Below the pieces are notes generated by a model, which was given only the letters and a program-made list of their open reading frames with translations, made no database searches and was not told where the DNA came from. Source: Thermomicrobium sp. (GTDB lineage: Bacteria > Chloroflexota > Chloroflexia > Thermomicrobiales > Thermomicrobiaceae). From it: a DNA stretch of 64,000 nt. The DNA lies in assembly GCA_025060175.1 (NCBI GenBank), contig JANXBE010000003.1, forward strand, positions 1 through 64,000. Reading direction: 5' to 3'. A program made the translations under genes and the position numbers. Of this stretch, positions 1-64,000 are shown one piece after another (within the stretch, counting starts at the first letter, position 1; every line of letters starts with the position of its first letter).

Positions 1-1
1 C

Positions 2-646
2 CTGGACAAGGCGTACGCAGCCGAACTGCGGGCGCGGATCGACCCGGAGCGGGCGACCGTTCCACCGGCGCCGTGTTGGGAGAGCGACACCATCGCTCTC
101 TGCGTGGTGGACCGCGAAGGGCGTGCGGTCTCGCTGATCCAGAGCTTGTACCACTCCTTCGGTAGTGGCTTGGTCGCAGCCGGGATCGTGCTGCACAACC
201 GCGGGGCGTGCTTCGTGCTGGACGAGCGCTCGCCGAACGTGCTCGCGCCCGGGAAGCGGCCGTTGCACACGTTGATCCCGGCGATGGCGCTGCGCGATGG
301 ACGACCGTGGGCGGTGTTCGGGACGATGGGAGGACACAGCCAGCCGGTGATCCACCTGCAGTTGCTCACCGGACTCGTCGACTTCGACTTCGAGCCGCAG
401 GAAGCCGTCGAAGCGCCCCGGTGGGTGTCGCGGCACGAGCCGGGCGAGGCGGTCGAGACCGTCTACCTCGAACCGGCGCTCGCCGAACGGGCGGCGGCGG
501 AGCTCCGTCGACTCGGCCATCGGGTCGAGGTGACGGAGCCGTTCTCGTCGCTCATGGGTCACGCGCACCTGATCGTCTTCGGTGACGATGGGGTACTGCG
601 TGGAGGCTCCGATCCACGGGCGGAGGGCTGTGCACTGGGCTGGTGA
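2..646 (+). CDS. ggt: gamma-glutamyltransferase, C-terminal part (cut by window edge)
   Basis: The reading frame is open from the first bases to a TGA, so the 5' end of the gene lies outside the window. The visible ~214 residues match the small-subunit half of gamma-glutamyltransferases, N-terminal nucleophile hydrolases that cleave or transfer the gamma-glutamyl group of glutathione and related amides. Typical landmarks are the stretch VSLIQSLYHSFGSGLV, the segment NRGACF, LAPGKRPLHTLIPAM, and the late GTMGGHSQPVIHLQLL. The autoprocessing Thr/Ser is upstream and cannot be checked. Bacterial members may be periplasmic/exported or cytosolic; that cannot be told here. Family assignment is firm, substrate is not. 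Confidence 0.85.
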   Translation: MDKAYAAELRARIDPERATVPPAPCWESDTIALCVVDREGRAVSLIQSLYHSFGSGLVAAGIVLHNRGACFVLDERSPNVLAPGKRPLHTLIPAMALRDGRPWAVFGTMGGHSQPVIHLQLLTGLVDFDFEPQEAVEAPRWVSRHEPGEAVETVYLEPALAERAAAELRRLGHRVEVTEPFSSLMGHAHLIVFGDDGVLRGGSDPRAEGCALGW

Positions 647-649
647 GCC

Positions 650-1168
650 TCACTCCAGCGGCAGATGACCGTTGTCGTGCGGACAGACGTGTCCCTCGGG
701 ACCGATGACCGCACCACAGCGCGAACACCGTGGCCGACCGGCTGCCACCACCTTGGCGATCTGTCGGGCCAATGCTTTGGCTGCCGGAAGGGTAGCCCGA
801 CCGGCGAAGACGGGATCCTCGTCATCGTCTTGTTCGATGTCGTGGGCGAAGATAGCGATCCGTTGCCGTTCCTCGTCGTACCCGATCGCCATCTTCCCGA
901 CGACGTACTCGGGGATGTTCCCCGGGAGCGGTGCGGTTCGTCTGGCCGGTTGTTCCGGGATGCGGGAGCGCACGTACCCGCCCAAGCGGAGTTGCTCGAA
1001 GAGCTGCTCGATCGCGAGACCGAGCGCTTGCAGTTGTTCCTTTTCCATCCACAACGAAACGAGATCGAGGCCGACGCCAGCGATCAGGCGGAACCGTCGC
1101 CGGCCCGGTTCGCCGATCGCTTCTGCCTCGAGGACCGTGAGTTCCGGGAACTCGTGTCGCCCCACCAT
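650..1168 (-). CDS. DUF3090 family protein with C-terminal zinc-ribbon-like motif
   Basis: A 172-residue protein resembling the DUF3090 family of Actinobacteria and Chloroflexi, whose function is not known. Visible hallmarks are an early GEPGRRRFRL segment, a middle LWMEKEQLQALGLAIEQL helix, and a C-terminal metal-binding-like end, CSRCGAV followed by GHVCPHDNGH (Cys-x2-Cys...Cys-x2-His). I chose the ATG at 1168 because GGAG stands six bases upstream; the longer GTG at 1243 has no purine-rich site. It ends 3 bp from the convergent gamma-glutamyltransferase. A good promoter about 160 bp upstream (1339-1367) would give it a long leader. Confidence 0.75.
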   Translation of the reverse strand: MVGRHEFPELTVLEAEAIGEPGRRRFRLIAGVGLDLVSLWMEKEQLQALGLAIEQLFEQLRLGGYVRSRIPEQPARRTAPLPGNIPEYVVGKMAIGYDEERQRIAIFAHDIEQDDDEDPVFAGRATLPAAKALARQIAKVVAAGRPRCSRCGAVIGPEGHVCPHDNGHLPLE

Positions 1169-1338
1169 CCAGTGCTCCGCGTCGCGGCCGACCCTCGCTA
1201 CGAGGATACACCAGCGGGCGCCGGAGACGACCGACGCCCGCACGGTGAGGTGGGGGATGGGTGTGGCAGGGGAGGGAGGATTTCTGCACTGTTAGAATCG
1301 GTCCGTTCTGTCCCCTACGGACGGACGAGACCGGTTCC

Positions 1339-1367
1339 ACTATACCGCGGTCACGCGACTTCGTCAA
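1339..1367 (-). promoter_or_regulatory. sigma70-type promoter for the DUF3090 gene
   Basis: On the minus strand, TTGACG (1362-1367) and TATAGT (1339-1344) are separated by 17 bp, close to the vegetative consensus. Transcription would start near 1332 and run into the gene at 1168. The rest of 1169-1698 shows no gene on either strand; long open frames there lack ribosome sites and family resemblance. Confidence 0.6.
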
Positions 1368-1698
1368 GCGGAAAGTTTCGGAAGTGACCGGCGACGGAAC
1401 CGGAGCGCCAGAGGGGGATGACTCCCAGGTGCGGAACAGCCCTGTCGCGGTATTGTCGAACGAGGGTGCTGTTCGTCGTCAGGGCTATGCGGTGTGGAGG
1501 AGGCGTTCCGGCTGGCCAACGATGCGGTACGACGGCGATCGGGGGCGTTCGGGCGAGTGGCCGCCAGCGGCTCGCCCTGCTTCTGGCCCTCGACGGTTAT
1601 CCGGTGCGGAGGGATACGATCGGTTGCCGCTGCGTCGGTCTGTGGCCGAGCGAGCGGTGCGAGTACGATTCGGAACGGTACGGCGGGAGGAGAGAGCG

Positions 1699-2907
1699 GT
1701 GCGAGGCCGCGGCGTCTTGAGGCTCCTCATCGTGCTCGTCAGTCTGGTGGCGTGCCGCGGACCGGTGGTCTATCCGACCCCGACGCCCACGGTGCCGGAA
1801 GCGACGACGCCGAGCGTGGCGGTCGGCCGAACCCCGACGCCGGAGATCTCGCCGGTCGCGACAGCTTTTCCGACGGCCGATCCGGGAGCCGGATTCGCGT
1901 ACGGTTTCAACGTGGCCTGGCGAGGGGACGAGGAGGGCGAGGAGTTCAACCGCCGCACCGCCACGCTGGTGCGGGAGGCGGGATTCCGCTGGATCCGGTT
2001 CCAGGTCCGTTGGGAGTCGCTCGAACCGCGACCAGGCGAATGGGACTTTCGCCCCTTGGACCGAGTGCTCCCGATCTACCAGGAAGCTGGTCTCTTCGTT
2101 CTCGCCTCGGTGGTCGCAGCGCCGGAATGGGCGCGCGATCCGAACGGCGGCATCGTCAAGGATCCGGCGACGTTCCGCGAAGCGATGCGGCGGCTGGCCT
2201 CCCGGTACCGCGGGCGGATCCAGGCGTGGGAGATCTGGAACGAGCAGAACCTGGCGCGCGAGCTGCACGGCCCGGTGCGAGTGGAGCCGTACTGCGCGCT
2301 GCTCCGGGCAGGCTACGAGGGCGTGAAGGCGGGTGATCCCACCGCGCTCGTCCTCTTCGGCGGACTCACACCGACCGGAGTCAACGACCCAGCGATCGCC
2401 ATGGACGATGTCTCCTACTTGGACGCGTTCTACCGCCTCGAGGGGGGTGCCTGTGCCCGCTACTTCGACATCCTGGGAGTCCATGCGAACGCGACGCTCA
2501 ATCCCCCCGACACGCTGTGGCCGAACGAGCCTGGTCCCGGACCCGGGTGGCGAGACCATCCGAGCTTCTATTTCCGACGGGTCGAGCAGCTGCGGGCGGT
2601 GATGGAGCGCTACGGCGACCGGCGGCCGATCTGGATCACGGAATTCGGATGGACGACGGCGAATCCGGCGCCGGGTTACGAGTACGGGCAGTACGTGAGC
2701 GAGAGCCAACAGGCCGACTACCTCGTCCGGGCCTTCGAGATCGCTCGCACCCGCTGGCCGTGGGTGACGGGGATGTTCGTCTGGAACCTGAACTTCTCGA
2801 CGATCGTCGGGCCCGATGACGAGAAGGGACCCTGGTCCGTCCTGTATCCCGATTGGTCGCCGCGCCCTGCTTACCGCGCCTTGCGCGCGATGCCCAAGTC
2901 TCCCTGA
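1699..2907 (+). CDS. lipoprotein with clan GH-A glycoside hydrolase-like domain
   Basis: A 402-residue exported lipoprotein. The frame is open far upstream, but the GTG at 1699 has GGGAGGAG seven bases before it and gives a clean lipoprotein signal: basic start, hydrophobic run and lipobox LVAC with Cys19. A Pro/Thr-rich linker follows (to about residue 55), then a TIM-barrel domain like GH39/GH5 or Asl1-type enzymes. The likely acid/base is Glu182 in AWEIWNEQNL and the likely nucleophile Glu315 in WITEFGW. A close paralogue lies at 12604-14355. The substrate is unknown. Its 3' end overlaps the convergent gene at 2871 by 37 bp. Confidence 0.75.
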   Translation: MRGRGVLRLLIVLVSLVACRGPVVYPTPTPTVPEATTPSVAVGRTPTPEISPVATAFPTADPGAGFAYGFNVAWRGDEEGEEFNRRTATLVREAGFRWIRFQVRWESLEPRPGEWDFRPLDRVLPIYQEAGLFVLASVVAAPEWARDPNGGIVKDPATFREAMRRLASRYRGRIQAWEIWNEQNLARELHGPVRVEPYCALLRAGYEGVKAGDPTALVLFGGLTPTGVNDPAIAMDDVSYLDAFYRLEGGACARYFDILGVHANATLNPPDTLWPNEPGPGPGWRDHPSFYFRRVEQLRAVMERYGDRRPIWITEFGWTTANPAPGYEYGQYVSESQQADYLVRAFEIARTRWPWVTGMFVWNLNFSTIVGPDDEKGPWSVLYPDWSPRPAYRALRAMPKSP

Positions 2908-3938
2908 TCGCAGCCGCCGGCCGCGAACAGTCGTGCCACCTCGTCGACGGGGAAGACGGGGAGTGGCCGTTCGCCGCTGTCGCTGCGCAGCGTGCGACGC
3001 GACGGGTCAGGATCGAGGTGACCGAGACGCGTCGCCGGGATACCGGCTGCACGGAGCGCATCGAGCGCTCGCTGCACGCTGGTCACCGCGACCACAGCCA
3101 GGAGCGCACCGGAGGCGATGAGCCCGAGCGGATCGAGGCCGAGCGCCTCGCAGACCGCGACGGTTTCCGGATAGACGAGAATCGCCTCTTCGTCGATCAC
3201 GAGGCCACGGCCGCAGGCGACCGCCAGTTCGTGGAGACCGGTCGCTAGTCCACCTTCGGTCGGGTCGTGCAGGTAGCGGAGGTCAGCGCCGAGCGTCCGC
3301 TGGAGAAGGCGGGCGGCGGCGATGACGCTGATGCCCGGATCGAGCAGAAAGTTCTGGCACCGCTGGACGAGTGCTGGATCCAGCGAGCGGCGCAATCGCT
3401 CGGCGCACTCGCGGGCGAGCAAGGCCGTGCCTTCGATGGCGATGCCGCGAACGAGCAGCACGGCGTCCCCGGGTCGTGCTCGGTCAGGGCTGAGCAGCGG
3501 GTGGTCAACCTCCAGCGTGCCGACCATGGTGCCGGCCACGATCGGACGGTCGAGGCCGCTCGTGATTTCGGTGTGGCCACCGACGAGTGCGACGCCGAGG
3601 TGGTTCGCAGCGGCGGCCAGGTCACCCAGGATGCGCTGCGCGAGCGCGGGGGTGGCCCCCTCCGGGAGGAGGACGCTGGCGAGAAACCAGCGAGGAGTGG
3701 CTCCGAGACAGGCGACGTCGTTCGCATTCACGTTGAGCGCGTACCACCCGATGGCGTCGGTGGCGAAGGTGATCGGGTCGCTCTTGAGGACGAGCAACTG
3801 GTCGTCGAGTCGAACGACCGCGGCATCGCGACCGATGCCGGGTCCGAGGACGACGCTGGGGTCGGTCGGTAGCTGTCGGATGTACGCGGCCAACAGTTCC
3901 GCCGGGAGTTTGCCGACGGGAAGCGGCGTGTCAGCCAC
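2871..3938 (-). CDS. AIR synthase-fold (HypE/ThiL/PurM-like) protein
   Basis: A 355-residue protein of the AIR-synthase-related superfamily, ATP-using enzymes that include HypE, ThiL, SelD and PurM. Visible signatures are the N-terminal acidic phosphate site GPGIGRDAAVV, the NVNANDVACLGATPRWF segment, GGHTEIT in the middle, and HDPTEGGLATGLHELA, which resembles the DPTxGGL motif of HypE. The C-terminal PRxC tail that HypE uses for cyanide-ligand synthesis is absent, so it is unlikely to be HypE. The start is GTG at 3938, overlapping the pfkA stop by 8 bp (GTGGCTGA), which implies translational coupling. The reaction is unknown. Confidence 0.7.
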   Translation of the reverse strand: MADTPLPVGKLPAELLAAYIRQLPTDPSVVLGPGIGRDAAVVRLDDQLLVLKSDPITFATDAIGWYALNVNANDVACLGATPRWFLASVLLPEGATPALAQRILGDLAAAANHLGVALVGGHTEITSGLDRPIVAGTMVGTLEVDHPLLSPDRARPGDAVLLVRGIAIEGTALLARECAERLRRSLDPALVQRCQNFLLDPGISVIAAARLLQRTLGADLRYLHDPTEGGLATGLHELAVACGRGLVIDEEAILVYPETVAVCEALGLDPLGLIASGALLAVVAVTSVQRALDALRAAGIPATRLGHLDPDPSRRTLRSDSGERPLPVFPVDEVARLFAAGGCDQGDLGIARKAR

Positions 3939-5067
3939 CGATGCGCTCCTCGTCCGGAACGGCGAAGCTGATCCCCATCCCGAGGGCGGCGTGCACGAGC
4001 GGGTGATCGAGCGGGACCAAACGTGGGCCCCCGGCGACCTCCGCGAGCGGGACGCGGACGACGCCCCATGTCGCCCGACCGGCGGGATGTTCGCGGACGG
4101 CGACCATCACGCCGTGATCACCGGCCGCGAGCGTGTCGACAGCCGCCGCGCCGAGCGCGGTGGCGAGCGCGCGGTCGAACGGGGTCGGCGTTCCCCCACG
4201 CTGGAGGTGCCCGAGCACGACCGCGCGTACCTCGTTGGGGAGCAGCGTGCCGAGCTGCTGTTGGAGGACGACGGCGATCCCGCCGTACTTCCGCTGGTAG
4301 GGGAGGGGGCCGGTCCGTTCGAAAACCGCTTCGCCGCCCGCTGGTCTCGCTCCTTCGGCCACAGCGACGATCGTGAAGTGGCGACCACGACTGCGCCGGC
4401 GTTCCACGACCTCGACGATGCGTTCCAGTGCGAACGGGAGCTCCGGCACGAGGATGACGTCCGCACCACCGGCGACGCCTGCATGGAGCGCGATCCATCC
4501 GGCGTCACGCCCCATCAGCTCGACCAGCATGACGCGGTGGTGACTCTCAGCCGTGGTGTGCAGGCGGTCGATGGCATCGGTCGCCGTCGTTACCGCGGTG
4601 TCGAAACCGATCGACTGGGTGGTGCCGCGGATATCGTTGTCGATCGTCTTCGGGACTCCGACCACCCGTAAACCGAGCTGATGCAAGCGATGGGCGATCG
4701 TGAGGCTGCCCTCGCCTCCGAGGACGACGAGCGCGTCCACTCCGAACCGGTCGAGCGTCGCCAGCAGCGTGCGACTGTGGTCGGAGGGTTGGCTGTCGCC
4801 GAGCTGGGGGTGCTGAAAGTGGAACGGATCGGCGCGGTTCGAGGCTCCCAAGATCGTCCCCCCGCGGACGAGGAGCCCACGGACGTCCGCCAGCCCGAGT
4901 TCACGCGCCCGGCCCAATATGGCACCCTCGTAGCCGTCTTCGAACCCGATGACCTGCCAGCCGTAGCGGAGGATCGCGGTCTTGACGACGGACCGGATCG
5001 CGGCGTTGAGGCCGGGCGCATCGCCGCCACCGGTGAGGATACCGATACGCCGGATCGACGGTAGCAT
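3931..5067 (-). CDS. pfkA: 6-phosphofructokinase
   Basis: A 378-residue phosphofructokinase phosphorylating fructose 6-phosphate in glycolysis. Visible motifs are GGGDAPGLNAAIRSVV at the nucleotide site, GGEGSLTIA (residues 117-125), PKTIDNDIRGTT with the catalytic base region (140-150), and MGRDAGWIA for sugar-phosphate binding. The determinant residues are Glu119, Gly120 and Lys140, matching E. coli positions 103, 104 and 124. Gly at 104 is typical of ATP users, while Lys at 124 is typical of PPi users and of actinobacterial group III ATP enzymes. ATP is therefore the likelier donor. The start at 5067 (MLPSIRRIGILTGGG) fits the family better than the longer frame. Confidence 0.9.
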   Translation of the reverse strand: MLPSIRRIGILTGGGDAPGLNAAIRSVVKTAILRYGWQVIGFEDGYEGAILGRARELGLADVRGLLVRGGTILGASNRADPFHFQHPQLGDSQPSDHSRTLLATLDRFGVDALVVLGGEGSLTIAHRLHQLGLRVVGVPKTIDNDIRGTTQSIGFDTAVTTATDAIDRLHTTAESHHRVMLVELMGRDAGWIALHAGVAGGADVILVPELPFALERIVEVVERRRSRGRHFTIVAVAEGARPAGGEAVFERTGPLPYQRKYGGIAVVLQQQLGTLLPNEVRAVVLGHLQRGGTPTPFDRALATALGAAAVDTLAAGDHGVMVAVREHPAGRATWGVVRVPLAEVAGGPRLVPLDHPLVHAALGMGISFAVPDEERIGG

Positions 5068-5216
5068 CGCGTGCTCCTCGCTCGTCTCGCTGTCCCGAGC
5101 GCCTGGGTATACTGTGCGTCGAGGCAGGCTCGGTGCCCCGACAGCGCCCCAGCGCATTCTACGCGAGTGCAGTGCCGGATGGCGCGGCCCAGTTCCCGCG
5201 CGAGGGAGAACGAGGG

Positions 5217-6671
5217 ATGACGACGGAGCGGAAATTCGTCGAAGAGCTGGTCGAGAAGGAAGACGATTTCGACCGTTGGTACGTCGAGGTCATCGAGAAG
5301 GCCGAGCTGGCCGACGAGTCGCCGGTTCGCGGTACGCGCGTGATCCGGCCGTACGGTTTCGCACTCTGGGAACATATGCAAGCCGAGCTGGACCGTCGCA
5401 TCAAGGCGACTGGGGTGCAGAACGCGTACTTTCCCCTCTTCATCCCCAAGAGCTACTTGGAGCGGGAGGCACAGCACATCCAGGGGTTCGCTCCCGAAGT
5501 CGCGTGGGTGACCCGCGGGGGCGACAAGGAATTGGAGGAGCCGCTGGCCGTACGGCCAACGTCCGAATCGATCATTTGTCCGATGTTCGCTCGCTGGGTG
5601 CAGTCGTATCGGGATCTGCCGATCCTGATCAATCAGTGGTGCAGCGTCGTGCGCTGGGAAGAGCGGCCGCGCGCGTTCCTGCGGACGTTGGAGTTCCTCT
5701 GGCAAGAAGGGCATACCGTGCACGCGACTCTCGAAGAGGCGGAGGAACGGGCACGCCTCATGCTCGAGGTCTACCGCGACTTCGTCGAGACGGAACTCGC
5801 CATTCCCGTGATCCCAGGGCAGAAGACGGAATCGGAGAAGTTCGCCGGCGCCCTTCGGACCTACACCATCGAGGCGATGATGGGCGGGAAGCACTGGGCG
5901 TTGCAGTCGGCGACCTCGCACAATCTCGGTGATCATTTCGGTAGGGTTTTCGATATCACGTTTCTGGATCGCGAGGGGAAGCGCCGGTTCGCCTTCAACA
6001 CGAGCTGGGGGCTTTCTCATCGGACGATCGGGGCCATGGTGATGGTCCATGGTGACGACCGTGGACTCAAGTTACCGCCGCGGGTAGCGCCGATCCAGGT
6101 GGTCGTCGTTCCGATCTGGCGCAAGGACCAGGAGCGACGGCAGGTCGAGGAAGCAGTCGAGCGTGTGCAAACGATGCTGCGCCGTGCCGTCCGCGTTCAT
6201 ACCGACCACCGCGAGGACAAGACGCCGGGTTGGAAGTTCAACGACTGGGACCTCAAGGGTGTCCCGATCCGCTTGGAAATCGGACCGCGTGACGTGGCCA
6301 ACGACCAGGTAACGCTCGTCCGGCGGGACGTGCTCGGACAGCGACAGGCGGTCCCGATCGCCACCGTGGTGGAGGCGGTACGTTCCGAACTGGATGCGGT
6401 GCACACCAGTCTTTTTCAGTCCGCACGTGCGATGCTCGAGCAGTACACCGAGGATGTCGTGGACTACGACCGGTTGAAGGAACGGGTAGCCAGCAATGCG
6501 GGGTTCAACCGCGCGTTCTGGTGCGGAGACCCGGCGTGCGAGGCACGGGTGAAAGCGGAGACGAAAGCGACCATCCGGTGTATCCCGTTCGATCAACCGC
6601 CGACGTGCGAGCCCTGTCTCGTCTGCGGTGCACCGGGGCGGTATCAGGTGATCTGGGCACGGGCGTATTAG
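5217..6671 (+). CDS. proS: prolyl-tRNA synthetase, archaeal/Thermus type
   Basis: A 484-residue class II synthetase charging tRNA-Pro. It lacks the editing insertion of E. coli-type ProRS and matches the shorter archaeal/eukaryotic-like form: motif 1 around ESPVRGTRVIRPYG, motif 2 VVRWEERPRAFLRTLEFLWQ, and FNTSWGLSHRTIGAM. The C-terminus carries a Cys-rich, probably zinc-binding region (CGDPAC ... CEPCLVCG) and ends in ARAY, like the Thermus enzyme with its terminal Tyr. The ATG at 5217 has GAGGGAGAACGAGGG in front. A TATACT (5108-5113) could be the -10 element, but no good -35 is visible. I see no T-box motif in the leader. Confidence 0.93.
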   Translation: MTTERKFVEELVEKEDDFDRWYVEVIEKAELADESPVRGTRVIRPYGFALWEHMQAELDRRIKATGVQNAYFPLFIPKSYLEREAQHIQGFAPEVAWVTRGGDKELEEPLAVRPTSESIICPMFARWVQSYRDLPILINQWCSVVRWEERPRAFLRTLEFLWQEGHTVHATLEEAEERARLMLEVYRDFVETELAIPVIPGQKTESEKFAGALRTYTIEAMMGGKHWALQSATSHNLGDHFGRVFDITFLDREGKRRFAFNTSWGLSHRTIGAMVMVHGDDRGLKLPPRVAPIQVVVVPIWRKDQERRQVEEAVERVQTMLRRAVRVHTDHREDKTPGWKFNDWDLKGVPIRLEIGPRDVANDQVTLVRRDVLGQRQAVPIATVVEAVRSELDAVHTSLFQSARAMLEQYTEDVVDYDRLKERVASNAGFNRAFWCGDPACEARVKAETKATIRCIPFDQPPTCEPCLVCGAPGRYQVIWARAY

Positions 6672-6696
6672 CGGGCGACGTTGGCCGAAAACCGTT

Positions 6697-6723
6697 GGAG
6701 GGCCGGTGCGAGGCCGGCCCTCC
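6697..6723 (+). terminator. GC-rich hairpin after proS
   Basis: A perfect 10-bp inverted repeat, GGAGGGCCGG (6697-6706) and CCGGCCCTCC (6714-6723), with a 7-base loop begins 26 bases after the proS stop. The sequence after it is only mildly T-rich (GTTCGTTGTG), so it would be a weak intrinsic terminator by E. coli standards. Confidence 0.55.
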
Positions 6724-6749
6724 GTTCGTTGTGCTGGCGGTCGATTCGG

Positions 6750-6836
6750 CGGAAGGGGTGGGATTCGAACCCACGAGGGGCATGCGCCCCTACACGGTTT
6801 CCAGCCGTGCGCACTCGTCCACTATGCGACCCTTCC
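6750..6836 (-). tRNA. tRNA-Ser(GGA)
   Basis: An 87-base cloverleaf on the minus strand. The acceptor stem is GGAAGGG/CCCTTCC with discriminator G. The anticodon stem CACGG/CCGTG holds loop CTGGAAA, giving anticodon GGA (codons UCC and UCU). The long class II variable arm (GGGGC/GCCCC region) and the T-arm GTGGG-TTCGAAT-CCCAC are clear. CCA is not encoded. A plausible promoter lies at 6870-6899. Confidence 0.95.
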
Positions 6837-6869
6837 GCGCACCGCATTCGTCATGTGTGCCACTACAAG

Positions 6870-6899
6870 AGTGTACTCATGGCGGTGGCGTGTCAGCAA
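6870..6899 (-). promoter_or_regulatory. probable promoter of tRNA-Ser(GGA)
   Basis: On the minus strand, TTGCTG (6894-6899) and TACACT (6870-6875) are 18 bp apart, with the predicted start near 6863, some 27 bases before the mature tRNA 5' end. Confidence 0.45.
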
Positions 6900-7222
6900 C
6901 GAGCGTCGACGTTCCGCTCGGGGACTGCGGTCGCGGGCGAGGCGCGATCGGGTGACGGATCAGTCGCACGGCCGGTGCGCCGCAGCAGTCATCAGGCAGC
7001 AGACGACACCGCTCGGGTCGGATCGCCGTCCATCGGTCGGCGGAGCGCGTCCACGTCGACCGAAGGCTCAGGGGCGGAGCGTGGTCTGGCCTGCTTCTGC
7101 TGGTACCCGGGCCAGTTGGATGGGGCCGTGGGCCAGCGCGGGGCAAAACCGATCCGCGGCCTCCTGCCGACTGACCAGGTGCGGTACGCTCGCTCGTACT
7201 CGAGCCCTTCGTGATCTGGAGC
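6900..7222. other. intergenic stretch without recognisable gene
   Basis: Open frames exist on both strands because of the high GC content, but none has a ribosome site together with a recognisable protein. I see no tRNA, repeat or strong terminator here. The stretch separates the minus-strand tRNA-Ser from the plus-strand lipoprotein gene. Confidence 0.4.
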
Positions 7223-7252
7223 TTGACGAGCGCACCGGACCGCGGCTACGCT
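7223..7252 (+). promoter_or_regulatory. promoter of the lipoprotein gene at 7294
   Basis: TTGACG (7223-7228) and TACGCT (7247-7252) are separated by 18 bp. The start would fall near 7259, about 35 bases before the ATG. Confidence 0.6.
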
Positions 7253-7293
7253 GCGCGTCGAGAGGAGCGTGCGATCTCGGCGAGGTGCACTCG

Positions 7294-8499
7294 ATGGGCA
7301 CGGCGGATCGGTGGGGCAGGCACTTGGTTGGCTGGCTGCTCGTCATCGCCCTGGTGGCAGCGGGTTGTGCGCGTGGCTCGATGCGAGGGGACGTTGGAGG
7401 CACACCCACCGGGACCGGTCGTGGCGATCGGCAGGCGACCGTGGTCGCCGGGACCGAACCGGCGCGTGCGCACGGAGAGATCTCTGCTGCGGGCGTGCTC
7501 CTCGCTGCCTTGTGGTGGTCCGGAACGACCCAAGCGGTAGTGCTCGTCTTGGTGGATCCGGGAGGACGGGCGATCCGCGTCGGGCAGTACACGGCGCGCG
7601 AACGCGAATGGCTGCAGGTGCCGGTCAACCTGCCGAGGACGGTCGGCGGGACCGTGTCACCGGGGACGTGGCGTCTGCGCTGGGTCGATGCGTCCAGCGA
7701 GGACCGTGTCCTGGCCGAGACGACGCTGACGATCTCCGTCGCTGACGCCGAGCGTTGGCGACGTACCGATGGTCAGCCCATGCTGACGCCGTCGTCCGGC
7801 GCCACACCGACGGTCGCGAGTGCTCCTACCCCGGTGCCACGCGCCACTCCGACGCTGCCGGCTGCGCAGCCGACCCCTACACCGGTTCCGCCGGCGTGGG
7901 GAGTCGTGGTGCCGCGGGACCCGGTGCGACCACAGGACTGCTTCGCAGGTGCGCGGAACGTGGTCGAGGTCGGCATCCGCAACAAGGTCGGCCGGCCACC
8001 GCAGCGCTGGCGGATGATCGTGCAAGTGCTCAATCCTGCCGGTGAGGTGACCGAATTGGGGCCGATCACGGTCGAAGCCGATGCGATGACGCACGTGGAG
8101 TTCGACCTGTGCGAACTCGGCGGGACCGCTGCGCTGGTGGGCACGTGGACCGTGCGGTGGGTCGATACGGCGAACCGTGGCACGGTCTATGCGGAGGAGC
8201 GGTTCGAGGTACTGCCGGTTTCAGGCGGAGCACCGGCCGCGCCGCCGCCAGGCACTGGCGACCAGGACGGCGATGGGTTTGCCGACGACGAGGAAGTCAG
8301 CTTCGGCACCGATCCGAACAACCCGGATACGGACGGAGACGGACTGCGCGACGGGTACGAGATCTGGGAGTTCGGGTCCGATCCGACGCTCGTGGATACC
8401 GACTGGGACGGCTCGTACGATGGCGACGAGCACTACATCGGGAGCGACCCGTGGGATCCGTGCGACCCGAATCCGGACGCGGCGGCCTGCCTGAGTTAA
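7294..8499 (+). CDS. lipoprotein with thrombospondin type 3-like calcium-binding repeats
   Basis: A 401-residue lipoprotein of unknown function. The ATG at 7294 yields a short basic start, a hydrophobic run and lipobox VAAGC (Cys near residue 24). Two similar beta-rich modules follow (around residues 70-155 and 200-310), each ending in TWxxRWVD-type strands, linked by a Pro/Thr-rich spacer. The C-terminal 80 residues hold DxDxDG loops: DQDGDGFADDEE, DTDGDGLRDGYE and DTDWDGSYDGDE. That is the thrombospondin type 3 pattern, expected to bind Ca2+. It was chosen over the longer upstream frame because of the signal peptide and the promoter just before it. Confidence 0.75.
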   Translation: MGTADRWGRHLVGWLLVIALVAAGCARGSMRGDVGGTPTGTGRGDRQATVVAGTEPARAHGEISAAGVLLAALWWSGTTQAVVLVLVDPGGRAIRVGQYTAREREWLQVPVNLPRTVGGTVSPGTWRLRWVDASSEDRVLAETTLTISVADAERWRRTDGQPMLTPSSGATPTVASAPTPVPRATPTLPAAQPTPTPVPPAWGVVVPRDPVRPQDCFAGARNVVEVGIRNKVGRPPQRWRMIVQVLNPAGEVTELGPITVEADAMTHVEFDLCELGGTAALVGTWTVRWVDTANRGTVYAEERFEVLPVSGGAPAAPPPGTGDQDGDGFADDEEVSFGTDPNNPDTDGDGLRDGYEIWEFGSDPTLVDTDWDGSYDGDEHYIGSDPWDPCDPNPDAAACLS

Positions 8500-8835
8500 C
8501 GCGACGCTCCTCATCGGTCCGCGGGCGCCGCGGCGTCATCGGCGCCGCATGCCCGGCGGAAGCAGCGTCCGGTCGTCGAGAGGTGCGGTCCCGTCGGATG
8601 CGGTGCGGCCGTTCAACGGGTTCTGACCGATGCGCGGCTCGGACGAGACGGGCGAGCGCACGGTCGTCCGTGCAGTGGTGGTTGGCGCAAGCGGGGGATT
8701 ACGGTTCGCGCGTCGTCGAGGCGGAGTCGACTAGCGTCGTCCGGGCGGTGGTGAGCTGGGAGGGCAACCCAGCCACAGGAACGGGCTCCGACGCGATCCG
8801 GTCCCAAGCGCCCGAGCATCACGAGAACGGACAGC
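8500..8835. other. intergenic stretch without recognisable gene
   Basis: Between the lipoprotein stop and the tRNA-Ser(CGA) terminator I see no supported gene. It contains GC-rich partial inverted repeats after the stop (around 8521-8550), which might terminate the lipoprotein transcript, but no clean stem-loop with a T-tract. Confidence 0.35.
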
Positions 8836-8853
8836 GGGCCGGCTGACCGGCCC
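8836..8853 (-). terminator. hairpin downstream of the tRNA-Arg/tRNA-Ser unit
   Basis: GGGCCGG (8836-8842) and CCGGCCC (8847-8853) form a 7-bp stem with a 4-base loop; flanking GAACGG and CGTTC can extend it with a bulge. It lies 25 bases beyond the tRNA-Ser(CGA) 3' end on the minus strand. There is no T-tract. Confidence 0.45.
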
Positions 8854-8877
8854 GTTCACACTGTCACTCGTTCGAGG

Positions 8878-8965
8878 CCGAGGGGGTGGGATTCGAACCC
8901 ACGAGGCGCTCGTCACGCCTACCGCTTTTCGAGAGCGGCACCTTCAACCACTCGGACACCCCTCG
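8878..8965 (-). tRNA. tRNA-Ser(CGA)
   Basis: An 88-base class II tRNA on the minus strand: acceptor stem CGAGGGG/CCCCTCG, discriminator G, and anticodon stem CCGCT/AGCGG around loop CTCGAAA, giving anticodon CGA (codon UCG). A long variable arm and the T-arm GTGGG-TTCGAAT-CCCAC are present. CCA is not encoded. It follows tRNA-Arg by 34 bases, probably on one transcript. Confidence 0.95.
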
Positions 8966-8999
8966 GTGTGGTGGAAGGTGCTTCGGATGATCGGATCGG

Positions 9000-9072
9000 T
9001 ACGCCCGGAGGGACTCGAACCCCCGACCTTTAGGTCCGCAACCTAACGCTCTATCCACTGAGCTACGGGCGC
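9000..9072 (-). tRNA. tRNA-Arg(GCG)
   Basis: A 73-base tRNA on the minus strand. The acceptor stem is GCGCCCG/CGGGCGT (a G-U first pair) with discriminator A. The anticodon stem TTAGG/CCTAA encloses loop TTGCGGA, so the anticodon is GCG, reading CGC and CGU. Most bacteria instead use an ACG anticodon converted to inosine by TadA. A20 in the D-loop, an arginine identity element, is present. CCA is not encoded. Confidence 0.93.
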
Positions 9073-9115
9073 ACGCCTCGCTGCTCCTTGCCGGCTCCTT
9101 GCCCCGGCAGGGGAC

Positions 9116-9145
9116 AGTATAGCATGGGGCGACGCGTGGCGACAA
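9116..9145 (-). promoter_or_regulatory. promoter of the tRNA-Arg/tRNA-Ser(CGA) unit
   Basis: On the minus strand, TTGTCG (9140-9145) and TATACT (9116-9121) are 18 bp apart, with TGC just before the -10 (extended -10). The predicted start near 9109 is 37 bases before tRNA-Arg. Confidence 0.65.
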
Positions 9146-9259
9146 GGGGCAGACCGTGCTGTGGCGCCGCTCCGATCCGGTCGGTATCCAGCGCGCCGTC
9201 GCTCGGTTGCCAGAGCGATCGGGACGGGAGCGACCGTTCGATGGGGAGGTGGGGGTCGG

Positions 9260-9952
9260 TCACCGTGCAGCGCGAGTCACCAGTTCACGGAATCGGCGGA
9301 GCTGGATGCCGGGCGTCTCCCCGTCCTGGAACAAGGCCGATCCGGTGACGACGATGTCGGCGCCGGCCTGGACGACCGCTGCGACGTTCGAGAGCTTGAT
9401 ACCCCCGTCGACGGACAGGAGGCAGTGGAGACCAGCCGCGTCGATCGTGCGACGGAGCCGTTCCACCTTCCGCAACATCGCGGGAATGAGCGGTTGACCG
9501 CCGAAGCCCGGGTCGACGGTCATGAGCAGAACCACGTCCACGAAGGGAAGCACCTCCTCCACGCTCGCGAGCGGCGTCGCAGGGTTGAGCGCGACCCCGG
9601 CCAGCACCCCGCGCTCTCGGATGGCGTGGATCGTGCGGTGGAGGTGCACGGTGGCTTCCACATGGACGGTCAGCGCCGTTGCACCAGCCTCAGTGAACGC
9701 GTCGAGGTACCGTTCGGGTTCGACGATCATCAGATGCACGTCGAGCGGGAGCGTCGTCCGCTGTCGAATGGCTCGCACGATCGGAATGCCGAAGCTCAGG
9801 TTCGGGACGAACCGACCGTCCATGACGTCGAGATGGATCGCGTCGGCTCCCGCCGCCTCGAGCTCAGCGACGATCTCGCCGAGGCGCGCGAAGTCCGCGT
9901 TCAGAATCGACGGCGAGAGCAGGGGACGACGGTGACCGAACAGCGTACTCAT
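9260..9952 (-). CDS. rpe: ribulose-phosphate 3-epimerase
   Basis: A 230-residue TIM-barrel enzyme interconverting ribulose 5-phosphate and xylulose 5-phosphate in the pentose phosphate pathway. The family signatures are complete: SPSILNADFARL, the metal-binding HLDVMDGRFVPNLSFG, the second His in LDVHLMIVEP, MTVDPGFGGQPLIP, and the phosphate-binding VDGGIKLSNV. Starting at the ATG at 9952 gives the usual length; GAGGAGG lies about 11 bases upstream, so a start at 9979 remains possible. It is divergent from the molybdopterin-binding-domain gene. Confidence 0.93.
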   Translation of the reverse strand: MSTLFGHRRPLLSPSILNADFARLGEIVAELEAAGADAIHLDVMDGRFVPNLSFGIPIVRAIRQRTTLPLDVHLMIVEPERYLDAFTEAGATALTVHVEATVHLHRTIHAIRERGVLAGVALNPATPLASVEEVLPFVDVVLLMTVDPGFGGQPLIPAMLRKVERLRRTIDAAGLHCLLSVDGGIKLSNVAAVVQAGADIVVTGSALFQDGETPGIQLRRFRELVTRAAR

Positions 9953-10074
9953 GAGCAGGCGTGCCTCCTCGGGGACCATTCGGCGCAGCCTCGGATGGCC
10001 GCGGTCCGCTGCAGAGTGTAGCGCTCGACGATCGGCTATGCTTGCGTCGGACGTCCGGGAGAGGGGTCTGGAGG

Positions 10075-11106
10075 ATGCGTCGCACGTGGTACCGTGTCGG
10101 TGACGAACCGGTGCCGGAGGGTGCTGTCCTGCGCCGCGATGTGGTCGTAGAGGGGGACGGCCGGCGGCAGTTCCGGCGTGGGACACCGCTGCGCGAGGTG
10201 TTGGCTAGTCCGGGGCTGACTCCGGGCATCCGCGTGCCGATCGCTGCTCCCGTGCCAGGAGAGTTGGAACAGCATGCGGCATCCCGACGGATCGCAGTGG
10301 CGATCGCGGGTCCGGGGACGGTGCTGGACGAACCGCATCAGGGACAGGTGAACGTTCGGGCTGCGACGTTCGGCGTCGTGCGGGTCGAGGAGCGCCGCTT
10401 GCAGCGACTGGTCGGGACGGGTCGCGCGCTCGTGGCGACGGTCTTGGACGGACGAGTGGCGGAAGCGGGGGAAGTGATCGCGATCGCGAAGGCGCCGGCG
10501 CTCTTCGTGCCGGGCCAGGCACTCGAGCGCGCGCTCGCGCTGCTCGGTGGCGAGGCAGTCGTTCGTGTCGCACCGTTCCGTGCGCGTCGGGTCGCACTCT
10601 TGGCCGGTGAGCGTGTTCGTCCCGCGGCACTGACGATCGCGACACAGGTACTGGGGGAAAAGCTCCAGCGACTCGGAGCGTCGCTCGAGGTGAGCGAGCG
10701 CTTGGAACGAGACGACGTGTCGACGATCGCCGAGCGGACCGCGCAGTGGCGCGGTGCTGGTATCGAGCTGATTCTCACGGCGGGATCGATCCTGCTCGAT
10801 CCCGACGATCCGTTCCTGCGAGCACTCCAGCGACTCCGTGCCCGCTTGGCGCTCCGCGGTGCCCCGGTCGATCCGGGAACGATGTTTTGGGTCGCGTACC
10901 TGGACGACGTGCCGATCGTCGGTTTGGCCAGCTGCGAGATGTACGGGCGGATTTCCGTGTTCGACCTGGCATTGCCGTACGCCTTGGCGAGAGAGCCACT
11001 GGACCGGGTACTGTTCGCCCGGCTGGCGCACGGCGGCTTACTGGAGGACACGCAGTCGGCGCGCCTCCCTCGTGCCTGGCGCACCGATCGGGAAAGCGCG
11101 GGCTGA
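10075..11106 (+). CDS. molybdopterin-binding (MoaB/MogA-like) domain protein
   Basis: A 343-residue protein. The C-terminal two thirds resembles the MoCF/MogA-like molybdopterin-binding fold also found in MoeA and CinA: a segment RRVALLAGERVRPAAL starts the domain, and LILTAGSILLDPDDP corresponds to the usual nucleotide/cofactor loop. The N-terminal part (about 1-170) is not recognised beyond similarity to proteins labelled molybdopterin-binding protein. No other cofactor gene is nearby, so a biosynthetic role is not supported by context. The ATG at 10075 has GAGAGGGG eight bases upstream and GGAGG directly before it. Confidence 0.6.
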   Translation: MRRTWYRVGDEPVPEGAVLRRDVVVEGDGRRQFRRGTPLREVLASPGLTPGIRVPIAAPVPGELEQHAASRRIAVAIAGPGTVLDEPHQGQVNVRAATFGVVRVEERRLQRLVGTGRALVATVLDGRVAEAGEVIAIAKAPALFVPGQALERALALLGGEAVVRVAPFRARRVALLAGERVRPAALTIATQVLGEKLQRLGASLEVSERLERDDVSTIAERTAQWRGAGIELILTAGSILLDPDDPFLRALQRLRARLALRGAPVDPGTMFWVAYLDDVPIVGLASCEMYGRISVFDLALPYALAREPLDRVLFARLAHGGLLEDTQSARLPRAWRTDRESAG

Positions 11107-11120
11107 GCGTCCGTGCCGCG

Positions 11121-11126
11121 TATACT
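11121..11126 (+). promoter_or_regulatory. possible -10 element before fhaA
   Basis: TATACT, the -10 hexamer seen elsewhere in the window, lies 25 bases before the ATG at 11152. No convincing -35 hexamer stands 16-18 bp upstream. Confidence 0.35.
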
Positions 11127-11151
11127 GCACAGGGAACGGTGAGGCGGCAGG

Positions 11152-11898
11152 ATGCTCGGAAAACTCCAACGCTTCGAAGACTTCGTCGAGCGCTTGATGG
11201 AAGGCACGGTCGGGCGCATCTTCCGGACGACAGTCCAGCCGGCCGAGATCGCTCGACGGCTGGAGCGAGCCATGGACGCACAGCAACATCCGACGCCGGA
11301 AGGGCCGATCGTCCCGAACGACTACGTGGTGCGATTCCATCCGGAGGATTTCGTCCAGTTCGCCGATTTCGCTGACTCGCTGGCCTTGCAGCTCGAGGAG
11401 TGGTTGCTCGACGTCGCCGAGGAGCGCGACTACGGGTTCGTCGACCAAGTGCGCGTACGGCTGGTCGGCGATCCCTCGATACCGCGGCGACAGATCGCAG
11501 TCGAAGCCTCCATCGCCCACCTGCCTGTGGAAGACTTCGCGGGGCGTCAGCTGTGGCAGCGAACCGAGGTGTACCGGGTCTTGCACGATACGGGCAATGT
11601 GCCCCGGGCCTTCGTGCGCATCCTCGAAGGCCCACAGGCTGGCCAGACGTTCTTGATTCGGAAGCGAACGACCACGATCGGACGGGCGCTCGACAACGAT
11701 ATCGTGCTGGAAGCGTTGGACGTTTCGCGACGCCATGCGCGGATCGAATACGCCGATGGTCGCTTCGTGGTTTGCGATCAGGGGTCGACGAACGGGACTT
11801 TCGTGAACGGGAACCGAGTGGAACGGGCGTGCCTGCGGAGCGGCGATCGGCTCGCCCTCGGCACGGTCGTCCTCGAATTCACGACCGCTGGATCCTGA
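11152..11898 (+). CDS. fhaA: DUF3662 and FHA domain protein, FhaA-like
   Basis: A 248-residue cytosolic protein. Residues 1-110 form the DUF3662 domain typical of FhaA (LQRFEDFVERLMEGTVGRIF, then PAEIARRLERAMD). Residues about 160-245 are a forkhead-associated domain binding phosphothreonine peptides, with the GRALDNDIVL, SRRHARIE and GSTNGTFVNG motifs intact. In Actinobacteria, FhaA partners Ser/Thr kinases and cell-wall regulators. Here it sits 10 bp before a second FHA gene, but no kinase is in the window. A PP2C phosphatase is 15 kb away. Confidence 0.88.
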   Translation: MLGKLQRFEDFVERLMEGTVGRIFRTTVQPAEIARRLERAMDAQQHPTPEGPIVPNDYVVRFHPEDFVQFADFADSLALQLEEWLLDVAEERDYGFVDQVRVRLVGDPSIPRRQIAVEASIAHLPVEDFAGRQLWQRTEVYRVLHDTGNVPRAFVRILEGPQAGQTFLIRKRTTTIGRALDNDIVLEALDVSRRHARIEYADGRFVVCDQGSTNGTFVNGNRVERACLRSGDRLALGTVVLEFTTAGS

Positions 11899-11908
11899 GT
11901 CGCTCTCG

Positions 11909-12361
11909 ATGGAGTGGCTGACGCAGCTGCCGTTCGAGTGGTTCGTGTTGCTCTTGCGCCTCGTCTTCGCGTTCCTCCTGTACTTCTTCATCTTCCTCGT
12001 CGCTCGGGTTACCCTCCGGGAACTGGCTGCAGTCGGGGAAGTGGGCGGAGGCCACGACGGTCCTCCCGGTCACTTGATCGTTCAGTCTCCCGGGACGACG
12101 GGCTTGCGACCCGGTACTCGTCTCCCGTTGGAACCGGTCACGGTCATCGGTCGCCACCCGTCGTGCACCATTCGACTCGACGATTCGTTCGTGTCGACCG
12201 AACACGCTCAGTTGACGTGGGAGCACGGACGATGGTGGATCGCGGATCTCAAGAGTACGAACGGAACGCGAGTCAACGGACGTCCAGTGACCGCTCCCAC
12301 CGGATTGCGCTACGGCGACGTGATCGAGATCGGCGATGTTCGGCTCGTGCTCGCACCGTGA
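11909..12361 (+). CDS. fhaB: membrane-anchored FHA domain protein, FhaB-like
   Basis: A 150-residue protein with one N-terminal membrane helix (about residues 10-33, FVLLLRLVFAFLLYFFIFLV) followed by a C-terminal FHA domain: TVIGRHPSCTIRL, STEHAQL and KSTNGTRVNG. The layout matches FhaB/FipA of the actinobacterial fhaAB-rodA-pbpA-pknAB cluster, though the rest of that cluster is missing here. The 10-bp gap after fhaA indicates co-transcription. Its role is probably phosphothreonine-dependent recruitment at the membrane; the partner is unknown. Confidence 0.85.
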   Translation: MEWLTQLPFEWFVLLLRLVFAFLLYFFIFLVARVTLRELAAVGEVGGGHDGPPGHLIVQSPGTTGLRPGTRLPLEPVTVIGRHPSCTIRLDDSFVSTEHAQLTWEHGRWWIADLKSTNGTRVNGRPVTAPTGLRYGDVIEIGDVRLVLAP

Positions 12362-12603
12362 TGATGGGTCGGATCGCTCGCGGGCGTCCGCACCGCCGCC
12401 CAGGCAAGAGTTCCTCGCACGCAGCGTGGGCCGCGACGGAGGGTGGGACGACCAGGGCCAGGATGCTAGGATGAGGGCGAACCGAGCGGTCACAGGAGCG
12501 GTCTTGCAGGGAACCGCTTTCCTGTTGCTATGACCGTGGCGAGCGCGCCGAGCACATGGTGTGGGAACGGCGCGACACGCGGACACCGAGGGAAGGGGGA
12601 TCG

Positions 12604-14355
12604 GTGAGGGTTCTGCGACTTCTCGTCGTGGGTTGGCTCGTCCTCGGGCTGCTGCCGTTGGGACCGACCGCACCGGCCGTCAGGGCGGCGGCACCGAGCG
12701 TACCGGAAGACCTGGAGATGCCGCGGTACTTTCCTGAAACAGGCTTCTGGGTGCAAGGCCCCTTCCGTCGCTTCTGGGAGACGCAGGGCGGACTCTTCGT
12801 CTTCGGCTATCCGATCACGGGCGTCTTCCAACAGGACGGATTTTGGCGACAGTACTTCGAACGAGCAGTCTTCGAGTATCACCCGGAGAAAGCGGGGACG
12901 GTAGACGAGGTGCAGCTGGTGCGGGTGGGAGCCTGGCGCGTGAGTGGGCGCGAGAACGAGCCGCCGTTCCGGCCGATCGCCTGGTTCCAGGACACCCGCG
13001 ATCGGCGCTACTTCCCGGAGACGCAACATTCCCTCGCCTCTGGCTTCAAGAGCTACTGGGACCGCTACGGGGGGTGGCGCGTGTTCGGGTTGCCGCTTTC
13101 CGAAGAGTTCACCGAGCCGAACCCACCGCCACCGGCCGGTGACGGCAAGCCCTATACGGTGCAGTACTTCGAGCGCGCCCGGTTCGAATACCATCCGGAG
13201 CATCGCGGGACACCGTACGAGGTCCTGTTGGGGTTGCTGGGTCGCGAGTACCTCCAAGCACGCGGCGCTCCAGCGGAGGCGCTCGCTCGCCAAGATCCCG
13301 CACTTCCTCCCTATGATCCGATCCGCAAGCGGCAGTACGGTCCGCACGTCGGATACGGGTTCAATATCGCGTGGCGGGGTGACAACGACGGTGACGGGTT
13401 CAACCAACGGACGATGGACTTGGTCAAGAACGCTGGCTTCTCCTGGGTCCGGATCCAGGCGATCTGGCGCGACATCGAGCCGCGACAAGGGAGATACGAC
13501 ACCCACGCGTTGGATCGGATCATCGACGCGACGTCGCGCAACGGGATCAAGGTCGTCGTCAGCGTGGTGAAGGCACCGACCTGGGCCGACCCGAACGGTG
13601 GTATCCCTGCCGATCCGGCGCCGTTCGGGAAGCTCATGGAGTTTCTCGCCAAACGATACGCTGGAAGGGTACACGCCTGGGAGATCTGGAACGAGCAGAA
13701 TCTCGCGTACGAGACGGGCGGCCACGTCGATGTCGCACGGTACGTGGCGCTGCTGAAAGCGGGATACCAAGGAGTGAAACGGGGCGACCCGCGCGCGCTG
13801 GTGTTGTTCGGGGGGCTGACGCCGACGGGGGTGATGGATCCCGCGATCGCGATCGACGATGTCGAGTATCTGCGTCGCGCGTACGCATACAACAACGGCG
13901 AAATTCGGCAGTACTTCGACCACCTCGCGACGCATCCGGGAGGAACCTTGAACCCCCCTGACACGTTATGGCCGGAACGACCAGGTCCGGGACCAGGCTG
14001 GCTGGATCATCCTAGCTTCTACTTCCGACGCGCTGAGCAGTTACGGCAGGTGATGGTGGAGAACGGTGACGCGGCGAAGCAGATCTGGCTGACCGAGTTC
14101 GGTTGGTCGACGGCCAACCAAGCGCCCGGGTACGAGTACGGGAACTACGTGAACGAACAGCAGCAAGCGCAATACTTGGTGCGAGCATTCCAGATCGCTC
14201 GGACACAGTGGCCGTGGGCAGGGGTTCTCCTGGTCTGGAATCTGAACTTCAGTACCATCACGCAGCCGAGCGATGAGAAGTTCCCGTGGTCGGTGGTGTA
14301 CGCCGATTGGAGCCCGCGCCCGTCCTATCGCGCGTTGCAGGAGATGCCGAAGTGA
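12604..14355 (+). CDS. secreted protein: YFPETG repeats plus GH-A glycoside hydrolase-like domain
   Basis: A 583-residue secreted protein. The GTG at 12604 follows GGAAGGGGGATCG and gives a classical signal peptide ending near AVRAAA. Two ~80-residue repeats follow (about 42-115 and 136-220), each opening with YFPET, passing through an FGYPI or FGLPL turn, and closing with QYFERAxFEYHPE. Such repeats are frequent in Chloroflexi exported proteins and may be wall-binding. From about residue 240 a TIM-barrel domain closely parallels the lipoprotein at 1699-2907; the candidate catalytic pair is Glu364 (WNEQNL) and Glu498 (LTEFGW). The substrate is unknown. It is translationally coupled to the next gene. 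Confidence 0.75.
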   Translation: MRVLRLLVVGWLVLGLLPLGPTAPAVRAAAPSVPEDLEMPRYFPETGFWVQGPFRRFWETQGGLFVFGYPITGVFQQDGFWRQYFERAVFEYHPEKAGTVDEVQLVRVGAWRVSGRENEPPFRPIAWFQDTRDRRYFPETQHSLASGFKSYWDRYGGWRVFGLPLSEEFTEPNPPPPAGDGKPYTVQYFERARFEYHPEHRGTPYEVLLGLLGREYLQARGAPAEALARQDPALPPYDPIRKRQYGPHVGYGFNIAWRGDNDGDGFNQRTMDLVKNAGFSWVRIQAIWRDIEPRQGRYDTHALDRIIDATSRNGIKVVVSVVKAPTWADPNGGIPADPAPFGKLMEFLAKRYAGRVHAWEIWNEQNLAYETGGHVDVARYVALLKAGYQGVKRGDPRALVLFGGLTPTGVMDPAIAIDDVEYLRRAYAYNNGEIRQYFDHLATHPGGTLNPPDTLWPERPGPGPGWLDHPSFYFRRAEQLRQVMVENGDAAKQIWLTEFGWSTANQAPGYEYGNYVNEQQQAQYLVRAFQIARTQWPWAGVLLVWNLNFSTITQPSDEKFPWSVVYADWSPRPSYRALQEMPK

Positions 14356-15254
14356 ATGAGGCGGTCGTGAACACTCCACTGCAAGGAGTCTTGCCGATCA
14401 GGGGCAGCCTGTCGCTGATTTTGCCAGCGTACAACGAAGCGGCCAACCTCGAAGCAGTCGTCCGGCGTGCCTGCGAGGTCCTCCCGCGGCTGGTCGAGCA
14501 GTTCGAGATCGTGATCGTCGACGATGGAAGTCGCGACGGGACGGGCGAGATCGCGGAGCGGTTGGCGCGGGACGATGCACGAATCCGCGTCATCCACCAT
14601 CCGGTGAACCGAGGTTACGGAGCGGCACTCCGCTCCGGCTTCGCTGCGGCGCGCGGTGACCTGATCATGTTCATGGACGCCGACCAGCAGTTCGATCCGG
14701 CCGATCTCGCCCACTTGGCCCCGTTCGTGCACCACGCCGATATCGTCGCTGGCTATCGCGTTCGTCGACGGGATCCGTGGCAGCGGCTCGTCTACGCCGC
14801 GATCTTCAACGTCGCGATGCGAGTGCTCTTCGGCATCGCGGTGCGGGATATCGACTGCGCGTTCAAGGTGCTGCGAGGCGACCTGGTCCGAGCGATCGAG
14901 CTGCGGATGGATGGCGCGCTGGTGAATACCGAACTGTTGGCGAAGGCCCAGCGCGCCGGGGCGACGATCGTGGAGGTCGGTGTCCAGCACTACCCGCGGC
15001 TGAGCGGTGAGCCGTCCGGTGGCAGTCTCCGGGTGATCACGCGGGCGATACGGGAAGTGGCGCAGCTCTGGTGGATGCTGCTGTGGTATCGACCACCGAT
15101 CGGCGTGGGAAGCGGACGGCCACAGCCTCGTTCGAGTCAGCTGCTGCGTGCCGCTGGACTGGGAGTACTCGCGTGCTCGACGCTGTGGTGGCTCTGGCGA
15201 CGCTGCGGGCGAGCGCGTGCTCCCCGCCGATCCTCGACGGCATCGGGTGAGTGA
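14352..15254 (+). CDS. family 2 glycosyltransferase, dolichol-phosphate mannosyltransferase-like
   Basis: A 300-residue GT-A fold glycosyltransferase, probably transferring a sugar from a nucleotide donor to a polyprenyl phosphate at the membrane. It shows SLILPAYNEAANLEAVVRR, the nucleotide-binding IVIVDDGSRDGTGEIAE, the metal-binding MFMDADQQFDP, and the family-typical DIDCAFKVLR. The C-terminus has a single hydrophobic segment (AAGLGVLACSTLWWLW). The GTG start overlaps the preceding stop in GTGA, a typical coupling site. The link to the secreted hydrolase suggests a shared envelope polysaccharide, which is inference. Confidence 0.82.
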   Translation: MNEAVVNTPLQGVLPIRGSLSLILPAYNEAANLEAVVRRACEVLPRLVEQFEIVIVDDGSRDGTGEIAERLARDDARIRVIHHPVNRGYGAALRSGFAAARGDLIMFMDADQQFDPADLAHLAPFVHHADIVAGYRVRRRDPWQRLVYAAIFNVAMRVLFGIAVRDIDCAFKVLRGDLVRAIELRMDGALVNTELLAKAQRAGATIVEVGVQHYPRLSGEPSGGSLRVITRAIREVAQLWWMLLWYRPPIGVGSGRPQPRSSQLLRAAGLGVLACSTLWWLWRRCGRARAPRRSSTASGE

Positions 15255-15482
15255 CGCCGGGAGTCGGCTGGGCACAGTGGTCAGGGAGCGGTTGTCCGCT
15301 GACCACCCGTGGTGGGTACCCGCGCGACCCAGGTGGCGAGGCGAAGAGGTTGCGGCGAACTGGCGAATGCCGTTGACCCGGCGACTCGGAACCGGGGCGA
15401 CGAGCGTCGGGTTCTCTGCCTGTCGCGGGCAGCTGGACGAACGCTCGGAAGTAGTCCTGACGCTCGTCGCGACGGGACGGAC

Positions 15483-16331
15483 TCACGGGAGTGGGCCCTC
15501 CCGTCTGTTCGCGGACACGAGCTGTTGCGGTAGGGAACGGTTGAAACTGCCGGAGCGATACCCTTCCAGGTCGAGCGTGACGAACTCGTAGCCCGCTGCG
15601 CGGAGGCGCGCCACGATCTCCTCCCGGCACGCGAGTGCCCGCGGAAAATCCTCCGGTTGGAGTTCGAGCCGCGCGATCTGTTCGTGATGGCGCACCCGGA
15701 ACGCCCGGAAACCGAGTTCGCGTAGCGCCCGCTCTGCAGCAGCCACCTGCCTGAGCTTCTCGACCGTGATCTCGGTTCCGTAAGGGAAGCGCGAGGAGAG
15801 ACACGCATAGGCTGGCTTGTCCCACGTCCGCAGACCGAACAGTCGACTCAGTGCGCGGATTTCCTGTTTGGTCAGGCCGACATCGGCCAATGGGTGCAGG
15901 ATGCCGAGGCGATGCGCGGCACGGAGGCCGGGACGGAAATCATGCAAGTCGTCTGCATTGGTGCCGTCCACGACCGCTGCGAAGCCCTCGGCTCGGGCGA
16001 GGTCGCGGAGCTTGCCGTACAGCTCGTTCTTGCAAAAGTAGCAGCGCTGGTGGGAATTCATCGTATAGCGTGGATCGGTCAGTTCCTCGGTGCGGACGAG
16101 CACGTGCCGAACGCCGAGTTCGTGCGCGATCTGCCGGGCTTCGTCGATTTCCCCTTCGGGATACGTTTCGGACAATCCCGTGGCAGCGAGGACACGGTCA
16201 CCGAGTGCCTGCCGAGCTGCGTGCAGCAACAGCGTGGAATCGACGCCTGCGCTGAACGCCACCACGACCGATCCGAGTCCCCGGAGCCGTTCGAGCAATC
16301 GGTCATACTTCGCCTGGAGTTGGTCGTGCAT
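15483..16331 (-). CDS. larE: ATP-dependent sacrificial sulfur transferase LarE
   Basis: A 282-residue PP-loop enzyme. Family knowledge: LarE adenylates the pyridinium dicarboxylate precursor of the nickel-pincer cofactor of lactate racemase and donates sulfur from its own cysteine. The PP-loop reads FSAGVDSTLLLHA and the donor position is Cys177 in YACLSSRFPYGTEI, matching Cys176 of Lactobacillus LarE; HQRCYFCKNELY is also conserved. The ATG at 16331 follows GGAG by six bases. larA, larB and larC are not in the window, so the client enzyme is unknown. Confidence 0.87.
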   Translation of the reverse strand: MHDQLQAKYDRLLERLRGLGSVVVAFSAGVDSTLLLHAARQALGDRVLAATGLSETYPEGEIDEARQIAHELGVRHVLVRTEELTDPRYTMNSHQRCYFCKNELYGKLRDLARAEGFAAVVDGTNADDLHDFRPGLRAAHRLGILHPLADVGLTKQEIRALSRLFGLRTWDKPAYACLSSRFPYGTEITVEKLRQVAAAERALRELGFRAFRVRHHEQIARLELQPEDFPRALACREEIVARLRAAGYEFVTLDLEGYRSGSFNRSLPQQLVSANRREGPLP

Positions 16332-16397
16332 CGGACGCTCCGTTCGTCGCGGTTTCGCCACCGTCGGGCAAGGGTAGCACAGCAGAGGTGGTGAGCA

Positions 16398-17429
16398 GTG
16401 AAGATCGAGGCGAGGTCAGTGGCCACGACGCTGGGTAGGGCGCTCTGGCGCCGGTTCCTCCTCGGTTTGGCGCTCGGCGTCGGCGTGCTCGCAGCAGTCG
16501 CGGTCGTGGCCGATCTGCGTGCCGTCGTGCCGGTGTTGACAAGGTTCGCCTGGGAGCTCCTTCCGGTCGTGTTGCTGCTGACCGTGGGCAACTATGCGTG
16601 CCGGTTCCTGAAATGGGAACTGTATCTGCGCTGGGTGGGGGTGCGCAACTTTCGTCGTACCTGGAGCCTTGCTGTCTTCCTGGCGGGGTTCGCGATGTCG
16701 ATCACGCCGGGGAAGGTCGGTGAGTGGCTGAAGGCGTACCTCGTCGTCCGGCTCGGTGGTCGTTCCAGTGCGGTGCCGCTGGTCCCGGTGGTCGCAGCCG
16801 AGCGGCTGACGGACGGGATCGCGATGCTGATCCTCGGTCTGGTGAGTGCCTTCATCGGAGCGGGCTGGGGATGGCAACCACTCGCGCTCTTGGCGGCGAT
16901 CGTCCTGCTCGGGCTCTGGCTGGTTCAGGAGGAGCGGATCACGCGCCCGCTGCTGCGCCTGGCAGCGCGTACCCCGGGCATTCGAACGCGGGCCGGTGCG
17001 CTCGAGCACATGTACGACGCAGCGCGTGCGATCATTTCTTGGAGGCGGTTGCTCCTCGTCAGCAGCCTGAGCGTGTTCTCGTGGTCGCTCGAGTGCGTCG
17101 GCCTGTTCCTCATCTTGATCGGTCTCGATCTGCGTCCCACGTTAGAACTGCTCGCGGTGGCGACGTTCGTACTGTCCACCGCCTCGATTGCCGGTGCACT
17201 CTCGCTGCTGCCGGGGGGACTCGGTGCGGCCGAAGCTGGAATCGCTGGACTGTTGGTCGTCTTGGAGCCCGAGGTGACGACGCCGGTCGCGGCGACCGCC
17301 ACCGTGTTGATTCGGATCAGTACGCTCTGGTTCGGAGTGTTTCTCGGGGCGGTCGCCTTGCTCTGGCTCCAGCATCGGGTTCTGCGCGCAGACCGACGCG
17401 AGCCGGGACGCGTCGGAACTGCGCCCTAG
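16398..17429 (+). CDS. lysylphosphatidylglycerol synthase TM-domain / YbhN-AglD family membrane protein
   Basis: A 343-residue polytopic membrane protein with about eight hydrophobic segments. It matches the UPF0104 (YbhN/AglD, MprF flippase-domain) family through AMSITPGKVGEWLKAYLVVR and the late GALSLLPGGLGAAEAGIAGLL. Members flip lipids or assist glycosyl-lipid transport; no catalytic synthase domain is attached. The GTG at 16398 is preceded by AGGTGG. It is divergent from larE by 66 bp. The substrate is unknown, though the neighbouring GT2 gene makes a glycolipid-related role possible. Confidence 0.78.
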   Translation: MKIEARSVATTLGRALWRRFLLGLALGVGVLAAVAVVADLRAVVPVLTRFAWELLPVVLLLTVGNYACRFLKWELYLRWVGVRNFRRTWSLAVFLAGFAMSITPGKVGEWLKAYLVVRLGGRSSAVPLVPVVAAERLTDGIAMLILGLVSAFIGAGWGWQPLALLAAIVLLGLWLVQEERITRPLLRLAARTPGIRTRAGALEHMYDAARAIISWRRLLLVSSLSVFSWSLECVGLFLILIGLDLRPTLELLAVATFVLSTASIAGALSLLPGGLGAAEAGIAGLLVVLEPEVTTPVAATATVLIRISTLWFGVFLGAVALLWLQHRVLRADRREPGRVGTAP

Positions 17430-17488
17430 CGACCCATCGACCGCGCTGCCGGGTACGGAAGTCCAGCAGCCGCGGTCGCACGGAACGC

Positions 17489-19849
17489 TCAGTTGGTCTC
17501 GTCCTCGCCCAAGAACTGCTTGAGCCGATCCCCGATCCGATACTGACCCGGTGGTGACGTCGGGCGGGAGGCTTGGGGTCGTGGTGGGCGGCTGGGTCCG
17601 CGCTGCTCAGGTCGACGCGACGGTGGAGTGGAGGGGCGGTCGGAGCCGGTCGATGCTGGCGGTGGCTGCGGTGGCCGTTGCGCACCACGTCCGTCGGCCG
17701 GGCGGGGAGCACTCGCTTCAGCTGCCGCTTCGCGCTCGAGCAGCGCCTTTCGCGACAAGTTGATCTTGCCGTCCGGGCGGATGCCGATCACCATCACGTT
17801 GATCTCTTGACCGACCTTCAACACCTCTTCGACCGATCGGATACGGGTCGGAGCGATTTCCGAGATATGGAGGAAGCCGTCCTTACCAGGCAGGATTTCC
17901 ACGAAGGCGCCGGACGGGATGATCGTGACGACGCGGCCGTAGAAGATCTCGCCGACCTCGGGTATGCGAGTCAGGCGTTCGATCTCACGCACTGCGCGCC
18001 GCGCGCTGTCTTCATTCGCCGCGCTGATGAACACGGTCCCGTCTTCCTGAATGGAGATCTTGGTGCCGGTCTGCTCTTGAATGGACCGGATGACGCGGCC
18101 CCCTGGGCCGATAACCTCACCGATCTGCTCGGGCTTGATCTTGATGCGCAAGATGCGCGGTGCGTACGGTGACATCTCGGGACGCGGAGCGTCGATCACC
18201 TCACCCATCTTTTCCAGGATGTAGAGGCGACCGCGACGCGCTTGCTCCAAAGCCTCGCGCATGATCTGTGGGGTGATCCCCATGACCTTGATATCCATCT
18301 GGATCGCAGTGATGCCGTCCTGCGTTCCCGCCACCTTGAAGTCCATGTCACCGAGCGCATCCTCGATGCCCTGGATGTCGGTGAGAATGGTGTATTTGCC
18401 TGTCTCGGTGTCGGTCACCAGACCCATGGCGACGCCAGCGACCGGTTTGCGAATGGGCACGCCTGCGTCCATCAAGGCGAGGCTCGATCCACAAACGCTG
18501 GCCATCGACGTCGACCCGTTGGAACTCAGAACTTCCGAGACCAACCGCATCGTATAGGGAAAGTCCTCCTCGCTCGGCAGAACAGCGAGGAGCGCTCGTT
18601 CCGCCAGAGCTCCGTGGCCGATGTCGCGGCGACTCGGACCGCGGAGACGACGCACTTCCCCGGTACTGAACGGAGGGAAGTTGTAGTGGTGCATGTAGCG
18701 TTTCGTTTCCTCGATACCGAGCGTGTCGAGGAACTGCTCCTCCTCTTTGGTGCCGAGGGTACAGACCGTCAACACCTGGGTCTGCCCGCGGGTGAAGAGT
18801 GCCGAACCGTGCGGCCGTGGGAGGACGCCGACCTGGATCCAGATCTCCCGAATCTCGTCAGGCTTGCGCCCGTCGGGACGCTCGCCGTGCTCGAGGATCG
18901 CCCGCCGGACGAGTTCCTTGACGAGCGCGTCGAAAGCCTCGCCGATGTCCTTGGCGGTGGGCGCTCCGGCCGACGTTTCCTGGGCCGCCGTCTCCGTGGC
19001 TGCGAAGTGCGCGATCACCTGGTCGCGCAGCGCTGCCGTCTCCTGCACGCGAACGGTCTTGTCGGGGTTGAAGACAGCCTCGCGGAGCCGGTCGCCGAGG
19101 AACGCCAGGATCTGCTGTTTCAGTTCCACGTTCTCCGACGGGGGTTGGAACGGGCGCTTCGGCTTTCCAGCCAGCGCCTGCAGCTCGAGCTGAAGGGCGA
19201 CGATCCGCTTGATTTCCTCATGCGCGAGCACGACGGCTTCGATGAAGCGATCTTCCGTAATCTCGTCCGCTCGTCCTTCCACCATCAAGATGGCATCGGC
19301 GGTTCCTGCAATCACGATGTCCATGGAACTCTGCAGCAGCTGGTGACTCGTTGGGTTGACCACCAGCGCGCCGTCGAGTTCACCGATCCGCACGGCGCCG
19401 ATCGGCCCGTACCACGGGATATCGGACAGGGTGAGGGCTGCGGAGGCGCCGATGATCGACAGGATGTCTGGTTCGTTCTCCTGGTCTGCTGAGAGGACGG
19501 TCGAGATGACTTGGACTTCGTTCCGGTAGCCCTTGGGGAAGAGGGGACGGATGGGGCGATCGGTCAGGCGCGCGGCGAGGATCGCTGACTCCGAGGGTCG
19601 TCCTTCCCGTCGGAAGAAGCCCCCGGGAATCTTGCCGGCCGCGTACATCTTCTCTTCGTATTCGACCGTGAGCGGGAAAAAGTCGATCCCTTCGACGGGT
19701 TGCTTGGCGCCGACGACGGTGGTGAGCACCACCGTTTCCCCGTACCGGACCAGGACCGCGCCGTCCGCTTGCTCGGCGACGCGCCCCGTCTCGATGGTCA
19801 GGAGACGACCGGCGATCTCGATGGAGCGCTCGTGAATGATCGGTGGCAT
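17489..19849 (-). CDS. pnp: polyribonucleotide nucleotidyltransferase (PNPase)
   Basis: A 786-residue phosphorolytic 3'-5' exoribonuclease of the RNA degradosome type. In order it has RNase PH domain 1 (with FFRREGRPSE), a helical linker, catalytic RNase PH domain 2 (FSTGEVRRLRGPSRRDIGHG, SNGSTSMASVCG, MDIKVMGIT), a KH domain (IGEVIGPGGRVIRSIQEQTG) and an S1 domain (YGRVVTIIPSGAFVEI...GFLHISEI). A proline-rich tail of ~70 residues follows. The ATG at 19849 aligns with the usual family start; the frame is open 63 bases further upstream. It lies downstream of rpsO, the common rpsO-pnp order, with a large hairpin between. Confidence 0.95.
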   Translation of the reverse strand: MPPIIHERSIEIAGRLLTIETGRVAEQADGAVLVRYGETVVLTTVVGAKQPVEGIDFFPLTVEYEEKMYAAGKIPGGFFRREGRPSESAILAARLTDRPIRPLFPKGYRNEVQVISTVLSADQENEPDILSIIGASAALTLSDIPWYGPIGAVRIGELDGALVVNPTSHQLLQSSMDIVIAGTADAILMVEGRADEITEDRFIEAVVLAHEEIKRIVALQLELQALAGKPKRPFQPPSENVELKQQILAFLGDRLREAVFNPDKTVRVQETAALRDQVIAHFAATETAAQETSAGAPTAKDIGEAFDALVKELVRRAILEHGERPDGRKPDEIREIWIQVGVLPRPHGSALFTRGQTQVLTVCTLGTKEEEQFLDTLGIEETKRYMHHYNFPPFSTGEVRRLRGPSRRDIGHGALAERALLAVLPSEEDFPYTMRLVSEVLSSNGSTSMASVCGSSLALMDAGVPIRKPVAGVAMGLVTDTETGKYTILTDIQGIEDALGDMDFKVAGTQDGITAIQMDIKVMGITPQIMREALEQARRGRLYILEKMGEVIDAPRPEMSPYAPRILRIKIKPEQIGEVIGPGGRVIRSIQEQTGTKISIQEDGTVFISAANEDSARRAVREIERLTRIPEVGEIFYGRVVTIIPSGAFVEILPGKDGFLHISEIAPTRIRSVEEVLKVGQEINVMVIGIRPDGKINLSRKALLEREAAAEASAPRPADGRGAQRPPQPPPASTGSDRPSTPPSRRPEQRGPSRPPRPQASRPTSPPGQYRIGDRLKQFLGEDETN

Positions 19850-19913
19850 GGCTCCGTTACTCCTCCGTTTCTCTGACGTGTACCATGGGTTATCGACCGA
19901 GGAGCACAGCACG

Positions 19914-19945
19914 AGATGGCCCAGGGGAGGATCCCTGGGCCATCT
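19914..19945 (-). promoter_or_regulatory. perfect 13-bp hairpin in the rpsO-pnp intergenic region
   Basis: AGATGGCCCAGGG (19914-19926) and CCCTGGGCCATCT (19933-19945) form an uninterrupted 13-bp stem with a 6-base loop, 65 bases upstream of pnp and 87 bases downstream of rpsO. No T-tract follows on either strand. In enterobacteria a double-stranded leader at this place is cut by RNase III and mediates pnp autoregulation; a similar processing or partial-termination role is inferred here. Confidence 0.55.
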
Positions 19946-20032
19946 TCCGCGCGGAGGCGCGACTGCAACTGCGCATGATGGACGACCCAGTGCGTCATGG
20001 ACGCACCGGGATCGTGGTGCTCGACACCGCGA

Positions 20033-20302
20033 TTATCCGCGGAGTCCGAGTCGTTCGATGAGTGCCTGGTATCGTTGGGCATCGGTCCGCTTCAGATACC
20101 GCAGCAGCCTCCGCCGCTGCCCGACGAGCTTCATGAGACCACGACGGGAATGATAATCGTGCTTATGCTCACGCAGATGATCGGTGAGAAGATTGATACG
20201 CTCGGTCAACAGTGCCACCTGCACCTCGGTGGATCCGGTGTCCTGCGGATGCTGACGAAACTGTTCGACGATCGCTGCCTTCTGCGCCTTGTACAAAGCC
20301 AT
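20033..20302 (-). CDS. rpsO: ribosomal protein S15
   Basis: An 89-residue small-subunit protein binding the 16S rRNA three-way junction. The signature runs [49 protein letters not shown] (positions 22-70), all typical. I start at ATG 20302 ([11 protein letters not shown]), which aligns with other S15 proteins. An in-frame ATG four codons upstream has GGGGG directly against it, so either could be used. It is transcribed toward pnp. Confidence 0.95.
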
Positions 20303-20361
20303 CGCTTTGCGCATCCCCCGATCGCTGTGCGCTCGCTGCGCCGCTCTTCTACATCACCAGC

Positions 20362-20370
20362 AGTATAGCA
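20362..20370 (-). promoter_or_regulatory. extended -10 promoter of rpsO-pnp
   Basis: On the minus strand TGCTATACT gives a TGN-extended -10 (hexamer 20362-20367). No -35 hexamer is visible 16-18 bp upstream. The start would fall near 20355, leaving about 50 bases of leader before rpsO. Confidence 0.5.
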
Positions 20371-20394
20371 AAGCCTGACGATCGCGCGAGACTT

Positions 20395-20428
20395 GCCGAC
20401 ACGCTCCAGGGATCCGGAGCGTGTCGGC
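20395..20428 (-). terminator. 13-bp hairpin after ilvC
   Basis: GCCGACACGCTCC (20395-20407) pairs perfectly with GGAGCGTGTCGGC (20416-20428) around an 8-base loop, starting 16 bases after the ilvC stop. It is the likely end of the ilvBNC transcript, but no T-run follows (AAGTCTCG). Confidence 0.6.
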
Positions 20429-20444
20429 CCGCGTTCCTCGGGGT

Positions 20445-21452
20445 TCACGAAGGAATCTGGCGCTGCTTCAGCCACGGCATCATCGCACGCAGCCGCTCTC
20501 CCACTTCCTCGATCGGGTGACGCAGATGCTCTTCCCGGAGTCGGTAGAAGTTCGGGCGTCCAGCCTCGTTCTCTGCGATCCACTGCTGCGCGAAGCGCCC
20601 AGTTTGGATATCTTGGAGGATCTGATGCATCGTTTCGCGCACGTGGTCATCGATGATTTTCGGACCACTGACATAATCACCGTACTCAGCCGTATCGCTC
20701 ACCGAGTACCGCATGAACTTCAATCCACCTTCGTAGATGAGGTCGACGATCAACTTGAGTTCGTTGAGCACTTCGAAGTACGCGATTTCCGGTTGATACC
20801 CGGCTTCGACCAGCGTTTCGAAGCCCGCTTGAATGAGGTGGCTGACACCTCCGCAGAGGACTGCTTGCTCGCCGAACAGATCGGTCTCTGTTTCTTCTTT
20901 GAACGTCGTCTCGATGACCCCGGCCTTCGTGCAACCCAACGCCTTGGCGTAGGCGAGCGCGATCTGCTTGGCGTGGCCGCTGGCATCCTGGTGCACAGCG
21001 AGGAGTGCTGGCACCCCGATGCCTTGCACGTACAGCTCGCGCAGGATGTGACCAGGACTCTTCGGCGCGACCATCGCGACGTCGACATCGGCGGGCGGAA
21101 CGATGCGGCCGTAGTGGATATTGAAGCCGTGGGCGAACAGCAGCAGTTTGCCCGGTCGCAGCTCCGGCGCCACGCTCTCTTCGTAGACACCCTTTTGCAC
21201 GTGGTCCGGCATCAGCATGGAGATGATGTCTCCCCGCTGAGCCGCTTCCCGCGGCGTGAGCACCTCGAAGCCGTCGGCCGTCGCCCGGTCTCGGCTGCGA
21301 CTCTCCTCGTGGAGACCGACGACTACCCGGATGCCACTGTCACGAAGATTCTGCGCATGGGCGTGCCCTTGGCTCCCATAGCCGAGTATCGCCACCGTTT
21401 TCCCAGCGAGATGTTGGAGATCTGCGTCAGCATCGTAGTAGATCGTCGCCAT
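20445..21452 (-). CDS. ilvC: ketol-acid reductoisomerase
   Basis: A 335-residue class I (short) enzyme converting acetolactate or acetohydroxybutyrate to dihydroxy acids with NAD(P)H and Mg2+. Visible are the Rossmann loop [35 protein letters not shown], the metal-binding stretch [24 protein letters not shown], and the C-terminal [17 protein letters not shown]. The cofactor loop reads [14 protein letters not shown]; both Ser are kept but the usual first Arg is His, so NADH/NADPH preference is uncertain. The ATG at 21452 gives the standard start. It is third in ilvB-ilvN-ilvC, 45 bp after ilvN. Confidence 0.95.
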
Positions 21453-21497
21453 CGGTCGTGATACCCTCCGCTCAGACCCCTTCCGCACACGCGTGCG

Positions 21498-22025
21498 TCA
21501 TGCTACAACTGGCTGCGGCACGACGGCAACGGCCCGCGTTCCGCGTGCCATGGCGATCACCCCGGAGCGCGCGAGTTCCTTGATTCCGTACGAGCGAACC
21601 ATCGTGATGAGCGAATCGATCTTTTCCGGCGGCCCGGTGACCTCGATGATCAAGGAGTCCGGCGTGGCGTCGACGATCCGTGCTTGGTAGACGTCGGTCA
21701 CCAACCGCATGATGTCGCTGCGGTTGCGATCGGTAGCCGTCACCTTCACCAGGGCCAGTTCACGCTGCACGAGATTCTCGTCCGTCACGTCGGTGATCTT
21801 GATCACCTCGAGGATCTTGTAGAGCTGCTTGACCAACTGCTCGATCTTTCGGTCATCTCCTTGCGCGACCAACGTGATACGCGAGAGGCCGGGTGTCTCC
21901 GAGTGGCCCACCGCGATGGAGTCGATGTTGAAGCCTCGCTGTCGGAACAAACTGACGATCCGGTTCATGACACCCGGCTTGTCTTCGACCAGCACGACCA
22001 GTGTATGGCTGCGCACGCTCACCAT
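21498..22025 (-). CDS. ilvN: acetolactate synthase small (regulatory) subunit
   Basis: A 175-residue regulatory subunit that activates IlvB and confers valine feedback inhibition. The N-terminal ACT domain reads HTLVVLVEDKPGVMNRIVSLF, then RGFNIDSIAVG and SRITLVAQGD; the C-terminal half carries RELALVKVTA and IIEVTGPPEKIDSLI. Length and layout match the long IlvH/IlvN form with two domains. Its ATG overlaps the ilvB stop by 7 bp (ATGGTGA), so the two subunits are translationally coupled. Confidence 0.95.
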   Translation of the reverse strand: MVSVRSHTLVVLVEDKPGVMNRIVSLFRQRGFNIDSIAVGHSETPGLSRITLVAQGDDRKIEQLVKQLYKILEVIKITDVTDENLVQRELALVKVTATDRNRSDIMRLVTDVYQARIVDATPDSLIIEVTGPPEKIDSLITMVRSYGIKELARSGVIAMARGTRAVAVVPQPVVA

Positions 22026-23755
22026 TCCCCCTCGATCCGATAGTCGTCGATCATGTCGCGGAACGTTCCCCCGGACGGGATCATCGGGAACACGTTCTCC
22101 TCTTGATTGACGACGAATTCGATCAATGCAGGGCCGCGAAACGAACGGGCCCAGGCGATCGCGTCGTCCACCTCACCCGGTCGCGTCACGCGCCTCGCCG
22201 CCATCCGGTATGCCTGTCCGAGCAGCACGTAGTCCGGGCTGGAGATCGGCGTCTCCGAATAGTTGCGATTGTGGAAGAGTTGTTGCCACTGTCGCACCAT
22301 TCCGAGGTAGCCGTTATTGATGATCGCCACTTTCACGTTGAGCTGCTCGTCGACGATGGTGGCGAATTCGTTCAAGGTCATCTGCACGCCCCCATCGCCG
22401 ACCACGGCCCAGACCTCTGCCTCCGGTCGACCGACCGCAGCCCCCATGGCGGAGGGAACGCCGTACCCCATCGCGCCGAGGCCACCGGAGCTGAGCCACT
22501 GCTTCGGGATATCGCACTTGTACAGTTGCGCCGTCCACATTTGATGTTGGCCGACGTCCGTCGTCACGATCGCCTTGCCCTCGGTCAGCGCGTGCAGACG
22601 GGCGATCACGTACTGCGGCTGGAGCACCCCGTTCGGTCCCGAGGGCTCGGTGCGGATCGGACGGTACCAGCTGCGGATCATGCTCAACCAGTCCTCATGC
22701 TCCAGCGGTTCGAGTTCCTCGAGGAGGAGGCGCAACGCTTCGCGGGCGTCGCCAACGACGGGCACCTCCGTCTTCAGCACTTTCCCGATCTCGGCTGGAT
22801 CGATGTCGATGTGGATGATCTTCGCGTTCGGAGCGAACTCGCTCGGGCGTCCAGTGACGCGGTCGTCGAAGCGCATACCGATCCCGATGATCAGGTCGGC
22901 CTCATGGATGGCACGATTGGCATGCGCGTGCCCGTGCATCCCGACCATCCCGAGACAGAGCGGATGGGATGCCGGAAAACCGCTGATGCCGAGGAGTGTC
23001 AGGCCCACCGGAATCTGGGTGCGCTCAGCGAAGCGGACCAGTTCCTCGGTCGCCCCACTGATGATGATGCCGTGTCCAGCGAGCACGAGCGGTCGCTTCG
23101 CTTGCCGAATCAGCTCAGCAGCACGGCGGATCTGCCGCCGGTGAGGGACGATGGTCGGCCGGTAGCCGGGTAACTGGAGTTCCTGGCGTGGGGCCAAGAA
23201 CCCTTTCGCCAGCTGCACGTCCTTGGGGATGTCGATCAGGACAGGACCAGGACGACCGGAACGTGCCAGGTAGAACGCCTTCTGGATCGCCGGCCCGATC
23301 TCATCCACGCTCCTGATCACCATGTTGTACTTGGTGATCGGAAGTGTGATGCCCGTGATGTCGGTCTCCTGGAACGCGTCCATGCCGATCACCGTCTGTG
23401 GGACTTGACCGGTGATCGCGACGATCGGAATCGAGTCCATCATCGCGTTCGCGATGCCCGTGACCAGATTGGTCGCTCCAGGCCCGGAGGTCGCCATGCA
23501 CACGCCGACTTTGCCAGTAGCCCTGGCATATCCGTCCGCAGCGAATGCTGCGGACTGCTCGTGTCGAACCAGAATGTGGTGGACAGGATAGTACGGGAGA
23601 GCGTCATACACTGGCAGGATCGCCCCGCCAGGGTATCCAAAGATGACTTCCACGCCCTCACGGACCAGCGCCTGCATGACCAAGTGTGCACCCAACTGGG
23701 GTTCGCGTTGCGACTCTTCCTGGACTTGCGGTCTGTCGCGCGTTTCGATCGCCAT
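22019..23755 (-). CDS. ilvB: acetolactate synthase large (catalytic) subunit
   Basis: A 578-residue thiamine-diphosphate enzyme condensing pyruvate with pyruvate or 2-ketobutyrate, the first step of branched-chain amino acid synthesis. Visible are the ThDP-activating Glu in HILVRHEQSAAFAADGYARA, SGPGATNLVTGIANA, the FAD-region motifs, and the C-terminal ThDP/Mg site GDGGVQMTLNEFATIV...AIINN. Start ATG 23755 has a strong AGGAAGGAGG site nine bases upstream. It is first in the operon, preceded by a leader peptide and competing hairpins (see 23793-24070). Confidence 0.96.
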   Translation of the reverse strand: MAIETRDRPQVQEESQREPQLGAHLVMQALVREGVEVIFGYPGGAILPVYDALPYYPVHHILVRHEQSAAFAADGYARATGKVGVCMATSGPGATNLVTGIANAMMDSIPIVAITGQVPQTVIGMDAFQETDITGITLPITKYNMVIRSVDEIGPAIQKAFYLARSGRPGPVLIDIPKDVQLAKGFLAPRQELQLPGYRPTIVPHRRQIRRAAELIRQAKRPLVLAGHGIIISGATEELVRFAERTQIPVGLTLLGISGFPASHPLCLGMVGMHGHAHANRAIHEADLIIGIGMRFDDRVTGRPSEFAPNAKIIHIDIDPAEIGKVLKTEVPVVGDAREALRLLLEELEPLEHEDWLSMIRSWYRPIRTEPSGPNGVLQPQYVIARLHALTEGKAIVTTDVGQHQMWTAQLYKCDIPKQWLSSGGLGAMGYGVPSAMGAAVGRPEAEVWAVVGDGGVQMTLNEFATIVDEQLNVKVAIINNGYLGMVRQWQQLFHNRNYSETPISSPDYVLLGQAYRMAARRVTRPGEVDDAIAWARSFRGPALIEFVVNQEENVFPMIPSGGTFRDMIDDYRIEGEW

Positions 23756-23792
23756 CGACTCGTCCTCCTTCCTTCAGGTATCGAACAGACGA

Positions 23793-23868
23793 CGAGCCTC
23801 CCGCTCGGGGAGGCTCGCGCTGCGCTCTGTCGTCACTCTCCGTGCTGTACGCGCCCGCTCAGCCTCCC
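23793..23868 (-). promoter_or_regulatory. ilvBNC attenuator: competing antiterminator and terminator hairpins
   Basis: In the transcript the 8-mer GGGAGGCT occurs twice: over the last codons and stop of the leader peptide (23861-23868) and in the hairpin 3' arm (23795-23802). Both copies are complementary to one AGCCTCCC at 23808-23815. The downstream pairing makes a 10-bp stem (23793-23802 with 23808-23817, 5-base loop); the upstream pairing is 8 bp and excludes it. A ribosome stalled at the Leu/Val/Ile codons leaves the first copy free (antitermination); one reaching the stop covers it (termination). The tract after the stem is only moderately U-rich (UCGUCUGUUCG). Mechanism inferred from sequence. 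Confidence 0.7.
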
Positions 23869-24008
23869 GTTGACGGCCGGCCTACCGGAATGAGGACCGC
23901 TACGACGAGGCTGACGAGGCGATGCTGGCCCGACGGATGCGCGGTGACGATCCGCACCGCTCGGCCGCTCCGTGGTCCGCGATCGTCTTTTCCGTGCGCG
24001 ACACCCAT
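23859..24008 (-). CDS. ilvBNC leader peptide
   Basis: A 49-codon reading frame starting 27 bases after the predicted transcription start and ending about 100 bases before ilvB. Codons 31-42 read LVSLVVAVLIPV, nine of twelve being Leu, Val or Ile, the three products of the downstream pathway (23883-23918). The TGA lies within the first arm of the antiterminator. GGGGGA stands four bases before the ATG at 24008; an in-frame GTG at codon 18 is an alternative start. The peptide resembles no protein, as expected for a sensor whose translation, not product, matters. Confidence 0.65.
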   Translation of the reverse strand: MGVAHGKDDRGPRSGRAVRIVTAHPSGQHRLVSLVVAVLIPVGRPSTGG

Positions 24009-24041
24009 CGAGTCCCCCGCGGCATTCGATATCCTAAGCGC

Positions 24042-24070
24042 AGCGTAGCAGAAGCCATGCCTGCTGTCAA
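24042..24070 (-). promoter_or_regulatory. promoter of ilvBNC
   Basis: Consensus TTGACA (24065-24070), a 17-bp spacer, and TACGCT (24042-24047) on the minus strand. The start near 24035 precedes the leader-peptide ATG by about 27 bases. Confidence 0.75.
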
Positions 24071-24145
24071 GGATCCGCCGTGTGGCCACATGGAGAGCGC
24101 TCGGTCGGTCGCGGGTCGGTCGCTGGGCGGGTTGCCTAGGAGGCT

Positions 24146-24754
24146 TCAGAGCATTCGTCCTGGCTGGCGGCGCGCGGCGTGGCGAAAGACCTCGGCGTCC
24201 CGGCGAGCCAGCCGGGCGATGTCGCGTGTCAACGCCTCGACGCGATCGAGAACGTGCCCGAGATACTCCGTGGGTGGCAGCTCCTCGAAACCGAGCGTCG
24301 GGTCCATCGGATCGCGCCAGATCGCTGCGGAACCAGTCTCCGCATCGATCTGCAGCAACGGCGCGAACGCGCTCGCATGCTCCTTCCGATCGAGCCACCA
24401 GAGCCATCCGGTGCGGGGTCGAAGGGATTCCTCCAGGAGGTTCACAATCGCGCTGTCCACTGCGACGGCCACGAACCGGGCGCGGAGGTTGCGCCAACTG
24501 ACACGGTCGGCTGGAAGCGGCTGCGGAAGAAGGAGGTTGAAGCCGTGCAGGGCAGCCGTCAGCGCCTTGAGAAGCTGGTCGACGACCGCCGCAGCCGCGG
24601 CCTCGGCAAGAGCCGGTCGGTGGGCACGGAGCGATTCGCGTAGGATCGTCAACTGCTCCCGGGCGCCGGACAGACGTAGGAGAATCTGGTTCTCGGTGGG
24701 AAGCTTCGCCAGTCCCGGATCGTCCATTCCAGTCCACGCTTTCACCACGCACAT
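24146..24754 (-). CDS. hypothetical protein
   Basis: A 202-residue protein I do not recognise. It looks mostly alpha-helical, with Leu/Ala/Arg-rich stretches (ENQILLRLSGAREQLTILRESL; AAAAVVDQLLKALTAALHGFNLL) and a Trp-rich middle (TGWLWWLDRKEHASAF). There is no signal peptide or membrane segment, and the C-terminus is basic. The ATG at 24754 is preceded by GGTGAT; a second ATG nine codons on is possible, and the frame continues further upstream without a ribosome site. It lies upstream of, and on the same strand as, ilvBNC, and is divergent from the response regulator. Confidence 0.55.
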   Translation of the reverse strand: MCVVKAWTGMDDPGLAKLPTENQILLRLSGAREQLTILRESLRAHRPALAEAAAAAVVDQLLKALTAALHGFNLLLPQPLPADRVSWRNLRARFVAVAVDSAIVNLLEESLRPRTGWLWWLDRKEHASAFAPLLQIDAETGSAAIWRDPMDPTLGFEELPPTEYLGHVLDRVEALTRDIARLARRDAEVFRHAARRQPGRML

Positions 24755-25010
24755 GAGTATCACCGACGGTCGCCGCGCTGAGCAAGGGTCCACCGCCTCG
24801 CTGATGGTCCATGCCAGCGCTCTCCCGACCCCACGAAGGCTCCTTGGAAGTACGGCAGTGTCCTGGGGCATGACCCATGCGTGCCGGACCACCGGGGTCG
24901 ACCGACGCGTGTCGGAAAGACAGGATGCTCGTCAGCACTGGGGAAGCAGGGGGCCCAGTGTCGCTTCAGCGGTTCCGGACGGCGTGGTGCCACCCGCCCC
25001 GGGGACGCTC

Positions 25011-25040
25011 TTGACTCTCCGCGTCTGTGCTCTCTAGGAT
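25011..25040 (+). promoter_or_regulatory. promoter of the response regulator gene
   Basis: TTGACT (25011-25016), an 18-bp spacer and TAGGAT (25035-25040). The start near 25047 leaves a 67-base leader before the ATG at 25114. Confidence 0.6.
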
Positions 25041-25113
25041 GGAGCGTGCTGGGAGACCGGTCAACCACGTTCGAGCCGTCGTGCCAGTGATCGGGGACGG
25101 TGAGGGTACCACT

Positions 25114-25812
25114 ATGGGACCGCGTGTCATGCTCCTCGTCGATGCCGACCCCGCGGTGCAGCGAGCGCTGCATGCTGCACTGACCTCGCGCGGGGACCGG
25201 GTCGTCATCGCGAGTACAGGGCGAGAAGCACTCGCGGCGCTCGACCGACATGAACCTGACCTCGTCCTACTGGATGTGGTGCTTCCAGACCGGAACGGCT
25301 TCGATCTTCTTCGCGATATCCGGAACCGATCGATGGTTCCTGTCATTTTGGTCAGCAGTCGTATCGCGCCTGAAGATCGGATACTCGGCTTGGAGTTGGG
25401 TGCGGACGATTACGTGACGAAGCCGTTTCATCTCGACGAACTGTTGGCTCGCATCAACGCGGTACTCCGCCGCGCCTGTCCGACAGGCCCGCTCCGCACC
25501 GTGCTTCACTATGACCGGGTCACGATCGATTTGCAGAACCGTCGGGTCTATGTCGACGGACGGGAAGTGCGTCTCAGTCGAACGGAGTGGACGCTGTTGG
25601 AATTGCTCGCTCGGAATCCGGGGCGGGTCGTCCGTCATACCGAACTCTTGAGTCACGTCTGGGGGCCGGAATTCGCGCGGGAAACGTACTATCTCCGCAC
25701 CTGGGTCAGTCGTCTGCGTACCAAGCTCGGCGACGCGGAGCCGTATCGCCTCATCGTGACGAGACCAGGGCTGGGTTATCAACTCCTGGAGCCGCAGGCG
25801 GTGTCGGCTTGA
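25114..25812 (+). CDS. OmpR/PhoB-family response regulator
   Basis: A 232-residue two-component regulator. The receiver domain (1-120) has the acidic pair near Asp10/Asp12, phospho-acceptor Asp54 in LVLLDVVLPDRNG and Lys103 in YVTKPF. The C-terminal winged-helix DNA-binding domain includes VYVDGREVRLSRTEWTLLELL, RVVRHTELLSHVWG, and the closing TRPGLGYQL. ATG 25114 has GGTGAGGG upstream; the frame is open to 25027, but the shorter start puts the receiver at the N-terminus as usual. No histidine kinase gene is adjacent, so it is an orphan here and its signal is unknown. Confidence 0.88.
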   Translation: MGPRVMLLVDADPAVQRALHAALTSRGDRVVIASTGREALAALDRHEPDLVLLDVVLPDRNGFDLLRDIRNRSMVPVILVSSRIAPEDRILGLELGADDYVTKPFHLDELLARINAVLRRACPTGPLRTVLHYDRVTIDLQNRRVYVDGREVRLSRTEWTLLELLARNPGRVVRHTELLSHVWGPEFARETYYLRTWVSRLRTKLGDAEPYRLIVTRPGLGYQLLEPQAVSA

Positions 25813-26209
25813 GCTGATCGATCTTCGCCCACGGGGAAGAAACTCCCGTCGGGGATCCCTGATCGCTCGTGCGTCCACCTGTTGCAGGTCCGAGGTCGAT
25901 CGGTCGGAAGTCGTCCTGATCTCCGTCCGGGGTGCGCTCCCGCGCGGTGGAGCGGGGGCACCAGTGCGATCGACCGCTCGAGTTGCCAGCATCGATCGCC
26001 GGACGTTCGAGCTGGGACACAATGGCTGCCGGTCAACAGGAATGAACGGAGGCGGTTACGCCCGCGTCTCCGCACCCCCAGAGCGACGGCTCGTTCGAAG
26101 TCGGTGGCCCAGGACCTTCGCCGTCTCGGGGGCTCTGCACGCTCACGGCGATGACTTCGGGGCAGCGGTCCGTGCGGAGCATCACTCGGTCGACCACAGG
26201 CCCGTGCGC
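25813..26209. other. intergenic stretch without recognisable gene
   Basis: About 400 bases between the response regulator stop and the small minus-strand gene. Frames are open in several phases, but none has a ribosome site with a plausible protein. No clear terminator with a T-tract follows the response regulator. Confidence 0.35.
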
Positions 26210-26482
26210 TCACGCGGCGCAGCCGACGAACGTGCCGTCGCTCTCGTGCACCGCGGCGACCGCGCAGCGGAGCAGTACCCGCTGACGGAGTTCAGCGATC
26301 GCGTCTCCCGCGCAACGGCCGCGCCCGGTCAGGAGCACATGGCCCTCGGCGCACCAGACGAGACCGACCGCGACCCACTGACTCGGTGCCGGTTGGCACA
26401 CGTAATAGCGGAGCGACGAGGAGCCGACGGTTTCCTCTATCCACATCTCTCCGGCACTCGTCAAGCGGTTGTGCAGTTCCAT
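26210..26482 (-). CDS. small hypothetical protein
   Basis: A 90-residue protein I cannot assign. The main support is a strong ribosome site, GGGAGGG, seven bases before the ATG at 26482. The sequence begins MELHNRLTSAGEMW, has beta-like stretches SSLRYYVCQPAP and WVAVGLVWCAEGHVLLTG, and a helical AGDAIAELRQRVLLRCAVAAV. It contains four Cys (C-x25-28 spaced, no obvious zinc pair). There is no signal peptide. It is divergent from the PP2C gene. The opposite strand is also open, so this call rests on the ribosome site. Confidence 0.45.
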   Translation of the reverse strand: MELHNRLTSAGEMWIEETVGSSSLRYYVCQPAPSQWVAVGLVWCAEGHVLLTGRGRCAGDAIAELRQRVLLRCAVAAVHESDGTFVGCAA

Positions 26483-26621
26483 GCCGCTCCCTCCCGTCGG
26501 GAAACCTCGCTCATTGACGAGCGTACTCGGGACGGGGACGAGTCGTGTTGCAGCATCATGACAGAATGTGCCGCGTAGCCACTGCCGCGAACCGTGCACG
26601 GTGCACAGCACGAGACGAGGA

Positions 26622-26650
26622 TTGCGAGAGTGCAGGGGAACCCCCATACT
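26622..26650 (+). promoter_or_regulatory. possible promoter of the PP2C-amidohydrolase-ruvA unit
   Basis: TTGCGA (26622-26627), a 17-bp spacer and CATACT (26645-26650); the start near 26657 is about 30 bases before the PP2C start codon. Confidence 0.45.
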
Positions 26651-26685
26651 TGGCTCGGCAACGGAGTGGAGGGTGGCCCTGAACC

Positions 26686-27591
26686 GTGGTGACTCGGATT
26701 CGTGCGCGTGAGACCACGCTCGTCCTTGGAGCAGCGACCGACCCCGGACCTGCTCGGGAGCAGAACGAAGACGCGGTGTTGGTCGTCGACCCGGCGAGTC
26801 CAGAGGTGCAGGAGAACGGCGTCTTGTTGGCGGTGGCCGACGGTATGGGCGGCTACCGTGGCGGAGAGATCGCGGCCCAACTCGCCGTGGAAGTGCTTCG
26901 CGATCGTTTCTACGCGTCTCCGATCGGTCCCGCTGACGTCGCCAAGCGGCTCGAACATGCAGTCCGCGAGGCGAACGAGCGAATTTTCCGGGAGTGGGAG
27001 TCGCAGGGCGAAGAGCAGCTGATGGGGACGACCCTCGTTGCCGCGGTCATACGGGGCGAGAGCTTGACCGTCGCGAACGTCGGGGACAGTCGTGCCTATC
27101 TCATTCGGGCCAAGCGTCCGACGCAGATCACGCGCGATCACTCGTTGGTCGCCGAGCACGTCGAGGCTGGTCTCCTGTCGCGGGAGGAGGCACGCGGGAG
27201 CAGCTACCGGAACGTCATCACGCGCGCCCTGGGGTATCGATCCAAGGTCGACGTCGACATCTTCGAACTTCGGCTGATGAGCGACGATCGGATCGTGCTC
27301 ACCACCGACGGCGTTCACGATGTGCTCAGCGACGAGGAGCTCGCAGCCATCGTGCTGGCGGCTGAACCGGAGCGGGCAGCGCGGAGTCTCGTCGAGCAGG
27401 CGTTAGCGCGCGGGACTCACGACAACGCGTCGGCGATCGTGGCATGGCTGAAGCCGGCGGTCTTACCAGATGAGGACCGAACGAGAACCGACGAGCAGAG
27501 TAACCGATGGATCGTCGTCCTCATCGTCGTTGGCCTCCTGGTCTTCGTGGCGATCATCGGGATCATCGTGATGCTCGGGTCGACCGGATGA
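26686..27591 (+). CDS. PP2C-family serine/threonine protein phosphatase with C-terminal membrane anchor
   Basis: A 301-residue metal-dependent phosphatase removing phosphate from Ser/Thr. All PP2C motifs are visible: GPAREQNEDAVLVV, AVADGMGGYRGGEIAA, LMGTTLVAAVIRG, VANVGDSRAYLIR, TRDHSLV, LTTDGVHDVLS and THDNASAIV. One hydrophobic helix near the end (about 273-295) would anchor it with the catalytic domain in the cytosol. It starts at one of two adjacent GTGs (26686 or 26689), with GGAGGGTGG about 12 bases upstream. The likely counterpart Ser/Thr kinase is not in the window. The stop overlaps the next start in ATGA. Confidence 0.88.
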   Translation: MVTRIRARETTLVLGAATDPGPAREQNEDAVLVVDPASPEVQENGVLLAVADGMGGYRGGEIAAQLAVEVLRDRFYASPIGPADVAKRLEHAVREANERIFREWESQGEEQLMGTTLVAAVIRGESLTVANVGDSRAYLIRAKRPTQITRDHSLVAEHVEAGLLSREEARGSSYRNVITRALGYRSKVDVDIFELRLMSDDRIVLTTDGVHDVLSDEELAAIVLAAEPERAARSLVEQALARGTHDNASAIVAWLKPAVLPDEDRTRTDEQSNRWIVVLIVVGLLVFVAIIGIIVMLGSTG

Positions 27592-28460
27592 CGGTCATCG
27601 ATGCGCACGTCCACATCTTTCCGACCGAGGTCGTGGCACAACGAGACCACTTCTGCCGCCTCGACCCATGGTTCGATGCGCTGTATCGCAACCCGCGCGC
27701 ACGCCTCGTGACGGCCGAGGAACTCCTCGCGTCGATGGATGACGCCGGTATCCAGACCGCGGTCGCTGCCGGCTTTCCCTGGGCCGATCCGGCGCTGTGT
27801 CGCTATCACAACGAGTATCTCGCCGAGGTGGCTCGGCGGAGTGCCGGTCGGATCGCCTGGTTGGCGACCGTCGTGCCTCACCACCCGCAGGCAGCCGTGG
27901 AGACCGAGCGATGGTTCGCGCTCGGCGCTGCTGGTGTCGGCGAGCTCAATGCCGATGCGCAGGGATTTCGATGGGATGAACCCGAAAGGCTCCAGGACCT
28001 CGTGTCTGTCTGCCAGCACGCGCGGCGGCCGCTTATGGCGCACGTCAGCGAACCGCTCGGGCACTGGTATCCTGGGAAAGGGATGGCCTGGCCGCAGCGC
28101 TTCGTGCGCTTCCTGGAACGATTTCCGGATTTGACCGTCGTTGCTGCGCATTGGGGCGGCGGTTTGCCGTTCTATGAGCTCATGCCGGAGATCGCTGCTG
28201 CAGCCCGGAACGTCGTGTACGACTCGGCTGCAAGCACGTACCTCTACCGTTTTCAGGTGTTCAGAATCGTCTCGGATCTCGTTGGTCCGGATCGTGTCTT
28301 GTTCGGCAGCGACTATCCGGTGCTGCGGCAGCGGCGTTTTCTGGAACGCGTGCGGGCAGAAGCGGACCTGAGTGCCTCGGAGTTGGTCGCAGTTCTCGGG
28401 GGCAACGCTGCCCGTGTTTATGGATTGCCGTTTCCGATGGGTGAGGGGCGACCGCAGTGA
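27588..28460 (+). CDS. amidohydrolase family protein (amidohydrolase 2 type)
   Basis: A 290-residue TIM-barrel metal-dependent hydrolase or decarboxylase. The metal-binding HxH is at residues 7-9 (IDAHVHIF); further ligands are suggested by MAHVSEPLGHWYPG, VVAAHWGGGLPFYE and FGSDYPVLR. A radical difference from TatD is the amidohydrolase-2 style end NAARVYGLP. The substrate cannot be deduced. It starts in an ATGA overlap with PP2C and ends in a GTGA overlap with ruvA, so the three are one coupled operon although no functional link is obvious. Confidence 0.78.
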   Translation: MTVIDAHVHIFPTEVVAQRDHFCRLDPWFDALYRNPRARLVTAEELLASMDDAGIQTAVAAGFPWADPALCRYHNEYLAEVARRSAGRIAWLATVVPHHPQAAVETERWFALGAAGVGELNADAQGFRWDEPERLQDLVSVCQHARRPLMAHVSEPLGHWYPGKGMAWPQRFVRFLERFPDLTVVAAHWGGGLPFYELMPEIAAAARNVVYDSAASTYLYRFQVFRIVSDLVGPDRVLFGSDYPVLRQRRFLERVRAEADLSASELVAVLGGNAARVYGLPFPMGEGRPQ

Positions 28461-29029
28461 TCCGGGGGCTCCGTGGTCGATTGGTCCAGAAGCGCCCTGG
28501 AGAACTGTTCGTGGACGTGCATGGTGTCGTTTTCCGTGTACAGACATCCGCTACGACCGTTCACCAGGTCGGAGACATCGGCGAGACCGTCTCGCTTCTC
28601 ACCCACCTCGTCGTCCGTGAAGAGGAACTCGCGCTCTATGGCTTCGCGACCGAAGAGGAACTCCGTTTGTTTCTGACCTTACTGGGTGTCAGCGGCGTCG
28701 GCCCGCGTGGCGCGTTGAGCATCTTGTCGCTCGCCCCGCCGCAGCGGATCGCGGAGTGGATACGCGAGGAACGTGTCGAGCAGCTCGCCCGAGCACCCGG
28801 TATTGGTCGGAAGACGGCGAGCCGGATCGTGCTCGAACTGCGAGGTCGGCTCCCGGCCGTCGCTCCGAGCAGTAGCGGCGAGATCGATCCGGATCTCCTC
28901 GCTGCTCTCCAGTCGCTCGGCTACAGTGTGCAGGAAGCACGGCTGGCAGCATCACACCCGGACGTCCAGCAAGCCGAGACGCTCGAGCAGCGGATTCTGG
29001 CTGCTCTCCGTCGTCTTGCCCCGTCGTGA
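28457..29029 (+). CDS. ruvA: Holliday junction DNA helicase subunit RuvA
   Basis: A 190-residue junction-recognition protein that targets RuvB motors to Holliday junctions. Domain I begins MIRGLRGRLVQK; domain II carries the two helix-hairpin-helix motifs, LLGVSGVGPRGALSILS and LARAPGIGRKTASRIVLELRG; domain III (about 140-190) binds RuvB and includes LLAALQSLGYSVQEA. The GTG start overlaps the previous stop by 4 bp. ruvB and ruvC are not nearby. Confidence 0.94.
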   Translation: MIRGLRGRLVQKRPGELFVDVHGVVFRVQTSATTVHQVGDIGETVSLLTHLVVREEELALYGFATEEELRLFLTLLGVSGVGPRGALSILSLAPPQRIAEWIREERVEQLARAPGIGRKTASRIVLELRGRLPAVAPSSSGEIDPDLLAALQSLGYSVQEARLAASHPDVQQAETLEQRILAALRRLAPS

Positions 29030-29032
29030 CCG

Positions 29033-30379
29033 TTACGCGGGCCGGAGACGCTCGAGCCGTCGTTCGATGGCTGCGGCGTGCGCGGGAAGCCCCTCGGCTG
29101 TGGCGAGACGCATCGCCGGGAGCCCGAGACGCTCCATGGCCTCCGGTGCGATGGCGATGACGCTCGTGACCTTGAGGAACGTATCGACCGTGACCGGAGA
29201 GGCGAACCGCGCGGTCGCACCGGTCGGCATCACGTGACTCGGCCCGGCGACGTAGTCACCGAGCACCTCTGGAGATGCTTCTCCCAGGAACACGCCGCCT
29301 GCGTGCCGAACACGGTCGAGGTATCGCCATGGATCGCGCAGGAGCAGGCAGAGATGTTCTGGCGCGAAGACGTTGGCGAGCGCGAATGCGTCTTCCAGGT
29401 TTGGAACGACGATGATCGCACCGTTCTCCTCGAGCGCGCTCCGGGCCGTCTCGGCTGAGTCGAGGAGCGAGAGCTGGCGCGTGAGTTCCCTGATCGTCGC
29501 CTGTGCGAGTCGCGGCGCTGTGGTGATGAGGATCGCGCTGGCCAAGGGGTCGTGTTCGGCCTGTGCCAAGAGGTCAGCGGCACACACGGCAGCATCAGCC
29601 GAGTCGTCCGCGATCAGGAGCGTTTCGGTCGGTCCAGGCAACTGGTCGATCCCGACCTCGCCGTAGACGAGACGTTTGGCCAAGATCACGAACAGATTGC
29701 CCGGCCCGGCGATGATGTCGACCTTGGGTATCGACTCCGTTCCGAAGGCCATGGCAGCGATCGCCTGTGCACCACCGACCTTGTACACCGAGCGGATACC
29801 GAGCATCTCGGCCGCCACAGCGATGGCAGGCGCGATGCGTCCATCGCGACCAGGCGGCGTACAGACGATGATCTCGGAGACGCCTGCCACACGCGCTGGG
29901 ATCGCAGTCATGAGCAGCGAGGAAGGCAAGGGTGCCCGACCGCCTGGGACGTAGATGCCGACGCGGTCGACCGGACGGATGAGTTGCCCGAGGGCACCGT
30001 CTTCGTCGAACTCCAACCAGGAACGTCGTATGGATCGACGGTGGAATCGCTCGATGCGTTCCCGAGCGAAACGCAGGGCATCGAGAACGGTCGGCGGGAC
30101 GAGTGCGCGTGCAGCGGCGAATTCCTCGTCTTCGACCTGGAGATTGGCTACATCGATCCGATCGAACGCGGATGTGAAGCGTCGGAGTGCAACGTCACCC
30201 TCGGCGCGCACCGCAGCCACGATTCGCTCGACGACCTGGAGGGCGTTCAACTCTTCGCCGAACACGGATCGAATACGCTCGCGGACCGGTGCCGGGAGTG
30301 TGCTCGGCAGCTGACGGGGTCGACTCAAGAAGGCACGGGCTCGGTCGATGTCCTCGAATACGCGGATCCGTACGGTCAT
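29033..30379 (-). CDS. hisD: histidinol dehydrogenase
   Basis: A 448-residue zinc enzyme oxidising L-histidinol to histidine in two NAD-dependent steps. Visible signatures are PVDRVGIYVPGGRAPLPSSL, VYKVGGAQAIAAMAFGTESIPKVD, the zinc/catalytic LAQAEHDPLASAILIT, and the C-terminal AGPSHVMPTGATARF. The ATG at 30379 is preceded by GGAGG at eight bases, which settles the start over a long upstream extension. It overlaps hisG in ATGA. It is last in pheS-pheT-hisS-hisG-hisD and ends 3 bp from convergent ruvA. Confidence 0.95.
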   Translation of the reverse strand: MTVRIRVFEDIDRARAFLSRPRQLPSTLPAPVRERIRSVFGEELNALQVVERIVAAVRAEGDVALRRFTSAFDRIDVANLQVEDEEFAAARALVPPTVLDALRFARERIERFHRRSIRRSWLEFDEDGALGQLIRPVDRVGIYVPGGRAPLPSSLLMTAIPARVAGVSEIIVCTPPGRDGRIAPAIAVAAEMLGIRSVYKVGGAQAIAAMAFGTESIPKVDIIAGPGNLFVILAKRLVYGEVGIDQLPGPTETLLIADDSADAAVCAADLLAQAEHDPLASAILITTAPRLAQATIRELTRQLSLLDSAETARSALEENGAIIVVPNLEDAFALANVFAPEHLCLLLRDPWRYLDRVRHAGGVFLGEASPEVLGDYVAGPSHVMPTGATARFASPVTVDTFLKVTSVIAIAPEAMERLGLPAMRLATAEGLPAHAAAIERRLERLRPA

Positions 30380-31395
30380 GGGCGCTCCTCCAGAGCCCGA
30401 CACAGTCGTTCGAACGCGGACGAACGAACATCGAACACGTAATCCGGCGAGGTGACGGTGATCCCGGTGCTCCCTGCCAGGCGCAAGTGATCGACCGCAT
30501 CCAGGAGAAGATGGGCGGGAACGATGATCGTAATTTCGTACCAACCGCAGTGGCGGTCGCCGGACTTGGGATAGACCCGTGCAACCGTCGGTCCGAGTTC
30601 GCCGGTGGTGGCGACATGGGCAGTCACGTGGCGTACGACATCCTCCTCATCGCGACCACGCACATTCGCGGTCACGAGTCGGTAGCGGCGCGACCGCAGG
30701 CGTGCTTCGATCAGCTCGATGACGATCCGGGCCCGTTCCAACTTGGCCGGTTCGGTCGAGAGTGCCTTGCGACTCGCGATGAGACAGGCTTGTGCACGCA
30801 AGATCACGCCGCCTTCCAGAACCCGCAGGCGGTTCTCTCGCAACGTCACACCGGTCTCGGTCAGATCAGCGATGAGATCCGCGTAACCGAGCGCGGGAGC
30901 GACTTCGAGCGCGCCGTGGCCCTCGACGAGCGTGAAGTAGTACACGCCGTTCCTGAGGAGGAACTCTCTCGTGAGATTCGTGAACTTGGTCGCGACTCTC
31001 AGCGTGCGACCATGTCGCTTCCATTCCACTGACAAGTCAGCCAGATCGGCGACGGTGGTGACGTCTAGCCAACTTTCGGGTACCGCGAGAACGAGCTCGC
31101 ACCGTCGGAAACCCAGATCGTCCATCACGATGATCACGTCGGGATCGTCTCCGGCCAACTCAGCGACGAGGTCGTAACCAGTGATGCCGAGATCAGCGCC
31201 TCCAACGGCGACTTGCTGGACGATATCCGCGGTTCGTTGAAAGAGCACCTCGATCCCTTCGATGCCGGAGAGACGGCCGACATATTGCCGTGGGTTCGGA
31301 CGCCAGACGCTCAGACCAGCGCTTTCCAGGAAGCGCAGCGTCGCTTCCTCATAGGTACCCTTCGAGGCGATGGCTAGACGGAGCGGTTCAGTCAT
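30376..31395 (-). CDS. hisG: ATP phosphoribosyltransferase, long form
   Basis: A 339-residue enzyme joining ATP and PRPP in the first step of histidine synthesis. The catalytic part shows LRLAIASKGTYEEATLRFL, GGADLGITGYDLV and the PRPP-binding region ETGVTLRENRLRVLEGG. The C-terminal ~100 residues (YRLVTANVRGRDEEDVVRHV ... WYEITIIVPAHLLLDAVDHLRLAG) form the ACT-like HisG_C domain that mediates histidine feedback, so it should not need HisZ. It is somewhat longer than usual (~300). Its ATG overlaps the hisS stop by 8 bp. Confidence 0.92.
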   Translation of the reverse strand: MTEPLRLAIASKGTYEEATLRFLESAGLSVWRPNPRQYVGRLSGIEGIEVLFQRTADIVQQVAVGGADLGITGYDLVAELAGDDPDVIIVMDDLGFRRCELVLAVPESWLDVTTVADLADLSVEWKRHGRTLRVATKFTNLTREFLLRNGVYYFTLVEGHGALEVAPALGYADLIADLTETGVTLRENRLRVLEGGVILRAQACLIASRKALSTEPAKLERARIVIELIEARLRSRRYRLVTANVRGRDEEDVVRHVTAHVATTGELGPTVARVYPKSGDRHCGWYEITIIVPAHLLLDAVDHLRLAGSTGITVTSPDYVFDVRSSAFERLCRALEERP

Positions 31396-32854
31396 CGCGG
31401 TCTGCTTCCTCAGGTGAGCGCAGCGTCATCCTGTGGTATGTCCCGGAGGCTTCGACAACGAACATCTCCAGGATTCCACGCCGACGAGCATAGCGCCGAT
31501 TGGCGGTGAGCGAACGCTGGCGGACGTCTAGTTCGACGATCGCACCCTGGGCGCGGAGTCGTTCGGCCAACCGTTCGGCATGTGGCATCGCTGCTGGCTC
31601 GGCGGCAGCGACCAAGATGCGCGCTGGCGGGGTGTCCCCGGGAAGCGCGGCCAATTCGGCGATGCGCTCCAAGCCGCAGGCGAAACCGCAAGCTGGAAGC
31701 GGAGCGCGAGCACCCAACAACTGGGCGAGGTCGTCGTATCGTCCACCGCCGCAGAGTTGGAGACTCGGGTCGTGGCGCGGGTAGACCTCGAAGAGGATAC
31801 CCGTGTAGTAGTGGAGACCGCGAGCCATGCCTGGGCTGAGTACGACCTCTTGGGTACCGATACCGTACGCGCTCAGCAGCTCCAACAAGTGATCGATCTG
31901 CTGGAGCGGCGTCAAGTCGAGCCCGTACCGAGCGATGAGCGTTCGCAGGTCCGAGACGACGCGATCCGGCGGCCCTTGCATGGAGGCGAGTTCGCGGACG
32001 AAGTCGAAACCGCGACGGAGCGCGTCCGTGTCCGCGCTGCGGGCCAGTTTTGCCAAAACACCCCGGACGATTTCGTCCGGCGAGCGGGAACTGTTGGTGG
32101 TCTGCATACCGACCTCGTGGAGGAGGGCGAGGACGAGCCGTTCGAGTTCCTCGGCGGTGAGCGGCTGCAGCCGTTCGTGGAGTTCTTGGGTCAAGCGGGC
32201 TACCTGTGGGCTTCCCGTCAGCAGGGGGAGTTCCGCGTCCAGGTCGACCCTTTGCCCCTTGCGCAGTCGTTCCATGGACCAGAGGAGCCAGTCGCGAGCC
32301 CGTTGGCGCAGTGGGAGGCGCTGGAGATAATCCAAAACGATGCCGACATGCCCGATGACGATCCGTGGCGCGATCCCGAAGGCCTGCACGATTTCAGCGG
32401 CGAGGTGAATGACTTCAGCGTCACCGGAGGCGCCGGGTGCGCCGAGGAGTTCGCAACCGACTTCTGTGAATTGACGTGTGCGATTCGCCTGCGGGCGCTC
32501 GTAGCGGAACACTGGTCCGGCGTAGGCGAGGCGGAGCGGTAGCGGTTCATGTTGGCGATTTTCGACGTAATACCGAAGGACTGATGCGGTGTGCTCGGGT
32601 CTGAGCGCGATCTCACGGTTGCGGAAGGTAAACGCATACAGCTGGGCGATCCGTTCCGGCCCGGACTTGCGCAGAAAGAGTTCCGTCGACTCGAGGATCG
32701 GCGTCTCGATCGCTTCGTACCCGTGCCGTTCCAAGATGTGGAAGATGCGACGAAGGACAGTACGACGTCGGCGCAGGCTTTGCGGGTCGACATCGTGCAT
32801 TCCACGGAGCCGCTCGAGCGGCGGCGGGGTCTCGGACGGTTGGCTGGCGGTCAC
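31388..32854 (-). CDS. hisS: histidyl-tRNA synthetase (divergent)
   Basis: A 488-residue class II synthetase-like protein. It has motif 2-like FRYERPQANRTRQFTEVGCELLG, the histidine-1 motif as ARGLHYYTGILFE (usually RGLDYY), the second His motif LCGGGRYDDLAQLLG, and a C-terminal anticodon-binding domain (RILVAAAEPAA...AIVELDVRQRSL). The ATP-binding LRPEHTASVLRYY has His where Gly is usual. Gln, Glu and the Tyr pair expected to bind histidine are kept, so catalysis is plausible. HisZ is the alternative, but neighbouring HisG is the long form, which argues against it. The GTG start overlaps pheT in GTGA. Confidence 0.8.
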   Translation of the reverse strand: MTASQPSETPPPLERLRGMHDVDPQSLRRRRTVLRRIFHILERHGYEAIETPILESTELFLRKSGPERIAQLYAFTFRNREIALRPEHTASVLRYYVENRQHEPLPLRLAYAGPVFRYERPQANRTRQFTEVGCELLGAPGASGDAEVIHLAAEIVQAFGIAPRIVIGHVGIVLDYLQRLPLRQRARDWLLWSMERLRKGQRVDLDAELPLLTGSPQVARLTQELHERLQPLTAEELERLVLALLHEVGMQTTNSSRSPDEIVRGVLAKLARSADTDALRRGFDFVRELASMQGPPDRVVSDLRTLIARYGLDLTPLQQIDHLLELLSAYGIGTQEVVLSPGMARGLHYYTGILFEVYPRHDPSLQLCGGGRYDDLAQLLGARAPLPACGFACGLERIAELAALPGDTPPARILVAAAEPAAMPHAERLAERLRAQGAIVELDVRQRSLTANRRYARRRGILEMFVVEASGTYHRMTLRSPEEADRDD

Positions 32855-35304
32855 CGGCGTAGCGCTCCCTTGACGCGACGACGAACCTGCTGTTCGATGC
32901 GGTCGCGGATTCGCTGGAGCTCCTCGTCACTGACTGCACGGTCGGGTGCCGACAGGACGACCCGGAACGCGAGGCTCTTCTTGCCTTCGGGGATCGCTGG
33001 GCCGCGATAGACGTCGAACAATCGGACGACGACCGCAAGTGGCCCCGCTCCAGCCTCGATCGCTGCGGCGACGTCCGCTGCCGGAACTCCCTCGTCGACG
33101 ACGACAGCGAAATCCTGTTCGATGGGCTGGTACCGCGAGAGCGGTCGAATGGTCACCGGTTCGAGGCCGATCTCCAACAGGGTCGGGAGATCGAACTCCG
33201 CCACGACGACTCGGTGGTGCCACGGGATGCCGAATCGTTCGGCGACAGTGACCAAGACCTCCCCCAGGATGCCGATGGATCGATCGCGTAGCAGGATTTC
33301 CGCGGTGCGGCCTGGCTGGAGCGTCGGGTGTGTGAGCGGCCGGAAGGTCAGATCGCGGGCGCCCAGGCGCGCGAGCACGGTCTCCACGACGCCCTTCAGG
33401 TCGAAGAAGTCGACCGGGCGGGGCTGGTGGTAGAGGTCGCGCGGTGCATCCATGCCAGCGAGCAGGCAGCCAACGGCTCGGCGCTCGTCAGGCAACTCGT
33501 CCCGTCCACGAGGGACATACACTTTTCCCGTCTCGAAAATGGCGACCACGTCATTGAACTTGAGTTGCTCGGCAGCGTTCTGCAAGAGGGTGGGAACGAG
33601 ACTCGGTCGCATGATGGACCATTCGGGACGGATCGGGTTGCGAGCGCGCACGAAGTCCTCGACCGGGCGTCGGTACCAGCCAAGTCGCTCCGGGACGACG
33701 TCACCGTGGGTCGAGAGTGCGCGCAGGGCCGCGTCGTCGACCATCGGATAGGTGATGACTTCATGGAGACCGGCCGCGACCAACCCGTTCTGTAGTTGAC
33801 GGATCAAACGCAACTCTGGGTCGATTTCGACCGGCACGGTTCGGCCGACAGGCAGGGTTTCGGGGAGCGTGTCGTAGCCGATGATACGAGCCACTTCCTC
33901 CACGAGGTCAGCGGCGATCGTGACGTCGCTGCGGTACGTCGGCACTTCCACTGTCCAAATGGTTCGACCGCCTTGCTGCCGGATCTGGGTGGTGAAGCCG
34001 AGACGGTGGAAGACAGCCTCGACGTCCGAATCCGGGAAGTCGACGCCGAGCAACCGCGGGAGTTCGTTGCGATCGAGGTCGATCCGGCGTGGTCGCCGGG
34101 GCGACGGATAGTGATCGAAAACGGCGACCACGCGACAGGTCGGAATGAGTTGGGTGAGAAGGTAGACCGCTCGGCATGCCGCGACCCAGCCCAGGTTCGG
34201 ATCGAGTCCTCGTTCGAAGCGTGCCGATGCTTCGGTACGCAATCGCAGGGTCCGAGCAGTACGACGAATGCTGCGCATGTCGAAGTTGGCTGTTTCGAGC
34301 AGGACCGCGCGCGTTTCCTCGGTGATCTCGCTCTCGAGTCCTCCCATGACTCCAGCGATTCCGACCGCTCGCTCGGTGTCGGCGATGACGAGCATCTCCG
34401 AGGAAAGCGATCGCCGCACGTGATCGAGCGTCTCCAACTCTTCCCCAGGGTGTGCGCGGCGGACGACGAGGCGTCCGCCGCGCAGGCGATTCCGGTCGAA
34501 GGCATGTTGTGGTTGACCCCATTCGACCATGACGTAGTTGGTGACGTCGACGACGTTGTTGATCGACCGGAAGCCTGCGAGTTGGAGTCTTCGACGAAGC
34601 CACCATGGAGAGGGGCCCACCTGGATGCCCTCCAGTGCGACAGCGACGAAGCGTGCACACAGGTCGGTTGCCTCCACGGTCACCAGCGACGGGTCGCCTG
34701 GTCCTTCCAGCGATGCGAGGTCGGGTAGACGGAGCGGAGCACCGGTCAGGGCGGCGACTTCCCTCGCGATGCCCACGATGGAAAAGGCATCGACACGGTT
34801 CGGCGTGATGGCGAGATCGAGAACCTCATCTCCCAAATAGTCGCGCAGCGGCAGACCGATCGGTGCGTCGGCATCGAGCACGAGGATCCCTTCGTGCTCG
34901 TCGGACAGCCCGAGCTCCTTCTCCGAACAGACCATACCCTCTGACCGAATGCCGCGGATCGTCGCCGGCTTCAACGTCACCAGCTTCGGCTCAGCGCTGT
35001 GGCCGTCGTAGAGCTTGGCCCCGGCGAGTGCGAGCGCGACCTTCTGACCGGTGGCGATGTTTGGTGCACCGGTCACGACGGTGAGCCGGTGAATCCCGGC
35101 GTTGACGGTGGCGAGCACGAGCCGGTCGGCGTTGGGGTGCGGCTCGACGCGCTCGACGACGCCCACGAAGATGTTGTCCCAGTGGGCACCGATGCGTTCG
35201 ATGTTTTCGACCTCCAGTCCCGCCAGCGTCAACCGCTCTGCGAGTTGGTCGGCAGAGAGGTCGGTGGCGACGAGTTCACGTAACCACCGCATCGGCACCT
35301 TCAT
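32851..35304 (-). CDS. pheT: phenylalanyl-tRNA synthetase beta subunit
   Basis: The 817-residue large subunit of the alpha2-beta2 PheRS. It has the N-terminal tRNA-binding domain (VGVVERVEPHPNADRLVLATV, then VVTGAPNI), the B3/B4 editing region (FVAVALEGIQVGPSPWWLRRRL; NNVVDVTNYVMVEWGQPQHAFD), the B5 domain, the catalytic-like core (LVEEVARIIGYDTLPETLP; RNPIRPEWSIMRPSLVPTLL) and the C-terminal anticodon-binding domain (IRPLSRYQPIEQDFAVVV). ATG 35304 has GAGGG close by. It follows pheS by 33 bp. Confidence 0.96.
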   Translation of the reverse strand: MKVPMRWLRELVATDLSADQLAERLTLAGLEVENIERIGAHWDNIFVGVVERVEPHPNADRLVLATVNAGIHRLTVVTGAPNIATGQKVALALAGAKLYDGHSAEPKLVTLKPATIRGIRSEGMVCSEKELGLSDEHEGILVLDADAPIGLPLRDYLGDEVLDLAITPNRVDAFSIVGIAREVAALTGAPLRLPDLASLEGPGDPSLVTVEATDLCARFVAVALEGIQVGPSPWWLRRRLQLAGFRSINNVVDVTNYVMVEWGQPQHAFDRNRLRGGRLVVRRAHPGEELETLDHVRRSLSSEMLVIADTERAVGIAGVMGGLESEITEETRAVLLETANFDMRSIRRTARTLRLRTEASARFERGLDPNLGWVAACRAVYLLTQLIPTCRVVAVFDHYPSPRRPRRIDLDRNELPRLLGVDFPDSDVEAVFHRLGFTTQIRQQGGRTIWTVEVPTYRSDVTIAADLVEEVARIIGYDTLPETLPVGRTVPVEIDPELRLIRQLQNGLVAAGLHEVITYPMVDDAALRALSTHGDVVPERLGWYRRPVEDFVRARNPIRPEWSIMRPSLVPTLLQNAAEQLKFNDVVAIFETGKVYVPRGRDELPDERRAVGCLLAGMDAPRDLYHQPRPVDFFDLKGVVETVLARLGARDLTFRPLTHPTLQPGRTAEILLRDRSIGILGEVLVTVAERFGIPWHHRVVVAEFDLPTLLEIGLEPVTIRPLSRYQPIEQDFAVVVDEGVPAADVAAAIEAGAGPLAVVVRLFDVYRGPAIPEGKKSLAFRVVLSAPDRAVSDEELQRIRDRIEQQVRRRVKGALRR

Positions 35305-35337
35305 TGGCCCTCGCCCACCTTTCGTCTCGCTCAGCGA

Positions 35338-36384
35338 TCATGGGACAATGCGGTCGAACTGTTGGAGGAATCGCAGATCTCCTTGGTAGAAGTACCGAAT
35401 GTCCGGGACGCCATACGTCAACATGACCAGTCGCTCGACGCCCATGCCGAAGGCCCATCCCGTGTACCGTTCCGGGTCATACCCCACGTTGCGGAGCACT
35501 TGCGGGTGCACCATGCCTGCACCGAGAATCTCGATCCATCCGCTGTCACCGCACACGCGGCATCCCTCACCCCGACAGAACATGCAGTCGATGGCGAAGT
35601 CGACACCCGGCTCGACGAACGGAAAGAAATCGCACCGGAAGCGCACCCGTCGTTCACGACCGAACAACTGGCGAGCGAACTCGGCGAGCGTTCCTTTCAG
35701 GTCTGCCATCGTGATTCGTTCGTCGACCGCCAAACCCTCGATCTGATGGAAGTGCCACTCATGGGTCGCGTCGACCGCCTCGTATCGGTAGCAGCGGCCC
35801 GGGACGACGACGCGGATCGGCGGTTGTCGGCGCTCCATGACCCGGATCTGCATCGGTGATGTGTGTGGTCGTAGGACGATCTCCTCGTGTTCGGACTCGA
35901 TGAAGATCGTGTCCCACACGTCCCTCGCGGGATGCTCCGGTGGGATATTGAGTGCATCGAAGGCGTAATACCCGTATTCGACCTCTGGCCCCTCGACGAC
36001 CTGGAAGCCCAAATGGGCAAAGATATTCGTGACGTCCCGGATCATCTGGGTCACCGGGTGGAGCGTACCGATCCGCGGTGTACGACCGGGGAGCGTCACG
36101 TCGATCGTTTCCGCGGCGATTCGCGCTGCAAGTTCGCGCTCGCGTACCGCTGTTTCCTGTCGGACGTAGGCCTGTTGCAGTTCCTCCTTGAGGTCATTCG
36201 CCGCCCGGCCGATCATAGGCCGCTCTTCCGGGGCCAGGGAACCGAGGCCACGCAAGAGGAGAGTGATCTCGCCGCGGCGTCCGAGATATCGAGCATGCCA
36301 CGTCGCCAACTGCTCCTGCGTCGATGCCTCCGCCAGCTCGCGGAGGGCTCGCTCGCGGAGCGCTCGGATCCGTTCGATCTCCAC
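35338..36384 (-). CDS. pheS: phenylalanyl-tRNA synthetase alpha subunit
   Basis: The 348-residue catalytic subunit of PheRS. An N-terminal coiled coil (about 1-85) binds tRNA. Catalytic motifs are HPVTQMIRDVTNIFAHLGF, LRPHTSPMQIRVM, GRCYRYEAVDATHEWHFHQIEG, DFFPFVEPGVDFAID and AFGMGVERLVMLTYGVPDIR. A Cys-rich insertion CMFCRGEGCRVCG, common in many bacterial PheS, precedes WIEILGAGMVHPQVL. The GTG at 36384 has AGGAGG seven bases upstream and is preferred over a longer frame. It is first in the pheST-hisSGD operon, with a promoter at 36454-36483. Confidence 0.95.
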   Translation of the reverse strand: MEIERIRALRERALRELAEASTQEQLATWHARYLGRRGEITLLLRGLGSLAPEERPMIGRAANDLKEELQQAYVRQETAVRERELAARIAAETIDVTLPGRTPRIGTLHPVTQMIRDVTNIFAHLGFQVVEGPEVEYGYYAFDALNIPPEHPARDVWDTIFIESEHEEIVLRPHTSPMQIRVMERRQPPIRVVVPGRCYRYEAVDATHEWHFHQIEGLAVDERITMADLKGTLAEFARQLFGRERRVRFRCDFFPFVEPGVDFAIDCMFCRGEGCRVCGDSGWIEILGAGMVHPQVLRNVGYDPERYTGWAFGMGVERLVMLTYGVPDIRYFYQGDLRFLQQFDRIVP

Positions 36385-36453
36385 CCGCTCGCCTCCTGGG
36401 CTCGTGGCCCTCGACGCCACCCGTCGACGTCCCGTCACCCGGGACGCGGCCTG

Positions 36454-36483
36454 AGGATAAGGATGCGTCGTGACACGTGTCAA
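36454..36483 (-). promoter_or_regulatory. promoter of pheS-pheT-hisS-hisG-hisD
   Basis: Consensus TTGACA (36478-36483), an 18-bp spacer and TATCCT (36454-36459) on the minus strand; start near 36447, about 60 bases before pheS. A perfect 10-bp palindrome, GACACGTGTC (36472-36481), overlaps the -35 and could be an operator. No leader peptide or T-box is visible in the short leader. Confidence 0.65.
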
Positions 36484-36512
36484 GCGTCACTGCTCGCGGT
36501 GCGGTGTGGTGA

Positions 36513-37931
<1,419 letters not shown>

Positions 37932-38601
37932 TCGATCGGGCAGGACGCGTCGACCGTCGTCGTGCACATCCTTCGCGGCGACGCTGCACCAGCGGTAGGC
38001 ACGCCGCAGGGTCGGCGACTCGGTCTGGTTGGGCCGTGCAGTGCCCTCTGTCCGCTCGATGTGGTTCTCGCACTGGCGCCTCGTACAGGATGGACGAAGA
38101 GCGAGAGCATCGTCCGTTCACGGCCTCTGCCAGAGCAGTCGGCCGTGCTCGTCGCTCCGGCGTCGATCGCTCCGGCTGGACCGAGTGAGGAGTCGGAGTG
38201 GCCGTGGGCGACCGAAGGAATGATGTCACCAACCCGACGAGCGAGCGTCGGCTTGCGGCGTCGAGCAGGAGAATGCCGAACCGGGGAGAGCGGAGTCGAC
38301 GTCGCGGGGAGGAGCGAACACGGGTCGTCCTTGACGTGGGGTCCACTGCCCGCGGCGGATGGGCGATCCCGAGGCTCCTCCACCGACGTCGGGGGCTCGG
38401 TCTGACGCACCGCCAGCGAGCATGTGTCCCCTCGGCCTGTCTGGGGATACCGCCACGCGCGGTGAGTCACTGCTGTCGGTGTTGGGTTCAGCGGAGCGAC
38501 GAGCTCGTGCCTCGAGCACCGTGGTCGAACCGATGCTGAACTGGACGGTCGCTGCACGCTCGACTGCCTCGGTTGCTGGCGACACTCCAGGGACCTGCGG
38601 A
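37932..38601. other. 670-base stretch without recognisable gene
   Basis: Between the convergent ends of eno and gpmI. Both strands are open in more than one frame (for example 37962-38405 plus), but the proteins look random: rich in Arg, Ser, Gly and Pro, without a family match or ribosome site. I see no tRNA, no strong perfect hairpin and no repeat. A TTGACG at 38331-38336 has no clear -10 partner. It may be degraded coding sequence or an unidentified structured RNA. Confidence 0.4.
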
Positions 38602-40173
38602 TCACGAGGGTGGATTTCGCGTTGCAACGAGGGACTGCCCCGTCATCTCCGTTGGTTGCGGGAGGCCGAGCAACTCCAAGATCGTCGGTGCCACATCGGC
38701 CAGCCGACCGGAAGTGCGCAGGGTCGCGTGGCGAAACCGACTTCGTTCCGGACTGACCAGGACGAACGGCACGGGATTCTTGGTGTGTGCTGTCCATACT
38801 TGGTCGGTGCCGGGTACCAGCATCTCATCCGCGTTGCCATGATCGGCCGTGACGACGAGATAGCCCGACACGTGGCGAACTGCTTCCTCGATTCGACCGA
38901 GACACTGGTCGACGCACTCGACAGCCTTGACGGCTGCCGAGAAGACGCCCGTGTGCCCGACCATGTCGGGATTCGCGTAGTTGATGAGGACGAAAGTGTA
39001 GTTCCCGCTTCGGATCGCCTCGACAGCAGCGTCGGTCACCTCTGGAGCACTCATCTCCGGCTTGAGGTCGTAGGTCGGAACCCTCGGCGAGGGAACCAGC
39101 AAGCGATCCTCACCGGGAAACGGTTCCTCCCGACCCCCATTGAAGAAGTACGTCACGTGCGCGTATTTTTCCGTCTCGGCGGTGTGAAACTGGCGCAGTC
39201 CGGAGTCGGCAAGCACGCGTGCGAGTGGCATCCGGACGATGTCCGGCTCGAACGCGACGAGAACCGGAAAGTGCGGCTCGTATTCTGCCATCGTGACGAC
39301 CAGAAGATCGCGGGGCCAACGGCAGCGTGCGAAGGCGTGGAAGGCAGGATCGGTGAGTGCCTGCGTCAGTTGCCGTGCGCGGTCAGCCCGAAAGTTGAAG
39401 AAGAGGACCGCATCGCCGTCCTGGATCGGTGCTACGGGGGTTCCGTCAGCACCCATGAGCACGGTCGGGACGATGAACTCGTCCGTCACCCCCTCAGCGT
39501 AACTGCGCTCCACCGCTTGGAGGGGATCCCGTGCGGTTCGACCGAGGCCGCAGACGATCGCGTCATAGGCTCGTTGGGTTCGCTCCCATCGCTTGTCTCT
39601 GTCCATCGCGTAGTACCGACCGCTGATCGACGCGACAAACCCGGTGCGGAGGCGTTCCATCGTCGCCAGGAGCTCACGGAGGTGCTGGATACCGGCGGTC
39701 GGCGAGGTATCGCGACCGTCGGTGAAGGCGTGCACTGCTACGCGCGGCAGACCGCAGCGGGCAGCCAGCTCGAGGAGTGCCACGAGGTGTCGCTGGTGAC
39801 TGTGAACTCCTCCGTCGCCGAGGAGTCCGAGCAGGTGGAGCGTTCGCCCGGGTTGACGAGCCCGCTCGACTGCCTGTCCGAAGGCAGCGTTCGTGAAGAA
39901 CGAGCCGTTTTCGATCGCGAGGTCGATCCGTGTGATGAGCTGGTACACGATCCGTCCAGCTCCGAGATTCAAGTGGCCTACTTCGGAATTGCCCATCTGA
40001 TCGTCAGGTAGTCCGACGTCGCGGCCCCAGCAACGCAATGTCGTCATCGGGTAGGTCGCTTGGAGGCGATCCATCACTGGCGTGTGCGCAGCCCGAATAG
40101 CGTTGCCGGGGTAGTCAGGACCGATCGCCCAACCATCCAGGACCACAAGACAGACGAACGGCTTCGATTCCAC
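38602..40173 (-). CDS. gpmI: 2,3-bisphosphoglycerate-independent phosphoglycerate mutase
   Basis: A 523-residue Mn-dependent alkaline-phosphatase-fold enzyme interconverting 3- and 2-phosphoglycerate. The nucleophile is Ser63 in QMGNSEVGHLNLGAGR; metal ligands include Asp13 (LVVLDGWAIG), the pair VTADHGNADEM and the HTxxxVP-like end AHTKNPVPFVLV. FTDGRDTSP and the GRYYAMDRDKRWERTQRAYDA loop are typical. The frame continues 600 codons upstream antisense to ilvD, but GTG 40173 has AGGAG at seven bases and is the family start. It is convergent with eno across the gene-free stretch. Confidence 0.95.
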   Translation of the reverse strand: MESKPFVCLVVLDGWAIGPDYPGNAIRAAHTPVMDRLQATYPMTTLRCWGRDVGLPDDQMGNSEVGHLNLGAGRIVYQLITRIDLAIENGSFFTNAAFGQAVERARQPGRTLHLLGLLGDGGVHSHQRHLVALLELAARCGLPRVAVHAFTDGRDTSPTAGIQHLRELLATMERLRTGFVASISGRYYAMDRDKRWERTQRAYDAIVCGLGRTARDPLQAVERSYAEGVTDEFIVPTVLMGADGTPVAPIQDGDAVLFFNFRADRARQLTQALTDPAFHAFARCRWPRDLLVVTMAEYEPHFPVLVAFEPDIVRMPLARVLADSGLRQFHTAETEKYAHVTYFFNGGREEPFPGEDRLLVPSPRVPTYDLKPEMSAPEVTDAAVEAIRSGNYTFVLINYANPDMVGHTGVFSAAVKAVECVDQCLGRIEEAVRHVSGYLVVTADHGNADEMLVPGTDQVWTAHTKNPVPFVLVSPERSRFRHATLRTSGRLADVAPTILELLGLPQPTEMTGQSLVATRNPPS

Positions 40174-40211
40174 CGATCGCTCCTCCCCCCTCCTCCTGTT
40201 TCTCGCACCAG

Positions 40212-40241
40212 ATGGTAGATGGGCGCTAACCGGCGTGGCAA
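40212..40241 (-). promoter_or_regulatory. promoter of gpmI
   Basis: On the minus strand TTGCCA (40236-40241), an 18-bp spacer and TACCAT (40212-40217), about 40 bases before the GTG. On the plus strand a TACAAT (40267-40272), 45 bases before ilvD, may be the -10 of the divergent gene, with only a poor -35. Confidence 0.5.
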
Positions 40242-40317
40242 ACGACAGCGACGCGTGGTGGAGCGGTACAATGCGCAGCAGTGCTGGACGGATCACGAGA
40301 GGGGAGCCGAAGGGGCG

Positions 40318-41988
40318 ATGCGGAGCCAGCGGATCACGCACGGAATCGACCGGGCACCAGCCCGGGCCATGCTCCGAGCGGTCGGGTTTCGTGACGAGGA
40401 CTTCGAGAAGCCGATCGTCGCGATCGCCAATACCTGGACCGACGCGATGCCATGCAATTACCACTTGCGCGAACTCGCACAGCATCTCCGGGAGGGGATT
40501 CGTGAAGCTGGTGGCGTCCCGGTCGAGTTCAACACGATCGCGGTGAACGACGCGATCTCGATGGGGACCGAGGCGATGAAAGCCTCGTTGATCAGTCGCG
40601 AGGTGATCGCTGATTCGATCGAACTGATGGCGTACGGGTACCAGTTCGATGCGATCGTCGCCCTGGTTTCTTGCGACAAGACGATTCCCGGCGGCGCGAT
40701 GGGGGTGATCCGCGCAGGGGTACCGGCAATGGTTCTCTACGGCGGTTCGATCGCTCCTGGGCTGTGGCGCGACCGGGAATTGACGATCGTGGAAGTGTTC
40801 GAGGCGGTCGGTGCCTACGCGGCTGGAAAGATAACGCTGGACGAGCTGCGAGAGATCGAGCGCCGAGCGATTCCGGGACCCGGCGCCTGTGGGGGACAGT
40901 ACACGGCGAATACGATGGCGATGGCGCTGGAGGTACTCGGTCTCTCGCCGATGGGGTACAACGCTATCCCCGCCGTGGCTCCCGAGAAGGCCGAGGCGAC
41001 GCGCGAGGCTGGTCGTCGCTTCATGGACGTGGTGCGCGCGAATCGGACGCCACGAGACTTCATCACCAAGCAATCGCTGCGGAACGCGATCGCGGTGGTG
41101 GCTGCGACCGGAGGGTCGACGAATGCGGTGTTGCATTTGATCGCGATCGCGCACGAGCTCGGCGTCCCGCTGCACATCGACGAGTTCGACGAGATCAGCC
41201 GGCGGACACCAGTGATCGCTGATCTCAAGCCGTGGGGCAAGTACGTGGCCTGGAGTCTCTATAAGGCCGGCGGGACGAAGCTGGTCGTCAAGCGTCTCCT
41301 CGAGGGCGGTCTGCTGGACGGCGACCAGCGGCTGGTGACCGGTGAGACGTTGGCCGAGGCAGTTGCAGATGCCGAGGAGGCGCCCGGCCAACCGGTGGTC
41401 TACCACCCGTCGAATCCCCTCAAATCGCACGGCGGGCTGGTCATTCTCCGCGGCTCGCTCGCGCCCGAAGGAGCAGTTCTGAAGGTCGCTGGGACGGAAC
41501 AGCTCTCCTTCCGCGGGACGGCGCGGGTCTTCGACGCTGAAGAGCAGGCGATGCAGGCTGTGTTGAGTCAGCAGATCCGGCCCGGTGATGTTGTCGTGAT
41601 CCGCTACGAGGGGCCCAAGGGCGGACCAGGCATGCGGGAAATGCTCGGTATCACGGCCGCGATCGTCGGTGAGGGACTGGGACCGCATGTCGCTCTGGTC
41701 ACCGACGGACGATTTTCGGGTGGGACGAAGGGGTTGATGATCGGGCACGTGGCGCCGGAGGCGCCGGTCGGCGGTCCGATCGCTCTCGTGCAGGACGGTG
41801 ATACGATCGTCATCGATGTCGACCGCCGCCGCATCGATCTGGAGGTGTCCGAGGAGGAACTTGCGGCTCGCCGAGCACGCTGGTCCCCACCCCCGCCGCG
41901 GTTCGCCCACGGGGTCTTCGCCCGGTATGCCGCGCTGGTCAGTTCCGCGTCGGAGGGAGCGATCCTGCGGACGCCCCGCTGGCACTGA
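40318..41988 (+). CDS. ilvD: dihydroxy-acid dehydratase
   Basis: A 556-residue Fe-S dehydratase giving the 2-keto acids of valine and isoleucine. Three Cys can ligate the cluster: Cys46 in [13 protein letters not shown], Cys119 in [12 protein letters not shown] and Cys191 in [14 protein letters not shown]. The PCNxHL form is the one associated with [2Fe-2S], oxygen-tolerant enzymes, unlike E. coli's [4Fe-4S] enzyme with a Gly-Val at that place; this fits an aerobe. The C-terminal [22 protein letters not shown] is typical. ATG 40318 has a GGGGAG site upstream. It is separate from ilvBNC by 17 kb and has no visible leader peptide. Confidence 0.94.
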
Positions 41989-42023
41989 CCGAGAGGGACA
42001 TGGTCGGCTCGTGCAAGGAATGG

Positions 42024-42057
42024 CCTGGGCGGGGGCGTTTACGATCCTCCGCCCGGG
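42024..42057. terminator. hairpin between convergent ilvD and purK
   Basis: CCTGGGCGGGGG (42024-42035) pairs with CCTCCGCCCGGG (42046-42057) over 12 positions including two G-U type pairs, with a 10-base loop. It abuts the purK stop and lies 35 bases after ilvD, so it could end transcription from both sides. No T-tract is seen. Confidence 0.5.
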
Positions 42058-43167
42058 TCAGAAGACCAGAGCTTCCGGAAAGGTGACGAGGTCGAGCACC
42101 TGTTGGAGCAGGACGTCACGCTCCTCCGCGGTTTCGGCGCGTACCGTCACGTGCCCCAGCTTCCGCCGGGGACGCGGCGCTTTGCCGTACAGGTGCACGT
42201 GCGCGTTTCGGAGGGCCAGCACCGAGTCGATCGGCGGGAGGACGCCGAGGAGGTTGATCATCGCGCTGTGACCACGGGGCGCTGTCGATCCGAGGGGCCA
42301 ATCGAGGATAGCCCGCAGGTGCTGCTCGAATTGACTCGTCTCCGCGCCCTCGATCGTCCAGTGACCGCTATTGTGGACGCGGGGCGCCATTTCATTCGCC
42401 AGTAAGGTTTCTCCGACGACGAAGAATTCGACAGCCAAAACCCCGACGTAGGACAACTGGTCGAGGATCGCCCGCACATAGTGCTCTGCCGTCGCTTGGA
42501 GCGATCGACTGGCGCGCGGCGCTGGAGCCCGCGAGACTGCCAGGATTCCGGCGACATGCCGGTTCTCGACCAGCGGATAGAACGCGATCGTCCCAGACGG
42601 CGAGCGCGCGGCCAGTACCGAGACCTCGTAGTCGAACGATACCACCTCTTCCAGCAGACACGGGACGCGGCCGAGCGCCTCCCAGGCCGGTGCGAGTTCG
42701 TCCGCGGTGTCGATCCGCCGTTGTCCGCGGCCGTCGTAACCGAGGCGACGGGTCTTGAGGAGAGCCGGGAGCGGCACGCGCTGCAGCGCTGCCGCGAAGT
42801 CCTCCGGGCTCGACACAGGAGCATAGGTCGGGACGGGGATCGAACAGGATTCGAAGAGTCGCTTCTCCTCCAGACGATCCTGCGCCCGCTCGAGCGCCGG
42901 CGGGGGAGGCAAAACCGGGAGTCGTTCGGCGAGCAGAGCAGCCGTCGTACCGGGCACGTTCTCGAACTCGTAGGTCACCCGATCGAGACCGTCGGCGAAG
43001 CGTTCCAGTGCCGATGGATCGTCGTACTGTGCGACCACGAGCTCGGCGACCTGCCCCAGCGGAGCGTCCACCGCCGGATCCAGCCCACGGAAGGTGAGGC
43101 CGAGCGGATATCCAGCTAAGGCGAGCATCCGTCCGAGTTGACCGCCACCGAGTATGCCGATCCGCAC
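42058..43167 (-). CDS. purK: 5-(carboxyamino)imidazole ribonucleotide synthase
   Basis: A 369-residue ATP-grasp enzyme carboxylating AIR in purine synthesis. Visible are the N-terminal MRIGILGGGQLGRMLALAGYPLG, YEFENVPG, KTRRLGYDGRGQRRI, the metal/ATP-binding EEVVSFDYEVSVLAAR, YPLVENRHVAGIL, and NEMAPRVHNSGHWTIEGAETSQFEQHLRA (spread over residues 258-286). GTG 43167 follows AGGAGG at eight bases. It is 12 bp after purE; both are downstream of icd. Confidence 0.95.
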   Translation of the reverse strand: MRIGILGGGQLGRMLALAGYPLGLTFRGLDPAVDAPLGQVAELVVAQYDDPSALERFADGLDRVTYEFENVPGTTAALLAERLPVLPPPPALERAQDRLEEKRLFESCSIPVPTYAPVSSPEDFAAALQRVPLPALLKTRRLGYDGRGQRRIDTADELAPAWEALGRVPCLLEEVVSFDYEVSVLAARSPSGTIAFYPLVENRHVAGILAVSRAPAPRASRSLQATAEHYVRAILDQLSYVGVLAVEFFVVGETLLANEMAPRVHNSGHWTIEGAETSQFEQHLRAILDWPLGSTAPRGHSAMINLLGVLPPIDSVLALRNAHVHLYGKAPRPRRKLGHVTVRAETAEERDVLLQQVLDLVTFPEALVF

Positions 43168-43179
43168 GCTTTGCGCCTC

Positions 43180-43698
43180 CTACTCCGGTTGTCGCGGGTC
43201 CGGTCGCTCGAGCACCGAACTCGTTTGTCGTTCTCGGTACTGGCGCAGTGCCTCACGGATCGCTGGATATTTGGTCCCGAGGATGGCTGCGGCGAGGAGC
43301 GCTGCGTTGATCGCCCCGGCGCGACCGATCGCTACCGTACCCACCGGAACCCCGGCAGGCATCTGGACGATCGAGAGCAACGAGTCGAGTCCGTGGAGGG
43401 AGTGGCTGTGTACCGGCACGCCGAGCACGGGGAGCACGGTCTTGGACGCGGTCATTCCCGGGAGATGCGCCGCACCGCCTGCGCCGGCGATGATCACCTC
43501 AAGGCCGCGCTGTTCGGCGGTCGCAGCATACTCGAACATCAGGTCGGGCGTTCGGTGCGCCGACACGACTCGCACTTCGTAGGGGATGCCGAGTGCGTCC
43601 AACGTTTCCGCCGCGTGGCTCATCGTCTCCCAGTCGGAACGCGAACCCATGATGATACCGACCAGCGGGTGGCGAGGCTGGGTTACGGACGCTTCCAT
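43180..43698 (-). CDS. purE: N5-carboxyaminoimidazole ribonucleotide mutase
   Basis: A 172-residue class I PurE moving the carboxylate of N5-CAIR to give CAIR. The signatures are [43 protein letters not shown] and [36 protein letters not shown] (over residues 90-125). With PurK it forms the two-step bacterial route. ATG 43698 follows AGGAG at eight bases. It is 18 bp after icd. Confidence 0.95.
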
Positions 43699-43716
43699 CG
43701 CGGGTGCTCCTGTCGT

Positions 43717-45177
43717 TCAGTCCTCGCCTTGGGCCTTCGTAAATCCCGGCTCTCCATCGAACTCGTGAAGCAGTTGTAGGCGACTCCACCGGTATCGTGC
43801 ACTGACGCGCTCGAGCAGTTGGGTCACGACGGGCAGGGCGATCGCGCCGGTGCGCGCGAGGAAGCGACAACGCCAGTGATCGACGTAATCGATCGACGTG
43901 CCAGCTTCTGGGTACACCTGGAGACCGCGACTCGAGATGAGATGCAGTCGCAGTGGCAGGTCGTGGACGAGCGCCTCGAGCGTCGCTCCCAACGTCGAGG
44001 GCGGTTCCGTGCCTTCGATGATGAGGTCGAGGCCGACGATGCGCCGTCGCTGCGGGCGGATCGGGTCGGGTTCCGGGCGTTGCGCGGGGATACGGATCGG
44101 GGTATGGGGACGCGAGTGCCACGTCGCTGAGCGTCGCCCGAGGTTCGCGATGATGGCGTCGGTGAACGCGGTGGTTGAGACAGCCCGTTCGTCTCCCACG
44201 ACGTCACGCGTGAGCGCTTTCGCCTCCTCGAGGGTCACGACAAGGGCCTGCTCGATCGTCTCGGCCGCCTCGAACTCGTCCAGATACCGGAGCATCATAA
44301 CGGCGGTCAGGATCATGGCTGTCGGGTTGATGACGTTCTTGCCGGCGTACTTCGGTGCGGTGCCGTGCACTGGCTCGAAGATCGCCACTTCGTGTCCATA
44401 ATTTCCGGACGGGGCGAAACCCAGTCCGCCGACGAGCCCCGAGGCCAGGTCCGAGATGATGTCTCCGTTCAGGTTCGTGGTGACGATGACCTCGAATTGT
44501 TCGGGTGCCTTCACCAGCTGATGGGCACAATTATCGATGATCAAGTGGTTGGCTTCGATGTCTGGATACTCACGGGCGATATCCTCGAAGATGTGCTGGA
44601 ACCAGCCCTCGGTCAGCTTGAGGATATTCGACTTCGTGGCACATGTGACGCGCTTGCGCCCCTCGGCGCGAGCGAGTTCGAAGGCGAAGCGAATCACCTT
44701 CTCGCTTCCTTTGAACGAAATCAATTTGTGCGCGATCATGACGCCGGGTGTTTCGCGATATTCGATCGCCGCGTAGAGGTCTTCGATGTTTTCGCGGACG
44801 ACGACGAGGTCGATGTTTCGTCCCCGATAGGGAGTCGGAATGCTCGGCAGTTCGCGCACGGGGCGGACATTGGCGAAGGCTTCGAACAGCTTGCGGAGCG
44901 TGACGTTCGCGCTCTTCTCTCCATAGCCGACCGGCGTTTCGAGCGGTCCTTTGAGGACGACCCGTGTCCGCTTGATCGACTCGATGGTGTCGTCCGGGAC
45001 GCCGCTCGCGATCCCCTCCCGGAAGACGCTCGCGCCTGCTCTCCGCACTTCCCATTCGATGGGCGCTCCGACCGCTTCGATCAGGCGACAAGCGCTTTCG
45101 ACGACCTCCGGACCGATCCCATCGCCCGGAATGAGGGTGACCACCTTTCGCCCGTTTTCCGTCACGACGTACTTCAT
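43717..45177 (-). CDS. icd: isocitrate dehydrogenase with C-terminal extension
   Basis: A 486-residue beta-decarboxylating dehydrogenase of the TCA cycle. Motifs: TLIPGDGIGPEVV, the substrate Ser region GEKSANVTLRKLFEAFANVRPV, RNIDLVVVRENIEDLYAAIEY with the active Tyr/Arg, IIDNCAHQLV, TTNLNGDIISDLASGLVGGLG, and the cofactor region EPVHGTAPKYAGKNVINP. After about residue 345 an extra ~140-residue domain follows, as in Thermus thermophilus isocitrate dehydrogenase; this favours Icd over isopropylmalate dehydrogenase. NAD or NADP use cannot be fixed by eye. It leads icd-purE-purK and has its own promoter. Confidence 0.87.
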   Translation of the reverse strand: MKYVVTENGRKVVTLIPGDGIGPEVVESACRLIEAVGAPIEWEVRRAGASVFREGIASGVPDDTIESIKRTRVVLKGPLETPVGYGEKSANVTLRKLFEAFANVRPVRELPSIPTPYRGRNIDLVVVRENIEDLYAAIEYRETPGVMIAHKLISFKGSEKVIRFAFELARAEGRKRVTCATKSNILKLTEGWFQHIFEDIAREYPDIEANHLIIDNCAHQLVKAPEQFEVIVTTNLNGDIISDLASGLVGGLGFAPSGNYGHEVAIFEPVHGTAPKYAGKNVINPTAMILTAVMMLRYLDEFEAAETIEQALVVTLEEAKALTRDVVGDERAVSTTAFTDAIIANLGRRSATWHSRPHTPIRIPAQRPEPDPIRPQRRRIVGLDLIIEGTEPPSTLGATLEALVHDLPLRLHLISSRGLQVYPEAGTSIDYVDHWRCRFLARTGAIALPVVTQLLERVSARYRWSRLQLLHEFDGEPGFTKAQGED

Positions 45178-45239
45178 GCTCCCGCTGCTTCCTCCCCAGT
45201 ACCCACTGTCGCGCGGGCGCGTCCGCGGCCTGACGGCCG

Positions 45240-45269
45240 ACGATACCCGAGCTGCCGGGCGGTTGTCAA
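45240..45269 (-). promoter_or_regulatory. promoter of icd-purE-purK
   Basis: Consensus TTGACA (45264-45269), an 18-bp spacer and TATCGT (45240-45245) on the minus strand; start near 45233, about 55 bases before the icd ATG. Confidence 0.7.
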
Positions 45270-45320
45270 GCGTCGCTTATCACGCTCCCCTGTCTCGCTT
45301 ATGGGTGGGTCTCCGTGTCG

Positions 45321-46682
45321 TCACGATGCCTCGCGGACCGGAGACGACATCGGAACCAGGCGACCGGCCGAGAGATCCTCCGCGATCAGGTGGGCGATCG
45401 TATTGCCGAGGCGAACGCTGTAGTTCGTCCCACGGTCTTCTGGGTAGATCTGCGCGGTGTTCGCCACGTACACACCGGGAAGCGGTGCACGATGCTCAGG
45501 AATCTGCGCACGGTACCGTACGGTCACGATGGGTTGGGCCGCGCGCTCTCGAAAGACCCAGTAGTTCTCGATCCAGTCCGGCGCGAAGGCCGGATTGACT
45601 TTCGGAAGATGAGAGAGTGCGGCTGCGAGCACTTCATCATCGCGGAGCGACAGGTATGGATGCGTTTGCTCGACATACTTACTGACATAAATGAGGTGCT
45701 TACCCTGATAATACGTGGGAGGGATGAAGTTCGTATGCTCGATGATCCCGGTGTATGGCAGATCGGGATCGCCGATGTTCAGCCAATAGGTGTCGCTCAG
45801 CGGACGACTCGTCTGGAGCAGCAGCGTGACCGCGGCCTGATAGATGGTGCCGAGCAGCTTGGCACGATACGTCTCCGGCAGCTGTGGAAAGAGTTTGGCC
45901 ACGAGCGGGGAGGGGATCGTCGCGACGACAACATCGACCGGGGTGCTTCGGCCCGTGCTGTCACGGACGTCCCACCGCTGTTCGTGTCGTTCGATGGTCT
46001 CGACCCCGAGGCCCGCGTGCACCTGTCCACCGTGCTTCTGGATCGCCTCCGCGAGGCGGTCGATGAGCACGTTGAAGCTGCCCAGAACGTAGCCGAGTCG
46101 TTCCCGCTCGAACAGCGAACGCCGGGACTGGGTCCGCAAATAGATCTTGTTCCAGAACCAGACCATGGCGACGTCGTCCGCACGGGGTCCGAACTTCGCG
46201 CGGAGTTGCGCTCCCCACACCCGGTCGAAGGCACGGGATCCGACCCAGCGACGGAGCCAGGTGGCGGCGGTCACCTCTTCGAAGCGGCGCCAGTCGCGCA
46301 CGTGTTGGAGATAGAACGTGACGAGACCGATGCGCAGGCGATCCTGGAGCGGAACGATCCCGAGTCGGAGCACGTCCAGCGCACTCGAGAGCGGGTAGAT
46401 CCGTCCCTGCGCGAAGAAGCCAACGGTGGATGGGAGCCAGACGAGCCGATCCGCGATACCGAGTTCCTCGCTGAGGGTTACGAGCTCGCGGTCGCTCAGG
46501 AACAAGTGGTGGTAGAAGTACTCCAGGGCGGTTCCGAGAAGCGGGAACGCGGCGGCTTGGCCGCCGAGCTGCGTCTGTCGTTCCCAGAGGGTGACCGCGT
46601 GTCCACTACGCGCCAACCGGTAGGCAGCGGTCAGGCCGGCGATCCCGCCGCCGATGACGCCGATACGAAGACGACGTGCCAT
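45321..46682 (-). CDS. NAD(P)/FAD-dependent oxidoreductase (amine oxidase / UGM-like)
   Basis: A 453-residue flavoprotein. The N-terminal dinucleotide-binding fold is IGVIGGGIAGLTAAYRLARSGHAVTLWERQTQLGG, spread over residues 6-42, as in protoporphyrinogen oxidase, phytoene desaturase and UDP-galactopyranose mutase-like enzymes. YFYHHLFLSDRELVTLSEELG and the C-terminal GVYVANTAQIYPEDRGTNYSVRLG also match that group; the latter supports a polysaccharide-related UGM-like subgroup often annotated as FAD oxidoreductase. ATG 46682 has AGGAG at eight bases. It starts 11 bp after secF, in an apparent nadD-secD-secF operon. The reaction is unknown. Confidence 0.72.
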   Translation of the reverse strand: MARRLRIGVIGGGIAGLTAAYRLARSGHAVTLWERQTQLGGQAAAFPLLGTALEYFYHHLFLSDRELVTLSEELGIADRLVWLPSTVGFFAQGRIYPLSSALDVLRLGIVPLQDRLRIGLVTFYLQHVRDWRRFEEVTAATWLRRWVGSRAFDRVWGAQLRAKFGPRADDVAMVWFWNKIYLRTQSRRSLFERERLGYVLGSFNVLIDRLAEAIQKHGGQVHAGLGVETIERHEQRWDVRDSTGRSTPVDVVVATIPSPLVAKLFPQLPETYRAKLLGTIYQAAVTLLLQTSRPLSDTYWLNIGDPDLPYTGIIEHTNFIPPTYYQGKHLIYVSKYVEQTHPYLSLRDDEVLAAALSHLPKVNPAFAPDWIENYWVFRERAAQPIVTVRYRAQIPEHRAPLPGVYVANTAQIYPEDRGTNYSVRLGNTIAHLIAEDLSAGRLVPMSSPVREAS

Positions 46683-46693
46683 GCTGCGACTCC

Positions 46694-47617
46694 TCAGGCG
46701 GGAGCGTGCTGTCGCCGCAGACGAGCGAAGAGACGGTGGAGTTCCCGATTCTCCCACACCACCACGATCTGACTGGCGTTGAAAATGGACGAATAGGTGC
46801 CACTCACGATCCCGATCAGCAAGGCGAGCACGAAGGTGCGGATCGTCTCACCGCCCAGGAGGTAGAGTGCGAGCAAGGTGAAGACGACCGTCAGCGACGT
46901 GTTGAGCGAGCGGACCAATGTCTGGACGAGACTGTAGTTGACGATCTGCTCGAAGGTCGGTGCAGCCCGCCGAGCGTAATTCTCGCGGATTCGGTCGAAG
47001 ACCACGATCGTGTCGTGCACGGAGAAGCCGATCACGGTCAACAGCGCGGTCACGAAGAGCGCGTCGATCTCCACCCCACGCAGCCAACCGAGGATCGAGA
47101 AGATTCCGACGACGACGGCGACGTCATGGAGCATCGCGATGATGGCAGCGATTCCGTACAGGAACGGGTTGTTGGTGTTGCGGAAAGCCCACGCGATGTA
47201 GATCAGGATGCCGAGCATGGTCAGGGTGACCGCGATCACCGCACGATTCCGAATCGCTGTGCCCAGCGTCGGCCCCACCGACTCGAGTCGGAGTTCGGTG
47301 AAGTCGCCGAACGTGTCGCGCAGTGCTGCTGACAACTGCTCCTTTTCCGACGATCCCTCCTTGAGTTCGCGCATCCGAATGAGCACCACGTTGTCAGCAG
47401 CCGTCTGCACGAGGGCGTCGTCGATCCCGTGTTGAGCGAGCACTTGCCGTACCTCACCGGGTTGCACCGGACGACTCATCTGGAGTTCCCAGAGCGAACC
47501 ACCGGTGAAATCGATACCGAGTCGCAGTCCGTGGATGGCCAGGGAGATCATGCCGGGAACGATCACCAGGATCGACAGAAGAAACCAGTAGTACCGTTTA
47601 CCGACGAGATCGAGCAT
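46694..47617 (-). CDS. secF: protein translocase subunit SecF
   Basis: A 307-residue inner-membrane RND-family protein which, with SecD, uses the proton-motive force to help late steps of Sec export. It has an N-terminal helix ending in GIDFTGGSLWEL, a ~85-residue external P4-like domain, then five helices. Typical motifs are the helix with ALLTVIGFSVHDTIVVFDRIRENYAR and the later NTSLTVVFTLLALYLLGG. It starts 21 bp after secD. Confidence 0.95.
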   Translation of the reverse strand: MLDLVGKRYYWFLLSILVIVPGMISLAIHGLRLGIDFTGGSLWELQMSRPVQPGEVRQVLAQHGIDDALVQTAADNVVLIRMRELKEGSSEKEQLSAALRDTFGDFTELRLESVGPTLGTAIRNRAVIAVTLTMLGILIYIAWAFRNTNNPFLYGIAAIIAMLHDVAVVVGIFSILGWLRGVEIDALFVTALLTVIGFSVHDTIVVFDRIRENYARRAAPTFEQIVNYSLVQTLVRSLNTSLTVVFTLLALYLLGGETIRTFVLALLIGIVSGTYSSIFNASQIVVVWENRELHRLFARLRRQHAPA

Positions 47618-47638
47618 CGTCCGTCCTCTCGTGCCAGG

Positions 47639-49132
47639 TCAATCAGCTCCCGTGGGTGCTTTGGCGACCTGCGCCGGTGAGATTCCGAACCACCGGAGGT
47701 CGCGGAACAACGGTCGATTCAACAGCAGTCGCAACAGTGTCCGCGTGACGACGATCGCGGTGAACATGCTGACAGCAACGCCGATGAACAGCGTGAGTGC
47801 GAATCCCTGGATGATCGTGGCACCGACGTAGCGGCCGAACCAGAAGAGAATCATGCAAGAGATCATCGTCGAGATGTTCGAGTCCCGAATGGATGGCCAA
47901 GCGTGGTTGAATCCCTCCTCGATCGCACGTGCGATGGGGCGTCCGAGCCGCAGCTCTTCGCGGATGCGGGCGAAGATCAGGACGTTGGCGTCGACGGCCA
48001 TGCCGATCGAGAGGATGAAGCCCGCGATTCCCGGCAGGGTGAGGACGACCGGAATCAGCTTGAAGAGCGCGAAGACGTACGAGGCGTAGAGGAGCAACGC
48101 GATGACCGAGATGAAACCGGGCAGGCGATAGTACAGGATCATGAAGAGGGCGACGAGACCGAGCCCCACGAGTCCGGCGACGATGCTTTTTTGAATGGAG
48201 TCCTGTCCTAAGGTGGGACCTACCGTCCGGCTCTGCACGACTTCCAAGGGAACAGCCAAGGCACCCGACTTCAACTGCAACGCGAGGTCACGCACTTCTT
48301 GTGCGTTAAGCCTCTGGATAATGCCGCGGTCACGAATCGCGTCGCGGATGGTCGCAGTGTTGATCACTTGCTTGTCGACGACGATCGACATCGGTTGGTC
48401 GATATGGGAACTCGTGTACTGGTAGAACTTCTCCGCCGCTTCCGGCTTGAGTTCGAAACCAACCACGAGGTTGCCGAACTGATCGGTGGTGGGGTAGGCG
48501 TCGGCGAGGTCCGCTCCCGTGATGATCGTCTCATAGACTGGTCCGGTCGGCTCTGTTGTGGGGGGTGTCTCGGGGGTGGCGGTCGGAGCGACGGGGGTGG
48601 CTGCGTCGACGACTGGGGAACCCGCAGCGGTCACAGTCGCGTCCGGGGTCGCGGTCGCGGCTCCCGTGGATGTCGGCGTGGGCGTGGCTGCGGATTCGCT
48701 CGCTGGTCCGAGACTCGTGTTGACCACGGTCCCGACCGGAAGGAACTGCCCTTGGGTATCGATGATCTCGAGGAGCGCAGTGCGTTGGAGCACCCGGACG
48801 GCTCGTTCCGGATCCTGGAATCCGGGGAGTTCGACTAAGATTTGGGTATTGCCACGGGTCTGGACGACCGGTTCGCTCACGCCGAGACCGTTCACGCGCC
48901 GCTCGATCGTATCCCGTGTTCCCTGCAGCACCTCTTGGGTCACCGTGACGCCGGCGGGGGGACGGGCCTCGAGGACGAGCTGGATGCCACCTTGGAGGTC
49001 GAGTCCTTGTCGTACCGTGATGTTCTGCTTCCAGCCGAAAGGATCGAGGTGCTGACTCGGGAGATCGACCCAGATCGCAGCCAAACTCAGCAAGACGATG
49101 AACAGGAACGTCTGCCACGGCCGAACGCGCAC
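47639..49132 (-). CDS. secD: protein translocase subunit SecD
   Basis: A 497-residue partner of SecF. It starts with one helix, then RQGLDLQGGIQLVLEAR and GLGVSEPVVQTRGNTQILVELPG in the large external P1 domain, and ends with the RND helices containing IAGFILSIGMAVDANVLIFARIREEL (residues 385-410). The P1 domain is interrupted at about residues 145-200 by a low-complexity segment almost wholly of Ala, Thr, Pro and Val, where short SecD proteins have none. GTG 49132 has GGAGG at seven bases. nadD ends 49 bp upstream. Confidence 0.94.
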   Translation of the reverse strand: MRVRPWQTFLFIVLLSLAAIWVDLPSQHLDPFGWKQNITVRQGLDLQGGIQLVLEARPPAGVTVTQEVLQGTRDTIERRVNGLGVSEPVVQTRGNTQILVELPGFQDPERAVRVLQRTALLEIIDTQGQFLPVGTVVNTSLGPASESAATPTPTSTGAATATPDATVTAAGSPVVDAATPVAPTATPETPPTTEPTGPVYETIITGADLADAYPTTDQFGNLVVGFELKPEAAEKFYQYTSSHIDQPMSIVVDKQVINTATIRDAIRDRGIIQRLNAQEVRDLALQLKSGALAVPLEVVQSRTVGPTLGQDSIQKSIVAGLVGLGLVALFMILYYRLPGFISVIALLLYASYVFALFKLIPVVLTLPGIAGFILSIGMAVDANVLIFARIREELRLGRPIARAIEEGFNHAWPSIRDSNISTMISCMILFWFGRYVGATIIQGFALTLFIGVAVSMFTAIVVTRTLLRLLLNRPLFRDLRWFGISPAQVAKAPTGAD

Positions 49133-49181
49133 CGATCAACCTCCGCAGTTCCGAACGCGCATCCGCGCGATGCCGCCGGGA

Positions 49182-49823
49182 TTATACTCCCGCCACACGG
49201 GAACTCCGGTCGCGGAGCACGGGTGTTGGAGCTCGGTAGAGTCCGTTCCGGTGGATATAGTCCTCGACGAGGAGCGGTACTTGATAGCGGATGGTCCGCC
49301 CCTCCGCCACTCGGCGACGAATGTCAGACGCGGCGATCTGGATCAACGGCACGGGAACCAGCATCACGCGATCCCGGGCTGCCGGTACCCGTGCGAAGAT
49401 CGCCTCGAGGTCGACTCGCACGCCTGGGCGAAGTGCCACGCCGAGGAGGGCTTGCTTTGCGATCCGTTCTGGCTCGTGCCAGGTGGGAAGATCGTGCAAG
49501 GAATCCTCACCCATGAGGAACACCAGTTCGTCTTCGGGGAACTCCTGGTGGAGGATCGCGAGGCTGTCCGCGGTATAGCAGGGGCCAGGCCGGCGGACAT
49601 CGACGTAGGAGATGCCGAAGCGTGGATTGTCGTGGATGGCAAGTTGGAGCATGGTCAAACGATGGGTGACGGGTGTGATGACGCGGCCGAGTTTGTGCGG
49701 AGGTTGTCCAGCGGGGAGGAAGAGGACGCGTCCCAGTCCGAGTTCCTCCATCATGACTTCGGCGATGATCAAATGTCCGTGATGGATCGGGTCGAACGTG
49801 CCGCCGAATATCCCGAGGCGCAT
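49182..49823 (-). CDS. nadD: nicotinate-nucleotide adenylyltransferase
   Basis: A 213-residue nucleotidyltransferase making deamido-NAD from nicotinate mononucleotide and ATP. Motifs are LGIFGGTFDPIHHGHLIIAE (HxGH at the end), PAGQPPHK, the central LVFLMGEDSLHDLPTWHEPERI, and IAASDIRRRVAEGRTIRYQVP, the ISSTxIR equivalent. ATG 49823 gives the family start; GGGAGGAG lies about ten bases before it. It probably starts the secDF-oxidoreductase operon and is divergent from the membrane protein gene. Confidence 0.94.
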   Translation of the reverse strand: MRLGIFGGTFDPIHHGHLIIAEVMMEELGLGRVLFLPAGQPPHKLGRVITPVTHRLTMLQLAIHDNPRFGISYVDVRRPGPCYTADSLAILHQEFPEDELVFLMGEDSLHDLPTWHEPERIAKQALLGVALRPGVRVDLEAIFARVPAARDRVMLVPVPLIQIAASDIRRRVAEGRTIRYQVPLLVEDYIHRNGLYRAPTPVLRDRSSRVAGV

Positions 49824-49899
49824 TCCCCGTCGCTCCTCCCGGACGTCAGCGCGTCGCGTCGTGGCAATCGTACACTGCGCGTTCGCATGGACGGTGACG

Positions 49900-50772
49900 A
49901 TGGGTGCACTGGGTAGCAGCGACGCAGCCGAGAACCAGCGGTGGGAACCCCCCCGCAGTTCGACCGTCGTTCCGCGCGTGAGGCGAGTACACGATGATCG
50001 CGTTCCCGCTGGTTTGCGGCTGGATGCCGGCTGGATCATTCTCGTCCGAGCCGTCGTCGCGGGTCTCTATGTGACGGTCGCGGTACTTCCAGAGCGCTCG
50101 CTCGTGCTCGGACTCGTGAGTGTCGTCGCGGCGTTCTGCTACTCGGTCGCGCTACCCGTGTTCCGGCTCCCCTTTCGGCTGCGCGCGGCCAGTGTGATCG
50201 AGGGAACCACGATCGGCTTCGTGACGCCGCTCGCGGTACTCCAGGCCTACCTCGCGAGTCCGAGCGTGTCGACGAACCCGCGTGCGCTGCTCCTCTTACT
50301 CGAGACGACGCTGGTGATGATCGCCACCCTGGTGACAGTGGCGATCGTGGTCGAACGATGGGGTGATTTCTGGAGTCCGCTCCAACGGGCGCTCGTGCTT
50401 TGGCCGCTCCTCGTGGTTCCGCTCGGGGTGTTCTCGAGTGCCGGGGATGTCCGGAGTTCCGCACTATCCCTCGCCCTCGGGAGCGGCTTTCTGGCCGCTA
50501 CGATCATCACTGTGGTGGCACGGCTGACTCCGGTCGCCGGGGCACCGTGGGTGATCGTCGCGGGGACCGTCGCGTTCGTCGCGATCGCGATCGGTGGTCG
50601 GCAGGACCTTCCATTCTGGGAAGGCTCGCCGACCGTCCTCGTCATCTGGGTCGTGCAGTCGGCCGTCGGCTTGGGGCTCTTCTCCGTATCAGTCCGAAGG
50701 CTGTTGCTGCGCGCTGTCGGAGCCGTCAGATCCTCGGCGGTCTCGAGACGGGCGTCCTTGGGCGAGGGCTGA
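49900..50772 (+). CDS. hypothetical integral membrane protein
   Basis: A ~290-residue protein with about eight hydrophobic segments (from [19 protein letters not shown] to [19 protein letters not shown]) and a basic tail. I recognise no family. The start is uncertain: ATG 49900 has GGTGACG in front, while GTG 49978 sits closer to the first helix. The last 84 bp run antisense through the gyrA 3' end, an unusually long convergent overlap. It is divergent from nadD. The even spacing of hydrophobic helices supports it being a real gene. Confidence 0.6.
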
Positions 50773-53199
50773 GCTGGTGAGACCGACAGCCACGGACGCG
50801 ATCTCGTCACCTTCCTGCAGGCGCATGAGACCGACACCCTGCGTGCTTCGCCCCAGGCGTGGAATCTGGTGGACTGGTATGGCGATCAACCGGCCGCGTC
50901 GACTGACCAGTACCGCGGTATCTTCTTCCTGCGCGACCGTGGCCGCGGCGACGAGACCGGTGCGGGCAGTGACCTTCATCGCAATGACTCCGCTGCCGCC
51001 ACGACCTTGTAGGCGGAATTCGTCGAGCGCCGTCCGTTTGCCATAACCAAAGCAGGAGACGATGAGCAAGTCAGCACCCGGATCGACGACTTCCGCCGCG
51101 ACCACGCGGTCGTTTTCCTCCAGACGGATCCCGATGACGCCACCAGCCTGACGGCCCATCGGTCGAACGTCGGTCTCCGAGAAGCGGATGGCTTGGCCGT
51201 GTGCCGTGACCAGGATGACTTCGTCCGACCCGCTGGTGGGGCGCACCCATGCCAATTCGTCGTCCGCATCGAGCGACATCGCGATGAGGCCGCTGGCACG
51301 GACGTTGGAAAATTCCGAGAGGTGGACCCGCTTCACGCGTCCTTGGCGGGTGCAGAGGAAGAGGAAGGTTGCTGCCCCGAAGTCTCGGACGGGTAGTAGC
51401 GTCGTGACCTCTTCGCCTGGTTGGAAATGCAACAGGTTGTGGATCGGCAACCCGCGCGCGGTCCGGCTGGTGTCGGGCAATTCGTAGGCCGGGAGCTGGA
51501 AGACACGGCCGCGGTTCGTGAAAAAGAGGATCGCATCGTGTGAGCTCGCTACGACCACGTGCTGGATGTGATCCTCGTCCCGCACCGTCATACCGTTGAC
51601 TCCCCGACCTCCACGGTGCTGGACGCGGTAATGCCCGTTCGTACTGCGCTTGACGTAGCCGCGGGCCGTCAAGGTGACGAGAACATCGACCTTGGGAACC
51701 AGATCCTCGTCACGCAATTCACCGCTGACCTCGTGGATCTGCGTGCGACGAGCGTCTCCGTAACGCTCCTTCAGCGCCAAGAGTTCGCTGCGGATGACGC
51801 CGAGGATCTTGGACGGATCAGCGAGCAACCCGCGGAGCTCGTTGATGCGGGCGAGCAGCTCTTGGTACTCCTCTTCGATCTTTTGCCGTTCGAGCGCTGC
51901 GAGGCGTCGCAACTGCATGTCGAGGATGGCGTTCGCTTGCACGTCCGTCAGACCGAAGCGAACCATGAGCTGCTGGCGTGCGTCGTCAGCGGAGCGCGCG
52001 TTGCGGATCGTCGCGATCACCTCGTCGAGGTGGTCGAGTGCGATCTTGAGTCCCTCGAGGATGTGTGCACGGCGTTCGGCCTGCCGGAGGTCGAACTCGG
52101 TGCGTCGTCGGACCACGTGTTGCCGATGCTCGAGGTAGAGTTGCAAAAGGCGCTTGAGCGTCAAGACGCGCGGTAATGTACCGTCAACCAGCGCCAACAT
52201 GTTGACACCGAAGGTCGACTGAAGCTGCGTGTGCTTGAACAGATTGTTCAACACCGCGCGCGGTTGGGCGTCCCGCTTGAGTTCGATGACGATACGCATA
52301 CCGTCGCGGTCCGACTCGTCCCGCAGGTCATGGATTCCCTCCAACCGGCCGGTTTTGACCAGTTCAGCGATGCGTTCGAGCAGCGCGGCCTTGTTCACTT
52401 GATACGGTAGTTCGGTGACGACGATGCTGGTGCGCCCGCGACCGGATTCCTCGATGTGGGCTCGCGCTCGGACGACGATCCGTCCGCGTCCGGTCGCGTA
52501 CGCAGCCAGGATGCCTTCGCGGCCGAGGATGATCCCGCCCGTCGGGAAGTCGGGGCCAGGGAGCCGCTCGACGAGTTCTTCCACCGTTGCCTCAGGGTGA
52601 TCGATGAGGTAGACGAGCGCGTCGACCACTTCACCGAGGTTGTGCGGCGGAATGTTGGTGGCCATCCCGACCGCGATGCCGCTCGCTCCGTTAACCAAGA
52701 GGTTGGGGAGGCGGGCAGGCAACACGGTCGGTTCCCGGGTGCTGTCGTCGTAGTTCGGCGCGAAATCGACCGTTTGCTTCTCGATATCGGCGAGGAGTTC
52801 TTCGGCGATCGGCGCCAAGCGAGCCTCGGTGTAGCGCATGGCAGCAGCGCTGTCCCCGTCGATGGAGCCGAAGTTCCCTTGTCCATCGATGAGCGGGTAG
52901 CGCATCGTAAAAGGCTGAACCATGCGCACCAACGCGTCGTAGACCGCGCTGTCTCCATGGGGGTGGTACGACTTCAGTACCTCGCCGACGATACCCGCGC
53001 TCTTGCGGTACTTCGCGGTCGGGCGCAGACCCATCTCGTGCATCCCGTACAGGATGCGACGCTGGACCGGCTTCAACCCGTCCCGCACGTCGGGTAGCGC
53101 TCGCTGGACGATGACGCTCATCGCGTAGTCCAGATACGAGCGCTTCATCTCCTCTTCGATGCTGATGGTGCGAATGCGACCGATCGGGTTTTCAGTCAT
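50689..53199 (-). CDS. gyrA: DNA gyrase subunit A
   Basis: The 836-residue DNA-cleaving subunit of gyrase. The catalytic Tyr is Tyr123 in [11 protein letters not shown]. The fluoroquinolone-determining region is wild type ([11 protein letters not shown], with Ser84 and Asp88). The winged-helix, tower and coiled-coil segments are complete, followed by the six-bladed C-terminal pinwheel whose GyrA-box reads QHRGGRG (canonical QRRGGKG), which supports gyrase rather than ParC. The tail is short, Ser/Asp/Gln-rich and overlaps the convergent membrane gene. TGGTAGGAT (-10 hexamer 53233-53238) may be an extended -10 promoter just before the gene. Confidence 0.95.
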
Positions 53200-53296
53200 C
53201 GCACAGGCGTCCGTTCGCTGTCTTCTGCGGTAATCCTACCAGATTCCTTGGGCAGCACAGCATCCGAACGGACGATCGGTGATCCCGACTGTCCGA

Positions 53297-54316
53297 TCAC
53301 TCCTCGATCGACGGCGACGAACGAGGCGTCTCGCGATCACGCGGAGGAGACGACGCGGGGGGCTGGGCTGTGGCCTCGTCGGGCGCGGCCTGGACAGCGA
53401 GGTGCTCCGGAACCGGCACCGTGCCGAGTGCCTCGGCGAGCGGTGCGAGGGTCGGTTCCCTGTCCCATATCGGCTGGAGAACCGCCCACTGTCCTGGGTC
53501 AGTGCGGATCATGCGCTCCAAGCACCGTGCGACTCGCTGCAGGTTCTCCTGGAGGTCGTGTTCGTGATTCCCGCTGTGCTGTAGCTCGAGCGGCGGGTCG
53601 ATGACCACGAGGGAGCGTCGTGGGTGCAGGCGGATCGTGAATGCTGGCAGGAGGGTGGCCCCGGTCCGGAGAGCGAGCGCGACGGGACCGATCGGTAGGG
53701 GAGCTGGCGCATCGAAGAAACGCACCGCGCGGTGATGCCCCGTGACGTCACGGTCACCTGCGACCAAGAGGATGCCGTTCCGTCGAAGCAAACGCAACAG
53801 CGCCGGCACGGCCTCTGGACCGGACGGCAGTACCCGCACGCCGGTCGCACTGCGTAGCCGGCAGAGGTAGGCGAACAGTTGCGGCGGGCGGACGCGCTCG
53901 ACGACGATGGCAGCTTCCAGACCGAGCTCGGCGGGATAGGCTGCAACCACGTTGAAATTGCCGAGATGTGCAGAGATCACGATGACGCCATGGCCTCGGG
54001 ACAAGGCATCCTCGAGGTGCGACAGGCCTCGTACCTCGATGAGTTCACGGAGACGATGGCGGTCGACGGAACGGAGACGTACCAAGTCGTAGTAATTCGT
54101 GACGGCGGTGATGAAGATCCGACACGCTTGGACGAGATGCCAGCGACGGGAGCATCGGGGACAAACGTGACGCAGGTTCCCGAGGACATGCTTCCGCGCA
54201 CGACGGTGGAGCAGGAAGACGGCGAGACCGATCAGGCGGCAGAGCCAGTACCCGATGCGGGCTGGCACCAAGGGGGTCAGCAGCGCACCGATGCGGAGTG
54301 CCCACAGCAGACTCAT
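53297..54316 (-). CDS. lysophospholipid / PIM-type acyltransferase (LpxL/PatA family)
   Basis: A 339-residue membrane-associated acyltransferase similar to LpxL/HtrB and mycobacterial PatA, which acylate lipid A or phosphatidylinositol mannosides. It has an N-terminal helix region, RKHVLGNLRHV, and FFDAPAPLPIGPVALALRTGATLLPAF. The catalytic HX4D/E motif reads HLGNFN, His117 to Asn122, so the acidic residue is replaced by Asn. An extra C-terminal tail of ~45 Pro/Ala-rich residues follows. It starts in an ATGA overlap with the acyltransferase-like gene and is two genes after ino1, suggesting inositol lipids as acceptor (inference). Confidence 0.75.
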   Translation of the reverse strand: MSLLWALRIGALLTPLVPARIGYWLCRLIGLAVFLLHRRARKHVLGNLRHVCPRCSRRWHLVQACRIFITAVTNYYDLVRLRSVDRHRLRELIEVRGLSHLEDALSRGHGVIVISAHLGNFNVVAAYPAELGLEAAIVVERVRPPQLFAYLCRLRSATGVRVLPSGPEAVPALLRLLRRNGILLVAGDRDVTGHHRAVRFFDAPAPLPIGPVALALRTGATLLPAFTIRLHPRRSLVVIDPPLELQHSGNHEHDLQENLQRVARCLERMIRTDPGQWAVLQPIWDREPTLAPLAEALGTVPVPEHLAVQAAPDEATAQPPASSPPRDRETPRSSPSIEE

Positions 54317-55014
54317 AGACTTTCCCGTAGTTCGGGTAGGACGAGTTCTGCTGGTCGGTCCCACCATGGACGCCAGCACCACCACTGGTCGGTGTAGTCA
54401 CGGAGCGTCCGCTCGAGGGTGCTCGTGAGAGAGAGAAGCGCGTCGTCGCCGACCAGTTCGACCAGGTCCAAGAGAACCGAGCGCCAGCCTGGACGGAAGA
54501 CCAGTATAGCGAACCACTGGGGCATGCCCTCGGTCGGTGGAAGAGAGAGCGTGGCAGTCCCGCGGAACAGCGGGATCCTCACCGGGCAGCGATCGTGCGG
54601 TCGATCGAGCCACCAGAGCGTGATCGGTGGGGCACTCCGTGGCCTGATGAGGTGCAGCACGCGTGGGAGGAGACTGGTCGCCCCGATAGCGTACGTGAGC
54701 ACGTGCGTCGTCGAGGCGCGTTGGAAGGCCCAAACAGCTCGCTCGTCGCGCAGCACGATCCGCGGAAGGAGGTCCTCGTCGCGCTCTCCTGCGAGTGCTC
54801 TGGCTGCTCGACGGGCGCGAACGAACTGCTGGAGGATGGTTCGGGCGAACCGGGACACGTTCGGACTCGTCGAAGCCTCATGGAGCACATAGGACAAGTT
54901 GCGACACAGGACAGCTGACTGCACGGCGTCCGGAGGCTGGGGCGGTATGCTACCGGTGACGAGGGAGAGCCGGCGTTGATGCCTGCCCTCCATGACGATG
55001 TCACCATCAGCCAT
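54313..55014 (-). CDS. degenerate acyltransferase-like protein
   Basis: A 233-residue protein resembling a shortened LpxL/PatA-family acyltransferase. The N-terminal VLCRNLSYVLHEASTSPNVSRF parallels the RNLRHVL region, and the C-terminal TSTLERTLRDYTDQWWCWRPWW parallels the usual RYPEQWxWFRPRW end. Between them the catalytic HX4D segment is absent, so it is probably inactive, perhaps a partner of the intact enzyme next to it. The start is taken at ATG 55014, 4 bp after ino1; an ATG seven codons later is possible. Confidence 0.6.
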   Translation of the reverse strand: MADGDIVMEGRHQRRLSLVTGSIPPQPPDAVQSAVLCRNLSYVLHEASTSPNVSRFARTILQQFVRARRAARALAGERDEDLLPRIVLRDERAVWAFQRASTTHVLTYAIGATSLLPRVLHLIRPRSAPPITLWWLDRPHDRCPVRIPLFRGTATLSLPPTEGMPQWFAILVFRPGWRSVLLDLVELVGDDALLSLTSTLERTLRDYTDQWWCWRPWWDRPAELVLPELRESL

Positions 55015-55018
55015 GCGA

Positions 55019-56158
55019 TCACGTGTTCTCGGCGGCCGTGAGTCGCTCGCGCTGCGCGACCGTCTCGCGGATGAACGCTTCCACCATCTCACGCGCCTCT
55101 TCGTCGCGGTACTGCACTGGTGGCGACTTCATGAAGTACGCACTCGGCCCGATCAACGCGCCGCTGATTCCTGCATCGAGCGCCAGCTTCGCGCACCGGA
55201 TCGCGTCGATGACCACCCCTGCGGAGTTCGGTGAATCCCAGACCTCGAGCTTGAGTTCGAGGTTGATCGGGACGTCACCGAACGTCGTTCCTTCGATCCG
55301 AATATGACACCACTTGCGATCCTTCAACCACGGGATGTAGTCGCTCGGGCCAACGTGAACGTCCTCGTCAGCCAACGGATAGTCGAGGATGCTCGTCACT
55401 GCGTTGGTCTTGGAGATCTTCTTCGACTCGAGTCGCTCACGTTCCAGCATATTGAGGAAGTCGGTATTCCCGCCGAAGTTGATCTGGTACATGCGGTCGA
55501 TCCGAACTCCGCGATCGGCGAAGAGGCGAGCCAGGACTCGGTGCACGATCGTTGCTCCGACCTGACTCTTGATGTCATCACCGATGATCGGCAGGCCACG
55601 ATCGCGGAATCGCCGCTGCCAATATTCCTCGCGGGCGATGAAGACCGGGATGCAATTCACGAAGGCGCACCCCGCGTCCAAGACCTGCTCCACATACCAC
55701 TTGGTGGCCATTTCGCTTCCGACGGGCAAGAAGTTGACCACGACGTCTGTTTTCGTTTCCTTCAAGATGCCGACGATGTCAGCGGTCGGCCCGGGTGCCT
55801 TCGTGATCACCTGGGACAAGTACTTTCCGAGCCCGTCGTGCGTCATTCCGCGGTACACCGGAACACCCAAGTAGGGAACCTCAGCGAACTTATACGTGTT
55901 GTTGGGCGGTGCGAAGATCGCTTCCGAGAGATCTTTGCCGACCTTGTTTCGATCGATATCGAATCCCGCGGTGAATTCGATGTCTCCGACATGGTAGCCG
56001 CCGAGATCGACATGCATGAGTCCAGGGACGAACTGATGCGGATCGGCGTTCCGGTAGTAGTGGACACCCTGGACGAGAGCCGAAGCGCAGTTCCCGACAC
56101 CGATGATGGCGACACGAATCTTCCGGTCACTCACGGCAGCGTACAGTCCTCTCTTCAC
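55019..56158 (-). CDS. ino1: myo-inositol-3-phosphate synthase
   Basis: A 379-residue NAD-dependent enzyme turning glucose 6-phosphate into inositol 1-phosphate (3-phosphate in sn numbering), of the short actinobacterial/archaeal type. Motifs are [44 protein letters not shown] (around 55-80), [43 protein letters not shown], the active Lys region [14 protein letters not shown] and [24 protein letters not shown]. The start is GTG 56158, or GTG 56134, which would align better with some relatives. The acyltransferases downstream support inositol-lipid synthesis. Confidence 0.93.
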
Positions 56159-56204
56159 GATGTCGTCCCGCCGAGATCAGGCGGAGCTTGCAACCCCTCG
56201 GCCG

Positions 56205-56233
56205 ATTGTAAAGGTGCCATGAAGAGGCGTCAA
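56205..56233 (-). promoter_or_regulatory. promoter of the ino1 operon
   Basis: TTGACG (56228-56233), a 17-bp spacer and TACAAT (56205-56210) on the minus strand; start near 56198, about 40 bases before the GTG. The remaining 56234-56449 shows no gene. Confidence 0.7.
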
Positions 56234-56449
56234 CGAAGCCACCCCCGCTCGCCGTCTCGATCGACGGTCAGCGCGGGACTCTCGTCCCGTCGTTTCTCTC
56301 TGAGCGAGCGAAGCACGCGGTTGCGACCATCTGCGCCCGCAGCGGTCGCTGCCGCTCGGTCGGCCGCGGCGGAGCATGCGCGTGGAGGTGGAGGAGGGGG
56401 AGACGTACCCGCGTTCCTGCGCGAGCCGTTTCTCACCCTCCACGGTTCG

Positions 56450-57580
56450 CTACGGCTGTCGCTCTGCGCAGCTGCAATCGTGCCCGGGTTCTCGCCCGAT
56501 GAGCGCAAGAGCCTTCCGGGCCACGACTTCCGGCGTGAGCAACTCCAGACACGTCCGCTGTTTGCACCCCTGGGGACGTCCCAGGCGATAGCCGACATAG
56601 CAGCACGGTGAACACGGAAGCTGTGCCGTCAAGGCGAGGACCGACGCCGACGGTGTCCCGGTCGGTTCGGCGATCGCGATCCGTGCATCGAGGGGGCGCC
56701 AGGCCTCGACATTGGTCGGTCCAAAGAGGGCCAGGGTCGGGCGTCCGAGTGCCGCAGCTAAGTGGACCACGCCACAGTCGCTTCCGATCACGACAGCTGC
56801 TTCCGCCAGGACGGCAGCCAGCGTCGGGACGTCCGTTCGTCCGACGAGGTCGCGAATGCCATCGACGGCGAGCAACGGTGCGGCGTCACGCGCTTCGGCG
56901 ATCGTTCCGGTCACGGTGATGCCGAGCCCGAACGCCTGCAAGGTCCGCGCGACCGCTGCGAATCGTTCGGCCGGCCAGCGGCGCGCTGGTGCGAAGGGAC
57001 CCACTCCAGGATGAAGCACCGCGAAGGGACGCGGCAGTCCTTCCAGGAGCGTCCGTGCACGCTGCCGGGCTTCGTCCGGAATCGTCAAGAAGGGTCGTGC
57101 CGGAGGCTCCGCGACGCCGAGTGCCTGGACGAGTGCCAGCGCGTATTCCCACTCGGCGAGTGCACCGAACCCTCGGTCGACGACAGGGTGGGTCAGGAAC
57201 GTGCCGGTCCCGTTGTCGAGTCCCACGCGCACGGGACTACCGGTCGCAGCGAGCAGTGCCCGATACAGCAAGCGTCCGGAACGCGTGGTCAGGTGATGAA
57301 AGAGGAGGACAGCGTCGTACTGGCGGCGACGGAGCTGAACACCGAGCGCGAGCACTGCGAGCAACCCCTGACCCTGTCGGAGACGCGATTTGTCGAGCAC
57401 TTCGATCCGATCGATGACCGGGCAGAGGCGATAGAGGGCAGCACCGTTGGGCGAAGTGAGGACATGAAGACGGGCATGCGGGTAGGAGGAACGAAGCGCT
57501 TGGAGTGCGGGAAGGGTCAGGACGGCATCGCCCAGATCAGCGATCTTGATGGCCAGAATCCGCTCGAAACGCGTCCGCAT
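56450..57580 (-). CDS. family 9 glycosyltransferase (heptosyltransferase-like)
   Basis: A 376-residue GT-B fold transferase of the ADP-heptose:LPS heptosyltransferase family. It has LAIKIADLGDAVLTLPAL, AVLHPGVGPFAPARRWPAERFA, VIGSDCGVVHLAAALGRPTLALFGPTNVEAWRPL (between 263 and 297), and a Cys-rich end PCSPCCYVGYRLGRPQGCKQRTC, similar to the zinc-like CxxC...C pattern of some GT9 members. ATG 57580 follows CGGAG. It overlaps the GT4 gene by 44 bp and is last of the cluster. The donor and acceptor are unknown; no heptose genes are visible. Confidence 0.85.
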   Translation of the reverse strand: MRTRFERILAIKIADLGDAVLTLPALQALRSSYPHARLHVLTSPNGAALYRLCPVIDRIEVLDKSRLRQGQGLLAVLALGVQLRRRQYDAVLLFHHLTTRSGRLLYRALLAATGSPVRVGLDNGTGTFLTHPVVDRGFGALAEWEYALALVQALGVAEPPARPFLTIPDEARQRARTLLEGLPRPFAVLHPGVGPFAPARRWPAERFAAVARTLQAFGLGITVTGTIAEARDAAPLLAVDGIRDLVGRTDVPTLAAVLAEAAVVIGSDCGVVHLAAALGRPTLALFGPTNVEAWRPLDARIAIAEPTGTPSASVLALTAQLPCSPCCYVGYRLGRPQGCKQRTCLELLTPEVVARKALALIGREPGHDCSCAERQP

Positions 57581-58685
57581 CGGACACTCCGAGGACCTCG
57601 CAGAGGACAGCCAATGTTTGCTGCGCCGTGTATGTCCACGTGAAGCGCGCGGCGTGGGTGCGTCCGGCAGCGATCAACGTCTCGCGCGCGGCGGGAAGAC
57701 GTGCCGTCTCGATCGCCCGTGCGATGTCCGCAACGTCGAGCGGGTCGCACACGAGCGCTGGTCCAGCGATTTCCGCCAGTGATCCGCGGCGGCTCGTGAC
57801 GACGGGCACGCCGCAGGCCATCGCTTCCAGCACCGGCAGCCCGAATCCCTCATAGAGGGAGGGGAAGACAAAGACGGCAGCGGCGCTGTACAGGGCGGGA
57901 AGGTCACGGTCATCCACGTGGCCGAGCCAGTGGATCCGCGAACGAAACGGACTCGTTGCGATGGCCTCTTCGATCGGGGCGGCCAGCCACCCTCGCTTAC
58001 CGGCTAACACCAATTCGAGTTCGGGGTCCTTGGATGCGAGCATCTCGAACGCGCGCACGACTCGGAGCACGTTTTTCCGCGGCTGGATCGTACCGACGTG
58101 CAGGACGAACGGCCGGTGCAATCCGTACCGTCGGCGGACAGCCTCACGTTCCGCGGCAGGTCGCGGAAAGAACTGATCGTCGACACCGTGAGGGATGACC
58201 GCGATGCGGTCGGGTTCGATACCGTAGAAGCGGACGAGATCCTCGGCGGTCTGGTGCGAGACCGCAATGACGCGTCGAGCGCGTCGAACGCTCCACCAAG
58301 TCCCGAACTCGAGATACAGCCGTTGACGGAGGGGGTGAGCGCGCGGTTCATAGCGGTAGCCGACGTCATGGATCGTCACGATGGCGGGTACCGGACACCA
58401 CAGCGGGAGAACATGTGCCGGCACGAACAGCAGCGCGACAGGATGTCGGACAAGTTCGATCGCCAGGCGGACATGCGTCCACGCGCGCGGAAAGGGAATC
58501 GACCGAACCTCGGCTCGGTCGCGCGGGAAGGGTAACCCGGCGCGGCTGCTGGTGTACAGGCGGTAGCGGAGAGGGCTCGGGAGCTCCAAGAGGTGTTCGA
58601 TCACGCGCCGGGCATAGCGCTCCGTTCCGGTCATGGTCGCGATCTGGACGCGACTGGCATCGATGCCGACGACGAAGTCGTTCAT
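57537..58685 (-). CDS. family 4 glycosyltransferase (group 1)
   Basis: A 382-residue GT-B retaining transferase. It has the N-terminal VVGIDASRVQIATMTGTERYARRV, IPHGVDDQFFPRP, the acceptor/donor region HVGTIQPRKNVLRVVRAFEML, and the donor-binding E-x7-E type motif in VFPSLYEGFGLPVLEAMACGVPVVTS. The bifurcated pattern resembles mannosyl- or rhamnosyltransferases, but the sugar cannot be fixed. The ATG start overlaps the previous stop in ATGA. Confidence 0.87.
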   Translation of the reverse strand: MNDFVVGIDASRVQIATMTGTERYARRVIEHLLELPSPLRYRLYTSSRAGLPFPRDRAEVRSIPFPRAWTHVRLAIELVRHPVALLFVPAHVLPLWCPVPAIVTIHDVGYRYEPRAHPLRQRLYLEFGTWWSVRRARRVIAVSHQTAEDLVRFYGIEPDRIAVIPHGVDDQFFPRPAAEREAVRRRYGLHRPFVLHVGTIQPRKNVLRVVRAFEMLASKDPELELVLAGKRGWLAAPIEEAIATSPFRSRIHWLGHVDDRDLPALYSAAAVFVFPSLYEGFGLPVLEAMACGVPVVTSRRGSLAEIAGPALVCDPLDVADIARAIETARLPAARETLIAAGRTHAARFTWTYTAQQTLAVLCEVLGVSDADAFRADSGHQDR

Positions 58686-59839
58686 TGGGGAGTACCCTCG
58701 AAGGCGAGTCTGCGGAGTTCGTCGACGACGCGTTCGACACTGAGCGCCATCATGCATCCGACCCCTGATGGACGGTCGGCGCCGATGTCTCCGCACCGCG
58801 GACACCAGTCGGGAGCGCGGAGGACCCGATGCCGATGGGCGAGGCCCCACGGACCGAAGCGGTCAGGGCTCGTCGGACCGAAGAGGTGGACCGTCGGTGT
58901 TCCGACCGCAGTGGCGAGATGGAGGGGACCGGTGTCCGGTCCGATCACCACGGATGCACACCGAAGAAGTTCTGCGAGTTCACGAAGAGTCAGTTCTCCT
59001 GCCACGACGAGCGGTGTGTGGCGACTCCATGCCGTGATGCGCTGCAACACGACCTTCTCGTCGGCGGATCCGGTGAGAACGACGGTGTACCCACTGGCCT
59101 CGAGTGCGTCGACGAGGGCAGCCCAGCGTGCCTCGGGCCAGCACTTGGCCGGGGCACCGCTACCGGGATGGATGACCGCAATGGGCGGTCGAGCGCCGCG
59201 CCGGTCGAGCAGTCCGCGCACGCGCTGGGCTGCCGATGCATCGACCGGCCAAAAGAGCGGAAAATCGGTCGGTGTCGGCTGCGGGATCCGAGTGTCGTAC
59301 CCGAGCAGGCGCAGCGCGGCGGCGGCGAGTTCGATGGAGACTGCTGCGACATGCCCGCTCCGGTGCGCGAGCCGATGCGTGAGGAAACGAGCGACAGCGG
59401 GATGGTCGGCCCCGATGCGGATCGGGATGCCGGCGAGAGCACCGAGCCATGCGCCCCACCAGTGGTCTTCCCGCAAGAGGACGATCGCGAGCGGGGCGCG
59501 GCGACGCAGTCGCGCCGCTTCCTGCACCAGAAGACGATAGGGGGCGATCGGGTGTGATCGTGTCGATCGAGTGAAACCAGGGAACGGAAGGGTGACGACC
59601 TCGTGTGCCAATCCGCTGTGCTCGAACACCTCCCGGTTCCAGGGACCGGTCAGGATCGTTCGGCGCAAACGTGGTGCCGTGGAACGGAGCAGACGAAGCG
59701 CGGGGAACGAGAGGATGGCATCGCCGAGATGGTCTGGTCGGACGAGTACGACTTCCTGGCGTGGCGCTGGACTTTCGAACTGTCCGGGGAAGATCGCCCC
59801 GACATGGCGCACGGTCGAACGAACCAGCTCACGAACCAT
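58682..59839 (-). CDS. family 9 glycosyltransferase (heptosyltransferase-like)
   Basis: A 385-residue second GT9 protein. Motifs: VVLVRPDHLGDAILSFPAL, AVIHPGSGAPAKCWPEARWAAL, VVLTGSADEKVV, VIGPDTGPLHLATAVGTPTVHLFGPTSPDRFGPWG (from about residue 307). A Cys pair CPRCGD lies near the C-terminus. The ATG at 59839 overlaps the preceding gene by 11 bp and is where the family N-terminus begins; the longer frame upstream is antisense-like sequence. Function as for the neighbours: sequential sugar transfer to an unknown envelope glycan. Confidence 0.85.
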   Translation of the reverse strand: MVRELVRSTVRHVGAIFPGQFESPAPRQEVVLVRPDHLGDAILSFPALRLLRSTAPRLRRTILTGPWNREVFEHSGLAHEVVTLPFPGFTRSTRSHPIAPYRLLVQEAARLRRRAPLAIVLLREDHWWGAWLGALAGIPIRIGADHPAVARFLTHRLAHRSGHVAAVSIELAAAALRLLGYDTRIPQPTPTDFPLFWPVDASAAQRVRGLLDRRGARPPIAVIHPGSGAPAKCWPEARWAALVDALEASGYTVVLTGSADEKVVLQRITAWSRHTPLVVAGELTLRELAELLRCASVVIGPDTGPLHLATAVGTPTVHLFGPTSPDRFGPWGLAHRHRVLRAPDWCPRCGDIGADRPSGVGCMMALSVERVVDELRRLAFEGTPQ

Positions 59840-60869
59840 CGAACGCGTCTCCGGGTTGAAGCAGCGACGTGCACGCTGCGAGCACCTCGTCGATCGTGAC
59901 GTTGTGCACGTCGAGTGCGGCGGGAATCGTGACCGAACGGCGCAGGTCGCGAGCCTCGCGGAGTGCCCAGCTGGCTGGGGGTGCGCAGACGAGACTGCGC
60001 GGTCCCAGCGGACGGTAGAGCACGGGGCTCGTCGGGCCGAAGATGGACACGGTGGCCGTGCCCACCGCAGCCGCGAGATGACCGACACCGGAGTCGTTGC
60101 CAACGAACAAGTCCGCCAGCGAGAGAAGCGCAGCGAGTTCGTCCCATCGCAGGCGCGTCGACCAGTCCAGCACTGGCGACGCGACGGTGCGGAGCACGTT
60201 TTCGACGGCGGACCGATCACTGCGGCTGCCCACGAGGATGACCGTTCCACCGAATCGCGCGCGCAGGCGGTCCGCGAGTTCAGCGTAACGGTCGGGAGGC
60301 CACCGTTTGGCTAGGAGGGTGCTTCCCGGATTGACTGCGCCGCCCGGATGCATGACCACCAGCGGCCGAGGAAGTGAGTCGAGGCGCTCCGCCATGATCC
60401 GTCGTGCCTCGGGCGGGACCACGTATTCGGGTTCGACCCCGTGCGGTGCGATGCCGAGTGCCTGCGCGACTGCGAGATAGAGTTCGGTCTCGTGCTGACT
60501 GGGACGAGGCTGCACCCGATGCGTATACAAGCGTCCCCGACCGCCGGCATCGAGCCCGGCGCGGACAGGAATGCGGCTCAAGAACAAGAGCAGCGCGACT
60601 CTGGGGGAGCGATCGAGGCCGAGGCCCCAATCATAGTGTTCACCGCTGAGATCGCGTGCCAAGCGGACGAGTACGGGTAGCGTCGGTCGATCGGGGTACG
60701 GGATGAGGCGGTGGATCGCGGGGTGACCGTCGAACGCCGGGGCTGCCCACGGGGTCACCAGCACGTCGATGCGTGCCTCGGGCAGAGCCGCCCGCAGAGC
60801 ACGGAGGACCGGCGTGGCCATGAGCGCATCGCCGAGGCAACATGGTTTGACCAGGAGGATCCGTTTCAT
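59829..60869 (-). CDS. family 9 glycosyltransferase (heptosyltransferase-like)
   Basis: A 346-residue third GT9 protein, first of the glycosyltransferase run. It begins MKRILLVKPCCLGDALMATPVLRAL, like heptosyltransferases, and has VVMHPGGAVNPGSTLLAKRWPPDRYAELAD (from about 173), VILVGSRSDRSAV, FVGNDSGVGHLAAAVGTATVSIFGPTSPV. The ATG is 3 bp after the fabZ stop, with TGAGGA serving as stop and ribosome site at once. It sits in the purA-fabZ-GT9-GT9-GT4-GT9 run. Confidence 0.86.
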   Translation of the reverse strand: MKRILLVKPCCLGDALMATPVLRALRAALPEARIDVLVTPWAAPAFDGHPAIHRLIPYPDRPTLPVLVRLARDLSGEHYDWGLGLDRSPRVALLLFLSRIPVRAGLDAGGRGRLYTHRVQPRPSQHETELYLAVAQALGIAPHGVEPEYVVPPEARRIMAERLDSLPRPLVVMHPGGAVNPGSTLLAKRWPPDRYAELADRLRARFGGTVILVGSRSDRSAVENVLRTVASPVLDWSTRLRWDELAALLSLADLFVGNDSGVGHLAAAVGTATVSIFGPTSPVLYRPLGPRSLVCAPPASWALREARDLRRSVTIPAALDVHNVTIDEVLAACTSLLQPGDAFDGS

Positions 60870-60872
60870 TCC

Positions 60873-61322
60873 TCAGCGCGCGGCTCGTGCTGCAGTCGGA
60901 TCCAGGATGGCGAAGAGGATCTCGCCCTCGGCGGCGAGCTCACCATCCACCGTCGCGCGTCCGGTTCCGGTTCCGACATTGCGGCGGAGTTTCCCGATCT
61001 GGACCTCGAGGCGCAACGTATCACCCGGCCGCACTGGTCGTTTGAAGCGGACGCCGTCGATACCGGCAAAGAACGCGGTCTTCCCTCGGTAGTTCTCGTG
61101 ACCGAGAAGCGCAACGGCACCCACCTGTGCCAGTGCCTCGACGATCAACACGCCGGGCATGATCGGGTTCCCTGGGAAGTGACCGACGAAGAACGGCTCG
61201 TTGACGGTCACGTTCTTGATACCGACCGCGCGGTGTCCCCATTCGACTTCGAGGATGCGATCGACGAGGAGGAAAGGATAGCGATGGGGAATGATCTCTT
61301 GAATCTGCCACGCCTCGAGCAT
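60873..61322 (-). CDS. fabZ: 3-hydroxyacyl-[acyl-carrier-protein] dehydratase
   Basis: A 149-residue hot-dog-fold dehydratase of type II fatty acid synthesis. It shows [18 protein letters not shown], the active His in [23 protein letters not shown] with the catalytic Glu, and [20 protein letters not shown]. Length and motifs fit FabZ rather than FabA. ATG 61322 has GGAGG five bases before it; a long antisense-like extension upstream is rejected. It starts 20 bp after purA and is 3 bp from the GT9 gene. Confidence 0.94.
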
Positions 61323-61342
61323 GGTCGCCTCCGCGTCCTGGG

Positions 61343-62638
61343 TCACGCGAGCGCACGCGCTTCGCGCCAGACGATTTGCCGTCGGGCGGGCCCGATACCG
61401 ATCATCGTGATCGGCACACCGATGAGTTCTTCCAATCGTTCGACGTAGCGCCGAGCAGCGAGGGGCAAGTCGCTGAACGAGGTCACGGCACTGGTGTCGG
61501 ACTGCCACCCAGGGAGAACCTCGTAAATGGGCTCGACGCGTAGGTACAGGTCGAGACGAGCTGGCGGCGCGTTCAGTACCTGGTTTCCTAGTCGATAGCC
61601 GACGCAGACGCGAATCTCCGGCAACGGATCGAGCATATCGAGCTTCGTGAGTGCAGCCGCGGTCATGCCGTTGAGCCGAGCGGTGTACCGGGCTGCGACC
61701 GCATCGAACCACCCGACGCGTCGGGGACGACCGGTCGTCGTCCCGTACTCGTGACCGCGCTCGCGCAGAAGGGCACCGATCTCGTCCGTCAATTCGCTGG
61801 GGAACGGTCCAGCGCCGACACGCGTCGTATAGGCTTTGAAGACGCCGACCACGCGGTCGACTTGGGTGGGAGCGATACCCGCTCCCTGACACGCACCGGC
61901 AGCGGTCGGCGGGCTCGACGTGACGTACGGGTAGGTTCCGTAGTCCAGATCGAGCATGGTTCCTTGCGCTGTCTCGACGATGACGTGTTTGCCGCTCGCG
62001 ATCGCATCCTGAACGAGAACCTCAGTCGCGACGACGTAGGGGGCCAATGCCTTCCCCCACTCCCGCGCCTCTCGAAGGAGGTCGTCCAGGTCGAGCGGCT
62101 GCTCGTGGTAGAGGTGGACGAAGAGGGTGTTCTTTTCCGGGAGGAGGATCTCCAGTTTTCGGCGCAGCTCCTCCTCGGCTCCGGGCAGCAGGTCAGCGAC
62201 GCGAATGCCGCGCCGAGCGACCTTATCGGTGAACGCCGGTCCGTTGCCGCGCAGTGTCGTACCGATGCCCGCTGCGCCGCGCCGCCGCTCTTCGTAGAGG
62301 TCGAGGAGCGGGTGATAGGGCATGATGACCTGCGCTCGGTCGCTCACGTACAGTTGCCCCAGACGGACGTGCCGCTCCTGGAGTGCGCTGATCTCCCGCA
62401 TCAGGTCCGGCGGCGAAACGGCGACCCCGGCTCCGATGACGCAGGTGCAGTGTGGGTAGAGGATTCCCGAAGGGATGACGTGCAGCTTGTACACGCCGTC
62501 GTCGGTGACGACCGTGTGGCCTGCGTTGGTAGAACCGTTGGGACGGACGACGAGATCAGCCGAGGCGGCGAGTGCGTCCGTGATTTTTCCCTTTCCCTCG
62601 TCGCCCCACTGGCCGCCCAGCACGATGGTGACTGGCAT
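61343..62638 (-). CDS. purA: adenylosuccinate synthetase
   Basis: A 431-residue GTP-dependent enzyme making adenylosuccinate from IMP and aspartate. Motifs: [18 protein letters not shown] with the catalytic Asp13 region, [46 protein letters not shown] (from about 124), [23 protein letters not shown], and [24 protein letters not shown] 62638 follows AGGAG at nine bases. It sits 72 bp after dnaJ with its own extended -10 element inside the gap. Confidence 0.96.
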
Positions 62639-62689
62639 CGAAACGACTCCTCGAATCGCGGTCAGACGGTTCGGCCTCGTGCCCCGAGA

Positions 62690-62698
62690 ACTATAGCA
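62690..62698 (-). promoter_or_regulatory. extended -10 promoter of purA-fabZ-glycosyltransferase unit
   Basis: On the minus strand TGCTATAGT gives a TGN-extended -10 (hexamer 62690-62695). A -35 is not evident. The start would be near 62683, 45 bases before purA. Confidence 0.5.
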
Positions 62699-62710
62699 CC
62701 GCGCAGGTCC

Positions 62711-63739
62711 TTAGGCGCGGATCCGCGCCTCGCGCAGTTCGCGCAAACGCTGGAACAGCTGACGCTCCTCTTCGGTCAAGTCGGTCGGGAGTACCACCTT
62801 CACTTTGACCAGTAAGTCTCCGCGACCGGCACCGCGCAGCGATGGCATTCCTTTTCCACGCAACCGGAAAACCTGACCGTTCTGCGTACCAGGTGGAATG
62901 CGGAGCACGACCGGGCGATCCACGGTCGGAACCGTGACCTCCCCACCGAGAATCGCGGTGTAGAGTGGAATCTCCACCTCGGTGCGCAGGGTGTCGCCTT
63001 CGAGACTGAACGTCGGGTCGGGCAGGAGGTGGACGCGAAGATACAAGTCACCCGGTGGACCCCCATTGATTCCTGGTCCGCCCTGCCCAGCGATCCGGAT
63101 GCGGGATCCGTCGCGCACGCCGGCGGGAATCTTCACTTCCAATGATTTCGTGCGCGTGACAAAGCCGCTGCCACCGCACACCGGGCAGATCCCGCGACCG
63201 TTCAGTCCGGTCCCGTGACACGAGGCACACCGTTCGTCGATCTTGATGTCGAGCCGTCGCGTCGCTCCGTGATAAGCTTCACGGAGCGTGACGTCGATCG
63301 TCTGCTCGTAATCTTGGCCCCGTTCAGGGCGAGCCCTGGTTCGTCCGCGCTCGGATCCGGTGGTGAAGATCTCGCCCAGATCCCCGAACAGGAGGTCGAA
63401 GAAGTCCGAGAAATCACCGCTGCGACGCTGACGTCGCTGCTGCGCACGCTCGCGGGTGCCGAAGAACCATTCGGCGAAATCGGTCGCGGTTCCTGGCCCT
63501 CCCGCAGCCTGCTGGTAGCGTTCCCAATCCGCTCCGAACCGGTCGTAGCGTGCGCGCTTTTCCGGGTCGCGTAAGACCTCGTAGGCCTCGTTGATTTCCT
63601 TGAACTTCTCTTCGGCTTGAGGAGACTTGTTGACGTCCGGGTGATACTTGCGCGCGAGGCGGAGATAGGCCTTGCGGATCGTCTCCTGATCCGCATCGCG
63701 CGGCACGCCGAGAATCTTATAGTAGTCTTTGAATTCCAT
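62711..63739 (-). CDS. DnaJ-family co-chaperone with a reduced zinc finger
   Basis: A 342-residue Hsp40. The J domain has [21 protein letters not shown] and HPD at residues 33-35. A Gly/Phe-containing linker with Arg-rich, Phe/Asp-rich stretches follows (85-135), then a zinc region with only two CxxCxGxG-type repeats, CASCHGTG and CPVCGGSG, instead of four, then the substrate-binding C-terminal domains ([41 protein letters not shown], around 240-260). It is therefore between classical DnaJ and CbpA. DnaK and GrpE genes are not in view. ATG 63739 has GGTGACGG upstream. Confidence 0.88.
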
Positions 63740-63779
63740 GGTTATCCGTCACCCCGAATCGTCCGGCGTTCCGCACCCA

Positions 63780-63808
63780 GTATAGCTCTTGAGTCAATGC
63801 GTAGCAAG
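63780..63808 (-). promoter_or_regulatory. promoter of the dnaJ-like gene
   Basis: On the minus strand TTGCTA (63803-63808), a 17-bp spacer and TATACT (63780-63785); start near 63773. No CIRCE inverted repeat (TTAGCACTC-type) is present, so no HrcA control is suggested. Confidence 0.6.
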
Positions 63809-64000
63809 TCTCATGAAATCTCGTGGCGCATGGTGGGGGACGATCGATCCGGGGGTGGGGCAGGGGCTTAACGGCGCCACGCCACCGGGAACGTCACCGA
63901 GCGGCCGGCTCGGTGTGGGCCAGTTAGGCTGCGAAGAGGTGAGCGAGGCGGGCCGTGCGCTGTGCATGGGATCGGATCCGAGGGCGTCGCGTCCGCACTG
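63809..64000. other. window end without recognisable gene
   Basis: About 190 bases with no supported reading frame, RNA gene or hairpin; probably an intergenic region before the next gene outside the window. Confidence 0.35.

Follow-up and report, generated by a model that had tools for sequence, protein, structure and literature searches.

The leader of the ilvBNC operon in Thermomicrobium sp. is most probably a ribosome-mediated (leader-peptide) transcription attenuator, a reading to which we assign a probability of roughly 0.87. The leader lies on the minus strand of a 64,000-nt stretch of contig JANXBE010000003.1, here termed the window. By sequence comparison, strands 2, 3 and 4 of its RNA are conserved and covary, and the identity of the control codons tracks the pathway at three loci, ilvB, leuA and cimA. 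A wider proposal stands at about even odds, namely that ilvBNC, leuA and cimA form a regulon in Thermomicrobium under amino-acid-matched leader peptides, with hairpins that end transcription almost without a U-tract (a lineage-wide property that extends to T-box terminators) and with leuA read in series by a Leu T-box and then a Leu leader peptide.

Predicted leader peptide and competing stems upstream of ilvBNC

The features of the leader and of the genes concerned are collected in Table 1. A first-pass annotation, made from the letters of the window, had proposed branched-chain amino acid (BCAA) attenuation at this site, and comparison with relatives supports the proposal through coding-type indels, an invariant control codon, compensatory changes and residues matched to the controlled gene. 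The promoter is present as it had been described, and TTGACA-17-TAnnCT recurs at the equivalent site in all 11 relatives checked (three genera). The 49-codon leader with nine Leu, Val or Ile residues in twelve codons was likewise confirmed, as was the 8-mer GGGAGGCT covering the leader stop. The hairpin repeating this 8-mer sits where it had been placed, but it comprises 11 bp including a terminal G-U pair instead of the proposed 10 bp, around a loop of 5 nt. The shared partner AGCCTCCC (23815-23808), situated inside the hairpin, had been predicted to pair with one copy of the 8-mer only. The 2:3 and 3:4 pairings are mutually exclusive and both are supported by covariation. The 2:3 duplex of the window reaches -29.5 kcal/mol, which none of 200 dinucleotide shuffles matched. 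The ilvB gene of the window is 95% identical to ilvB on a contig titled uncultured Thermomicrobium.

Table 1 Features of the ilvBNC leader region in the window and of cimA in the same genome.
Feature	Position	Strand	Details
Sigma-70-type promoter TTGACA-17-TACGCT	24042..24070	-	TTGACA 24070-24065, TACGCT 24047-24042, spacer 17 nt
Leader ORF, 49 codons, MGVAHGKDDRGPRSGRAVRIVTAHPSGQHRLVSLVVAVLIPVGRPSTGG	23859..24008	-	ATG 24008, TGA 23859; GGGGGA 4 nt 5' of ATG
Control codons LVSLVVAVLIPV	23883..23918	-	Leu/Val/Ile 9/12, with the in-frame Val codon GUA among them
Strand 2 GGGAGGCU, 5' arm of the putative antiterminator	23861..23868	-	overlaps leader stop; lengthened on the ilvB side by GAGCGGGCGCG
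Strand 3 GCGAGCCUCCC	23808..23818	-	common to putative antiterminator and terminator
Strand 4 GGGAGGCUCGU	23792..23802	-	3:4 putative terminator hairpin (23818-23792), -22.1 kcal/mol, followed by weak U-tract CGUCUGUUCG
ilvB Shine-Dalgarno AAGGAGG	23764..23770	-	not within hairpin; about 21 nt past it
ilvB, acetolactate synthase large subunit	22019..23755	-	TIGR00118, E = 1.5e-229
ilvN, acetolactate synthase small subunit	21498..22025	-	TIGR00119
ilvC, ketol-acid reductoisomerase	20445..21488	-	TIGR00465
cimA, citramalate synthase	G000:C13:35221-36750	-	TIGR00977, E = 3e-206; Ile-rich leader MTTIAIIAILRPRVAG..., same hairpin at 36807-36827

For true ilvB orthologues from 67 genomes of the class, the sequences 5' of the gene were compared, with genus and family labels taken from the genome search (g1 and f1 denote the genus and the family of the window). 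Leaders with at least seven Leu, Val or Ile in twelve codons were counted as BCAA-rich. Such a leader precedes ilvB in 18/18 members of f1 (scores of 7-11 out of 12), 2/2 of f2, 20/24 of f3, 2/2 of f4 and the single member of f5, and also in the further families f7 (4/4), f8 (4/4), f11 (2/2), f13 (2/2) and f14 (2/3). The lower-scoring f3 leaders retain the common core CTC GTA CTT. One f4 genome (L033) has an ORF that does not resemble the other leaders, and a matching hairpin was not found there. As a background, 527 upstream regions of one Thermomicrobium genome scored at least 9 in 0.2%, at least 8 in 2.3% and at least 7 in about 10% of cases, and 0.4% of 310-nt pieces drawn at random from the window reached at least 9/12. 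In family f12, ilvD stands 5' of ilvB, and the one genome read further (L192, G067) has a BCAA-rich ORF, MNNRPAFIIISNLLSLVIVVITRSLLCGRG, with a score of 9 before ilvD.

The leader ORF bears several marks of selection on its codons. Across the leader codons of 17 f1 rows (alignment A1), each of the 31 gap runs is 3 or 6 nt long, whereas gaps between strands 2 and 3 of the same rows mostly measure 1 or 2 nt. An in-frame GTA codon for Val stays unchanged in 19/19 aligned leaders (17 from f1 and two from f2). GTA accounts for 20 of 24 Val codons in the leaders of the genus compared with 7.4% in a set of 105 long genes from this genus (P = 2e-19), for 45/57 across f1 and for 39/48 in f3; in the window it provides two of the five Val codons of the cluster. 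CTT and ATT, rare genome-wide, are also frequent in the leaders. By these patterns the leader is under coding constraint, as distinct from direct proof of translation. The first-pass annotation had suggested aligning the ilvB upstream regions of Thermomicrobia and had regarded a lack of conservation of the leader codons or of the competing stems as evidence against its own proposal; both proved conserved among the relatives, and the stems covary. Short BCAA-rich ORFs were also observed before ilvB in L105, L109 and L113 (titled Balneolales, Balneolaceae and Aliifodinibius), L079 (Ignavibacteriae), L036 (Thermosporothrix), L068 (Thermoflexales) and L096 (Litorilinea). They may mark further leader-peptide attenuators outside this phylum and in other classes of Chloroflexi.

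The 2:3 pairing beats dinucleotide shuffles in all 18 members of f1 (0-4 of 200 shuffles were equally good); in distant families the pairing loses strength and often fails to exceed shuffles significantly. Covariation in alignment A1 places the 3:4 stem above each of 500 shuffles and far above slid registers, and the value for 2:3 was reached by one shuffle in 500. At one position strands 2, 3 and 4 change jointly from G:C:G to C:G:C in genus g5, a single event in one lineage. Distant families have an altered core and retain the repeat, as seen with TGCGGAAGG in L140, GGGGGGC in L120 and GGAGGCCAT in L119. A hairpin between strands 1 and 2 occurs in some genomes; it surpassed synonymous recoding in L005, L006, L012, L015 and L018 but not in most others, and was for this reason dropped as a required part of the mechanism.

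We infer stalling, termination and the direction of regulation as follows. RNA polymerase would start near 24042, with a ribosome translating the 49-codon leader. A shortage of charged Leu-, Val- or Ile-tRNA, and especially of the tRNA for the rare GUA, would stall the ribosome at the control codons; strand 2 would then be free to pair with strand 3, the 3:4 hairpin would not form and the polymerase would enter ilvBNC. With charged tRNAs in ample supply, the ribosome would reach the stop inside strand 2 and mask this strand, 3:4 would pair and transcription would stop at about 23791-23780. The geometry of the leaders is consistent with both states. In 17/17 aligned f1 leaders, to which this measure applies (for the two f2 leaders it yields no clear placement), the invariant GUA lies 33-39 nt 5' of strand 2, such that a stalled ribosome would leave strand 2 free, and the stop is found 6-19 nt past the start of strand 2, in or just past it, such that a finishing ribosome would cover it.

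Related leaders upstream of leuA and cimA

The motif GCCTCCC-N(3-10)-GGGAGGC occurs exactly three times per genome in G001, G003, G006 and G009, and each of these 12 sites is located directly upstream of ilvB, leuA or cimA. In the incomplete assembly to which the window belongs, the motif was found twice, at the ilvB site and upstream of cimA. The hairpin at the latter position was also considered as the terminator of a neighbouring ilvB-like gene; this assignment was rejected, as the hairpin is that of the putative cimA attenuator. The composition of the leaders differs with the gene downstream: leuA leaders contain 33 Leu, 4 Ile and 3 Val, cimA leaders 34 Ile, 5 Leu and 5 Val, and ilvB leaders 63 Leu, 47 Ile and 44 Val (chi-square P = 4e-13, a value to be taken as a guide only since the genomes share ancestry). 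The contrast is illustrated by IIAIIRPRVAG before cimA versus LLRLSLSRPRGG before leuA. If ribosome stalling were not the signal, such a switch of residues with the controlled gene would be difficult to account for. For the leuA and cimA leaders, the 2:3 duplex is mostly not significant against shuffles because the regions are G-rich; the cimA leaders bear a GGGGAGG-type repeat of strand 4.

The leuA gene appears to be equipped with a second sensor. A T-box (RF00230) scores above the gathering score 5' of the leuA leader in G001, G006, G007, G009 and G010, and its core sequence is visible before leuA in further genomes. In its specifier loop, the conserved GAA is followed by CUC as the specifier, which encodes Leu. 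In L214-L218, a Leu-rich leader ORF with a GGCCTCCC-type hairpin comes directly after this Leu T-box in front of leuA, the leader being weak in the g5 genome L214. The arrangement would provide a natural example of one transcript with two charging sensors. Independently of leuA, a T-box was observed ahead of the BCAA leader of ilvB in family f8 (L134:225-442, L135:183-392, L136:143-358 and L145:145-359).

Neither a convincing leader nor a strong hairpin was found in the ilvD upstream regions of the family. The stand-alone ilvD of the window (40357-41970) is also without leader or strong hairpin upstream and for this reason seems to lie outside the regulon. Leaders for single amino acids (Trp, His, Phe, Thr and others) were sought in 580 kb of two Thermomicrobium genomes, 400 kb from a sister species and 180 kb from the genome of the window, and no convincing second class emerged at a threshold that misses the genome's own ilvB leader as well.

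U-poor hairpins and alternative readings

The weak U-tract had been the main doubt of the first-pass annotation, and it is real: four of the ten nucleotides in the tail of the window hairpin (CGTCTGTTCG) are T. The ten nucleotides after the ilvB hairpin hold 2-4 T in the genus of the window, 4-7 in the rest of the family and mostly 5-7 in family f3; T5-6 comes after this hairpin in most f3 relatives and in order-level relatives. In 400 kb of the sister genome, most hairpins that crude gene calling places at gene ends are U-poor. The leuA T-box terminators, which form a distinct and well-defined class of terminators, end in TTTTTT in g2 and g5, and in short or broken tracts, e.g., TTTGGCG, GTGTTG, TTCGGC and GCTGCTTTAT, in g1 and g4. 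Genome by genome, the long U-tract of these T-box terminators is lost in g1, g3 and g4 (L217, L218, L239, L240, L241, L219 and L216), and T6 is kept in g2 and g5 (L215, L238 and L214). The U-poor gene-end hairpins and T-box terminators argue for U-tract loss as a trait of the lineage, and the weak U-tract at ilvB looks like an instance of it. The off step would be intrinsic termination with a poor U-tract, possibly aided by Rho/NusG.

A stronger involvement of Rho has to be weighed, in which leader-peptide control would be coupled to a Rho/NusG-dependent or Rho-assisted off state at a hairpin without a proper U-tract. Rho is present at full length in the genome of the window and was found in all relatives, and the poor U-tracts of g1, at ilvB and likewise at the leuA T-box terminators, are compatible with such a role. 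However, the linker from leader stop to hairpin, which would be free of ribosomes, is A/G-rich with C mostly not exceeding G and is not rut-like, and a strong hairpin of 9-14 bp is strictly conserved although a rut-type mechanism needs none. The T5-6 behind the same hairpin in order-level relatives and the many other U-poor 3'-end hairpins of the genus also speak against this reading, and we consider it unlikely.

It is quite improbable that leader and stems govern the access of ribosomes to ilvB and not transcription. The weak U-tract would suit translational attenuation, and strand 3 (CCUCCC) resembles an anti-Shine-Dalgarno sequence; yet this strand is paired in both states, and the Shine-Dalgarno sequence of ilvB is situated beyond the hairpin. 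In relatives with a GCCTCC-type hairpin, the ilvB start lies anywhere between 33 and almost 300 nt from the hairpin, a spread that argues against Shine-Dalgarno sequestration, and relatives possess a U-tract. The first-pass annotation had allowed for translational as well as Rho-linked variants; the former have become unlikely on account of the position of the Shine-Dalgarno sequence and the variable distance, while help by Rho remains conceivable.

The ORF might also be a chance hydrophobic reading frame in GC-rich DNA beside an ordinary hairpin, or encode a small membrane protein. Short Leu/Val-rich ORFs are common in GC-rich DNA, as the background of about one gene in ten at the lower threshold illustrates. 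Several facts speak against chance: the leaders are conserved across families, their indels are of the coding type, one invariant codon is rare, and Leu prevails in leuA and Ile in cimA leaders. The N-terminal parts of the leaders are not conserved among relatives, which makes a functional protein unlikely. By comparison, both versions are largely refuted and we regard them as very improbable. Finally, a riboswitch or T-box with an incidental leader ORF is scarcely credible: T-boxes do precede leuA in the family of the window and ilvB in f8, but a permissive Rfam 15 scan of 23700-24150 (E up to 5) matched the leader to no riboswitch, T-box (RF00230) or ilvB-type family, and a T-box would not fit into the short stretch between promoter and leader. 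A CRISPR-DR20 match from the same scan (E = 0.6) was below the gathering score and was ignored.

Comparison with known attenuators

In the attenuators of enterobacterial ilvB, ilvGMEDA and leu, stalling at control codons frees strand 2, the 2:3 and 3:4 pairings exclude each other and the residues match the pathway. The logic proposed for the Thermomicrobium leader is the same, whereas phylum and sequence differ, the 1:2 pairing is weak and a separate cimA attenuator would read Ile.

BCAA leader peptides that attenuate ilvB are also described for Actinobacteria, with the ilvB-II motif of Corynebacterium (PMC10272879) and predictions for Corynebacterium, Mycobacterium and Streptomyces (PMC1262725). 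As in the window, a BCAA-rich leader ORF lies right upstream of ilvBNC together with competing antiterminator and terminator. However, the Corynebacterium leaders mostly have 15-17 codons, overlap the first stem and are followed by a terminator with U-tract, in contrast to 49 codons, a stop in strand 2 and a U-poor hairpin here, and a sequence relation was not found (no Rfam match). A look-alike ilvB leader of Streptomyces coelicolor did not respond to codon mutation (PMC1262725), which counts against the attenuator reading. The ilvB-OMG and Leptospira ilvB motifs (PMC10272879) share with the window a conserved RNA 5' of ilvB and a BCAA-rich upstream ORF; the window matched no ilvB-type Rfam family at E up to 5, in an Rfam copy that may not include these two. 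In Staphylococcus, a leucine-rich attenuator peptide is encoded upstream of ilvD in the ilv-leu operon (PMC5794164). This case likewise combines a BCAA leader peptide with transcription attenuation outside Proteobacteria, but ilvD comes first and the antiterminator sequesters the poly-U instead of strand 3 (PMC5794164). The Leu T-box, which senses Leu-tRNA charging and precedes leuA in the family of the window, is a sensor of another type and is absent from the window's ilvB.

A survey of premature terminators from 2010 knew of none beyond Proteobacteria and Actinobacteria except its own case in Firmicutes (PMC2965389). Our full-text literature searches yielded no described case from Chloroflexi or Thermomicrobia, in agreement with the first-pass annotation, which knew of none in Thermomicrobia; an earlier prediction in Lopatovskaya et al. 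2010 (Mol Biol 44:128) is conceivable. Within the literature searched, the mechanism is thus known, and the lineage, the regulon and the U-poor terminators appear undescribed. Most documented cases of leader-peptide attenuation come from Proteobacteria and Actinobacteria and some from Firmicutes; here its predicted elements extend throughout the class of Thermomicrobium. This class-wide presence and a hairpin core shared by distant families suggest that the attenuator is old in this lineage. The relatives provide a natural series of putative attenuators, some of which have retained the U-tract and others not, and the series makes it testable how a thermophile polymerase would terminate conditionally when the hairpin is followed by a short U-tract or none. 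Two features hold wider interest, namely the putative conditional terminators with their poor U-tracts and the proposed pair of sensors in series on leuA.
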